From Kryptolebias marmoratus (lineage: Eukaryota; Chordata; Actinopteri; Cyprinodontiformes; Rivulidae), in NCBI RefSeq assembly GCF_001649575.2, contig NC_051437.1, positions 14,331,695 to 14,395,694 of the forward strand: a stretch of 64,000 nucleotides of DNA, written 5' to 3'. How positions within the stretch are numbered: position 1 is the stretch's first letter; each line of letters starts with the position of its first letter. The notes beneath the pieces are model-generated. The model was not told the DNA's origin and ran no database searches. It saw only the letters and a list, made by a program, of their open reading frames with translations. This document shows, one piece after another, positions 1 to 64,000 of this stretch. A program made the translations under genes and the position numbers.

Positions 1-654
1 GCTGGGCGGAGAAAAAGATGAAATCATATTGTAGGCTGTGTACAGGGCAGGCACAGTGAAAACTAGCCCTGCTGTATTAGAAGGATGTTCAAAACAAAGT
101 CGAACAGAAGTCCTCCCATCTGCCTTCCACTTTTCTGCTGACCTTCAGCCTAACTTCTTCCAGCTTTTCGTGGTTTGGAAAATAAGATATGCATTTTGTG
201 TTGTCTATGACTTCAACAACATAAACCAAATAGTGTCTTTTTTACGGAATATTAGCATCACAGTGAGTTTGTAGATTTAGAGAATTGCTGTAAATGCTTA
301 GAGCTTTTAAATGATCAGAAAAGAAAAACTACAACCTGTTATCTAAGCCTCACATCTACGTGGGTAATTTGTTATCCAAGAAAGGTAGACTCCATGACCA
401 GAATCTTAAAATAACTTTATTAAGATGTATAAGTTTAAAAACAAAACCCAATTGTGCATTTTGCTGTTTATTATTGCCTCTATAGGACCAGTAGTAAAAA
501 AATAAAATGTAGCTGAAATAGCATTATTTACATAAAATACAATGAAGCTTAAAAAGGCACAGAATGAGTAAAAACAGCGAGTTACCACCACGAGTCTCAG
601 TCCTGAGTGAGGCAAAACTTTAGCGATACCTACTGTGTGAGTCAAGGCAACTGA

Positions 655-1460
655 CTGAGCTATAGCCAGTTTTGTACTGGCTAATGTTGATTAGCCGTGG
701 TGGCCATCTTAAATTGGATTAACGGCAAAAGTTAATCAGTTGTAGATGTACATTCACACTTCCTCCTCCTCGCTTTCATACAGACAAACAGTGGCAAGCT
801 CATTATTTACTTTTCTCTCTCCCTCTCTCCCCCTCTCTCTCCTTTGGTGTATTTTCTACTTTGCATTTTTTATTTACTTACTTACTCCCTGTTCTGTTTT
901 GTTATTTGTTTAAACCTGTTTGAAATAAACTTTATCAATCAAGCGATCAATAGAACGTTCAGGTATTAAAATCCATCCTGAGGTTCAGGAGATATTTTCC
1001 TAACAAACAAACATGGTTGACTCCAACAGTTTATGCTAAAGCTTTATTCAAATATGTTGTGTGATGAGTCGCACTTGGATCATGTATGGTGAATGACATA
1101 TTTTAGCACAACATCTGATAATTATAGAAATTTTTGTGTTTTTTTAGGGTCAGTTGGCTGTGGCAGCCATCTTGGATTGGACTACCCTCAAAAGTAGTTC
1201 AGGTGTAGGTACAGCCAAAGAACATTACCTGAATGATTCATTGAAATCCATCCAGTGGTTCATGAGATATTTTGCTAACAAGCGGACAGAGTTGACTCCA
1301 AATGGGTAATGGCAAGATTTGAAACAAAGATCTTGTGTAATCTGTTTTTCAGCTACTACCACATTGAATTGTGGATCAGTAGTTAACCTCCAAAGAATAC
1401 TTTCTGCGAGTTTCATTAAAATTTTTCCTAGTTCATGAGATATTTTGGCAACAGATAGAG
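655..1460 (-). repeat. Diverged tandem copies of a dispersed ~300 bp repeat (minus orientation)
   Basis: Recurring anchors are GTTCATGAGATATTTTGCTAAC-like sequences at about 983, 1258 and 1431, and 'ggccatctt..attgga' at about 700 and 1170. The same words appear in the opposite orientation at 43010, 48400 and 57200. The units are degenerate and partly truncated. Confidence 0.7.
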
Positions 1461-4400
1461 GCAAAATCATTATGGCCCACCTTTCTGTGGCAGGTGATAA
1501 TAAAAATAGCAACAATAAAACTTCAATCTTTTTCCTACAATGCTTTGCTCTGTTTTTTTCACTCTGTGTCTAAAGAACAAGCCATACCGTCTGTTGACCA
1601 CTAAATTACTTTTAAAGTGACTAATATCTAACTTACTTAATAACAAAGTTGGTAATGCTATCTGCCACATACTTGGAGAAAAACATAAATAATGACAAAC
1701 TGAAATCTTTCTCCATCTATATTTCTAAACGCTTCAGCCAACTTGGAGCTGAAGTGCTGTCAGCTGAGAGACAAGCGGTGGGCAGAGTAGCATATGGTCA
1801 GTAACTACCACTCCTGCTGTCACTTAAACAGCAGGTAAACATTAACCAAATTTTCTTAGAAGTAAGGCATTATCCAGCTCCATTAAGCCATAGTAAAAAT
1901 CAAACCCTGAAAGGTTCTTTTTTTAAAATCATTACATTCTTTTACTCACATTGGAAACTGGATTGCATAAACGTAAGAAGAAAACCACTTTTTGTCCACT
2001 GAGGAGCACATTCAGTTTCTGGGCATTTTTGTGGTCTGTCAGTTTTCATGTTTTTTTTAAACAGTTTACGGGCATTTTGTTGTGTTTCTGCCCGCACCTT
2101 TAAGTGGACGTATTCTGAACGTGCACTATTGAGCAGTCAGATCATGGGTATCTTTATTGGGCTGGTAACTGGGGCAAAGGTGGTGTGTTAAATATAGAGG
2201 GAAGGCCCAGTTGCCTTCTCAGCAACAGCAAAGAGCTCACTATAGTTATGGGTTGTGCATGACTGTGCCAGACAGCAACTAGGCATCATCACAACACCAT
2301 TTGCAGAATCAAGCTTCAGCTGTCCTTATATGACCTGTGGTGGGAAACTAATGTGGCACAGGATTTATTATATCTACGTACAGTATATCCCACTAATATC
2401 TGGTATCTGCAGCTTGGCTCACTGTAGAGTATTATGCCGTGAATTAAATGATAATCATCTACAAACCATAATCACACAATACACAGACACACAATTGGAC
2501 AGACTTTGCTTTTTCCCTTTCTGCTCTCTGAGCACGTTGTTGCTGCTTGCTCGTCGGTTTGGCTCGAAGCAGTCGACTCAGTATGTGCCTGGACCTGGCA
2601 TGTTGACTTTAGCCGGCCCATGTGTTCTGCTGCTGCCAGAGAGGTGTGTTCTTGGCCCCGGCCAAGGCCAATGCAAATCGAGGGAGGAAGGAAGGTAAGT
2701 GGGTGTGTGTTGAACGTGTGGGTGTGAGCCATTAAGTGTATGGTTTTGTTTGTGCATGTACTTAAATGTGTCAAATGCTACACGCGCACACACACATAAG
2801 CAAATTTGGCAAAAACTGGATTAAGACTTCCCATTTGCCATTTGAAGTAACTTTCTCATACAGCACACGCGTCAGTGATGGTGCTAAATTTAACAGCCCC
2901 AAGTATGAATGGTATCACCTTACAAAATAGCATAGTTACCACATAGTTTGGGTTTCACATATTCGAGTGACCATCATGTTTATCCCATTGTTAAATTTAT
3001 TTCATGCTGTAAATTTACCGCAGATAGGCTAAATTGAATTTGTAAACATCTAGATTTAGGGAGCCAAAAATATAATAAAAAAAAATAAAGCTCACTTCCC
3101 TCCCAAATCCAAATATACATCTGTTAGACACAGACTGGCTTTGTTTAAAGCTCTCCTTTTGCCTCTTTCTGAACGCTAAATAAAGGCAAGCCCAGTTTAA
3201 CTTGCTGCAAAATCAGGCTTGTCATAAGAATATACAAATGCATTTACTGAGCCTCAGTGTTGTTTTTCGTCTGTTCCCCACTGCTACCAACTTGAAAGAC
3301 TTCATAGTTGTTTCTCAGGCAGGTGTAGAGATAGAGAGATCAAACTGTGTCATTTAGACTATCTGCAGTTGGCGGCGTGTTCATTGGACTTAGCAATAAA
3401 CAGCAATGGCAGGGCTGTTATCTGTCTGGGTTGCTTTTATGGTGGCAAAATGTGGCAGCCATCTGGTGCAAACACTGGTATCAAAATCATACGAACAGCA
3501 ACAGTAAACGAGCTCCAGCAGCTCGGCGCGAGCAAAAGTCGATCAGTAATTGGCCCCGTGTAAAAGGATGTCTAAAACATGCCCATGTGTTGTTTTGCTC
3601 ATCACATGCACAAACACACACAAATCTGCACCAGATGTAGTAAAGCTGTAGTCACTGTGAAGTATCACGGCTGTTCTGGGAAGCAGGGGAAGGAAAACGC
3701 TCAATGTCAGGAAATCAGGCTGGGTTGAAAGGGTGGGTGTTAACGGGGGTCTGGTGTGTGTTGGTATCTGTTTGTTTTCATGCATATATATGTGTGTGTG
3801 TGTGTATGTGTGAGGCCGAGAGTGTGTACGAGGGATCTCAAAGTTTAAATCTCTGGCTTCAACTCAAAACCTAGTTGTCTTTCCAGTTTTTTTTTCCCAT
3901 TAGATTGCACCAATAGATGCAGCCACACAACTAAAGACAGACATGCATGACTGTCTGTGATGTGCTTTTAACAAATAGAAGCCTTAGCACATATTTTGTA
4001 AAACTTTAAACATCATTTCTCTTTCTCCACATTCAAGCTGATCACATATTTTCTGTCTGCAATAAAATGAAAACAAACAAAACAAAACTGTTATTAAGAA
4101 ACAGACTGTGCTTCATAAATCATAGCTTGTGTCCTCAGTTGGCCCTGCTTAGTGCTGAAAACAAGGCTAACGACTGAAACAGGACACAACTAATCTTGTT
4201 ATCTCTTTATCTCTTGTCCAGACTGTGTGTGTGTGTGTGCGTGTGTGTGAGATCATGTTTATGCCTGTGGTTGGTGTGTAGACGTGTTATCTCTTCAGTG
4301 TGTTTTAAAGGCCGTATGAATATTATTTTCTGCATCTTTTGATTTTTTTTTGCCCCCCTCCCATCTGCCTGCCTTCGAAACTTAAAACAGACACACACAC

Positions 4401-4743
4401 AGAGGCTCTTAACTTCTGTTGTGAGATGTTGAAGTGGAAAACCAACATATTTTTTTTTTGCGAAAATCGCTGTGGAGTGCACAGGCTGCCTCTTTGAGAG
4501 ATATCTGGCACATTCCGTTGTGATCTGTTTGCTCCCCGTCCACCACATTCTCATCAGCGTGGGAGCTCAGCCACTTATTGAACTTTTTTTTCTTCTTCTT
4601 CTTCTGCTTTTTTTCTTGTCTGTAAAATGTTTGAGAAAGTAGTCATTTGCGTGTGCGCGGGTACGTACATGCCAAATTAAACCAAACTTCTCTTGTGGAC
4701 TCCAGAGTGAAGTTATTTTTTTTTCTTCCCTTTTTTTTTGATT

Positions 4744-4754
4744 GTGTGTGTGTA

Positions 4755-4790
<36 letters not shown>
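4744..4790. repeat. (GT)n microsatellite
   Basis: A GT run with single interruptions in an intronic or upstream region. Confidence 0.9.
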
Positions 4791-4791
<1 letters not shown>

Positions 4792-5844
4792 ACGCCTTAA
4801 ACTTACTGTGGAGTTCTGCCAGGGCTTAGGGCTTAGCTGAAAGAATGCCTCAAACCAGTTTACTCTGGTTGTGTAGTGGAGAAGTCTGGGGGCGGGACGA
4901 GATCTCTTAAAGCTCCAGGCTCCTTTTCTCTTTGGGTTTGAGCTGGAGGTTTTTGTGCATCTGGATCTGCGTATAATCGTGCATATATACCAGCCTGATT
5001 TGCACCTACATTGCTGTATTAACTTTGACAGGTTGCCTTTTTCTTTAACGACTTAACATAAAAATTGAAATCTTTGTATGTGTGTGCATATGTACGCAAA
5101 CGTGTGGGTGAGATCTTGGCCCTGCCGCACATAATTTCCCCCACATTTGTCTTTCGTGGACAGCAGGAACAGAGGTGAAGACTGCCAAACAGGAGCGATT
5201 GTGAGAATCAGTGTGTGTGTGAGACGCTGATAAGTTTGTACAATTTTTGCAGGGTGATGTTAAAAGACCGGTCTGTGCCATTGTTATTAGAGTGCTGGAT
5301 GCCATATCAGAGCCTGCGTGGACCCGCGGTGCACATGCATTTGTTGTTTCAAGTGAGCGGCGTAAATGAGGTTTAACGTGAGGGTGGACGACTCAGCGTA
5401 GAAGAAAAGGAGAAGGTATTTCTCTCCGGCTGTCTAAGCAAGGTTTCACAGAGCAGAAGCTCACCACAAAGCACTTTCACTCTAGAGGCTTTCCATTACA
5501 GCCTCGCCGTCACATGCAGGCACATACAAGCAAGTTTTTAATAAGTGGCTGAACGTTAGATTGCTTTTCTCTCTGTACTTCTGTTACTTGGAGGTTTTTT
5601 TTCTTTTTTTGCATCTTTCTGAAAGTCATGGCTTATTATTTTTATGACTGCGGACTTTCAGTTTCTACTCTGCACAAGGCCGTGCTTTCTTTTTTTAAAA
5701 AAATATATTAGTCTTTTTTAAACACGGCTAAACAAACGGCGAAGTCAGAAAGTGTTGCTGGAAACGCACAGTGCCCCGAGTTAAATGGAAATGACGAATG
5801 TTGTTTTTCCTCCCTTGTTGTGAATCTGCTCGCATGTTTTTCAG

Positions 5845-5945
5845 GAATCCTTCAGGTCACGCTGATAAGGAAGTGATGGCTGCCACCGTCTTGACCTCAC
5901 TGTCCACATCCCCCTTGGTGCTCCACCCTTCCGCTGCGCCCCCAG
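5845..5945 (+). CDS. slc2a4rg: slc2a4rg-like coding exon (first recognised)
   Basis: The acceptor is TTTTTCAG just before 5845 and the donor is CCAG|GTAACA after 5945. The 101 nt exon is read as one base finishing a codon, 33 codons, then one base (phase 1 out). It encodes a conserved family block containing [12 protein letters not shown]. An in-frame ATG lies in the exon (codon 11, within KEVMAAT), but family proteins extend further upstream, so an earlier exon ending with two bases of a codon is expected. I could not identify it in 1-5844. Confidence 0.85.
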
Positions 5946-8900
5946 GTAACACCGGCGCCCTGCCAGCTTCGTTTTAACCTCGCACATACAACATCCTCAA
6001 ACACCGACTCCCCCCCGCTGTGTTTAACAAATCAAGGACATTTACTTTTAAATCGCGTCAAAGGATTCTCACTCTCGGCTGGGGGAAGCTGGAGAGAGAT
6101 TGCAAATCACTGGATGTTACTTCACCTTGACACGAGCTGATCTGCTGAGTTGTTGAAGCGCTAACCTGCATTTATCTTGTGAGGGAAAAAAAGTCTTGCA
6201 GTGTTAAAACCACAGAGTCTTGAGGTGTTATTAGCACCATTCCCTTATCTTTTATTGTGTGCATGTTAGCCCACTTATTACCAACTGTTAAGCTTTGACA
6301 CGCTCACCACAGCTCCTTTTAGTGCTTCTAATACTGCTGTGGTGGCCATTAGCATGCCAGCCTCACCTAACGATCAAACTACCAGCAGCCTGTACAGTAT
6401 TTCTCTCTCTCTTTTATTTTTCTTCAGGTAGCTAAAGCAAGGTTGTTGCTTTTTCTAACTATGTAAAGCTCAGTGTCCCTAAAAGCCAAGATATATTAAT
6501 GTGGATAAACTGAATGGATCATATCAAAGTGTTGTAGATTCGTGAGGAACCACCTCACTCCATCAGCGGCTCAGCTCAGTGGGAGACATACTGTTATTTT
6601 GTTGCTCCCTTTCTCTTCTCTAACTCTTGTGTGCAGTCCTATCACTGCTCACTCCGGGGTGTCGGTCTGTAGTGTGTGTTGTAGACTTCTCAAGTGTGCA
6701 CGTTTTATTTTTTTTTGGCACGACACACGCAGAACTGTGTGGGTCTCTCGGTGTGTCAGTGCACCAAGGGGCTTTGAGTGCCTCCGGTGTTGGAATTTCG
6801 CGTCCAGCTAAGCAGAGACACAATCGGGAGCTGAGCCAGGGTCAGCTGAGAGGGGAAAAACAGTAGGAAGACCACAGCAGATAGCTTAATGGCATGTTAT
6901 CAGTGCAGAATATAATGTGGGTGTGGGGGGGACTGTTCTGGGATGTAGTGGAACTTCCACTTCCTTATAATGAAAGAAATATACAGCACATTTTTATTTA
7001 TGTAGCTTGGCATAAAAGGTTGCATTAATTCCTTGTAAACAAACTAATGTATGTCACAATAACCTGTGATCTGGGATCTCTCGCCTCTATTCACTGTAGA
7101 AAATCCCTAATAGGTTTTATGGGGTAATCCCCAACTTACTTTGGATTCATATTTTCTGGATGCTGTGGTTTATTTCCCCAAGTGAAAATCCGATCAAGCC
7201 AGCAAGATCATTAAATGTTAAAAAGTTAAAGTAAGCATATGTACTACAGGACTTTTCAAAAGCCCAAAATGTAAAAAAACAAACAAACAAAAAATCCTTT
7301 GTGAACCAAATAAAACAGTACATTGTTAAGAATGAATGAATGACAAATATTTGGACAGTAAAGTTGAAGCTGTAGGTTGTTGACATGGACTCGTCAGAGA
7401 AGCTGTTGTAGTTTAGCTTGTTGAAGATAATTTGATTTATTTTATTTCAGTGATTCTTCAGGATTGGACTCAGTATTGTCCCAACATTATGATATTTATT
7501 TTCCCCCCATTCATCTACACAGTTATGAGATGCAAAGCATCAAAAGAAAACTGTTATTTATGTGTTTTTGTTTCAGTCCCAGAGCCAGCCAGCAAGACCT
7601 GGAAAGAGGTGCTTTCCGCAAGTTACAGCAGCTCGACGAGTGGCAACTGGAGCTGGGACGCCAGTGACCAGTCCGTGCCCTCCACGCCGTCCCCGCCGCT
7701 TTCCAACGATGCCAACAAGAATTTCCTGCTCTCGTCCCAGGGCGACGATGTCAGCGAGGATGTCACAGAAAGCACACACTTCATGTTTGAGGACCCCATA
7801 CCCCGGAAGAGGAAGGTAAAAAAATGAATGTTGCTGCCCTGTGATGACTCTTCTGAGAGTAACCGGTTTTTATCCTCATATTTAAAATGTCAAGACTAAA
7901 TACACACAGTGGAGATTAGAAATCAAATTCAAGGCCAAAGATGTAGACAGATTCATCAAACAAGCTTTTTCTTTTACAGAGCAGAAGGGAGTTACTTTCG
8001 AAAATACTAGAAATATTCCGAAAATGTAACAGCCTCTGATATAAAGCTTGTCCTTCTCCACTTCGATTAGCAAAGGATTAACTTCACCCTTTTCATTTTT
8101 CTTCTTATTCTTGTTCAGTTTCGACAGTTTCACACACTGAGGTCTTCTCGCAGTCAATAAGCCTTCCGTCGCTTTTAAAGTCCTTCAGGGGAGGAAGACG
8201 GGACAGTCGAGGGAAAATGATGGAAAGGATTTAGACGGGGGGAGGGATGAAGCATGGGTTGAAGGGATTCGGCAAAACGAGAGCTTTTGGAGTTTGTTAG
8301 GAAAAGGAGGAAAGTTATTGCTCAAGGCAACCTCGGGAGGAGAAACGGAGCTGTGCATTCCCTCCACCCTTCCCTCCACCCTTCCAGTGGTAGAGGGGAG
8401 TTCATATACTGTGCATGTGGGAGTCTCCAATTCAGTCTCTTTGAAGCAAGACTGCAGTAAAGATCATTGACTTCCTGATAAAAATATAGAACCACACAGT
8501 ATCTAAAGACAAAGCTGCAAAATTGGCACATCTTACTTTCTATATAAAACATTCATGATCCTGAAGTAGGATAGTGCTAGGAGGAGGAACAGTCTGTTGA
8601 CTAGAGGAGGACTAAAAATGAGTTGGATTCAGATTTTAGTTTGTTAATCATCCATCCATCCATCCATCCATCCATCCATCCATCCATCCATCCATCCATC
8701 CATCCATCCATCCATCCATCCATCCATCCATCCATCCATCCATCCATCCATCCATCCATCCATCCATCCATCCATCCATCCATCCATCCATCCATCCATC
8801 CATTCATTTTCTTTACCTGCTTCTCCATTCCGGGTCACAGGGAGCTGGTGCCTATCACCAGCAGTCACTGCGAGAGGCGGGGGACACCCTGGACAGATCA

Positions 8901-11679
8901 CAAGTCCATCGCAGGGACACATAGAGACAAATGAGACAAACAACCATTCACACTCTCCCTCACACCTAGGGACGATTTCAGAGTTATTAATGAACCTAAC
9001 ATGTGTGTTTTTGGTCTGTGGGTTTATTAATCCTCAACATGTTTGTTTTTTTTATCCGAAAGAATTAGATATAGTTAAATCAGTCTGCAGAAAAGCCAGA
9101 TACGGATGAAGTATCTTCATCTCCCCACTCTGTCCTGGTCATGAGGAAGTAGAGGTGTCTCAGGCCCAGCGTTAAAGCGTCAAGGAGCTAATGGTGTACA
9201 CGCACCTCTTCACCCTTCATCTTACGGGACTCCTTACCAAACAGAGCACAGTTTACCCATCAAGATGGGATGAAGCCTAACTCCACTCTAGTGCCTGAAC
9301 ACACAATAGATTCATTAACAGTGTTCCTTTTTTTTTTCTTTCCACGATCGCTGAGCCAAAACAAGGCTGCTTTTAAATGTCAAATGTGAGGCGAGCGCCG
9401 CTCACGCTGGCAACTCTGAACAACATTCTTTTTGAGAGCGAACACATGCTGTAAGGTGAGAACCCTTCTCACATTAATGGTGTATTTGCCACTAGGGCTT
9501 GGAAACTTTTTAGTCACTTTTAGAGATTTGTTTCTTTTACCCTGAATGGTAAGAAATCGAGCAAATTTAAGGCAAACCCTCGGTATTTCTTAGATAAAAC
9601 ACTGGATCACAGAAGTCGAGCTCTCCTAAAGTACAGAAAAGTGTCTCACTTTACAGAAGCTGAAAGCGTTTACAGCAGGTGTGAGATACATGTTTTTTCG
9701 GAGGGTTACTTTGACTTCGTTAAAGCGCTCGAAAGGACACACACTGAACTGAAACACGAACGCAAAATGCTTCCTACCTCTATCAAACCTGACATCATAT
9801 CAGACATACAAGGTCAGACTAAATCCTACTTTGATTCCCTTGTAAAACAGCACGTGTATGACCTGCGTTCTGATTAGTTGATGGTCCGCTGCTTAATGGA
9901 AAACATTATGCCATGTTGGAGGAAACTTAAAGGGCTTACTTCGAAGTCAGTTTGTAGAGTTGTTAGCATTCTTGGCAGAAACACAGCAGTTGGGGCAATA
10001 AAATGAGATAACAGGTCTTAGTGAAAGAATGTAGCATAAAGTTATTTATTTCTCTTTTTTGAAGCATTTATGGTTAGTCTGATTAAGCCAGCACAAACAC
10101 ATTATTAACTTTGTAAAGAAAACTATATTTTGAACTACTTTAGCCCAAAAATATAGACAGCACCCTCTGCTGGATGCAGGTGAAAAGGCAGTGTTTACTT
10201 TGCCTTTATTGACAACTGTAATAATTTTTAAAATGCTCATTTTTTCATTCTTTATTTTAAGGTTTTTGTTTTTATTTGAGATTCTCAGAGGCTGAAAGGA
10301 GATCATCCAGCGGCTGCCTCTGGCTGCATTTTGCCCGCGTGTGATCTAATGTGAGCAGCTATTGATTGGATTGCAGTAGGCTGACAGATTTTATACAAAT
10401 AGGGAGTTAAGAGGATAATTTACCCTGGCTATTAGCTGAATTACTGTAAATGTGTTAAGATGACAGGAAAAGAGCTTAAGGAATAAGATGATTTATTGAT
10501 TGCTAATAGGGTTTGGGGTTCCTTTGCTGTACTTTTTCTTTTTTAATTTCTTTTAACTATCGTGGTTGGGTGGATTCAATTAGTCAACATTTCACAAGAG
10601 GTCTAATAACCTGTTTTTGTCGAACACAATGATGAGAAGTAATAACAGTCAATGGGAAATGTTTTATAGTACCTCGAAGTTAACATAACCATGAATCGAA
10701 AACATTATCTGTGGATGAGTCATTCTAAAGCTCTAATGCTCTTTTTTTTTTTTTTTTCTTCATGGGCTGTTTGAGGCCACTGGAAGCACACACCCACTGT
10801 CTTTTATTAGCAGGGATGCAGGTCTCTGCCTGCTTAGGGGAGTGAGCTGCCAGCCCTGACATGTGGGGAAAAAAAACAAAACAATGAAATGAAATAAAAC
10901 CCCATGAATGCAGTCTAACCATCTCCTCACAGTTTTGCTCATGAGTCATGCGCCTTATTCTGTTTTACGTTAAATGAGATTTAAGGAGCCCTGGGACATA
11001 ATTCAAGGCCTCCTAATTTTGAGAGAGGCTCTGAGTCGTGTGTGTGTAACAACGCAGGCATCGTCAGCCCTAATCTTATCATCAAATGTTTCCTCACCAC
11101 ATTCCACATCATGTGCAAATAGCAAAGAGATGGGAAAACAGAGCGTTGAGTTGCTTGTTTCACGTTCTAAATAAAGGTTTATTTGGGCTGGTCTCTCCTG
11201 AGCTCATTCACTGTCTTACCAGCTGTTGAAATAAATCTTCAATGAGGAGTTTTTTTAATGTTGTCACTCAGTTTTTCAGTAACGGCTGACCTGTAAAAAT
11301 CACACAGAGGACAGTAACATTTTGCAAAAAGCTGTGTTCCCCCCAAACATCTGAACGACTTCAGCCGAAACACCGATCATTTAGTTTGATTAGTTTTCAT
11401 ATCATCGATCAGGGTTAACCTTCTTATGTTAAGCAGATAACATTCATCTTCAAGGGTGTTTGTACGGATGCATGATTGACTTTTTCACGTTAATCCAAGC
11501 TTGTCTAAAGGATCGATCACCTGAATGATTTTTCTCTCCTTCGCAGAACTCCATGAAGGTGATGTTTAAGTGCTTGTGGAAGAACTGTGAAAAAGTCCTC
11601 AGCACTTCTTCAGGGATCCAGCGACATATCCGCACCGTCCACCTGGGGTGGGTTGTTCCCACTGCAGCAACACTGAGCG

Positions 11680-11765
<86 letters not shown>

Positions 11766-14700
11766 AGGCAGTAACATGATCTTCATGAGTCAAACATTCA
11801 TTATAACACAATCAAAAAGTATTCAAAAGTATTTTTCTCTGTAAATGTTGTCATTTTTATTTATTTTTATTACAATCAATTTAGCTATTTTCAAAATGAT
11901 TCTGCTGGTGTTTTACAGAACTGGAAGCTTAGGTTTTAGTGTTCATAAAACCCCTTTTTTAATCTTTTATCTGCTGTTTTGAGGTTGTAGATTTTGTGAT
12001 GTAGACAAAACTAGTGACACCGTTTGGATTCGGTCCACCTAGAGCTAACTAACTGAGCTCATGTAATATTCCTGCAGACTTCTGTGAGCACACATGTAAT
12101 CAAAATCACTGTGTTGGTTTGCATGTGCTGGTAGTACTTTTACTTTGCAAAATGACATATAATTGACTTTGTTAAATATTTGTCCTTCTTGTGATTTTTG
12201 TTTGTTTTTTTGGAATCTGCTTGTAAGACTTTTTTTTTTTACCTTCCCAAAACACAAATAATCACATACATCCTGTAATTATAGGTGCACTCACACCTAC
12301 TTTCAGTAGGTGTCAGTGAATTGAATTTAAAAACAAACACAGATGAAATATTTGTCTCAGACCGAAACAGATTTTTATTGCACAAAAAAGGAAGTGTTCA
12401 AAATGTATCTACATTCTTGTTTAAAAAAACAAATATGCAAAAATAAGAATTTAACAGACATATAGGGGGGTGGTCGCTTGAAATAATGAAACTAAATAAG
12501 TTTTATTTTGTTTATAAACCTGGGGAATCTAACTGCTGGACTGACCTTTTGAGTAGAAACGGTCTTCTCTCTTTAAAGCCAACCAGACCTCGGTCAGGAT
12601 TGGTTCCAAGAATAAAGCTGTGTGACCAACTTTTAAGATTTAGATCAAAATAATAAATAATAACAATATGCTTGAGGTTTTTCACATGAAGGACAAGCTA
12701 TTTGAAACAAGGGACGTCAGAATAGCTTTTAGAGAAATATCAGATGTTTTCTAGGAATCCAAAGAGTCAAAAGATGTGAATAAATGTTTTGTTTTAGGAA
12801 CATTATAGGAATGTGGAATTTAGTGATCAACTGAGTCTGAAAATTCATGTTGGGCCTTAATTTGCCAATTCAGAACATGTTTCTGATGATTATTGACATC
12901 CAGTAAAAATGAGATATTTCCTTGTGATTTATTACTTCTGTGTTATTTCTGTTCATCTGGTTTTAAAGTTTAGTTTAGTCTGCAGGATGTGCTTTTACTG
13001 CCCCCTGCTGCAAGTGTTTGTAACTGCAGCGTCATGTCTGATTCCTTACATTTCAGCACCACAACCTGTACGCCTACTGATTATTTGAAAAAACACAAAA
13101 CAACAATTTTTCAAACAAAAAACATGAAGTTTGAAGTTGTCTGTTTCCTTCCTGCAGGCGAAACAGCGACTCAGATTACAGCGACGGAGAGGAGGATTTT
13201 TACTACTCAGAGATTGAAGTCAACATGGACAGCCTAACGGAGGGCTTGTCCAGCCTCACACCTACCTCCCCCACCACGGCCGGTCCTCCGCCCGTCTTCC
13301 CCCCGCCGCTGAGCGACGTCGCCCGCTCCGAGCACATCAGCGTGAATGGTTCGCAGAGCCACACCTCGTCACTGCTCAGCCAATCAGCTCCCTCCACACT
13401 CTGCCACATTCGCACTGACCACGCCTATCAGGTAATTCACACACACACACACACATGGCACCTGACATCACACACACACAGGTTGCATTCATCACGTCGA
13501 CGTTGCTGCAACGCCATTAAATAAATTTGATTTTCTCTCTAATAGAAAGATGCTTTATTGATTTCCCAGAGGGAAATGAGCTAAAAATGAAATTTGCAAA
13601 GGCAGTTTTTGAGATCGGCTGCAAAAACAAACAAAACAAAAAGAAATAAAATAACATTCAGAGTGTTATGTACTCCGACGCAGATGTGGGAGTGGAGTGA
13701 GAGAACCAAAAAGTTCGCGTATAAAATTATATTTGTACAGTTTTATCAAATATTTGAGGTTCGAAAAGTTTTGGTTAGGTGGTGTGATTATGCTTAAAAT
13801 TCCTCCTCACACCACCTCACTTGAACCGTTTTGTGGTAACTGGGTTTCGATGCCCCCTCCCTCCTCCTTTTCCTCCTCCTCCTCCTCCTCCTCCTCGTTC
13901 TTCCTCTTTTTCTTTCACTTCTCCTTACTGCACCAGTTCATGCACATCCATCGTTTATATATATGTGGCTGGAGGTAAAATTCAATGATTTCAGTTTGAA
14001 AAACACTTAAAAAAAAAAAAAACTATTCGATGTTGAATGCAGTTATTTGCAGGGGTTTTTAGTAGTAGTAGCTGAACTTTCAGTTGCCATGACAATCATA
14101 AAAAAGACATAAAAATAGATTTGCAGTGTGCATATGCAGGTAATCTGTAACCAGTTTATGTTTCATTTTTATCCTTCATTGTATCATATTGCTCCGTGTT
14201 TGTTTCTGCTGTTTTGATTTACATTCATATATTATTTCTCTCGAAAAATCCCATTTAAATTTGCCTTACTAACTGTTCATATCTATTTCTATTGTATTCT
14301 TCTCTTTGTCTCCTGCCTTCTGCGAACTTCCTGTCCCTCCTTGTTTTCGTTGGGTCCCCCCACCCCCCACTCCCCACCTCCGGCTGTGTGGGGTGGTTGT
14401 CCATGTTCCAGGCCACCGCTCCAGTGAGTATCCCAGTGGGTCCTGAGCTGGCTGGGATAAGCAGTGGTAATGGGATCGGGCCTGGAACTGGGACTGGGAA
14501 TGGCATCAGTGTGTCTTGGCAGTCCCCTCCTGTCATTTTTAAAGGCGTCCCGGTGAGTGAGGCTTTGTCTCACGCCTTGTTTTTTTTATTTTTTTTTATT
14601 TTTTAATTCTCAATCTTCACTCCTTCCCTGCTGTTTCCACTCGCAGCCACTGAAGTTATGTTTTTTGCAACACTTTTTTTTTTCTAACTCTCATAGCTTT

Positions 14701-16773
14701 TAACACCACCGTCCTTTTAAACAGAGAGGTGTCAGATCTTCTTTCTTTAGTACAGTTTGGCCAAAAAAGTGAAATCATTCTTTAAAGATAAAAAAACTAG
14801 CTACACACACTGTATTTTTTTTTCTTGAAAGATACAAACCGCTTTACAAGAAGGAAAAAGGTGAGTCTGGTCTTATAACAACAATAAATGTCTGAAAGGT
14901 TTTACAATTACCAGCATTTTAGTCGAAGTTATAAAGAATATGAACATGTTTTTTTTTTATTTGCTAAAACTAACAATCCTCAAATCAGTTCAGAAATCCT
15001 CAGGCACTAAAATAATACCAGCAGCAAAACAGATACAAATACTGTTCATTTTTAACCTTTTAGGGGCTCTCACTCTAGTTTTACTTCTAAGTAATAAAAG
15101 GTTTTTTTGCATGGATTCAGTTGTTGTTAACCTAAGATTAGGACACTAACGATGTCACCGCGGTGTTTCAGGGAACTGTAGGGCGGACGTGTGAACCGCA
15201 GCGATGCAAAGTTGGAAGTGATTTGTGTAACTGTGATAACACGTGCCTGTCGGGTGACTCGGACATCAAAATGAACCTGAAAATGATTTAGGGTATTTTA
15301 AATAAAAGGTTTGATTGACAGGCTTCTCTGCCCACTTCCAGAGGGGTTTATTCCCCCTTTTTAACCATCAAAAGTCAATGAAATGTCTTATTAACGCAGG
15401 TGTTTGTGTACAGATGCACAATGCAAAATATTCCTTATTTAAAAGTCTTGAAGTTTGAAGAGAAACATTTAATTACAGAGCAGAACTTTTCATTTCAGTC
15501 ACAAATTCTTCTAGCTGAAAAATTAGAAGAAACTGGTATCATTGTGTTGTGTCTTAGCAGTAATTAACAGTTTATATCTTTTTTTTTTGTTGCTGTACTC
15601 CACAGTAGACCTGACACTAAGTTTTTGTCTTTATCAGTATATCACTGACACCGTCGTGTTCTACCGTCTTCGCAGGGTCCCGTGGCTCATGTTCGCACCG
15701 TCAGCATCGGTGAGAAACGGCAGCCAGCAGCCAGCACACACACCACTGTTAACAAGAACCACGCTGTAATAACGCCGGCAGCTAAATCAACACCAGGAAC
15801 CAGGTACGCCCTCGGCTCTTTGCCCGACAGAGTTGAGATTGTTTGACTGTTCTGGTTCTGGTTGTCTTCAGAGCTCCAGTATTTGGATTAGAAATATTTC
15901 ATAAACCATCAATTTCAAAATGCAACCAAGCGTTTGTGATCATTACAATACACACGTTAGCATAACAGGACTACACTGGTTTAAAGTTGGTTGTAGAACT
16001 TCTTGTTTGTTATTTATATTTTTAGCAGTTTTAAAAAATTGCAGACGTATTGAAGACATTTTCCACACAGTCACATTGAATTAGCTACCAGTTGTGGTGT
16101 TCCAGTGTAACATATAGTTGATTAAACATATTTCTTTAAAGATGATCCGTTGTTTCACTTTGATTGGTATTCATTCATTCATTAAGACTGAATGAATGAA
16201 ACACAAAGCACTGCGTCAAGTAAGAATCTGTTTCACTTTACTGAAACATCTAACTTCTGTAGAGTAAATTCACACAAATCCACCTATGGTCATTTAATGA
16301 GAAACATTTATTAGGAAATATACGAATGAATCAGCTGAACTTGAGTAAAAAAAAACAAAAAACCTTTTGAATCGACCCTAAAAAGTTATGTTGACCAAAC
16401 CCAGATATATAAAGTTACAGCAAAGTCATTATTCATCAGCAAAGAAAAATAAATAATTGTGTGGATTTTTTTACATTTTTAATTTGAGTTCAAAAGCTGT
16501 TTTATTGAGGTTATTTTCAGAAATCCTTAAATGGATCAAGTTAGGATCACACTGATGTGTTTTTGACAAGAGATGCTAAATCTGGTAGGAGCCTCTGATA
16601 GCGGCCCGCGCAGCTCCTTGTTGTTCTTGTCCTCACACTGTCACATCTGCCTGTTACCAAGGAAACCCCGCGGGGAGGCCAAGAAGTGCCGAAAGGTGTA
16701 CGGCATGGAGAAGAGGGACATGTGGTGCACAGCCTGCCGCTGGAAAAAAGCCTGCCAGAGATTCACCGACTAA
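5845..16773 (+). CDS. slc2a4rg: SLC2A4RG/ZNF704/ZNF395-family zinc-finger transcription factor, 5'-incomplete, seven coding exons
   Basis: Exons 5845-5945, 7577-7815, 11547-11647, 13158-13431, 14412-14552, 15676-15803 and 16662-16773 join in one frame to 364 residues and a TAA stop, each with AG/GT borders. Landmarks are a conserved [10 protein letters not shown] block near residues 16-26, a [19 protein letters not shown] block in exon 2, a basic PRKRK stretch just before the finger (likely nuclear localisation), one C2H2 finger (Cys122, Cys127, His140, His145), an acidic SDGEEDFYY block, and a C-terminal KKCRKVYG...[11 protein letters not shown] motif (Cys337, 350, 353, 359). Family members are nuclear, DNA-binding regulators; human SLC2A4RG is linked to GLUT4 promoter control. 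Human relatives are about 390-510 residues, so an N-terminal part is missing and its exon(s) were not found. The symbol rests on family sequence plus the convergent zbtb46 neighbour. ZNF704, whose human neighbour is ZBTB10, is the main alternative; family assignment is secure, the paralogue less so. Confidence 0.72.
7577..7815 (+). CDS. slc2a4rg: slc2a4rg-like coding exon, Ser/Pro-rich block and basic NLS-like end
   Basis: The acceptor is TTGTTTCAG before 7577 and the donor is AGGAAG|GTAAAA after 7815. The 239 nt exon enters in phase 1 and leaves in phase 0. It encodes residues 34-113: an early TWKEVL segment, a serine run, the family-typical [19 protein letters not shown], an acidic segment, and [10 protein letters not shown] at the end. 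The closing basic cluster is a plausible nuclear localisation signal next to the DNA-binding finger of the following exon. Confidence 0.92.
8650..8804. repeat. (ATCC)n microsatellite
   Basis: About 39 uninterrupted copies of ATCC. It is open in several frames and gives spurious poly-(HPSI)/(WMDG) reading frames. Confidence 0.95.
8650..9030 (-). mobile_element. LINE 3'-end fragment with (GGAT)n tail
   Basis: A pure ATCC repeat (8650-8804) abuts a sequence containing 'gggtcacagggagctggtgcc', 'cgagaggcggggacaccctgg' and 'accattcacactc'. This is a very common teleost non-LTR retrotransposon 3' region, inserted in minus orientation with the tetranucleotide as its tail. The family name is not assigned. 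Confidence 0.65.
11547..11647 (+). CDS. slc2a4rg: slc2a4rg-like coding exon carrying the single C2H2 zinc finger
   Basis: The acceptor is CTCCTTCGCAG and the donor is CTGGG|GTGGGT. The 101 nt exon is phase 0 in and phase 2 out, encoding residues 114-146 plus two bases of Gly147. It holds a C-x4-C-x12-H-x4-H finger (Cys122, Cys127, His140, His145) with the family-typical [18 protein letters not shown]. The residue after the second Cys is Glu where I recall Gly in human paralogues. A long CA repeat starts about 35 bp downstream of the donor. Confidence 0.94.
11682..11764. repeat. (AC)n microsatellite
   Basis: About 41 perfect AC dinucleotides, starting 35 bp downstream of the donor of the slc2a4rg-like finger exon. 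Confidence 0.97.
13158..13431 (+). CDS. slc2a4rg: slc2a4rg-like coding exon, acidic block and Pro/Ser linker
   Basis: The acceptor is CTTCCTGCAG before 13158 and the donor is TATCAG|GTAATT after 13431. The 274 nt exon is phase 2 in and phase 0 out, residues 148-238. It starts with [20 protein letters not shown], the acidic segment that directly follows the finger in this family, then [16 protein letters not shown] and a proline-rich linker ending in DHAYQ. Confidence 0.93.
14412..14552 (+). CDS. slc2a4rg: slc2a4rg-like coding exon, Gly-rich, symmetric phase
   Basis: The acceptor is CATGTTCCAG before 14412 and the donor is GTCCCG|GTGAGT after 14552. The 141 nt exon starts and ends at codon boundaries, so it can be skipped without a frameshift. 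It encodes residues 239-285: a short [13 protein letters not shown] repeat-like stretch followed by [15 protein letters not shown]. Confidence 0.88.
15676..15803 (+). CDS. slc2a4rg: slc2a4rg-like coding exon, linker
   Basis: The acceptor is CGTCTTCGCAG and the donor is ACCAG|GTACGC. The 128 nt exon is phase 0 in and phase 2 out, residues 286-327. It encodes [16 protein letters not shown] and a Thr/Ala-rich linker. It is placed by frame continuity and splice sites rather than by a strong motif. Confidence 0.85.
16662..16773 (+). CDS. slc2a4rg: slc2a4rg-like terminal coding exon with CR/C-clamp motif
   Basis: The acceptor is TGTTACCAAG before 16662, with a weaker pyrimidine tract than the other exons. 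The 112 nt exon completes an AGG codon, then encodes [20 protein letters not shown] and [16 protein letters not shown], and stops at TAA 16771-16773. The four cysteines (residues 337, 350, 353, 359) and surrounding basic residues form the C-terminal signature of the SLC2A4RG/ZNF704/ZNF395 family, resembling the DNA-contacting C-clamp of TCF proteins. Confidence 0.93.
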
Positions 16774-16871
16774 TCCGGCCGCCTTCTTCCGGCTCTGTGA
16801 GGTGGGCTCCTCGTCACCCGGAGCAACGGTGAGGAGGCGAGGGCAAAGTTCTCAGCACTGCTTCTTTCCGA

Positions 16872-16905
16872 NNNNNNNNNNNNNNNNNNNNNNNNNNNNN
16901 NNNNN
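16872..16905. other. Assembly gap (34 N)
   Basis: A run of N lies in the 3' UTR, followed directly by a GA-rich simple sequence, which likely caused the gap. Confidence 0.98.
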
Positions 16906-19900
16906 GAGGGAGAGGGAGAGGGCGCGCGGGGATTGCCTTATTTCTTTTTTTTTTTCTTCTTTTTTTTGTTTCCAGACCCAACAAGAATCTAAAAACTGGT
17001 GTGTAAACAAAAGAAACCGAAAACTTCATGCAGGTCTGGAGACTTTTTTTCTAAGACTGAGACATTTTTCCACTCGCAGCAAAATAAGGAAAAGCAAACA
17101 AACAAACAAATTAGGTTGTGAACCTCCTGATCGGATTCTTTTATTTGTCACCGGCTTCGACTCAAGGCGACGTCCGAAGACTACAGATAAGCTTTTTCAC
17201 ACACTCTGTTGTTCATTGTAAGAGCATCATGTAAGCTACTTTTTGTGTGGTGGGTCGTGACGCTTTCTTCGGAGGTTCAACGGTTACCATCGGATGTGCT
17301 CGCTAATCTCCTCTGCAGCATATCTACTTCTCATTGCCACTCTGTGTGAGGGATTTCATCAAATCTACCAAATGCAAAAAAAAAACCTGACTCACAGCCA
17401 ACAGCTTTTGGTGCCTCCCGCAGTCTTACTGGATCTAGACGGCGACTCGGAGCACAAGTTGTTTAATATCAACCAACATTGTCATTGTGTTCATTCAGAA
17501 GCTCGAGTTGTTTCGCATTTTGCAGAACTGCACTAAACCATAACAAATGGTACAAAGAGTTTCCCTTTGACGTTCCACAGTATTTCCGAGAAATGTACAC
17601 AGTTTATGAAAAATATATGTCCCCATTTTATCATATATGCCTGCCCCCCCTCCCTACAGATCACTGTAACCCATGTATGCCTATGAGAGCAGATATCTAT
17701 TTCAGAATATAGTTTATTTTCAGCAATAAGCAGCTGAATCAACTTGCATTTGCATTGTGCAATCAGAGGAATGACAGCATTTATTAGTTTTCCTTTCTCT
17801 CCTAGCGGTTGTCGTTGAGTAATAAGTTGAAGCAGAAAGGTTTTTTTTTTTCCAACTAATGTTCTTAAAGAAATTGTTTACCACAGTATGTGAATCATGG
17901 CTGGCCTTTGAAATTTAAAAATCAACCCGTCTTGCGTCCCGGCGGTCTCGACTCGACAAATTCGCCTTTTTCCAGCTTTTTAAATAGTTGCTCGACCGTG
18001 TTTTGTAATAATCACTATTATTCAGCGTCACGTCACTTCCTGAACACAGACTGCAACTTCGCAGGGCCCCGAGATGTTTGAATAAGACGCATTTTTAAAG
18101 CGATCTTTCGCTCTCAATCGAATCAAGCCGGCGCAGAGCACGAAGGGTGGCGGCGAGCCGTGCGCCGACTCACTCTGAGGGTAGCAAAGATTTAAAACCT
18201 TTCGCCAAATGGAGTCTTACTTTTTTTGGAATAAGACTGTTTTAGCAAAAGCAAAACAAGGCCATAAAAAGGAGGCCAAAGTTTACAAGCTGTACATAAA
18301 CTATAGCTGGTAGTATTTAGATACTTAAATACCCTAATTATGTAATATATCCCTTTCACAAATGTATTTGTTTAGCAATATTGGTTGTTCTTTATTGATT
18401 GAATTACAGGGCAAAGGAAAAAAAAAGTAATATTATATTTAAATTAAAATGCTGTCCCCCTCTTTAAAAGTTATCGTTCTCAAATTGTAAATGTCCAAAG
18501 TGAAAAGCACTTAACAACTGGCGCGAGTGACGTGGATGGACAACGAAGTGACGATCTGATGACACGATGAGAGTCGGAGTCGTGTAGAGATCCCCCCGGC
18601 AGTTTTACCTGTTTTTTTTTCTCTTGTTTTAGAAATGTGTAGGCGCCATTTACTTTCTCAGAGTTGACTCAACTTTTTTACCATGATTACCTGCTTCCAA
18701 GAAACTTCACAGTTAAGTCCGTTTTGTTTTATTTTTATAGCCTCGAATCTCAAATGAGCCTCGAATTCGAACTCCCGTTTATCCTTAAGACCTCCATTCA
18801 GACGTGGAAAAAAACAACCTTTTTTTTTTGTAATTTCCCGATATGCAGTCCTGACTGTAGATGTGTATTTTTTTTGAAGAGATTCTCACCTGTGCTGTAC
18901 ATGAGCGTCTTTGTTTCCTCCTCACAGTCTTCTTCTTCTCTCTCTGTGCTCCTGACACTCACCTGACCTGATCTCAGTAGCAGCGTACGACAGAGCGCCC
19001 GTACTTCCCTCTACGACAAGCACGACCCCCGACTGACTTCAAACCTCTGTCGCCGTACAAACACCTTCTTTTTTTTAAAACTTTTTTTGTATTGTCACAA
19101 TACGGGCGACGGTTCGCCCACTCCGGTGGAAGCCGATGCACAAAGTCGATGAATCCAAACAGACACGAGGCAGACCTCGCCTCCGACGTACTATGAGCTT
19201 TCATTTCCGCCGTGTTCCAGATAAGCTAGGTCAGCAGGCCTCTTCCAGCCACCAAATTCACCAAGTGCCAATAAAAAAAAAGAAAAAAAGAGGAAAGCAG
19301 AAAGGAAAAGGTATACTGACTGTATGATATTGCACTACGCTGCGCGGAAACATGTTTTTATACATGAACATTTTATATTTACAAATTTTTAAGCAAAGGG
19401 GGGAGGGGTTCTTTTGTTTCTAAAGGGGGGAGGAGGGTGGGAGGGGAACGGTCACGGGCCAGCGGAATTAATGGGGGTGTCAGGGACAGGGGGCCGAGGA
19501 CCTCCGGGGTTCCCCATTATTGGCGAGTGACCCTAACAGCTAAACACAGTGGTGCTGACAGCTCTGGGCGCGTGGTACAGGAAGTCGCCCATCGCTTCGC
19601 CTTCCCCTGGATCAGCGCCGGGGGCCGAGGGCGACGCCCGCCTCGTCGTCGCAGCGGTGGGGGAACGGCGGTTACAGCACGTAGCTACACGTTATCGCTT
19701 CGAGAACAGAAGATGCTTTAAAGTGTTTTAATGCCAGGAGTTCTTCGTTCTTTCTTCAAAACAGCCACACATTTCATACACACACACATCTGTAACACAT
19801 CTGTAAAGCTTCTTAACCTTTTTTTTTTTTTTTACATGTATACATACTGTTGTTAGTGCTGGATACCACTTTTAGTTCCTGTGGCCTTGGGCCCTCGGTT

Positions 19901-21806
19901 TGGGAACTGATGGAGTTTCAAACAGCCCACCGTCAGGTCTGTCCGTCCTCAGCGGAAAGCACCGGCAGGGTCAGCAGAACTGGACGGGTCCTCCGGTCTG
20001 GGCCGCCGTAAGCAGGAAAAGTGGGTTCAGCGTGTTTGGTTTTTTTTTTTGTTTTCATTTTAGTTTTGTGCACAGCTCGTGATGGTTTGACCCTGCAGGA
20101 TGACGGACGGATGGAGTGGTGGGCGCGCAGATGTAGGTTTTTGCCGTTTCAGGGCTTTTTTTCTTGTACATAATGCAGGCTAAAGATCTGTGAGGCTATT
20201 TCATATATTGTTTTTGTTTGTTTGAAACTGTTATACGGAAAGGAAACTTTTTTTTACATTACTTTTTCTCAAATATATTTTTCTTTCATCTTTAAAAGCA
20301 ATTGAGAAGCTATAGTGAACTGATTCGATGTATATTGTAGCTTAGAGGCAAAGGGGAGAAAAAGACAACTTGTTGAATGTAAAACATATTAAAAAAAAAT
20401 CTTTTTTTTTTGTTGTTTTGTAGTTGCTGGCTAGTTTGTATGACCTGTTGAGAAACTGTAGTGCGTCTTTGTTTGGTATCTGATCTCTTACCACAGACGG
20501 CTGTCGCCACACTGTCGAACCATATGGAATAACTCAACCATGCAGTATTGCTTTACTATCTTTGTGCAATGACGACTTGCAGCGAAACAAGAACCCTCCT
20601 GCTTTCCGGTGGCAGCCGGGCTCCTCGCTCCCACCAAACGCTGCGTCTCTTTTCCAGCTTGCGTGGTTCTCCCTCTCGTCCCGGATGTCCGACGTGATTG
20701 TAGGCTGTCCTCAGTCCGAACGACCTTTAACCTTCGCTCTCCGTGGAAGTTGTTACCTAGTGGGAATCTTAATTTTTCCTGCCCCTGCACATTCCAACAG
20801 ACGGCATGCCTTTTTTTTGTCTTTTAAGCCTCTTTCCCGCGCTTCCTGTTCACCGCGGCGGTTCCTTCTCCGTTTCCCGCTCTCGTTGCTCTGCAGCTTC
20901 ACTGTGGTTCCACCCAAGCCTTTACCCAGTATATTAAGCTAAACTAAACCCTTGAAATGTGCATCAAAGAAGCCTTTTTCTTATGTTTTTTTTCAGTATG
21001 TCTAATTGATGTGCTGCTTTTATGAATGTTAAGGTTTTGCGTGTAAAAAAACAAAAAACAGCAGCAGCAGCAAATCCAACAGATCACTGTCAGAATCAAA
21101 TGTTATGCATTGCAATGGCAGCTCCACATCTCTGCTCCTGTGCTTGTATTGTCTGCCCAGGCGTTTATTTTTTCCGTCATATCTCTCCTTTGATGACCAT
21201 TTCTCCGCGCGGTTGCGTTCCAGCGCAGCCGCACGCCGGCTGACGTGAACAGCCCGACCTTTTTTTTTTTGTTTGTTTTTAACTTCTCTCCCGTTGATCG
21301 ACTGTCCGATTGAGTTTGAGATGGTTTGCATGTCTAGCATTGCTCATTGTTTTCCCTTTATTTTAATTTTTTGTTGTGCGTGTGTGTTAGAAGATACAAC
21401 ACTGAAGGTTTTTATCTGTTAAGATTTCCTCTCTGTGTCCAAAAAAAAAAAAAAAAAAAAAACCCGAGGCTGACGTACGTCGTTCCTCCACGTGGACCCC
21501 GAGCGCGGCCCGGCGCGGCCCGGCACGCCCGGCGCTGGAGGGGGCTTCGCGGGAGGGAAACGTGACGTCGGCCTCGAGTTTTCACTGTAGGCCAAGATTT
21601 TCTCCCCCGTTTGTGGGCTCCCAGCTTCTGCTCTTTGTCAGCCCACCCCACCCCCCCACACACACACATGGAGGAAGCACTTTCTGAGCAGTGGTGCACT
21701 CGAGGAGTATTTGTGTGAATGTCAAGCTTTTGACTCGTGCTTGAAAAGATAGATGACCATGTATGAATCTTTAATGTGATTTGTAATGTAAATGTGACAG
21801 TAAGAA

Positions 21807-21812
21807 AATAAA
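21807..21812 (+). terminator. Poly(A) signal AATAAA, slc2a4rg-like gene
   Basis: A consensus AATAAA is followed within about 25 bases by a TG/T-containing stretch. It lies just before the Tc1-like element and is the best candidate for the 3' end of the + strand gene. Confidence 0.6.
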
Positions 21813-21959
21813 GCTGAATGAAAGAGGCCTCTGCTTCGGGATTCTTTCTCTTTTAAAAACAAACACTGATTACTCACCAATTATCAGCTGAGGTGGAGGC
21901 TGTTGGTTTAGGACATCTACTCGCTTCTAAGATTATTCAAATCAAACCCCAAGTGTACA

Positions 21960-22990
21960 AAACCACAGTTTCATTGTTTATTTTTACAAACTTGAAGCCA
22001 GAATAAAGAAACCAGCACCCTTCGATTCAGCAGCGTGTAGAACCTCCTTTAGCACCTAGACCAAGAGTCATCATCTGTATGATTTTATCAGACTCTGACA
22101 TCAGTGTGGAGGAATATTGGCCCACTCTTTTTTTTTTTTACAACAGTACTTCAGTTCATTTAGGTTTGCAGGCGTCCGTTTGCGGGTCCCACCACAGCAT
22201 GTCGGTCGGGTTTGAGGTCTCAGTTCTGACTCGACCACTGCAGTTTCAGCCGCTCCGCTGGAGGTTAGCTGTTTGGGGGAATCATCGTCTTGTTCACACG
22301 ATCCAGTCTGGGTCAAGCTTCAGCTGCCAGACTCTGATTTGAGCCCAGAGTCCTTTGGGCTGCAGAGCACGCTCAAATCATCACCTCTCCACCACCGTGC
22401 CTTAAAGGTAGGTGCGAGGAGTTTCTGATCAACACTGTTTGGTTTTTGCCAACCATGATGCTGTGCATTATGGGTAAACATTTTAATTTTAGTCTCATCT
22501 GTCAAAAGGACATTGTTCCAGACGTCTTGTGGTTCATTCAGATGAAATTTGACATTTATTTTAAGGAGAAGAGATTTTCTCAAAGCCATACAAATGAGTG
22601 TTTTTCTTACAGTACTGTCATTAAAACACTTATTATTTAACATGCTAACTGAACCCTGTGGACTCGGAGATGCAGCACTTATTGGATTTATTTGGAATTT
22701 CTCCGTGCATTGGCAGCTGTTTGAAACGTTTTCTCTTTGTGAGTAATCTCTCCGTCGAATAATGGACTCCAGATAGTTCGCTGCCCGTCCCAGACAGCGG
22801 GCAGCGACAGGTGCTTCTTGAAGGACATTGCTGATGCCTTTCCACCCTGTCACTGTGGTAACACACACCTGTTTGCTCCGGAGCAGCAGCCAGACAGAAG
22901 CTGATGATCATTTGACCGAGTGGGTCTGATCAGCTGCACCTGGCTGATTTACGTCTGGCTTTTTACGTTTAATTAATAACGACATGGTGG
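21960..22990 (-). mobile_element. Decayed Tc1-like (Tc1/mariner) DNA transposon
   Basis: Minus-strand translations in several frames give Tc1 transposase blocks in order: NVLQEAPVAARCLGR-like N-terminal region, HLNEPQDVWNNVLLTDETKI (the DDE-region 'W..V..TDE' motif), FTHNAQHHGWQKPNSVDQK, and near 22110-22180 ANLNELKYCCKKKKEWANIP with the terminal 'AAKGGST'-like end around 22040. Frames shift repeatedly and stops interrupt the blocks, so it is inactive. It fills the gap between the two convergent genes. Confidence 0.8.
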
Positions 22991-23299
22991 AATATGTTGT
23001 GTTTTTGCACATGTGAGGTTAAAATTTGAATAAATTTAGGACTTAGTAGCTCTTTGTATTATGTTCTTTCATACATAAGACCTCAGAACTGAAAGTGGGC
23101 GGAATTTATTTTACCCTAATTGTATGATTGTAAGGATAAATGTTGAATACATATATATATATACTTTTTTTTCTCTCTCTTGCTACATTTCCATTCTCAG
23201 ACTTGTCTTTCACACCCTCTTGTGGTCAGTAATAACCACGACAGCTGTCCAGAGTCCAAACAGAACAAAAATGAAGGACAGCACACGCCAGTCACGTCT

Positions 23300-26200
23300 T
23301 TACAGCAGCAATTTCAAAATTTATTGAGACTGATTGGATTTTGCAAATAATAGTCAAGCTAAATCTTCCACTAAACATGAAGTTAAAAAGAGGCTTGGAC
23401 AACTCGCGGGCCGGACCCAACATCAAAACAGAAGGCTCATGGTTGACTGTAAAAGTGTTTTTGTGATCAGTACTGTCAACCAAAAAACAAAATAAAATAA
23501 AATAATATATATATATATATATACCTGCACAAGAGCACTTAAATCTGCCCAGAACAAAACAGGTGTAAAAACAGGACTCCTTTTTTTTTTTTTTTTTTGA
23601 TTATTTAGCACATTTTGTTACAAACACAGGATTATGATAGTAATCGTTATAAAGTCAGTATCATATTGAACAATATTCCCAACAAAAAATAAACAAAACT
23701 CAAGCTTCGAGCGCGATCTTTTACAAATCAAAGACCCCCTGAAACTTGAAAGAGTAAATAAATAATATATATAATAGTAATATAAATTCATATATATGAA
23801 GGTATACACACATCACTCTTAGTAGAAGAACAAAATCTAAAGTAAAAAGCGCCAAATTTGAAATATAGTATAATATACCCATATCTATGGCTTCATGATT
23901 TTCACGTGTGAGTCAAGCTATACAGGCTGAATGAGGATTGCAGTTTGTACAAGGATACCCATATTCATCTGCAGAGGAGCAAACAGTTCCAGTTTTGCAT
24001 TGTGTGGAATGGGACAGTTGTGTGCAGATGCCGAAGATGTCGCTTTGGTATGACAAAATGAACACAGGCATGCAGTTAAGACCACAGAATCAGGGCACAA
24101 AAGGTCATCGCCAGACCGTGGAAAGGAGAATCTCGTCGCCCGTCGTGATTTGTCTTCGAAAACAAAGAAAAAGAAAAAGAAAAGGAACGACAACATTTTT
24201 GCACCTCTGATCCGATCACCTCGATAATCTCTATCTGTAGAAAACAAGTATTCACTCATCTCTCGGAAAACAGGCGCTCTCCACAAGCACGCAGGTGAAA
24301 TGTCATTGAGGCACATATTGAGGGGTTGATGGCGGACGTTTTTTTTCCTGAAGTACAACCCGGAATGAGGAAGAGGACATACAGTACAGAGGCGGCGAGA
24401 AGAGGCCGGGGAATCACACATACATCCAGATGTCTCTCAGTGGCCGTAACAGCACCACAGGACAGAGATTTGTCACCGATCACGAGCTTCTTCCACACCC
24501 TTTTTTTTTTAAAGAATTATTATTAACATTCATAAAAATTTCAGGGTTTTTTTATCACCAAAAAGTAAAATTTTTTTGATAAATGGGTCAAACAAAAGCA
24601 CAATAAATAAATCCCACATGTAAAGAACAAAAAAAATTGAATTAAAAATAAATCACAACCTTGTGCTGAAAGTTCCTTAGCTGGGGTTTATGGGAAGTGC
24701 AGTCCATAGGCCTGATATGTGTGACCAGCACTTGGGTTTCCCTTTTTTTTTCTAAATGAACGCCAGAAAAACACCAGTCTGAAGGAACACAACGCGTAGA
24801 CTCAACACACTTATCTGAGAGGAGCGTTTAGTCTGCAGTACGGCTAGATTGTGTGTCATTTTAGCCACAAGACTAAAAATAAAAAAAAAAATGTAAAAAA
24901 AAAAAGCTTGATTTTTAAAGGTTGCAGCCTTCTATATCTAGCCATTCCTTTCACGCAGCCCTTCATTTTCACGATAATAAAATAACATGCGCACTTTTAT
25001 CAAACTGGGACGAAAAGGCTCCGAAAATCAAAACCAACCCAATGACAAAATCGTTTACCACAACAATAAATGCGAAAAGAAGAAAAGAAAAACAACCAAA
25101 AAAAAAAAAAGCCACCCTCAAACACAGACTGTGAAACGAAAGCACTTCATGTACACAAAGTACTAGATTGTTTTTGGTTCAACATTAATCAATTAGTGTA
25201 CATTAGTGATGCGAACACATACGCTGAATAAATATTTCAATCAATATCTAACAGAGCAGTTGGACAGTGAACGTGTATTCCCCTCTTGGTAAAAAAAACA
25301 AACAAAAAATTAAACAAAACAAAATCAAAACAAAGAAGAAGAAGAAGAAGAAGAAAGCAAATACGACAAAAAGCGTAAATTGGCACGATAAAAGGTTGAT
25401 AAAAGCCCCATGGCTTGCTGTCCACAACAAGGCAAAGTATAAAAGCTTTTTTTTTTTGTACAAGATATAAAATATAAAAAACAGAAACACACAATAAAGC
25501 TTAGCATCCAGCACTTCATAATAATAATAATTAATAATAATAATAATAACACCAACAACAATGATCATAGTTCCGATATTCATAATATTAAGACATGTCA
25601 TCGGCCTCACTTGAATTGTCAACATCTTTTCCAGAAACCTTGAAAATAATCTTAAAAAATCAGTGTAGACTGTATTTTTTTTTTCTTTTTGGGACACCAG
25701 AAACTCATTCTTGCATTAAAACACCCATTCTGTTCACACACATGGGGGGAGGGGGGGCAAAAGAAAAAAGGGAGGGAATGACTTCTCATAAATCATAAAA
25801 TCCACAGATTTTTTTTTTGTTTCAATAAATAACAAATCAACATTACATACTCTACAAATACTGAAAACTCTGGATTTCAAGCACAATTTTCATCCTTTTC
25901 TTTAGACCTCACAAAACCGGAGAAAACTAGATCACGAAAAAAGGAAAGTTGAACTGTGACAAGAGTCTGCATATTCTGTGTTAAGAAAACCGAAACGACA
26001 TGTTTGAGGAGGAAAAAAAAAAGAGAGAATCGATTTAAAAAAACAAAACAAAAAAACATAAAATTTTTTTTAAAAAAAGGACAAAGGCAGTTCCTCCTCA
26101 AGAGTGAGAAACTCGGCTCTTAGGTCCTTTTTATAACAACCTCCAGTGTGAGAGACGCCGAACCAGAGACAGCACGAGAGACAGAGAGTGTCGTTAGTGT

Positions 26201-27129
26201 CGGCCAGGTCTACCGTCTGCTCCACTTTTGGACCAGAGAAGCAGCCACCGATGTCCACTTTGTTTAATAATACGTTTAAAACTCTCAAACCCGCCGCGAG
26301 AGCCTTGTTTAGTCTCTCTGTCTCCCTCTGTCTCAAACAGCCTTCATTACCCTCCCCTCCCCTTTTTTTTTGAAACTGTATGTACATTTGTCAAATCTGT
26401 TGGAATGGATCATTAGAAACCAACTTAAAGAGAAGCAGGAAAGATTAAGGACCCCACTGAAAGGCATAGGCTATATTAACAGCAATCTGCACAAAGATTC
26501 AGTGATTTTTTTCTTTTAATATATATATATGTCGTGATAACAGTCAAGAGGACATAAAGTATATCCTTAAAGGTAGGTGCGGTCACCGAGTTGTTCAGGT
26601 AAGTAAAGATCAGATCAAAAAATGTAAACCACGGGTTCAGGACTTTGATAGGAGTCAGTTGTCATTAAAGTGCAAGTCTGTGGCAGTAGGACTCTGCATC
26701 AAAAGCGTGCCGCTGGGCCTCCCAGTCCCCTGACACTCATATGTTTGCAATAGATTTCAGATTCTCCCTTCATTCACAGAGGGACGCTCTCTCTCTCTTT
26801 CTCTGGGAAAAAAAAAAAACAACAAAAAACCGATACAGCCCAAGAGGGAACGAGACACCCTTCCTCTTGATTACTCCTTTTCTATGGCAGTCAAGCTTGA
26901 GAATAGTGTGTGTTTGCGTCTCTGACTGTGTGTGTGTGTGTGTCTGTGTGTGTTTGAGTGTTACTCATAATGATCATTGTCGTGCAACACCCTACAGCAT
27001 CTCCATTCAGAGGAAAGGCCTGCCCACGGGAGGACGAATAGGTAAAGAGAGCAGAGGAATCTGCCTGAGAGATCACTAAAGATCTTCAGAGATCGGTCGA
27101 TGGAGCCACACGCACGAGCCCCGCAGCCT
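23300..27129 (-). other. 3' untranslated region of the canonical zbtb46-like transcript
   Basis: About 3.8 kb lies between the TAG and a minus-strand AATAAA. It is very A/T-rich with long A runs, short AT repeats and a GAA run near 25336-25356. No exon is visible on either strand. The extent is inferred from the poly(A) signal; internal sites are possible. Confidence 0.55.
23320..23325 (-). terminator. Poly(A) signal AATAAA (minus strand), zbtb46-like gene
   Basis: TTTATT on the + strand reads AATAAA on the minus strand. It is placed about 1.5 kb from the convergent gene's signal, with the Tc1-like element between them. Confidence 0.5.
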
Positions 27130-27570
27130 CTAAGAGATCCAGGCGAAGTCCTTCTCGCTCCCGTTCTGCTGCTCCCCCTCCTGGGCCGAGGAGTCGCTCT
27201 CCTCCTTCTCATTGTCCAGTGCTCTGTGTGCCTCGGCGCTCATCCCTGAGTCCTTCCACTTCCCCCCGTCCTCCTCCCCTTCGCCCAGGATCTCCCCGTC
27301 CCCCTCCACCATCATCTCCTCCTCCCCTTCGCCGTCGCCGTCGCACTCCGCCTGGTCGTCGTGGAAGCGGTCGCCGGGGTACACCTCCTCCTCGGGCGAG
27401 ATGTCCCCGCCCGCCTCCCCGTTGTGGTCGAGCAGGGCGGCCATGCCCCGGCCAGAGCAGTCGGCGCAGACGCCGTGGCGGCGGGAGCCATGTTTGATTC
27501 CGACGCTGGCTGCAGACATGAAGACCCGGCTGCAGACTTTACACACGTACTTCTTGTCTTTGCTGTGGAC
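27130..27570 (-). CDS. zbtb46: zbtb46-like terminal coding exon, canonical isoform
   Basis: The minus-strand acceptor is CATCCCACAG before 27570. The exon begins [20 protein letters not shown], whose His completes finger 2. It continues with a degenerate Cys/His segment (x13 rather than x12 between Cys and His) and [13 protein letters not shown], then a long acidic tail ending KDFAWIS and TAG at 27130-27132. The tail codons are GC-rich with synonymous Asp/Glu/Gly repeats. Confidence 0.95.
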
Positions 27571-30500
27571 CTGTGGGATGGAGACACACCAGTTCACATT
27601 TTTAATTTACACTCCAAGCAGAGGTGTGATGTGCTGCGCCTTGGGGGGGGGCACAACGCAGAATGCACTCACCAACGTGTGCCTCTTCATGTGCTCCCTT
27701 CTGGTGAACTTCTTGCCACAGATTTCGCACGGGTAGGGCCTCTCACCTGTGTGGGAGCGCATGTGCCTCTTAAGGATGCACTGGTGCATAGCAGAGAAAC
27801 TGCAGTAGGGGCACTTGAACTTTTTACGGATCACCGTGAAGTCATTCACTGCAAAGCCAGAAAGGAGGAGGGAGGGAGGAAGGGAGGGAGGGAGAGAAAA
27901 CGAAGGAAAAAAAAAAGAGATTAGTTTTAAAGAAACTCATTCAAGAAAAAAAAAAGAAAAAGGAACACGACTTCTCTTTTCAGTTATTGCATTTAATTAG
28001 CAGCATGGGCTAGAAATGTAACATCAATTCCCATGGTCATCCCAATCCCAGTCAAAGCTACAGTTGCCCTGGCAACAGCTCTTCCTTCATACTAAAGCAA
28101 TAAAGGCATAGAGATACTATAAACACATGGCACAACAGTCAGTCTGCCTTGGGTTGCTCTAGAAGGTCTTTACAATGAACAGGGAAAAAAAAAACACAGA
28201 CAGAAAGGCAAACAGACAAGAAAATCAAATCACCTACACAAAGGGAAGGACATTGAATTACTCAAAGCAGGATACTGTATATTAATATAAAAGATCAGGA
28301 CAGGATTTCTGAGTATAAAAGCACAACACACACTGCACACATCGACTGCACGTGAAGGAGGGGTGTAAACCACACAGGGAAGAGTTATAAGGTGGCACAA
28401 AGAAATTACCTCCAAGTGCTTCTGCTCTGATCAAACAGCCGACAACACGTCAACAAAAAAATATATATATATATATAAAAGGACACAAAAACTGGGCAAC
28501 AGATTCAGGCATCCAGACTGTGAAATATTGCTACGCATGTACATGTTTGCGTACAGAAAACAGATTAGAAAAAAAAGAAGACGACTGGAGCAAATTCTAC
28601 ATTTTGAATCGCAATTTATTCACATCATAAAATCTACTAACAGAGATTGTTTCCAAAAAAAGAAAAAGAGAAGTACAAATCTCCGAACAGTACATGGGTT
28701 TCAGCGATACATTATTTAATCTAGCTTCACGTAGCTTTCTGTTCTTACATCAACACTTACTGAAAATCAAAAGTACCACGCCACAGTCAGACACGTTATT
28801 TCCTACTTCTCTTCAAGCGCTGCAGATTTTCTCGTTAGTTCCTGAGATCCATCAATCTGCCGGTCTGTTTCAGCTGCTGGTTTCGACAGAATAGGCTACC
28901 TGAAAATGGGATTTTTATGATGCATTTGGCATTTGGGTGTTTCCCTTGCATATATAACTTTTACACACATCTGCAAACGGGGAGATTCCCAATAGAGTCA
29001 AGTTTAGCTTCTTTTTTTTTTTTTTTGGAGCACCTAGAAAGGTAGAAGCAGGTGGATGTCTGCTCTTTGGGTATAGTATTCACAATATGGGTGTCGTTAA
29101 ATGGGTTTTGTATTTTTGTTGCACGGATGCTGTAAACTCAAAGCCAAAGATTTTGGCAGGAATGGGTCTAAATTTACATCAGCAGTGATCAACATGGTCC
29201 TCACCACCTTCCTCACGCTCTCACATTTTTCCCCACTTGATTCCCCATTTTCTGCCCCGAGCACACAACCGCACCATTATGGCTCGGCAGGCGTGACATC
29301 ACCAAGCTCATCTGGTTTAAAGGTCCTCTGCCCCCATCGGCCCCTGCTTCCTCTTCAGATGTGGGGTCAGAGGTTAAGAGGGGCCGGAGCCGTGAAGGAC
29401 CAATTACTGTCCAGGTCCTACCCCACTCAGCTGCTACAAGACTTACAAATCTGGGACAGAGGAGCTGGTCATAGAGAGGAAAAAAGAAAAAGAAAATGAC
29501 ACCACCCAACCCCCATCTGAGCTGCTACCGGCCTATTGTTTTAGCAGGCTTTGTCTCGTTCCGCACATCCCCTCCATCTGTGCCAATCTGACAGCTCTGA
29601 CTGAGTGAAGTCATGTCAGAAAGATGACTGAAAACAAGATTCAGTGTGTCCCTTGCATGTGGCACAGAATTCCTTTGTCATTATTTCTTTGCTATTTTTA
29701 TGCTCTGTCTAAACTTCTCTCATGCCACTGCTAAAAATCTGATGCAGAAAGTCTTGTTTGGACTCTTTTTGGATTCTGTTTTCTTGCCGTAGTGCTGCAA
29801 AGATCCTGCAGGTGGTGTGGTTGTTTGGGGCTGTGAGCCACGATGCCTGACAGGTATGAACTCTGAACGTCTTCGTGAGAGCAACGCAGGGGTGGCCTCA
29901 TAGATTACGATCTTTCTGCCTAAAAAAGGACTCAAAAGTCAGAACGGTGAGTGGGGACAGAGAGCCAGACAAGTGCTTTAGGTTGAAGAGGGGGACATAC
30001 CCTCCCACCCCCACCCCCGCCCGCCCCNGTTTTTTGGGTGGAGGCGGGCGACATCCCCCCCACCCCCCCCCCCCGCCCGCCTCTCCATTCGGCACTGCAG
30101 TTAAAAGTAATCCACCTGGTTATGGGTACAGTCAACGCTCTTCGAAACTACCTAACCGTCCTAAAACATTGCATAAACTTTGGGTCAAACGTTTCTTCAG
30201 TCAGATTCATTTTGCATAGCAATTGTGCATTTCTAACAAATAAGGTGACACTTTTCATTAGGTCATTCTTACACAATAATATTAACAATATTCAACAAGT
30301 TGTAAAAAATATGGGTCACACTTTTGATTGTAAAAGTGCAAAAACATCACAAAGCATTTTTTTTTTGGCATGAATGTTAAACACAAAGTGAAGGATCACT
30401 GCCAACTGAACAAATGGGTATATAAGTGAGTTTCACAGGCTTTCCACGTCAATACTGCTGTTAAAACTGTCAACTTTCATGTGCTGCGTTAGCTGCCACA

Positions 30501-31957
30501 GTGGATCTGTAAGTCCACCCTGAGACATTTCCATTCCAGTGCTGCCTCCCAGTATTGCTGCTGGCAGCAGCCCCACCTGGCAGCACACTTTAACGTGCGT
30601 CGCCAGGTTTTTCTGGGTGCTAAAAGCCTTGGCACAGGCCGGGCAGGTGTGACCCCTCTCTCTGGAGTGTACGGACGACAGGTGCCTGTGCAGGTCTGTG
30701 CGGTCGCGGAAGTGTTTCAGGCAGTACGCACACTGCATCAGCTTCTTCTTGAAGTGGATGGTCTTCTCGTGTCGGTCCGCGTTGGATTTGAGGGTGAAGC
30801 TGGCGGGGCAGTGGGAGCAGAAGTAGCGTGCGGCCGCGGGCTCACCTACCAATGGGCGGTATAGGGACTGGCGGAAGTAGGGCGGCTGGGACTGGGACTG
30901 GGGATGGGGCTGGGCGGGCTGGTGGAGCGGACCCTGCATGCTCGGCCAGTCCAGGGACAAGGCCATCAGAGACAGGGTGTGGTGGTACTCGTGTTCCCTG
31001 AGATGCTCCAGGCTGCCGAACAGCCGTTTGCACAGGGAGCAGGCCAACCCCTGCGAGGAGCTTGCACCGTGCTCTGGCAGGACTCTTTCCCCTGATCCAG
31101 CCTCTTCACCCACTACGAGCAGCCCCTTAGTTCCTGTGCCAGCCATGGACACTGACACAGGCACTGACAAGCCCTCTCCCATCTGATCCCTCTCATCGGG
31201 AGACTGGTCACCTTCCAAGGCTGAAACAGTGAGAAAGGAGGCAAAAATAAATGTGAAAAAAAAGTGAGGTACAAGAATAAACTCACAAGCCATTGAGAAA
31301 TTGCAACTTTCAATTCGTACCTGTGTCATCCTCTTTAAGGTCTCCTTTGTCTTTTATGCCCTCCTGTAAGCACAAAATATCCCGTTATGTCTCACACACT
31401 CACACACACACACACACACACACTGTAAGGAATGTTGTCTGGGCATGCAAGAGGCAGGAAGGTGGTACAAGCTGTGAAAGCAACTTTCTTCTCATGCAAA
31501 ATGCACAGAGATAAGGTCACGAACAAAGAAAAGTGAAAAGAAAGATGTAAAACAAGGTCATGATTATTTAAAGACAAGTTTAAGATTAGAGAATAAACAC
31601 AAAAAGATGACAGTTTAAAGATGCCGCAGTGGTCTGGTGGGACGCAGACCGAGCTGTTAGGTTGATCTACAGTGGTAATAACATTAGCTACCCGATGCTC
31701 GTAAAACTCTTTCCCGTTCTTAAACCACCTTTCCACCCAAGTCAAACTCTACCCCCTCCACTGTCCACGCCATGCCTGCGCCATTCCTTCGCCCTACACC
31801 CCCATCCACCCCCACCCATTGGTTCAGCTCCTGCTCTCCTCCTCCTCTCTAAGAACAGAACACCATGCTCTGGGAAACAGATGGCTTGTCCGTAGAGATA
31901 GGCAGGCTTGTTGGGAGGCAGGTCCACTGAAATCAAATGCTGCTCCTAAATGCTCAC

Positions 31958-31994
<37 letters not shown>

Positions 31995-34900
31995 ATCGTG
32001 CTCACACACAAACTGGCACAAAACCACACAAACGCGACTGTCTACATACATACACACACACACAGAGCAGAACAAACAATTTCCTGAGCGGAGAGACCAA
32101 ACCCCTCTTTGTCTTCAAGTATTGATTCTACTCAGTCTCATCACACTACCTTGCCCGTTATCTGCTATCTCTAAGCACACGCTGTCATTGTGGCTGGAGG
32201 TGTCATCTCCAATGTAAGCGCTATCAACTACATTATTGCTAATGCTATGCTAAGACTCCTGGCTTTAAGGCGAATTCAGGTCTAGCTATATTAAAAGATT
32301 ATCAGAGCAAAGAGAGGCAAGAGAGAAGGGGGACAGAAGTCTGAAAGGAAAGGAAAACAAAAAGCTTAAAGAAAAGAGAGGCAAAAAAACACAGACATTG
32401 TTACACCAGCGCGGCAGGAAATATGTCATACAATGCATTAAGTGCAGAGAGGAGTTGCAGTAATGAAAAAGAGCCCCGTTAAGGTGGTATCTCACTGAGC
32501 TGCGGCTGGTGGGAAACTAGTTGGTGAACAAAAAAATCCAGTTTTTCAATAAATATTATTTGTCATCGGCATGGTTTTTAGAACTAGACATTTGCCCTGA
32601 ATGTTTTCTGTCAAAGGAGAGTTACCGAGCAGGTGTCCAAATACAGCTGGAGTGCTCTTGAATATTTATCTCCAGTAACGGAGTTGAAGCCACTTGCGGC
32701 TAAATGCAGATGAATTCAAGACACGTTGAAGACGCCCATCACAACTTTGGGACTATTTGGAGAGAAAAGTTGTTGCACAAATTTTTAAAACCCGTTCTAA
32801 ACTCAAGTGGCAGGGCTGTGCGTGTCTGTGACTCACACAGGGAAACTGAGAACCACACGAAAGCCGCAAGACATTTGGGAGACTCCCTCGTGAATGCCGT
32901 TTGCCCGGTGAGACACCACCTTTAAAAGTCGCTTTTTTGTTGTTGTTGTTGTTGTAAAACCCACTTTGCTTCCTGTCCCACCCGTTCAGTAGATATCCCC
33001 TCACTTCTCAGCCCCCCTCTCAGTGTGTGTGGAGGCAGGGTGAAGCTGCTCCCTGGATGCTTCTCTCGACTTTCTGATATGAACTTTTATCTAATGAGAG
33101 GAGCGGCACCCGGAGAGCGGCCTCCACCCTGGACCCGAGCCAGGCTCAGGGTGCTTACCTCTGGCAAGGCGGAGGGTTCCGGGCCCTCGGGGGCCTCTTC
33201 CACTTCCATGTCCAATCTTTCCGTGTTCAGCAGGGGTGCCCCAGCCCGTAGACCGGGGGCCTCCAGGGGCCGAGGCTCTGAGGGGTGCAGTGGCGTGAGT
33301 GGAGTAGGTGGGCAATATGCTGGTGTTGATGGTGGCAGGTGTGGTGGTGGTGATGAGGATGATGATGATGGTGGTGGTGGTGGTGGAAGATGAGGAGGAA
33401 GAAGAGGAAGAGGAGGAGAGGAGCCAGCGCCCTGTTTGTTATGAACAGTGGCCCCTGTGGCCCCTGGCAGGAGCGTGCTGCAGTAGTTGTTGGAGCGGAG
33501 CCCTGAGGAGCACAGGAAACGAGTCTCACCCACCCACTCACGTACAACTGCAACTCTGCTAGCAGCTGGCCACCAGAACACACAACAGGAGAGAGTGGGC
33601 AGGGGGGTGGGGGGCACACAGAGGCTGCCAGTGCTACGCTATCAAACACTGAGGAGAGGGGGAGGAAGAAAAACTCCGAAGTTTCACTTTCCACCAGCCA
33701 AGGGGAAAGGGTTAGGGCTTCTCTTCTCTCTTTCTCTCTCTCTTTTTTTTTCCTTTGCTCCTCTGCTCTCCTTCTCCTTCCACCCACATGTGTGCGCAGA
33801 GGATGGCAGCATGTGTGTGTGTTTTGTGAGAGTGTGTGCAAACGTTGTGTGCGCCAATGAAATGCATATAAGGAGAGAGGGCTTGAGGATCCTCTGTAGC
33901 GTGGAGGCAAATAGTTTTGGAGAGAAGCCATGTTGCTGCTCAAGTGAACACTTTTTCTTGTTTTTTGTACAAACTGGCCAAAGGACGACTACACGGACCG
34001 TGTAAGATATTTGCCAGAATCGAGTTAAGACTCGCTGGGTGAAGAATTTTTGAACGTCTCACAAAGCCTTTACAGCACACACACAAGTCCTCCTGCTGTG
34101 TAAAGTTTACTACAAGTTGTTGTGTGTGTTTAGGGGGAATGTCTCCAGAGTTATGCAGTGGGTTAGCCATTCATTGCACTCCCCTTCACAATGGACAGAA
34201 TCACACATCCATGAGGTTTGATTCCTGGAATGTTAAACGCCTGACACTCCCCACTCCCACTTACTGAGAAGACACACAAAAGCTGAAATCCCCATCTCTT
34301 CCTCCCTGCCCCAGCAGTGACAGGAGGAACAACCCTGCGAGCGAAGAAGAAGTGGAAACAGGGAGTAAATGAATGAGCTACAGGTGAGACAGAGCAGCTC
34401 ATTAACTAATGGTGTTCTGGCAGTAGACACCTGTCAGGGAAGGGCGATTATGGAATAACTCCGTTAGTTGGCTTTAACACTCAGTACATTTTCAAGCAGA
34501 GTTAAGTTAAGCTACAGTTAGAGCGTGACTAGGCCATTTAATTGGCCTGCTGTCCTTTTCGCAGAATACAAGCATTATAACAGAACCAGTTTATTGACTG
34601 AAATATGTCAAACTTTGCTACAAAAGATGGAAATATGCCTCCTTCTTCTGTCCTCCTGCACCAGTTTCTTCAGTTCCTTTCAGGTCAAAGTCCAGGGGTC
34701 GTCCGTGGAGCATGTGCAAAGTGCCCAGATCTTTTTGAGTTTGGAAGAACGTACGAATAAAAGAAGAATTCAACTCCCCGCCGCATTGTCTTTGAGTGTG
34801 AATCCAACTTTGTGAAATCCAATTTAGTAAAACCTCTAAAGGCATTTTAAAATCTTGCTTTTAAACAGACTAACACAGCAGTTTGACTCGTTTTTTTTTC

Positions 34901-37900
34901 TTTACAAATGCTATGTAAACATAGTGAATGCTGGTTCAAGCCTCTTGCAAAAATGTTTCCCCTCCACACACACACACACACATTTTAGTATAAAAGTTGT
35001 CTGCAAAAATACAATTTTATCAGGCTGAAAAACTGCACATAAACACGAGCAAATAAAATTCACGGACAAAAAAACAAACAACTAGTAATGTCAAATAAAC
35101 ATATAACTATAAGGAGCAAACAGACCGCAAAAGAACACGATTACACCACCTGCCACCAGAAGAAGGTCAAGACTTATAAGATTTCCTTAGGCTTTAGACA
35201 AGCGCTTCCCCTAAGATGAATATCCTGTTATTATGGGCTAATTACCTAAAACTTTATAAGCTAGTTAGGAGAAAATTGGATCTAACTGGTGTTCTCTGAA
35301 GCAAAAACAGGCCTAATGACCTGTTAACAGCAATTTTCAGATAGTTTCATTCAGCTTTAATGGTTTTAAACATTAATAAAAGAGATTGATCAGTTTTTTA
35401 TGAAGTAAGACTGAATGATACAGATTTGAGGACCGTATTTTCTGCACTATAGGGCGCACTGGATTATAAGACGCACTGTCAATGAATGGTTCATTTTCAA
35501 ACTTTTATCATATATAAGGCACATCGTCTTGCCGTCTTGCACCTTCCAATTCTTGAAACTTCGCGAGGACCGCGCGCGCCACGCTCCATTCAAAATGGAC
35601 GATTTCGGTGCTCTGACAATTATTAAATCGAGAAAATTTTTATTCTGTTTAGGCTTAAAAGACAGAACAAACTAAAGAATAAATTCAACCAGTGAATTTC
35701 AGTCTTGACAGCTTCTAACATCTTAGAAGTCAAGCTCATATTTTAGATAAACACCATCTACCAAAAAAAGACAATTTCTTATAGTTTTATAAAGAACAGC
35801 GGTTCAAATGATTCAACAAAAGACAAAAATGTCAGCTTTGTTGCTAATATTCTGCTTTCCCATTGGTGCTTTGATGTTAAGAATCTGATTATGTCATTTA
35901 TTAACGTGAAGCAGAAACAAACATATCAACAGTGAAAAACTTGTGAAAACTACAAGGGTTTTTCCCAGACAACTTTATATATTTATGGTGTACATTTTTC
36001 AATTCTGAATTGGCACTTTTTTGTAAATAAAAGTTCAGATTTTTTTCTCCATCTCTGCTTTGAAATATATAGTAAAGAATAGAAGTTGAACTTAAATCAG
36101 TGATCAGTGGTTTAGGTGCACTGTGTTCCCCCTTGTAGGTAAGTCCCAGCAGTTCCAAAAAGTTTAGACAGAAAGTGCAAAAGGTGACCTTTAAGAGACT
36201 ATCCAAGGTGGGATTTAATTCATTTCCTGTTATTGATATCTTTATTGCTTCTCCTGTTCTCTTGCATTTAAAAAGATGAGCTATATGCTATGGGATGGCT
36301 ATATAGGATTTAGAAGCTGTAACAAAATTTTGCTTGCCGAAATGCATTCAAAAGATCTCAGTAAAGGCACTTTTGGAGCCCCAGTCAATTTGCTAAAGCA
36401 GATTTGAAGTGATGAGAGTTGACAGTGGGGAGAAAAGTTCGATAATAATGTCCGTATGATCTGCGCGGTTAATTGGATGTACTTTTCAGCCCGTACACAG
36501 CGCTGGCGTGGGCAGGTGCGCCGGGATGGTCCGACCAAATCCACTGTTAGGCCCCGACTGTCTGACTCGCAGAGAAACAGCGGGGCTAAGTCCCAAAGAT
36601 CCTAATTGGATTCCGACGACTGATCGACATGCAGACCAGTTCCACTGTATTTTTGGCGTGCGACGTGCAAACAGGATGTAGTCATGTTTCCCGTGTTATT
36701 ACCTCTTACACAATAAGAGGTAATAAACCGGGAAACAGTGGATTTCTGTTTCTGAATTATGGTGTAATTGGTAGGGGGGAAAAAAATAGGCTTTTATTAA
36801 ATAGTCAATTGTACAGAAAATATAAACAGCAAAAGCTCTGTGTCAAGGCCTTTTGCTGATGTTCTGTGGTCTCTCCAGGTGACCTTGGTCCACCCTCCTC
36901 TCTGCCAAGATCAATACTTTCCCAGGATTTTAAAACAACATGCTTTGATGCTCGCCAGCTGATGGAAAAAAAAAAAAAAGTCCATAGCAGAACAGGAGGA
37001 AAGGGGCAAAGAGTGAGGGAGGGGTGAAGGAGACGAAGATGGAGGGAAAGAGGAAGGGAGGGACACACGCATACTGGAAGGCTGCTAAACCGGAGTGAAG
37101 GAGAAACAGGGAGGGATGGAAGGAGGGAACAGCGATCCATCAAACCAGGCAGACTTCTCCTCCGCCCAGTAATCTGAGGTACAGTGTTTGTTTATTTTTT
37201 TGTCCTCATTTAGACACAGGGACACACTTTGGGGTGGGAGGGGAGGCTGCTGGCCATCTCAGCAAACCCATTTCCCCGACCCTCATTGTGTAGCGAATAC
37301 AAAATAGTGTTTGGCTAACCAAAAAACCCTCCCTGAGGTTTCTTTGGTGACAATGAAAATACAGATATAGGGCTCGTTCAATACAATTTTCCTTGCTGGG
37401 AACAAATGATTAACATTCTGTGAATTCTCCATCTTTTATTCAGATAGTCAAGGCGGACTGTAGCTGTAAAGTCAGTCTGCGTATCCAAAAGCCTCTTCTT
37501 TTTTTCTTCTATTTTCTGAGGCTGTCTGTGCTGTGACAGCATCTGATTCTCCTCTTTAAGCCAACAGAAACATCTCAATCCCACACACTTAACACTCGCA
37601 CAAAGGAGGTGATGCGATGTGACTCCGTGCACGACCGCGAATCTGTGTTTTGGTCTATTCAGGCTTGGCCCTGTCTTTTATATTGTAAGGTGAGTGGGGC
37701 TCAACTCAATAGCTGTGACTCTGCTCCGAGTTGTACCCTTCCTCTGCTTTTCTTCCACTGACAAAAAACAGGCAGAACTCGGGACAAAAGATCCAATTAC
37801 ATGCCAGTAAAAAGCAAAAGAAACAAACCCAGAAGTTGAACACACAAAATGTGCCCACGCGGACTTGGACTTGAGCGAATCTGCGCTCACACCAACACAG

Positions 37901-37901
37901 C

Positions 37902-37933
<32 letters not shown>

Positions 37934-40450
37934 GACTGTTTAACACCCTCAGTGAGTAGCAAAGAAAATGAGAAAGTAAGAAAAATCTCTTGTTACAGAC
38001 AAATTAAACACGAATGCTGCAGCGTATTCATCTATTATCAACATGAATGGAAAGTAAACAGATTTTTTATTTTTAAGTAGAGGAATTTAAGGGAACATGA
38101 CTGCTGATAGATTATTTTATATTTTTAAAAAACAATGTTGGTGTAACTAGGAAAAAATGAAAGTCAGATAACATTTTAAAATGTAACATTTAAATATGGC
38201 TGCACAGTGTATCAAAAATGTATCATCATCACAACATAAATATTGCAAAAGACTGCTTGGAAAATCACAAGCTGTTATAAACCAAGTGCGATGCATTCAC
38301 GCTCTGAATGAAGATAGGATTTTTGCCCGTCCAATGCAGCGTCACCGTCTCTCTTGCCCACACCTGGTTTATATCAGTAGTTTCCAACCTTTTTTTCCTC
38401 AGAGCCCCCCTTCTGGCGTCAACAGAAAAGCTCTGCGCACATGCACACAACCACTGAAAGAATCACTTGTTGATTTAGCGTTTGCCATTCGTCGATGCTA
38501 CAGTTGAGATATTTTTGCACTTTACAAACAAATAAACAGCCAGTGTCTTATCTTTTATTCAATCATCCAGAGATGAGATGTCAGGATGTTTGTAGCAGCT
38601 GGTTAAAGGCTTTTCAATTTTAATTATTATCGTTTCAAGGAGCTGAAGACTCACACGCAGACACAGCACTGATGGGACCCGAATCTACGTGGTCAGTCTG
38701 AGCCCAACAGATTGTCCTTTGTTGACCCCAAACTTTTCTCTCAGATTGTTTTCCTGCTTTGAATCAGCCTGAAGACAGAGGCGATGCCAGGCGTCTCGTT
38801 ACATCGCGGTGGTGCAGTGAGCTGAGCGCAGTTTTTACTGCTCACCGCATCGCTGCTGTTTGTTCTGCACACTACTAAAGTTATCTGTAATAGTTTTAGA
38901 TCAGTGCAGACACCATTTCTTATCAGCTATATAAATTATGTCTCCATGGCCTGCATTACATAGGAATCATGAAATCTCTGGATTATTATTTGAAGCACGT
39001 CAAAAACAGTTAATAGAAACAGAAGAATCTTTTATAAGTACATGTAAACACTGGAAAAAAATGTCTCCAGACAGTGCATAAAGAAGTTCTCAAAAATCCA
39101 CCAGCTATTTTCTTTCTGTAAATCTGACTTGTAGCTCCTGTTTGACAGTTTTACTCCCTCTGTGCTTCAGTTTGGAGATAAGGTTTGACTCGGGATGCTG
39201 CATCTGTTGGTCTCGTTGTAAAGACTGACGTGAACAAGGTCGTGGTGTTTTATTCAAGAAGTGCATCAGTCTAAGTTGTACACAAAGGCGCTATATTTAT
39301 TGTAGTCTTTTGCTTTTAATTCTCCTTTTTTTCTTGTAAAAAGCAGCTCTGTGTGTAACAGCAATATTTCACGGAAGTCAAATTTCCCCAAAACTTTTCA
39401 TAACTATTTTAGTATGTTGTTATTTCGTACATGTGCAAAATATGTTGACAGCCTTTGTTGTTTTAAAGCCTTGTGCTGCTCCTTGAACTCTCTCACAACC
39501 CTCTCCAGGTTGGGAATCACTGGACAAAATGCTTTAACCGTTGTGAGCATCATACAAAGCAATATTGTGATAGTTATCACATTATTCAAAAATATTAACA
39601 GAACTGCATATTTTCCAAGTGCACCGCTTGACTTAAATGTTAAAAACAACAAAAAAAAACAACTTTTTTTTTCTGTTGCAAGTTTTGTATTTGTTAGTAA
39701 ATACAAATATTGGAAACTGTTTCCAAAAAATTGACATTTTTCTGTGAACTGCTGTTCTGTTGGATTTCTTCTCCCCCTGCTGCTGTGAAATACAGCCGCA
39801 GACCTACTGATACACACAAAGCATGAAAACCCAAAAGAATTTTCTCAAGACAGCACGACTGATCCCAGCAAAATGTTCTCTCACTTAGTCACTGATGAGT
39901 AGTCATCACTGGCACTGCCACATAAATTGGTTATCCGCTCAAGCACCACACACACACAGACACACACAAACACACACACATGCATTGAGATTTAACCCAA
40001 TTGAGGGGATGATGAAAACAATTTGCTGCTGAGGACACTCATAGTTGCATCTCGGTGACCACATGTGCAGATATTCAAAGATACTCCAACAGATCTGAGT
40101 TTTAGGTTGTGTGGCTTAGTTGTGTGTAACAACCAGTGTGTGATTAGTTCCAGTAAATAAATACTTACAAGACAGGGAGTGTCCTCCTTTGGGCAGGTAT
40201 TCGTACAGTAAGGGGTTATCATCTCCCATCATCTCAGCCCGCAGAGACAGCAGGCTGTTCTTACTCATCAGCGCTGCCTTCAGATTGGCCACGGACGAGA
40301 TCCCTCCGCCCACCGCCCCACCGCCAGCCTCCTCCGATTCGTTGGTGCCCAGGAAGCCGGGCTCCGCGGTTAGGGCCTCTTCCTGTTTGAGGAAGAAGTC
40401 GAGGCGTTCGCTGCGGCTGTCTGAGCTGTTGGGTTCAGTCACGTCTGCCC
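27130..40450 (-). CDS. zbtb46: BTB zinc-finger transcription factor zbtb46-like, canonical isoform, 5'-incomplete
   Basis: Exons 40169-40450, 27673-27848 and 27130-27570 (minus strand) join in frame to 298 residues ending in TAG. The visible part has an acidic linker with [19 protein letters not shown] and [12 protein letters not shown], two C2H2 fingers (Cys106, Cys109, His122, His126; Cys134, Cys137, His150, His154) linked by TGERPY, and a post-finger segment [17 protein letters not shown] followed by [13 protein letters not shown] Glu/Asp-rich tail ends in KDFAWIS. The finger pair, the LDH...SPE...PGD spacing and the KDFAW-I/L-S end fit ZBTB46, a nuclear repressor known in mammals as a classical dendritic cell and endothelial factor. 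The roughly 300-residue N-terminal part with the BTB dimerisation domain is not in the window, so the gene continues past the right edge. ZBTB10 is the alternative paralogue. Confidence 0.85.
27673..27848 (-). CDS. zbtb46: zbtb46-like coding exon with zinc finger 1 and most of finger 2
   Basis: The minus-strand acceptor is GGCTTTGCAG before 27848 and the donor is ACGTTG|GTGAGT at 27672. The 176 nt exon is phase 1 in and phase 0 out. It encodes [15 protein letters not shown], finger 1, the TGERPY linker and finger 2 up to HMKRHTL. The final His of finger 2 is supplied by the next exon, across a short 102 bp intron. Confidence 0.96.
28600..30432 (-). other. Probable 3' UTR of the alternative module
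   Basis: Downstream of the TGA at 30433 on the minus strand there is no further exon before 27848. Candidate poly(A) hexamers are AATAAA (TTTATT near 28615) and ATTAAA (TTTAAT near 28716). If one is used, the alternative transcript would end about 0.8-0.9 kb before the canonical finger exon. The region includes a C/G-homopolymer stretch with a single N at 30028. Confidence 0.4.
30001..30086. repeat. C/G homopolymer-rich stretch, with one N
   Basis: Multiple runs of 4 or more C on the + strand, including a run of about 13 C, flank a short G-rich segment, with a single N at 30028. The minus (transcribed) strand has many G runs able to form a G-quadruplex. Confidence 0.85.
30433..31220 (-). CDS. 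Alternative-module terminal exon: four zinc fingers
   Basis: The minus-strand acceptor is CTCACTGTTTCAG before 31220. After the split Ala codon it encodes 261 residues and TGA at 30433-30435. Finger 1 is residues 60-80 ([18 protein letters not shown]). After a Pro/Gln-rich spacer, finger 2 is 134-155 ([19 protein letters not shown]), finger 3 is 163-184 ([19 protein letters not shown]), and finger 4 is 192-213, a C2HC/C2CC variant ([20 protein letters not shown] then VCC). The spacing and conserved Phe/Leu positions are those of functional fingers. The tail ends [12 protein letters not shown]. Codon use and finger integrity argue against a pseudogene. The protein family is not recognised beyond C2H2. 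Confidence 0.85.
30433..40450 (-). CDS. zbtb46: Predicted alternative zbtb46-like isoform with a different four-finger C-terminus
   Basis: Minus-strand exon 40169-40450 can splice to 33159-33502, then 31321-31363, then 30433-31220, giving one open frame of 484 visible residues. All borders are AG/GT and all phases agree (1, 0, 1). The alternative part has a Pro/Ser-rich linker, an acidic microexon, and an exon with four zinc fingers ending in TGA. The junction with the upstream exon makes Trp in place of the canonical Leu. This would swap the two-finger DNA-binding end for a different one on the same BTB body. Joining to exon 40169-40450 is inference from phase. A separate nested gene starting at the ATG at 33209 is possible. 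I do not recognise this finger array as a known family. Confidence 0.6.
31321..31363 (-). CDS. Alternative-module microexon (43 nt)
   Basis: The minus-strand acceptor is GTGCTTACAG before 31363 and the donor is ACACAG|GTACGA at 31320. It encodes [14 protein letters not shown] plus one base. Phase 0 in matches the end of 33159-33502 and phase 1 out matches the start of 31220. The following intron is only 100 bp. The exact phase match on both sides is the main support. Confidence 0.65.
31961..31991. repeat. (CA)n microsatellite
   Basis: A CA run in the intron between alternative-module exons 33159-33502 and 31321-31363. A second, shorter run lies at about 31399-31422. Confidence 0.92.
33159..33502 (-). 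CDS. Alternative-module exon 1: Pro/Ser-rich linker
   Basis: The minus-strand acceptor is GTGCTCCTCAG before 33502 and the donor is CCAGAG|GTAAGC at 33158. The 344 nt exon is phase 1 in and phase 0 out (114 codons). It starts [16 protein letters not shown], then has runs of Pro and Ser encoded by a GGT/GAT-type repeat, and ends in an acidic stretch [17 protein letters not shown]. An ATG at 33209 in good context (GACATGG) could be a start if this is an independent gene. Confidence 0.65.
35430..35620 (+). mobile_element. MITE-like fish repeat fragment
   Basis: 'Gaccgtattttctgcactat' and 'gggcgcactggattataag' are followed by 'gcactgtcaatgaatggttc'. The 'actataNggcgcac..ggattataag' words are typical of a widespread teleost miniature DNA element. 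Right boundary approximate. Confidence 0.5.
36686..36736. repeat. Near-perfect inverted repeat (23 bp arms, 5 bp loop)
   Basis: GTTTCCCGTGTTATTACCTC and the rest of the arm (36686-36708) pair with 36714-36736; 21 of 23 positions are complementary, with two adjacent mismatches. The loop is CACAA. It lies in the intron between zbtb46-like exon 40169-40450 and the alternative module. Confidence 0.9.
40169..40450 (-). CDS. zbtb46: zbtb46-like internal coding exon (acidic linker before the fingers)
   Basis: On the minus strand the acceptor is CTGTTCAG|GGGCAG at 40451 and the donor is GTCTT|GTAAGT at 40168. The 282 nt exon enters and leaves in phase 1 (2 nt + 93 codons + 1 nt). It encodes [14 protein letters not shown], a Gly-rich insert, then the conserved [19 protein letters not shown] and [12 protein letters not shown]. 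The last base, T, combines with the next exon to make Leu (canonical) or Trp (alternative module). Confidence 0.9.
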
Positions 40451-40996
40451 CTGAACAGACAAAAAAAAAAAAAAAAGAGGTGACAGAAGATGAGTCAGGT
40501 TTGTGTCTGTGCAAATCTGACTCGGTGACTTTAAATGCTGTGAAAACTGAATTTCAATAAGGTTTCATGTCTAAAAACACCCCACAATAAACTGTTATAA
40601 TTAATTTGAGGATTATATGTCTCTCTATAGACTGGAAATTCTGTCACCCTTGACAAAGCGGATAAAAGGGCTTGTTCAAACAATAAAAACTCTTAATATT
40701 TCCTTGTAAAGTTGACACTGTAAATTTAAGAAGATTCAACAATCAATGTAACAGCTTAAGTGTAAATATAAAAACAGAAATTCAGAATATTAAACCAATT
40801 CTTTCAAACCCCTGAGCCAAGTCAACATTTATGTCTCGAGGTTTTCATCAAACCAAAGCATCTGAGCACTGATTCATCTCTCCCTTTCTCCTTAACTCCC
40901 TTCCACACCTCATCATTACCAGTCAACAAAAAAACACAAGGCGATTATAAAGAGACGGTGAGAGAGAGAGGAAATGCACACGCAGACATGGTATAC

Positions 40997-41032
<36 letters not shown>

Positions 41033-42479
41033 TAAGCCATCAGAGTCACTGAAAGCGGAGAGAAGCTGTCAGCAGTTAGACATGTCGCTGGAAGTTTCAC
41101 TGCAGATCTACAAGACTGTCAGACCACACCGCTGACGACAGCCAACACACAAACACACGCACACGCAAATACGTCAACAGACACACTCTTAATGCCTCCT
41201 AATTGACATTTACCTGATGACAGGTTGCTTTATGCTACACAACAAAAAAAAAATCCACATCAGGCACATCAGTGGCTTAGAGTCTTTGAAAGAACAGCTT
41301 GTCTACATCTAAAACAAACACACAGACATCTGAAGACTAATGCAGACTCGCCTTAAAGGGGGAGAGTACATAATCATGTTTGACTGTTTGGGACAGAAAC
41401 CTTCTGACATCCTGATTCACGCAGTAAATCTACCGTTTCCACAGTCGACTGAAATCACACTTGAAGCAAAAGGGGAATAAACAGAGTAGGAAAAGAATTA
41501 GTTGCTGTAGAAATTTGGACTATAGCCCTTTTTACCATCCATAAAATATATTGGAAAATCAATATCAGTGATATGACAATAACATTTATTTTCCTTAGTG
41601 TGCACAAAAACACAGTGAGAACAGTGTGGTGATCTCCATTCATAATTTAGTACTTAAAAGCTACTAGATTGGCTACAAAAAGACAAACCTTCAACTCAGA
41701 TTGTCATGACCCTAAAGTTTTCAATTCACTATGATATGCTACAACGCTAAAGAAAATACTCGATATTTGATACCACTTTTGATACTTTGAAAAAATACAA
41801 TAAACCAGTGTCTAAATGGATTTTTTTTTTTTTACCTGCTCCTGACCAACTTTATCTGCCCCAAAAATCAGGATACATTATGTAAAATGTGCAAGAAAAC
41901 TGTTACCGAAAAAGGCAGGAAAAAAGAACAAAATTGTTTTATAATTTGAAGACAAAACGCTATGGATTAAAGCCAGTCAAAGAGCCACAATAAGCTGCAC
42001 GTGTGGTTTAAAGGACTGCTGCATTAATCGCAGGGTGACGTTCAGATGATAGGAAGACCAGTTTATGAAAACGACTGATGTTCTTACGTAGGGTATTGTG
42101 ACAATGTGTTGTGCAGAATCCAGCAGACTTGCAGATATAAATTACTTCTGTAGTTATTAAATTAGGTATGTTTATCTCCAGAGGTCACAGTCTGCGTGCT
42201 GTGGGAAGCAATGAAGTATTTTATTAGGGGGTAGATTATTTCTTACAGGATCCATCAGAGAAAAGCTGGAAGACAAAAACTTGTCAGGTTATCTGGGCAC
42301 ATTGTGCTTTTAGATTCTCTATATGCAACTTCAAAACAGCCAGTATCTAATGAAGAACAAGCCGAATATGATCTTTTCACATCACAGCACACCACTGAAC
42401 TTGTACTCAGTTTGAGATCCAAATTTTATTAACAAGTGGATAAACCAAGCAAATTATCACCAGCTACAACAAATTTCTG

Positions 42480-42990
42480 CATTCCAGTTGATGCTTTGAG
42501 TAGAAGCTGGTGCAAGAGGAGAGTCCCACTGGAAATTAATAAAACTTTTGTGGAGTTTTACAAGCATCTGTATTAATCTGACAGCTATTATGTTTCTATA
42601 GCCCTGATCTCCTTCCTCAGCGGCATTAACACCCCTGCTCTGGATCAGAATCTGGCCAAAAAGCTGCACTGCCCTGTCACTGCAAAGGAGCTTGAAGACG
42701 TAATTAAATCTTTACAAAGTGGTAAAAGCCCACATCCAGACGATTTCCCAGTCGAATTCTACAAAACGTTTTGGAAGAAGCTGGCCCCATACCTATTAGA
42801 GATGTTTACTGAGTCTTTTAATGCAGACATGTTTCCCCAAACGTTGAAGAAGTTATTTATCTTGTTGCTTTTGAAACAAGGTAAAGACTCTTTGTTATAC
42901 GGTTTTAAATCGCCCTATGAGTCTGTTAAATGCTGACTTCAAATTGTTGGCAAAGTTACTGGCCAGGTGCTTTAAAGTAGTTTTTACAAA
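42480..42990 (+). pseudogene. L1-like LINE reverse transcriptase fragment
   Basis: Plus-strand translation around 42600-42900 gives AKELEDVIKSLQSGKSPHPD followed by DFPVEFYKTFWKKLAPYLLE, MFTESFNADMFPQTLKK and KQGKDSL. After a frameshift near 42910 it gives SLLNADFKLLAKLLARCFKV. These are the consecutive L1 ORF2 reverse transcriptase blocks upstream of the catalytic core. It is truncated at both ends and frameshifted. Confidence 0.8.
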
Positions 42991-43009
42991 ACACAAAAAT
43001 GGTAATAAT

Positions 43010-43160
43010 TCAATCAGTTTTTTAGATATTCAGCTAAAATTTAGCGTGGTGGTAGCTGAGAGTCATTTCCAACACACTCTGATCGTGACATCCAGTAATA
43101 TTGCATGAAATTGCACATAACGTTATTTTCAAAGTTTGACCAAAACGGCAACAACACCGT
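43010..43160 (+). repeat. Fragment of the ~306 bp-period repeat
   Basis: 'Gatattcagctaaaatttagcg' followed by 'gtagctgagagtcattt' and 'ccaacacactctgatcgtgacat' matches the second half of the unit seen at 48400-48985. Confidence 0.55.
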
Positions 43161-44134
43161 AACTTTGTCATCATAAGATCTTAGTTTCAAACTGTGGAAT
43201 AAAAAAAAAAGGTGGGCATTATGCATTCCTTCAAGGAATGGCAGGCCGTTAGCGTCAGAAATTTTCTTGAAACATTGTCAGATACTTCTGAGGTTATATT
43301 TCCCACCCCAGGTAAGAACACGAAACAAAAACACAGGAAAGCAAGTAAAGAAAATAAATAAAATGACATGAAAAATAAATAAATGGGCGCACAAAAACAA
43401 AATTGTTCATTTCAATCACAGTCAGTCAGGGGAAGCTGTCTGCTGTTCAACGCAGTCTACAGCCGGGGAGATTCAAGGTGGTCAAGGTGACAGAAACAGT
43501 AGTTTGCCTCCATGTCTGGAATACAGATGGGTATACATCCCAACAACACACACATACAGACAGACACACACACATCATCAACCATTTTTCACGCCGAGTT
43601 TAGATAACTGATCATAGATCAGATGTAAGGATGAACACATGTTCTGTATCACAAACACACGCACCGATCTGGACAGTGCACAGATATGAATGAATATTGA
43701 GGAAAGGAGAAGGAAATGAGGCGTGACAAACATGAGTGACATATGGACAAAAGTCACATCAGAGGACAGAAAAAAAAATGGAATTATGAAGAATGAAGAG
43801 AGGAGGCACAGGCAGGGTGGAAAAAAAAAAAAAAGAGATGAAGCAACAACAACAACAAAAAAAAAGGCAGAGGAGTGTAGAAGCGGGGGTGTGGAACAGT
43901 GGAGGAAGCAACAGAAGATACACACACAAAATACACACTTGCGTGCATCCATGCACACCCCCGTCCCACCTGCACACACAAACACACAAAGTTAATTAAG
44001 AAGGGGGTGTAGGGGTTGGCGCAGGGGGCATGAGGTGCAGGAATTCATTAGAGCTCTGCCCCCTCCTTCAGTGGGCAGCCCAGCAGCCACAGGAGTCAAT
44101 CAATAACATAGATCGGCTGTTGGCCAACAACAAC

Positions 44135-44135
<1 letters not shown>

Positions 44136-44170
<35 letters not shown>
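44136..44170. repeat. (CA)n microsatellite
   Basis: An uninterrupted CA run preceded by CAA repeats, intronic. Confidence 0.93.
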
Positions 44171-44172
<2 letters not shown>

Positions 44173-45245
44173 GAGCAAGGAGAAGCAGACAAATAGAAGG
44201 AGGGAGAGAAAAGAGCGTCATCTCTGACCCCCATATCCCTCCACTCATCTCTTCATTGGATGAGTGAATGACCCCTGACCTCTTTTCCAGGTCTCTCCTG
44301 GACACATACATGTACAGGTGGAACATGTCCGCCCTCCTCACAACCACACAGTCACAATGGGTTTAGCCGCATGGTGCACTCGGGTTAAACGGCGTCCAGA
44401 CAAACTTCTGTCTCATCCGAAAATGTGTGAATTTAACGGGTGTTGCGCTTTGAAAACTCTGTTGCGCAACAAGCAGCTCCGAATCGTGACGACACGCACC
44501 CACACCTTCAACACTGAGTGTAAGATATTAAAAAAAAATTAGTATTCCGCCGGCCACAAATGGGCTTCAGCAGCAGATAATCAGAATATACAACCTAATC
44601 CCCCCCCCTCTCTTATGTAAGCTTTGTCAGGCCTGCGTAGATGGTGCTTTCCTTAGATGGTGTTCTGACAGATAAAATCATTTACCACACCAAAAACAGT
44701 CGCGGCTAATCCCGAGCATCCGTCTTATGAATTTCATCATACGTGTGCCGGGTTTGGTCCAGGATTTGTGGGCACACACAATGCGGTGTCGTTTTAAACG
44801 CAATAGGTTTATCCCCGTGTTTCAGAGACACTGTGGTTACATCAGCCCTTTGCGCACATGTATATGCTCAGTGTTAACATACTGCATGTCATGAGGCAAC
44901 CTATGAAATTCAAAAGCAAAGCATTTGCCTTTGAACTACATGGTCAGATTAAAAAAAAAAAGAAAGAAAGAAGACATTTTCCACATTTTTTCTTTCACCT
45001 CTTTTTTCTGTCTTAACAGTAAAGCGGTGTCTGTATGGTGGCGAGAATTTTCATTTTTTTTCCCCTTCATAAAAGAGTCCGAATAATTTAGATTTCTGCT
45101 TTCTGAAGAGATCCTCCGTTTAATTTGGTTGCCATGGTAGCCAGGCACCCTTGGCTTCAACATTTATGCTAAATAAAACCCCCTTTTAAAAGGAGAGACA
45201 AATATGTAGAAATGGTGGTTCTCTTTGTTAATGCGGGTGGATGTA

Positions 45246-45276
<31 letters not shown>

Positions 45277-45789
45277 TTGTGAGCAATGCTGTAAGCTGTG
45301 TTGGACTGGAGTGTGAAAAAGGCAGGAACAAGACCCGGAATAAAAGATGAACCGTACCTTGTACGTGTTGTGAGGAACTCCGCGTTTATCTCCCACCAGG
45401 AGAGTTCAGGCTAATGGATGGAGGATGCAGAGTTTTATACGCCTTGGATGGAGGCTGCACTGTGTATCTCAGAGATGTGTGTATGTGTGTGTGTGTGTTT
45501 CTCACAACGGGTTTTGTGTTATTAGAGTACACACTTTGACGCAGAAAAAAAAAAGAGGCAAGAGAAGGCCTGAAAGGGGAGGAAAGGGTCAGCTGACCCA
45601 GTTTGACCTCCGATCTTCTGTTCTGATTGTGTGATTGTGAGTTGTGTAACTGCGTGTGTGTGTAAATCTTTCTCTATGAATGCCTCACTCTTCTCTAAAT
45701 AAAATCGTTGTGCGAGGGAGTTTTTTTCTTTTTGTTTTTTTGTTTTTACAAAAACACAGGTTAGATCGACCATGAAAAAAGAAATCCAA

Positions 45790-45856
45790 TATATATCTAT
45801 ATCTATATATATATAGATATAGATATATATCTATATATATATAGATAGATATATAC
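45790..45856. repeat. Palindromic (TATAGA/TCTATA) AT repeat
   Basis: Blocks of 'atatatctatatctatatat' and 'atagatatagatatatatct' alternate, so the tract is nearly self-complementary over about 65 bp. Confidence 0.85.
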
Positions 45857-46559
45857 ACACACATTCACTACTTTCCCACATAAACAGACAACCATGACCT
45901 GGCTGTTTATGGACGCACTCCTTTAACACCTCGTGAAACAGACACACACCGCACAAACACACACACACAAACACACACGCACAAACAACTCACCACGCCT
46001 TCAGATCAACAGACACAGTAGCCAAACACAGTGCAGAGAAAAAAAAAAAGTCTGGGGTGGTTAAGCAACGAGTTACTGAGGCTTGTCGACCACAAGAGAG
46101 CTGTCAGGGAAGAAAGTAGGGCTTGTGTGCATGTTTGTCTGGCAGAGTGCAAACAAAGGAGAAAGACTCTCACTGTGTGTATTTGTGTGTAAATGTGCGT
46201 GATGGTGAAAGACGGAGAAAGAAGCCTTGCCCCAAGCTGTGTGGGTTAATGGCTCGGGTGGCCCGGGGGTTGGAAAGGGACAAGGCATTACAAGGGTCAT
46301 GTTGTTGAAAGACTCCTCTGCCTGCTGGTCTTGTGTACGCAACGTCGGAGCGTCATGTTTCTAAATGAGAAAACGAAATTCTTCACCTTTCATCGCGAGC
46401 AGGAGTCCAAACGGTGAACTTGTGACTGTTTGTCCTCGAGTGGACAAAGAAGGGGAGGGAAGGTGAAACTTGCTTCCTCAGCATGCCGGAGTTTTGAGAG
46501 GGTAAAAAAGTAATTTCAGCCGAGAAGGGGGAGTGAGGCACTAAAACAGCTCAAGAATT

Positions 46560-47090
46560 CAGAGGCAATTTAAAAAGCAGTGTGGGAGAGGGGAATGAAG
46601 AAAATGCTGGGTTAAAAAGGAGGGAGGATGGAAAGTAAAAGAGGCTGTTATTCTCTCTCCCTCTGTTGTTTTTAGGGACTAGCCGGGCCACAACCTCCTG
46701 AAGAGATAGGGATGGGTGTGTGGTGGTAGGGTGTGTGTGTGTGTGTGTGTGTGTGTGCGGATAGGGAGGGCAAGCATAAATCAAGCAGAGCCTGAAGGCT
46801 TTAGAGGAGGGAGGGACAGAAGGAAGAGAGTGGTAAAGGACAGGGGAGAGCGGGAGATGATGGTGCTGGGAGTGATGGTGGTACTGCTGGGGGCTCCGAG
46901 GAGAAGAGAGAGTGTGGGTGGAGGGGAGGGGGAGGAGGAGGAGGAGAGAGGCGCACGATTGCAAAAGTGGATGGGGTGAGAGGTGAGCGGTGGGGTGATG
47001 GAGTGTGGGTGGGTGGGTAAGGGAAGGGGAGGCAGGGAGAGGTGACAGGGAGGTTATAGATGGAAGGGGAGTGGGTAGATACGGTGGGGG
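46560..47090. repeat. Purine-rich (GA) tract with embedded GT run
   Basis: The + strand is strongly purine-biased (many GGGAGG, GAGGAG and GGAGAG words) apart from a GT run at 46731-46756. It creates long, spurious Ser/Pro/Leu-rich frames on the minus strand. Non-coding intron. Confidence 0.75.
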
Positions 47091-47234
47091 CGAATGAGCG
47101 GGTGTTTGAGAACAACTGTACAGTAAGGCATGCTGCTAAATTTGAAAGTGCCTTCTTTGCTCTCCTCTCAAGTCCTTGTCCACGCGGCTGCACATCTGCA
47201 TCACGCAAACACACAATATGAACCAAGCGCATTC

Positions 47235-47350
47235 AATAATTTATTTATTTTATTTATTTATTTATTTGAAAAGGACAGTGCGTATTGATCAGTATTGTAT
47301 TGTACTCCAATATAAATATGCCAGTGCTAGTACAATTGCTTATATATGAG
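47235..47350. repeat. Short interspersed repeat with (TTTA)n head
   Basis: 'Tttatttatttatttgaaaa' is followed by 'ggacagtgcgtattgatcagta' and 'atatgccagtgctag', resembling a common fish repeat beginning TTTATTTGAATAGGGACAGTGC. Low-confidence family call. Confidence 0.35.
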
Positions 47351-47714
47351 AATGCGGCATGAAATGTAGCATTGCTCATTGTGTTCACATTCTCAAAGAA
47401 ACATTTCCTTGGTCACAAAAAAATGAGAGACGTAATTTCCTTTTGTAGAACAGAAGCTATTAAAGACAAGAACTCCTTCAAGGAATGAACCTTTCATGCC
47501 GGAGTTTTAAATGAAAACCATCTTATCCCGAATCCAGAGTTTTGCTGACAGACAGACAGTGTTGACTGTAAAAACTAATGCCAAAGTTTTAGGCATAGAT
47601 TGCCTGCAATGCTTTGCTAATCATTAAATAGTATATAAAAGTTCCTAACAAACCAAACTGGCTGCCTTTTCTTACTATTCCTGATTTGTTTTTAAAGCCC
47701 CTGTTCAAAGGGGA

Positions 47715-47920
47715 ACCTTATTTTATATGTTTCAGATGCAGCCCTGCTTCAACACACCTGATTCAAATGAATGAATTGCTCCAACAAATTGTGATCAAGT
47801 TCTGCAGAAGCCTGTTAACGACCCTTCAATCTAAAACAGGTGTGGAGAAACAGAAAAACACTGAAAACCGGCAGGGCAGCGTGCACGAAGGAGGACCGGG
47901 GTTGAGAAACACTGATGTAG
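47715..47920. mobile_element. Short interspersed teleost repeat (hAT/MITE-like)
   Basis: 'Cctgcttcaacacacctgat', 'tgatcaagttctgcagaag', 'cctgttaacgac', 'aaacaggtgtggag' and 'gaccggggttgagaaacact' are in the order seen in an abundant teleost miniature element. Assignment is from memory of the motif only. Confidence 0.45.
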
Positions 47921-48399
47921 ATGTTGGCAGAAAATGTTGCGATTGTGTTACTTTGAGCTCCAAGATGATTTTCTGAAGCTTTAAACCACATTCCTTCAAA
48001 TAATCATCTCCTGAGACCATTTGAATTTTCAGCCAGGGTGTATATCTTTAATTCAGGACTTGTGGTAAGCATGAGAATCAAATAGATATAAAAAAACAGT
48101 TTTAGCTCATTTATGCATGTGGCATATTATTAATTTCCTAAAAGCACCAGAAGAGTGTCCCTGCTGCATTAATATCTTACACACTCATGCTGCTAAAGAC
48201 ACCAGACTCCACCCTCCACCTGAACTGGGCAACACGCATACAGCAATAAAAAAGTAGGAAGTGAAGGCTGGAACCTCTGAATTTTTTTTATGCAGATCTG
48301 TTAGGAAGATGTGTGACAGAGAGTAATTTTGTGCAATATTTAATTTTATTCAACACAAGAATATTATGATCATTTGGCACTGAAGGCAAAGCGCCGATA

Positions 48400-48985
48400 A
48401 TATTTTTGCTTGTCTGTGTGTGTGTTTGTTCATCTGCAGCGTTAGCAAAATATCTCATGAACCACAAGGCAGAGTTTAATGAACCTCTCAGAAAGTAATA
48501 ATTGAATATGCACCTACAGCCGACTAGCGTTTGGTGTCAACTCCATTCAAGATGGCCGTCGCGGCTAGGCAGCTTTGTCAAACATCTAAATGGCTACGGC
48601 TCAGCCAAATTTACAGATGTGGAGCTAAGATTAGGCGAGGCAGTAGCTGAGCATCATTGCCAACACATAGTTGGAGTGCCACACATTGCGCAATATTTTG
48701 GCTAAAAACTTTGGCAATAAATGTTCGGGTCAAGCCCTGTCTGCTTGTTAGCAACAAATTTCATGAACCACTGGATAGAATTTAGTGAAACTCTCAGAAA
48801 GTAATCTCTGAATGAACATCTACAAGTCATTAAAATTTAGAGTTAACCCAATTAAAGATGGCCACCATAGCTAATCGACCTTAGCCAATACAAAAATGGC
48901 TATACCTCAGTGAATTTTACAGATACTGCTTTGGAGTGGTAGTAGCTGAGAGTCATCATGGCTGTATCTCTGTGTCCATTTTCAG
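48400..48985 (+). repeat. Two tandem copies of the same ~306 bp-period repeat
   Basis: GTTAGCAAAATATCTCATGA at 48441 and GTTAGCAACAAATTTCATGA at 48747 mark equivalent positions 306 bp apart. Each unit also has 'tctacag/agtc', 'gatggcc' and 'tttacagat' words in the same order. Confidence 0.75.
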
Positions 48986-49219
48986 CATGATCTCAGCTTA
49001 AAGCTGTCATGAAAGGCAGCTGGAGATGTGCATTCATATCTGCGTTACTGAAGTTACTGAAGGGGGCAGGAGGTGGCAGAACTACAACTGAATATGACTC
49101 TCATTCATTCAAATGTTTGCAGAGATCTGGTGATTTTGTTAAAAACCGTGAGCAACAAACTGCATCTTCAGGTGTAACAAGTTAACAAAACAACATGGGG
49201 GGGGGGGATTTTTTTTCAA

Positions 49220-49835
49220 AATTATGTGGACGTGGTCGGAAGTGAGCGAGTGAATGAGTGAAGGAAGGGAGAGGAAGAGGGAGCGGGTGAGTGCGTGGGG
49301 GATGGAGGATTGCAGGGCTCAAGGTAATCTGGGGAGTTAATGCAGCTTAGAGGGACTGAGAGGAGTGGGAGGGAGGCAGAGAGAGGCAGAGAGGGGGAGT
49401 GATGGCAGTTAGAGAGAACGAATATAAAAATAATAGGGTCAGCAGGGAAAGAGTGAGAGAGAGGAATAAATGAAGATGTATCAGAAACAAAAGCCAAAGC
49501 AACTGTTGGGGGGAGAGGGAGGAGAAAAGAGAGAAGGGAGCGCAAAAAGAAAAAAAAAAAAGCCAGAGAGATAGGCGCACGAGGCGGGAGGGGAGGCGAG
49601 TCAGCCGAGTGAGTGTGTGAGATAAAGAGTGGGCTAATGAAAGGTAGGGTGAGGCTGAGCGAGTTGGCGGGTAGGAGGGAAGTCAAAGGAGAGAAAACGA
49701 CAGCGAGCGGGGGAGAGGTCTGTATGGGGAAAGAATGCTGGGTGGGGAAGGAAGGCAGACATGCAGGGCTTTGTGCTGAGAGCAAAAAGACAGACAGACT
49801 GAGGGACTGAGGGAAAGAAAAGGAGAAGTTATGTT
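49220..49835. repeat. Purine-rich (GA) tract
   Basis: About 600 bp with a heavily purine + strand (GAGAGG, GGAGGG, GAAAGA words). The 209-codon minus-strand frame over it is low-complexity Ser/Leu/Pro/Phe and is not a gene. Confidence 0.75.
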
Positions 49836-52800
49836 CTGGCTTTTTGCACATGCAGGGGAGGAACCGGTGAATGAGCCCGAAAGCCCCGTCCAGCCTGGTC
49901 CAGGGTCATTTTAAGGGTGAGGTTGGACAGAGAGGAGGGATAATGGAAAGTAGAGGAGGAAAACAACAAAGACTCAGAGTGGAAAAGCTCCACTGAGCCT
50001 TTGTGTTATTAATGTGTGTGTTAATGCTTTAACTCGCACTGACCAACTAAAAAGCTTAAGGATAGCTACCTAGCTGGCATTACACCCCTACTGCTTACTG
50101 GGAAGTAATTTATTAGTGAAGCACACAAACAAAGACGGTAAATGTCAAAACATTTCTACTTGGATAGTCTGAGATTAGATCTTGGAATCAGATTGCCAAT
50201 CAATGAAAGTTGAAAGGAAGAAAAGGCACTGAACGCAGTGTATGACTTTCCACAACAGTTATTCTGTAACCTGAGATAACCTAACAATCTGCTGGTCAAT
50301 GAGGTAACCACATACGTTTTTACAACTACTATAAAATAAGTCACTCGCAGTCTACCCACAAGCCCTCATTCTTCGGAGCTGTTATACCTTAAAGAGATAG
50401 TTTAGCTCTTTTGAAGTGGGCCTCTGTGGGAAGGTTATGAGCAATAAACATCTTACCTGTTGTAGATTGCCTTTTGAAAGACCTCAGTTGGGAGATAAAA
50501 AAAGAGTCACTCTGACAGACTGAGTTAGTTTGAACCAAAATGGATTGCTGCCGAATTCAAACAACTCTTATCTCAAAAGAGCCACGGCGGTACGTGGTAA
50601 TGTTGTTTCATAAACCTTTACATTGCCGGCAGATTTGCATGGCGTGGTTATTTATATACAAATCTACAGTTTGTCTGCAACAGCAAAAAGAGACGGAAGC
50701 AGCGGCGAGCAGCCCTTCTTCGAGCGGCTTTGGCCCAGCGATAGGGAGGGTCAGAGGGGATCCATTCTCAGCCTCTGCAGCGAGAAAAAGTGTCTTTAGG
50801 CAAGTTACCGAACCCCCACTGCCCCTGATATGCTTATCAGTGTATGACTGAGAGCATAAAAGTGTTTTATGTTGAGTGTAAAACATCAGAATGTGAATGG
50901 GTGAATGAGGAACGTTGTACGTGCTTTGCAGAACCTGGAGAGGTTAAAAAGGCGCTGTATAAGTATGTACTATTTACCATTCTGGTTCATGCTGCTAACC
51001 TTGTAATGCAAAATGTATGGCAGTGTAAAGGTTTATTAAATATTGTTTGCTTGAATCTTTATGAATTTTTTAAGACTGGAGGTGTGTTTTAAGACAGCAG
51101 AAATCAACTTAAGACCTGGCCCCACTAGAACTAGCTTTTAGCTCATCGGTCTGGTCAGAAGTGGTCTATTTCTCTAAAGTGAGGTTGTTTAAAGAGCCAT
51201 CTACAACAGGTACGACAGGTTCCTAATCGTTCCACAGAACCCCACTTCAAAAGCTCTGAAATCATTTCAATCTATCTTAGCTTCAAAACACGATGTTCAA
51301 TCAGTTATCAAGAAGACACAATAAAAAGAGTAACTGAAGAGCAAATGCAGAGATTTTATGTATAGAAAAAAATTGACATAACTAACAGGTTTGAGACATC
51401 TAGTTTGCCTGAACTGCAAAATAACTAAACACTAGAAGGTGCTCTCTTTAAATCAAAATAAATCTGTAATACCTTCAGAGTACTTTCTGTGCTCTGCACA
51501 GTTTCATTATGATGCACACAGGTCACTTTATTATTTTCATTTGTTTAATAAATAAGTGCGAACTTTTGCTGTCTGCAAACTTTAGCGTTCTTTTTGCATC
51601 GTGGTTGTTGTTTTAATTGGGAATTTTTGTCTAAATAGTTTATTGTTTTTAATCAAAAGTCGTCTCAGAAGCAAGGAATGCACAAAGTCAAGTTTAGATT
51701 TGATTTCTATTCTTGTATGAGATTGGTTTTGTTGATCACACTATAGGTTGAAACGTATTTGTTTGAGTTTTAATGCCACCAAACTGGCACATCCCTTCAC
51801 CTACTAAAATTGAAAAGAAAAAAAAATGCTGGTATATTAGTTTGTTGTGTCATTTCACAACCAAAGCCAAATGCAACAGAAAAAAAATCAAATGTAATTA
51901 TTTTCTTCTGTTTTGATTTATTTGTCAGACAAAGGCTTTTCAGAGCAGTCACTCCATCATTCCCACCAACCAGACCACCTGACAAATGTACAAGTACACA
52001 ACACACAAGGACTTTTCACCACACTCATACGCCGCAGACACAACAGGCAAGCAGAAAGTAGGCGACCAGTACAAAAGGTTCCTCCGCAAACAGTCAGTGT
52101 CACTGTGCTCCCTCCACGCAGGGACATAAAGTAGGAAGCAGGGGGTATTACGTGTTCTCAGGAGAGCAGGGAGCATGCTGTTGACTGCCTGGTGGCCAGA
52201 GAGGCTATTGCCTCTCTTCCCTCTCTGTGCTCATCTCTCCCATCTCTTAACATTAAGACTGAGCCTCTCTGTGCTTGTATCCTTGGCAACCTGCCTCCAA
52301 CAATGGAGCGAGCTCTGGCCTCAGCATGGGAGGAGTATGGTGCCATGGAGAGGAAAAGCAAGGGTGAGGGAAGATGGAAAACTGGCAGAGCCGCTGAGCA
52401 GAAAGGCAGAGCAAAGTGATGAGCCGCAGCGTTTGTCATGCACAGAAGTGCGGGTCAGAACGACGGAACGGGGTTAAACAGGAGAAGGAAGCGGGAGAAA
52501 TGAGATGTAGATGAGCACGCCAAACCCGTGCTGTAGTTGCAAGCTGTGTGTTCGTGGATCAGAGGAGATCTGTGTCAGTTTTTATCTGAACAAAGTTGGA
52601 TTGATCTCCAGAGCAAGCGGAAAAGATCGGACTTTTACATTCGCACAAGTCAACGATGCTCTCAGAGGTCCCGAGCCAACAAAATAAAAAAAAACCGTTG
52701 CAGTTCTTCTTGCATAATCAGAGTGTATTGTTGCTTCATGGAGGTATATTTAACACAAAGCTGATTACAGGCACTGACTGTGTTAATCCAGGCTTCATGT

Positions 52801-53418
52801 GAAGTTATTTTTTTTTGTTTGTTTCCACTTGACTTTAAACTTTACAAATCCATGGAAGGGATTCTTATCTGTCATGACCTCATGACTCATTAAAGCAACA
52901 GATTACAAGGTTTTTTGCACAGTATTTTTCTGCAAAACTTCTCAGAGAGGAGGATCACATGGTCTAGGAGAAATCAATTGCTAAAGAAGGATTGCCACAG
53001 CATGCTCCCCCTATGATGTGCGTCACACCATGCAGACAGAAAAAAAGAAAAAAGAAAAGGGAGCAAGGGCCACTCGCATACAGAGGACCCAGCTCCTCTT
53101 TTCTTCCTCGCTGCAGCCAAGCTGAGCCATTGAGATTAATTGCTTATGATCAAATCAGCAGAAGCTGTGCAAATTAAAGAGTGGGCCACCACCCCACCCC
53201 CTAGTCCCTCACCTCCACAGCATCACCCACTCTCCCCGGAGCCAGACCCAGCAGACTGTGTGCGTATGTGCGTGTGTAACGAGCCACAACGCTTATTCAA
53301 GGGTACAAACATGTCATTTCCTCTTTCCCCAGAGTGGAACTTGGAGCGCAGAGAGGGCTCAAAACGGAGCAAGGGGTCAGGCGAATAGAGCAGGCATATG
53401 CACATGGTACACACAGCA

Positions 53419-53428
<10 letters not shown>

Positions 53429-53459
<31 letters not shown>
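53429..53459. repeat. (AC)n microsatellite
   Basis: An uninterrupted AC run preceded by TC repeats, intronic. Confidence 0.93.
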
Positions 53460-53461
<2 letters not shown>

Positions 53462-56400
53462 CAGTGCCCTGAGCAGAACGGCCGATATCTCACCCAGCTT
53501 CTCAAAACTGCTCCTCTCCCTGCTCCCCTTTCCCTCTCCAACTCTCTCATTAGGAAACCATTAGAGAGAAGGGCAGCGAGAGACCACATGACCCCGTCCT
53601 GACCCCGTAACACATCCCAGGTAAAAAAAAAAAAGAAAGGGGAAACATATAAAAGAAGGAATAAAGGCAGGGGAAAGGAATATGAGAAAAACCAGAGCGG
53701 AAGATAAGAAGAAAGATGTGATATTATGTGTAAGATTTTTTTTACCCCCCGTGAATCTGAAATATCTGTCTTTGTTCCAAAACTGTTTCCTTGAGATAAC
53801 AGATCACATCAAAACCACATAAAGTATATTTTAAACTCGAGCACAAACAAAATGCTATCATGTCACTGGCAGGTCTTTTTCACTTGCTGCAAAAAAACTT
53901 TTTCAGAAATTTAGACATGATGTTTGCAGAGCAGGAATACAGAAAAAAAAAACAGCAGATAAAGAAGCTCTGTAGGAGTGAGACTGGAAGGGAGAGGTAC
54001 AGAGGCGTGAAATAAGTATGTAGTGACTTTGGGAGAAGGGGATAATTTGGGAGTGGAGGGGAAGACGGCTGGGCTGCTTCCTTAGTCGGACACAGGAATG
54101 TAGAGCGGGCGGATCCCAGTGTGTGTGTGTGTGTGTTTCTGTGTGTACTTGTATGTTTGTGCCAGACAGGAATCCCTAACCCCCACTGACTCCGGCTCCT
54201 CTTATCACGGCCCGTACAGAGGGGTAAGGAGAAGGAGAAAGGGAGAGAGAGGTCTGGGTGTCCCACACTATCAAATCCACCTCTAACCTCTACTGCTCCC
54301 TTACTCCACTCCCTCTGACAAACACACACACACACACACACACACACATACTGACAGAAGCACACACTAAACCTTGAGACTGGAGGTTTTGGGACCAGGT
54401 GAACTATGGGAAGGCTTTAAAAAACAAAAATGAAAGGTCACAGTTACAGTAATGCCATGCTCTTTGTGTATTTGTACCCACCCAAACACACACAAGGACA
54501 GTGTGTGTGTACTCTAAGGTAAAAGTTAGAGCTTTGCTTGCAAATTTCAGCAGAACCTCTTGTTCTTCTGTCATAAAGGATCGCCTTTGTCTCCAGGAGC
54601 CAGTCGTTTAAAACAAAGTGACTCATAAGAACAAGCTGAAGGCTTTTGAAATTATATAGTTCTGCTAGATTTGGGACATCTGTGGATAAACGCTAGCGTG
54701 ATTGTCTTCCACTAAACATCCCATCGACTGTGACAGACTTATTGGTACATGAACAACGATGTTCCATACTCGTAAGTGGCTAGCCTCTCCTATAATATGT
54801 GTATGAGTATTTTTCATACTCAGGTCTGGTGTCATCTCTAGGAGAATTAGTGTTTCTGGGAAAAAAAACAACTATTACTGAAAGAGGTTCTACCTGTAAC
54901 AAGCCCACGAACCACTTCAGATTCAGAGATACGAGTATCTGGAAGATTGGAAGAAGCTGAGGAAAGTTAAAAAAGATGTCCGGGAGATTAAATACATGAG
55001 AAGAGGTCAGATTCAAAGCAGTTCTGGAGTGTGAGAGTTGTGATGAGACAGGGCAGACAGGTGAGCTCAGGTAAAAGGGGCTACAGGAAGGAATTGATAC
55101 CAAAATGCAATAAAAGGTTTAGCTTCTTTTATTAAAACCATTTGAGGATATGAGTGTAAAAAGAAGTATAGTGAGATAGATTTCTGACATCTATTCTGTT
55201 TCTGCTGCTATCAGAGCATAAAAAAGGTTTTTGTATAAGCTTACAAAAGCTAAATGTTTGCAATAAAGCCTTTATTTGGTACATGGCAAACAGAAGAGAT
55301 GCTCGGCAACTAGTTTTCTTTTCACTAATATAAAATACTTTTTCTGTATGTGTTCTGTGTTGTGTTTTCTTTGACTATTTCAACAGCTGTTTCACCAGTT
55401 TTTTTTATTTTATCAACCTGGGTGCTTTTGTTGCAGTGTCTGAAATCATTCAGCAGACTAATAGCCGTCACATTTTAAGATGCTCTCACAACAGTATCTT
55501 CCGCAGCAGTTGTCTGCTTAGTCGCAGCCTAACTCGCCCTTTCTTGCAAAATAAATAAGAAAAACGGCAAATATAAGAAGGTGCTGCATCATCCGATTTT
55601 ATTAGAGTTTCCGTTCTGTCAACAGGAGCCTGAATGCATTTGCTGCACAGATGAGCAGATCGCCGAATTTTTACAGCCCACTGCTTTGTAAACAACCTTC
55701 ACTCAAAGGCTGCAGCCTAAAAATATTCTGAATAAAAAAATAATAAAAATTAAGAAACACAAAATGTATACATATTTTCAGCAGCCCATAAGACATAATT
55801 GACTGAGAAAGTTTTAAACAATTTGTTGAAAGTGTTGCATAGTTAAAGCTATTTTTGGAAAACCAACACATAGTTAGTGTTCCCTACTAATACAACAGAA
55901 ATATTATTTCTGCTTTTAAACTTGTTAATTTTAAGGTACAAGAATTTAAAGAGGTTTGCAAAACCCCTGCATGATTCACTGTAAAGACAAGTAGTAAAAA
56001 AAAAAAAGATAATCTCTAAATTTAAAGTGTCAGTGTTTAATCTCTCTGATCAGAGAATGACATTTTTTGAATATTTCAAATATATTTTACATAAAGGAAG
56101 GAGTTTTGTCCTCAATAAGAGCTTTTTTTCTGCAGCCTTTTGTGAATCACACAACCCTCTGGAGTCATGAAAACATTCATAAAAACTAGTTTAGATGCTG
56201 AAAAGACTTTAGATCAAATTAAAATGGATCAAATTGGTTCATTTTGTGTCCTAAAACTTGTTGCTCTGACAAGCGGTGCACAATTATGCTGGAAAATGAA
56301 GCCGTTTCATTGCTTATATTTGGAATTGTGACAAAGTCGTGAACATTTAAATAAAACTCTCGGAAATTGTGTCAACACTGAAAAGAGGACCCTAATATGT

Positions 56401-57189
56401 CTCTTTGAAAAGAGTTTTGGGGTTGAGAGAGCAGCAAACCACAAAAACATGAAAAAAAACAACAACTGATGACTCAAATACAAAGAGACAAGAGTGATTC
56501 AAGTCAGTTATTTTTTACTTTTGTGTCAATGGTTCGAGAGCAGAAAACCCTTTTTAATTAACTCCTGGAAAGCATGTCAGGAAACTAAAATGTGGGACAA
56601 GATCCTCTCTCTCATAGAGACGTGTTACTGAAGAAAAAAAAACTGTAGAAAACGAAAGATTTCACCACATTGAAATTACAGGACGCAGACCTGGTGAACG
56701 CGCTTCACCTTGAGACAATCTAATTTAAAGTTAAAGAGAAAAAAGAGGAATCGTAACTGCAGTCCGAGGCGGCGGCGAGGGCAGAGATGGAGTACAAGAC
56801 AGGATTTAAGATAGGACAAAAGCTCGAGACTAGCTTCAGATTAGAGGACTTGTGTTTTTCTGTGATCTGTACAAGATACAGAAGTCTTCTTCAGCTTTAA
56901 ACGATTAAGGCCTTGACTAGGCTACTCTGCATATGAAAAAAATCCAAAAGGCCCTAAAATACTCAGTTTTATAAGGGGCAAAATCTCTATTTGTCAAGTA
57001 CACACAAGCAGAATTTTTCAAACTTTTCCACTTTAAAAAAACGTTAAATTTTTTTTTTCTTACCAAAACTGTTTCTTTTTTTATCTACATAAGAGGCACA
57101 AAAACAGCACCAAATGTTGGTTTGGCAAAAATAATCCAGTTAGTGTAAACAGGGTTTTAGTTTTGTTAAGTTTGTCTCCTTTTGTGGTG

Positions 57190-57460
57190 GTCATGAAAAT
57201 GCCTGAGTGTGTGTTCATTTGTCTGTATGCTAGCAGAAATTCTCATGAACTACTGGACAGATTTTAATGAAAAAGCAATTATTGGATGTACCTCTGCAAC
57301 TGATTAACTTTTGGAGTCACTCAATTTAAGATGTCTCACACCGCAAATCAGTTTATCTATAAACTGTCTATAAATCTGCAGTTTTACAGATATTGAGCTA
57401 AACTTTGGTGAGCTACTGGCTGAGGGTCATTCACAATGCCTACTCTGAGCAAAATAATAA
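57190..57460 (+). repeat. Single copy of the ~306 bp-period repeat
   Basis: It contains 'tgctagcagaaattctcatgaac', 'actggacagattttaatgaa', 'caactgattaacttttggagtcac' and 'tacagatattgagctaaa' in the same order as the other copies. It lies directly upstream of a TIR transposon. Confidence 0.65.
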
Positions 57461-57487
57461 AGAAATAAAAAAGAAATGAACCATTAC

Positions 57488-58359
57488 AGACTCACCGGCC
57501 ACTTTATTAGGTACACTTTGCTAGTACCGGGTTTTTGTCCTCAGAACTGCTTTAATTATTTATGGCAAAGATTCAACAAGTTGTTGGAAACATTGCTCAG
57601 AGATTCTGGTCCATATTGACACGTTAGCATCAAACAGTTGCTGCAGATTTGTCAGCTGCACGTCCACGATGTGAATTATGATCCACCAAAGGTGCGCTGC
57701 TGGATTATGATCTGGTGACTGTGGAAGCCACTGGACTTCAACGAATCGAGACTCATCAAATCAGGTAATGTTTGTCTTTTGTGCCTCCTATGTTCATTTT
57801 GGTGAGCCTGTGTGAACTGCAGCTTCAGTTTCCTGTTTTTAGCTGCCAGTGTGGTCTTCTGCTGCTGTCGCCCATCTGCTTCAAGGCTGGACGTGTTGTG
57901 TGTCCAGAGATGGTTTTCTGCAGACCGTGGTTGAAACGAGTGGTTATTTGAGCTACGCTTGCCTTCCTACCATCCTGCACCAGTCGACCCGTTCTCCTAT
58001 GACCTCTGACATAACAAGGCTTTTTTTGGTCTACACAAATGCAGCTCACTGGATATTTTCTCTTTTTTGGACCATTCTCTGTAAAACCTAGAGGTGGTTG
58101 TGTGTGAAAATCCCCGTAGATCAGCAGTTTCTGAAATACTCAGACCAGCCCGTCTGGCACCAACAACCACGCCACATTCAAAGTCACTTCAATCCCCTTT
58201 TATTCCCCGTTCTGATGGCCTGTTTGAATTTCAGCAAGTCATCTTCACCACGTCTACATTCCCAAAGACATTGCATTGCTGCCATTATGATTGGCAGATT
58301 AGCCATTTGTCTTAATGAGCAATTGAACAAGTGTACGTAATAAGGTGGCCAGTGAGTGT
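57488..58359. mobile_element. Non-autonomous DNA transposon with terminal inverted repeats
   Basis: The left end (57488-57516, 'actcaccggccactttattag' then 'gtacac') and the right end (58332-58359, 'gtgtacgtaataaggtggcc' then 'agtgagtg') are inverted repeats of about 28 bp with few mismatches. The 872 bp body includes 'ttcaacaagttgttggaaaca' and 'ctggtgactgtggaagcc', familiar from abundant teleost repeats. No intact transposase. Superfamily not assigned. Confidence 0.75.
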
Positions 58360-61300
58360 TTCAGCTCCGTCTGATGTACTCTTTTGAACCTGTAACTGGA
58401 AGTTCCAGTTTTGCACAAAACAAATAAACAAACAGATCCAACTGTTGAGGAGGAAGTTTAACCCATCCACAGCCCTGCCCTGCCCATGTACTCAATGTGA
58501 AACCACACACACACACACACACACTGTATAGGAGAAATGGCTGCAGCTTCCGTATATGAGATGAGTAGAAACAGAAGTGACAGAGTGAATTGACAGGCTG
58601 ATAAAGAAGGTCCAAAGAGACTGGGGGAAGGAGGGATAGAGGAGAGAAGGAGGGAATAAATCTTTGTGAAGGACAGATAGTGGCTCCAGGACCGTCTTCA
58701 GCATCTTTGTAACTATCAAACCCCAAAAAGAACCTCACACAAACACACACACACATACACAACCCAAGCCATAATTGTCCCCTGTGGTGATTTTGGCCTC
58801 TCCTTCTTAGATTCTCATTGCTGTTGGCCAACTCTTCTGTATCTTTAACACTTTCTGTTTTTTCCCTCTTTGGACAGAGAGAAGGCGGAGTGGGGGCTGT
58901 CACAAAGAAAAGGACTGAGGGATGAAGGAGAGAGAAAGGTCTAAAGGAAGGAGGTGTGGAGGGGTGTGCCGGCGGAAAGGGGGAATGAAGGAAGAAGAGA
59001 ATAAATGTGTAAGAGGAAGGGAGACTTTGCCCTCCAGCGGGAACACTCCCACAACTGTGTGTGTGTGTGAGCTATGTCACAGCCAAACCGACACACCCAC
59101 AGGCTGTAGACCTCTATATCCTGTTCGGGCTGTCCGTTTGTCCAAACATCATGCACCCCTTTTCTAACGGCTTCGACGGGGGGTGAGAGGCCACAGAGGG
59201 AGGGGGTACAGTAACAAGAACAAAGCCACCTTTCTAAAATAAACAAATCGGGAAAGAGGAACTTCAGGTTGACTGAGAACAAGAGAGAACGAGAGAACAC
59301 ATGCAACCATGAGCTTCCTTTATTGTACTTTATGAAAAGCTTAAACTTTCTCCAAAGTTTCTTTCTGCTGCTTTTCATTGGGCATTTTGCCTGAGTAAAC
59401 GTTCACCTTTCTTTTCCCTCACATACACTCTTACCCATCTTAAATATCCTCATATGTCCTTGGTGAACACTGCTGAAAGATTCACATCTACAGGACCTAC
59501 AGATCAGTAAAGAGGAACTGTTATCAATCTTACAATCAAGAAGGAACTCGACTAATCGTTCTTAGCTTTTACAGATTTCTTTAAAAAAATACACTTATTG
59601 TTTAATAGGTGTTTCAGCTTCTCTCTGGTCAAATTATGTTTGATATATGAGAAAATGGATCATCATGGGAAGCAATATCCCTCCAAGAGATCTTTTGTTC
59701 ATGATTCATATTTTAACTTATCTTTGAATACTTTTTTTTTGTTATAATCGTCTTTTCAGATTTATCACACAGCCGTTTAACACGAGCAGCTGCTCTGAAG
59801 GAGGAATATCACACAAGGAAAAGTTTCTACGACGAGATGAAAGATTTAGGTTTTACTGTCATGTAGACGTAACGGTGCAACATCATTGCTGCAATGAAAG
59901 TTTGTGTGCAGAGCCACTCCTCTGTAAATGAAAAGGAAAATGTATATAAAAGAAAATGTAAAACAGAAATAAGGCAGAGAATAAAAGTCTATCCTAGACT
60001 GAGTTCAATTTATTCTTCCAAGAATTTTAAAATTAGTAGCAAATAATTGTGGAATTTTTTTTTTTAGAAATGTAATGAAAAGTCATTTATAGATTTAAAA
60101 TGTTGTATTTTTGAATTTAATTGAGTCAGATTTCTGTTCATCAAGTGTAAAATTAAATAACTGAACTTGCCAGAGTGGCAATAAAGAGATAAATTTGTAG
60201 TTGACATTTATTATTATGGACTACAGCACCCATTGTTTTTTAGACCACTGTTGTAAAAACCCTCCACATGTTCATTTGCTCGTTGCTATCAGCTTTTAGG
60301 AGCTCGCCGTGACCATATTTGGACAAGATAGTTGAACAAAAGATGACACTTGAACCTCGTCGGAAACACTTGCTCTACTTAGGATTAGTTGTCACCTAAA
60401 CATAGAAGATTTCATAACTTTTCTTTCTGAGCCACCAGCAGACAGATCAGAAGGACTGAATCTACCTGCTGACATCATGAAGGCGTCTAAATATAATGGG
60501 AATTTCCCATTCAGAACACAAAAAAAAAAAAGAGGAGAGTATTTAAATGAGTCACAAAAGCCTTTTTTTCTGAGTTTGCTTGGAGACATATAATCCACAG
60601 CAGACTGCACCATTATTTACCTCCAAAGTGTGCAGGTCCTAAACTTTTGTGCTTCATTTGTCTGTGATTGTTGCTGTGTGGAGGACGCACTGTTGCTTCA
60701 CAATAACAGCAGCAGGAAAGAGTGGGTGAAAGAAGAAATCCTTTGTTAGAGTTCATTTATTTCCAACGAGAGAAGATAAATCAGAACGCAAAGATTGACA
60801 CGCAACATCTTTCTGTCTGTTTGGCTTCTGCCTTCATTTCCTGGAAAAAATAACAACTGTTTTAGATCCCCCAGGGGTGGACAGCAGGTTGTGTAGGCTT
60901 CTCTTATTGTCAGGCTTCATGTTTGACTTTAACGACTTTAAATAATGTTTTTTCTCTTTGTTTTGGTATGTTCTTAATGTGAGCTGCGCAGCATGACCGT
61001 CAACAATTTGGTTATCATGTGTAGTGAAGACAAGGCCAGAAACAGGTCCTTTGTAAATTAAACTTTCAGTCAAGCCAAAATTTTCCTCAGTCAGCCCCTA
61101 GTGGCCAATGATATTGTACTTTAAGTTACTATTTAAATGTTTGTGTCACACCCACTGGCATCATCTATCTCTTATATACACCTCCACGCAGAACCTATTG
61201 CTACTTAGTTTGTGTGTGTGTGTAGACTATAATCTTCACACAACAGTGGACAAATATGACTATAACCATGCAAACCTTTTCTAATAAACCTGAAATAGCA

Positions 61301-61399
61301 TGGCATTATCTAAGAAGGGGTTTGGATGACACAATTGTTTTAATTTTATCCAGAGAAGGGGTTTTTGCACTATTTAGTCAGAGTCTGAAACCCCCTTGA

Positions 61400-61500
61400 T
61401 TCATCCATCCTTTCATTTTCTTTTTCCTTTTCAGGTCAGTCTCCAGTGGTAACTGTGGGAGAGGCAAGGTACAGCCCGGACAGGTCGCTAGAAAATGGTG
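61400..61500 (-). mobile_element. Decayed second copy of the LINE 3'-end fragment
   Basis: 'Attcatccatcctttcattttc' leads into 'gtcagtctccagtggtaactg' and 'gagaggcaaggtacagcccgg', a diverged version of the 8804-8890 sequence in the same orientation. Confidence 0.5.
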
Positions 61501-61978
61501 GAAACACGCGGAACAAAGATTTGAATGGTTTGATTACAGTCTGTTTCAACGGTGAAAGTCATGTTGAAACGTTGACAAAGGTTTCGACATGTTCCAGCCT
61601 TGATGTAAAAGCAAAAGTGTGTTGAAGCAATCAGGTCAGCGGCCCAAAGGCACCATTGTCCTAAGTTTCAAAAATCTGACTTAGGAAGGACTACGAAACA
61701 TCTTCTCGTGCCTTTTTTTGGTTTGGCAAGTTTGAGTGCGTTTAATCTGAAACCCTTATTATATGCGTGTTTACGTAAATGGAGTTTAAAAAGTTTTTGT
61801 TGATGCTGGGGGCAAGTTTTAACTGTGGGGTTACTGCTGTGAATGTTCAACCACAAAAACCTCCTGACCCACCCACTCATGTGTAGTGCCAACAGGACAT
61901 CCTGTCAGAATGCATTCTGGGTATTTTAATTCTTAGACCTGAGCCTTCGATGCCAAGAAGTGTGTGTGTGTCTAAGTA

Positions 61979-61980
<2 letters not shown>

Positions 61981-62014
<34 letters not shown>
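61981..62014. repeat. (GT)n microsatellite
   Basis: An uninterrupted GT run in the large intron upstream of zbtb46-like exon 40169-40450. Confidence 0.93.
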
Positions 62015-62016
<2 letters not shown>

Positions 62017-62739
62017 GTAGAGTTTAACCACTTATAGTTTGAAGTGAATCAAAAGTTTGAAATTATTCTGTCTCACGTTTTGAGAAGGATCTTTGCAGAA
62101 ATGTTTGAGTAGGTGAACAAGAGCGAGTAGCGGGCAGTGGCTGATTTAAACACACAAATGGGCCCAACCCAGGTGAACCCAGGGTGGGATGGTTAATCTT
62201 TAACACACACACACACCCTTCCTTTCCCTCCTCATCTTGTCCACCCCGCAGCCCTTCTCCAGCCTGTTCCAGGGGCAGGAGGTAGGGAGGCGGGGGGTTC
62301 TGACGTTTTGGAAAAAAGCCATAGTCGAGACAAGGGAGGGGGCAACTTCCTGTCCAAAAATTGCTCTTTTAAAGCCAAAGAATTATAAATAGAGCAGGTG
62401 TCAGTTTTGAGAACTGCTGCTCGAGAAAAAGACAGACAGCAAGAGTGTGAAAAATTGTGCGAAAGTGTGTGTGGTGGGGTGTGATGCCATGGTGAAGTGG
62501 GAGAAGGGGGCTTTTTTAACTGGTGGGCTGCCTATAATGTCCAGCAGGACGTGAGGTCATATGACAAAGATGGTTGGTGGGTGGTGAGAAATTATCGGTT
62601 GCCACAGAAATAATGAAACTTTTTTTTTTTATTAAAGATGAGACCAAACATTACAACGAAGAAAAAAAAAAGGGGGGGGGGGATTGTGTTGTGTCAGAAT
62701 TCCCCAAAGGACGAACAAAATGAGTTTGTGTTTGTGTGG

Positions 62740-63330
62740 TAGCAGTGGACAAAAAGGGGAAGGAGATGATGGAATGAGGAGGGGAAACAGGGGGAGGTGG
62801 GGTAAAGTGGCTAAAAAAGTCAATAGGGTGGGAGGAAAGGGCAGAAATCATTTGGGCAGCCAGAGGACAAAGAGGGAGGGCAGAAAAAAAAAGAAGAAGA
62901 TGGGTGGTGNNNNNNNNNNNNNNNNNNNNNNNNNNNNNNNNNNNNNNNNNNNNNNNNNNNNNNNNNNNNNNNNNNNAAAGAGTGAGTCCTGCAGTACAAA
63001 GATGGTGAGAGACAGAACTGATAATAGACTGATGGTGGAAAAAGTGAGAAAGATGAACCAGGAGCCGCAGAAAAATCCAGAGAGCAGAGTGGACAGAGAG
63101 AGGAGAAGCCTCAACACGATGCAGGTATCTAACCCATCGAGTGTCAAACACCGAGCCACGAAGATGGAGGTTAAAAATTAAGTCCACACTCTAAAATATT
63201 AAATCTATTTTGGTTTTTAATGAAGGAGAAGTGAATTAGGGAGGAAATATGGGAGTAGATTATTAAACCAAGAACGAAAGGAAAGGAAGAAAAAAAAGAG
63301 GAGAAAGTGGTAAGGTGTGAGGTGCGAGGG
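62740..63330. repeat. Purine-rich (GA) tract containing an assembly gap
   Basis: The + strand is G/A-rich throughout and is interrupted by 67 N at 62910-62976. No exon is recognised. Confidence 0.7.
62910..62976. other. Assembly gap (67 N)
   Basis: A run of N within a purine-rich tract. Confidence 0.98.
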
Positions 63331-64000
63331 GGTTGAAATCTGTTCACGGTGTTTTAAATATTAAACCTATTTCAAGTTTAATGAAGTGCAAATACTGTAG
63401 GGAGAGTCTTAACTGGAATACAAAGAGGAAAGGGGCGAAAGGGAGATCCGATTCATTATTTCAAGTGTTCACCTCTGTAGACGGCTGAGACTTGGGGAGA
63501 GGAGCGCAGGGAGAGAAGGAGAAAGAAAAAGTTGATGCAGAAAATAGAGGGCAGTTTCGAGATCACCTGTCTGCAGACCCCCAGGTGAGTCCAGCCAGGA
63601 GGCTCTGGAGCTCGGAGTGGGAGGTGGGCAAAGACCTGAACGCAAGTCAAAACACGCAGCGTTCACTGCAGCGCTCCTGAACGTGCACGCAGGAACAAAC
63701 GGGACATGGTTTTACGGAAAAGTGATTTCTTCGTTCTTTCTTTCATATTTTTTTTCTAAGTGTGGGCATGTGCGAGTTTGTGCTAGCTCGTTCGGCTGAG
63801 GAGGGGGAACTCTGAGGCCACAGAGCAGAGAGGAAGACAGTCAGATAAAGATGTTGGATTTCAAAGAAAAAAATTCTCGATGTAATCAATGTGCAACAGC
63901 TAGAGGGAAATGGAAAGAACAGCCCACGTGTGATTAACTGTTCACGTCTACATAATCAGATGCTCTGAGCTTTGTGTGTGTGAGGTTTTGTATCATACCG

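What the first reader, a model, noticed from the sequence alone, without database searches (positions are those of the whole stretch)
30433..33502. Alternative zinc-finger C-terminal module nested inside a zbtb46-like intron
Seen: three minus-strand exons (33159-33502, 31321-31363, 30433-31220) with consensus splice sites and matching phases encode a Pro/Ser linker, an acidic microexon and four intact zinc fingers ending in a stop. They sit between the last common zbtb46-like exon and the canonical two-finger exons. Known: Drosophila lola, fruitless and Broad use one BTB head with alternative 3' zinc-finger exons. Inference: this vertebrate BTB gene may do the same, giving two proteins with different DNA specificity. 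I know of no such described ZBTB46 isoform.
Basis: partly seen in the sequence, partly recalled or inferred. Interest (0 to 1): 0.88.

Follow-up and report, generated by a model that had tools for sequence, protein, structure and literature searches.

The report
Hidden second zinc-finger ending of ZBTB46
A fish gene for the immune-cell regulator ZBTB46 carries a second, spare DNA-reading end made of four zinc fingers inside one of its introns; gene predictions from sharks to marsupials splice it onto the same front half, but none was found in placental mammals, so human and mouse work may have missed it.

Summary
Exons 33502-33159, 31363-31321 and 31220-30433 (minus strand) have AG/GT borders, matching phases, and encode a Pro/Ser linker plus four C2H2 fingers. 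The last common exon (40450-40169) ends in phase 1; the four-finger exons and the canonical two-finger exon (27848) both accept phase 1. Database gene models contain the chimera: of 213 related proteins fetched, 83 are BTB + complete four-finger proteins without canonical fingers, many named zbtb46 isoforms. They come from sharks, skates, ray-finned fishes, caecilians, reptiles, birds, monotremes and marsupials. Among 88 hits to the marsupial fingers none is placental. DNA-contact residues of fingers 2-4 are nearly invariant. A third output exists: 33 spiny-rayed fish models splice the linker on to the canonical fingers, 29 of them from a donor inside the finger exon (31110 here). So the lola-like inference is supported and goes deeper than guessed: an ancient jawed-vertebrate switch, apparently absent from placentals. 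'No described isoform' needs correcting: databases have it, although ten full-text searches (capped listings) showed no paper on it. RNA across 40169-33502 was not seen; DNA specificity is inferred.

The parts
40169..40450 (-). last common coding exon of zbtb46 (93 whole codons plus split codons; 282 nt, phase 1 to phase 1, so skippable in frame); donor T|GTAAGT
   Evidence: tblastn of P0078 and P0104
33159..33502 (-). alternative exon E4a: Pro/Ser-rich linker, acceptor phase 1, donor phase 0; no Met in its first 97 codons
31321..31363 (-). alternative exon E4b: 43-nt charged microexon, phase 0 to phase 1; its donor could also join 27848 in frame
   Evidence: spliced through in P0007, P0013, P0021; left directly for canonical fingers in P0120, P0121, P0128, P0130
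30433..31220 (-). alternative terminal exon E4c: four C2H2 fingers and stop (TGA)
31109..31110 (-). internal 5' splice site inside E4c (exon end 31110, intron GTGAAG from 31109): linker spliced to canonical fingers (form C)
   Evidence: in-frame join with 27848 checked; equivalent exit in 29 of the 33 linker + canonical proteins
27673..27848 (-). canonical exon with two C2H2 fingers, acceptor phase 1
27130..27570 (-). canonical last exon: CX2C stretch and acidic tail, stop
28615..28620 (-). AATAAA that could end the four-finger transcript before the canonical exons (inferred)

Best explanation
This is the orthologue of ZBTB46 in a ray-finned fish, and the three exons are a real alternative 3' end of that gene. 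SHOWN from sequence: the donor at 40169 can join in frame either to 33502 (linker, microexon, four fingers, stop) or to 27848 (two canonical fingers, acidic tail). A second donor inside the last alternative exon (31110) can instead carry the linker on to the canonical fingers. SHOWN from comparison: gene models with BTB + four fingers occur across jawed vertebrates, and the base-contacting positions (-1, 2, 3, 6) are LSNR in finger 2 (83 of 83) and DTDR in finger 3 (82 of 83). INFERRED mechanism: E4c is a composite terminal exon. When its polyadenylation or the 33503 acceptor wins, the protein carries the four-finger DNA reader; when the downstream acceptor wins, it carries the canonical one. 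The shared BTB head would dimerise and recruit the same partners, so splice choice redirects one regulator to a different set of DNA sites, and BTB heterodimers could bridge both kinds of site. The module arose before the split of cartilaginous and bony fishes and was apparently lost in placental mammals.
For: Splice borders and phases. phmmer of the 484-aa spliced query: 309 hits, best 120 listed, led by zbtb46 isoform X1 of Melanotaenia at 82% over 100% of the query. Classes among all 213 fetched proteins: 83 BTB + full four fingers without canonical, 33 BTB + linker + canonical (a stricter BTB pattern gave 65 and 33). Marsupial finger query: 88 hits, all listed, in marsupials, monotremes, reptiles, birds, caecilians, ray-finned fishes, sharks, skates and a ray. 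Both C-termini on contigs of one length in three fishes: Synchiropus (P0083/P0124), Gouania (P0084/P0125), Antennarius (P0206/P0126). Fingers 2-4 identity to the window: 73% Tasmanian devil, 65% sawshark. Tree of 39 proteins: ray-finned, tetrapod and cartilaginous rows each lie on one side of a supported branch. Unnamed assembly proteins P0007, P0013, P0021, P0043 (source label 'lgn', which I take to be assemblies of public reads) run through E4a-E4b-E4c without intron, as spliced RNA would. The linker's first 97 codons have no Met, and the open frame upstream has none before its stop at 33641. CpG o/e at 33501-34500 is 0.30-0.33 against 0.51 for the window.
Against: No RNA read across 40169-33502 was seen; the named proteins look like automatic gene models (naming style recalled). 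The BTB-less proteins that carry the common-exon junction are all named database entries, none an unnamed assembly protein. Short BTB-less models exist: P0005 Morone (12 members) and zebrafish P0053, named 'zbtb46 isoform X3', start downstream; stickleback P0042 has its own locus name. Seven models fuse four fingers and canonical fingers in one protein (P0041, P0062, P0082, P0089, P0096, P0166, P0190), possibly prediction errors, which shows that models are fallible. Sharks and caecilians end the common exon earlier (PKG-PG), so the junction is not identical everywhere. The tree's deep joins are midpoint-rooted and flagged for long branches.
Confidence: 0.87

Rival explanations
1. A separate small zinc-finger gene is nested in a zbtb46 intron with its own promoter, and annotation pipelines have fused it to zbtb46 because phases happen to match.
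For: Short models starting at Met in the linker or later (P0005, P0053, P0034, P0042); the unnamed assembly proteins with spliced linker also start at a Met in the linker.
Against: The junction point after PKG[GT]HSLS recurs from gar and sturgeon to turtles and marsupials. The linker's first 97 codons lack Met yet are 70-87% identical to 12 of 12 fish models compared (local alignments of 64-97 columns). CpG is low upstream.
Confidence: 0.08
2. Both happen: the BTB + four-finger isoform exists, and an internal promoter also makes a short four-finger protein without BTB that competes at its sites.
For: Coexistence of full and short models; zebrafish P0053 is named an isoform of zbtb46 itself.
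Against: No start-site data; short models are often incomplete predictions (recalled). The CpG profile near 33500-34500 gives no support.
Confidence: 0.25
3. Splicing noise or a decaying relic without function.
For: Apparent absence from placentals; the garter snake model has lost zinc ligands (P0209) and the Alligator model breaks in finger 4 (P0189), so it is dispensable in some lineages.
Against: Near-invariant contact residues in fingers 2-4 over 83 proteins and 65-73% identity to shark and marsupial imply long purifying selection.
Confidence: 0.03

Closest known systems
Drosophila lola
   Same: One BTB head spliced to alternative 3' exons with different zinc fingers (PMC1947980, passages read: at least 20 isoforms from a common BTB region and unique C-terminal exons, cis and trans).
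   Different: Here only two finger modules, in cis within one gene, in vertebrates; no relation of the finger exons is claimed.
Drosophila fruitless
   Same: BTB isoforms (BTB recalled) differing in C-terminal fingers; SELEX showed different DNA specificities (PMC3852243, abstract seen).
   Different: Specificity has been measured there, only inferred here.
Vertebrate PATZ1 (ZBTB19)
   Same: A vertebrate BTB-zinc-finger gene whose four spliced isoforms have four to seven fingers (PMC11354804, passages read).
   Different: PATZ1 isoforms vary the number of fingers; I saw no statement of a wholly separate alternative finger array. In zbtb46 the two arrays share no finger.
Human/mouse ZBTB46 (zDC, BTBD4)
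   Same: Same gene by BTB head, common exon and canonical fingers (orthology by database names; the mammalian protein is recalled, no human or mouse sequence was compared).
   Different: Canonical two-finger form only, as far as recalled; no placental hit to the four-finger module among 88.

Membership tests
[quoted passage not shown]
   The window begins at residue 373 of the Melanotaenia protein; the BTB exon is upstream of the window. Four matching database proteins scanned have PF00651 BTB, E 1e-26 to 1e-25.
ZBTB46 orthologue | common exon and canonical two-finger exons matching named zbtb46 proteins | tested here: met
   tblastn of P0078 (95.7% at 40451-40170) and P0104 (80.6% at 27855-27133, read across the short intron); canonical stretch identical over 108 of 108 residues to P0104
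BTB gene with alternative finger exons (lola/fruitless type of organisation) | two alternative finger modules downstream of one head, with compatible phase | tested here: met
   both acceptors phase 1; 83 proteins with only the four fingers, 33 with linker and only the canonical ones
BTB gene with alternative finger exons (lola/fruitless type of organisation) | both mRNAs made in the organism | not testable with these tools
   no RNA reads available; only annotation and assembly-derived proteins
BTB gene with alternative finger exons (lola/fruitless type of organisation) | isoforms bind different DNA | tested here: inconclusive
   contact residues differ: four-finger SEHE, LSNR, DTDR, TKNT in close relatives versus canonical HCIR, REHR; no binding data
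Homologue of Drosophila lola or fruitless | common descent of the alternative finger exons | not tested
   no insect sequence was compared; likeness is of organisation only
Independent nested gene | own promoter and own start codon covering the conserved protein | tested here: inconclusive
   no Met in the first 97 linker codons or the open frame upstream, low CpG; but short models exist in other fishes

The most novel reading that the evidence does not exclude
ZBTB46 of jawed vertebrates is a two-ended transcription factor gene: an ancient splice switch, older than the split of sharks and bony vertebrates, lends its BTB head to two unrelated zinc-finger arrays, with lineage-specific hybrids (linker plus canonical fingers in spiny-rayed fishes; fingers 1-2 plus canonical fingers in birds and an electric ray). 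Placental mammals lost the four-finger arm, so the role of Zbtb46 in dendritic cells has been studied mainly where half of the ancestral DNA-reading repertoire is gone.
Probability: 0.7. Interest if true: 0.85.

Novelty: new variant of a known kind. Interest (0 to 1): 0.74.

Why it matters
Swapping whole DNA-binding modules behind one BTB head is known from insects. A two-module case kept from sharks to marsupials would show that vertebrates use it too, in a gene used as a marker of classical dendritic cells in mouse. It gives a direct test: do the two isoforms divide targets or cell types in fish, birds and marsupials, and what compensated when placentals lost one? It also warns that zbtb46 knockouts, reporters and antibodies in zebrafish or chicken may hit one form and miss the other.

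Tried and rejected
Independent nested gene: weakened, not excluded (see rivals). Relation to MECOM, PRDM16, PRDM2, HIC1, Xfin or XlCGF7.1, names given to some four-finger models: set aside, because several of these same models carry the zbtb46 head or common exon (P0028, P0083, P0090, P0206) and the PDB sequence search gave only generic C2H2 matches. Models joining all four fingers to the canonical fingers (P0041, P0062, P0082, P0089, P0096, P0166, P0190): treated as possible prediction errors and not counted as a form. The bird/electric-ray exit after finger 2 is not possible at that spot in this window, where the codons read AAG AAG AAG without GT. A promoter/terminator scan uses bacterial consensus and says nothing here.

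Literature: ten searches. I read titles and the starts of abstracts in the listings, several of which were capped (30 of 44, 20 of 48, 15 of 53, 20 of 146 and 12 of 55 papers; 8 of 9; 12 of 11,275); none of those listed presents a four-finger ZBTB46. I saw passages of three papers and the abstract with outline of one. Most subscription papers and preprints are not held.

Counts: the first class count used a BTB pattern that missed some fishes and dropped salmonids P0093 and P0095 (they read TFTLKSN); it gave 65. The recount gave 83, which I use; its junction tally (72/9) is not used because its pattern also matches inside finger 1. P0195 shows no fingers only because that script ignored the first 350 residues. 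P0209 (broken fingers), P0189, P0197 and P0199 (incomplete) are outside the 83.
Full report
What is there. On the minus strand the window holds the 3' part of a zbtb46 gene. The last common exon is 40450-40169; its 93 whole codons end ...LPKGGHSLS plus one base. The canonical end follows at 27848-27673 and 27570-27130, with two C2H2 fingers and an acidic tail. Between them lie 33502-33159, 31363-31321 and 31220-30433, with AG/GT borders. Phases run 1, 0, 1, and the acceptor at 33502 has the same phase as that at 27848. The BTB exon is outside the window: tblastn of the 847-aa Melanotaenia isoform X1 starts matching at residue 373. The 484-aa frame from common exon to four-finger stop is open.

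It is a known gene model, not a curiosity of one genome. Searching the 484-aa product found 309 proteins, of which the best 120 were listed. The top rows include full-length proteins named zbtb46 isoform X1 or X2 in rainbowfish, medaka and pipefishes. They begin with the BTB head (MNNRKEDMEI...) and end with the four fingers. Among all 213 proteins fetched in three searches, 83 are BTB + four fingers without the canonical fingers, 33 are BTB + linker + canonical fingers, and 9 leave the four-finger exon after finger 2 and go on with the canonical fingers. A first count with a stricter BTB pattern gave 65, 33 and 8. These are proteins, not species: the Tasmanian devil and the koala each give three.

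Third and fourth outputs. All 33 linker + canonical proteins are from spiny-rayed fishes (names). In 29 the exit lies inside the finger exon, before finger 1; in four (P0120, P0121, P0128, P0130) it lies right after the microexon. In the window the first join uses a donor after 31110 (G|GTGAAG) and is open in frame through to the canonical stop; the microexon's donor (31321) has the same phase. In eight bird proteins and one electric ray, finger 2 (EKTIH...) is followed directly by the canonical exon at the same residue. This window has no GT at that spot. Models from Dunckerocampus (P0090) and black swan (P0182) skip the common exon, which is 282 nt and phase-neutral here.

Depth. A search with residues 490-655 of the Tasmanian devil protein returned 88 proteins, all listed. 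They are from marsupials, echidna and platypus, tuatara, turtles, squamates, alligator, birds, caecilians, sturgeon, paddlefish, gars, bowfin, teleosts, sharks, skates and an electric ray. None is named from a placental mammal, a frog, coelacanth, lungfish or lamprey. The search sees only proteins of 0.55-1.75 times the query length sharing short words, so absence there is 'not found'. It weighs most for placentals, whose genomes are so well covered (recalled). In a tree of 39 finger regions, the 17 ray-finned, 15 tetrapod and 7 cartilaginous rows each lie on one side of a supported branch (97/98, 100/100, 100/99), as vertical descent predicts. The midpoint root is only for drawing, and deep joins were flagged as unsafe.

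Constraint. In the 83 complete proteins the residues at helix positions -1, 2, 3, 6 are LSNR in finger 2 (83 of 83) and DTDR in finger 3 (82 of 83). In finger 4 they are x-K-N-x in 81 of 83 (TKNT in 69). Finger 1 varies (28 combinations). The canonical fingers read HCIR and REHR. Identity of fingers 2-4 to the window over 79 residues is 73% in Tasmanian devil, 71% in echidna and swan, 85% in gar and 65% in sawshark. Some lineages seem to let the module go: the garter snake model has lost ligands in fingers 2 and 3 (P0209) and the Alligator model breaks in finger 4 (P0189).

Is it transcribed as predicted? Unnamed assembly proteins P0007, P0013, P0021 and P0043 pass from linker through microexon into the finger exon without intron, which suggests spliced RNA. 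P0003, P0004, P0006, P0008 and P0009 seem to read intron and so come from genomic DNA. None of these reaches back to the common exon, so I did not see RNA across 40169-33502. Against an independent gene: the linker has no Met in its first 97 codons, the open frame upstream has none before the stop at 33641, and CpG is low there. Against my reading: short models without BTB in several fishes (P0005, P0034, P0053), and a separate locus name in stickleback (P0042).

How it probably works (inference). The finger exon behaves as a composite terminal exon: it can end the transcript (an AATAAA lies at 28620) or be left through its internal donor. The BTB head should dimerise and recruit partners in either form, as in other BTB-zinc-finger proteins (recalled), so splice choice would change where the same regulator binds. 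In chicken, ZBTB46 is reported in XCR1+ cDC clusters and also in putative plasmacytoid cells, unlike mouse (PMC10634274, passages). Whether the four-finger form explains such differences is an open question, not a result.

Known or new. Alternative finger exons behind one BTB head are known in Drosophila lola (PMC1947980, passages) and fruitless, where fingers give different DNA specificity (PMC3852243, abstract). In vertebrates PATZ1 varies finger number (PMC11354804, passages). Ten paper searches, several with capped listings, showed nothing on a four-finger ZBTB46. The isoform is thus present in database annotation but, as far as I could search, undescribed. I rate it a new variant of a known kind. 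The recount from 65 to 83 proteins did not change my odds.

Noticed in passing
window 31109-31110 (-): Internal donor in the four-finger exon, matched by 29 spiny-rayed fish gene models that splice the linker on to the canonical fingers (4 more leave after the microexon); see the report.
   Followed up: yes
proteins P0201-P0204, P0208, P0210-P0213: Bird and electric-ray models leave the four-finger exon after finger 2 at the same residue and join the canonical fingers, making a hybrid array; shared ancient donor or convergence is open.
   Followed up: partly
window 7417-13524 (+): Exon-like ORFs that resemble SLC2A4RG/ZNF395-family proteins (recalled likeness; the three ORFs scanned gave no Pfam hit above cut-off); SLC2A4RG is recalled as the neighbour of ZBTB46 in human, which would fit conserved synteny.
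   Followed up: no
window 22320-22907 (-) and 57560-58190 (-): Broken ORFs that look like Tc1/mariner-type transposase remnants (recalled motifs).
   Followed up: no
window 42577-42936 (+): ORF that looks like a LINE reverse-transcriptase fragment (recalled likeness).
   Followed up: no
window 8605-8934: Tandem repeat read as (HPSI)n or (WMDG)n in several frames, a minisatellite (seen in the ORF list).
   Followed up: no
window 31395-31425 (-): A (TG)n run lies just upstream of the 43-nt microexon; such runs can bind splicing factors (recalled), conservation not tested.
   Followed up: no
P0209 (Thamnophis), P0189 (Alligator): Four-finger module with lost zinc ligands or a broken finger 4: possible independent decay in snakes and in an alligator, besides the apparent absence from placentals.
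   Followed up: partly
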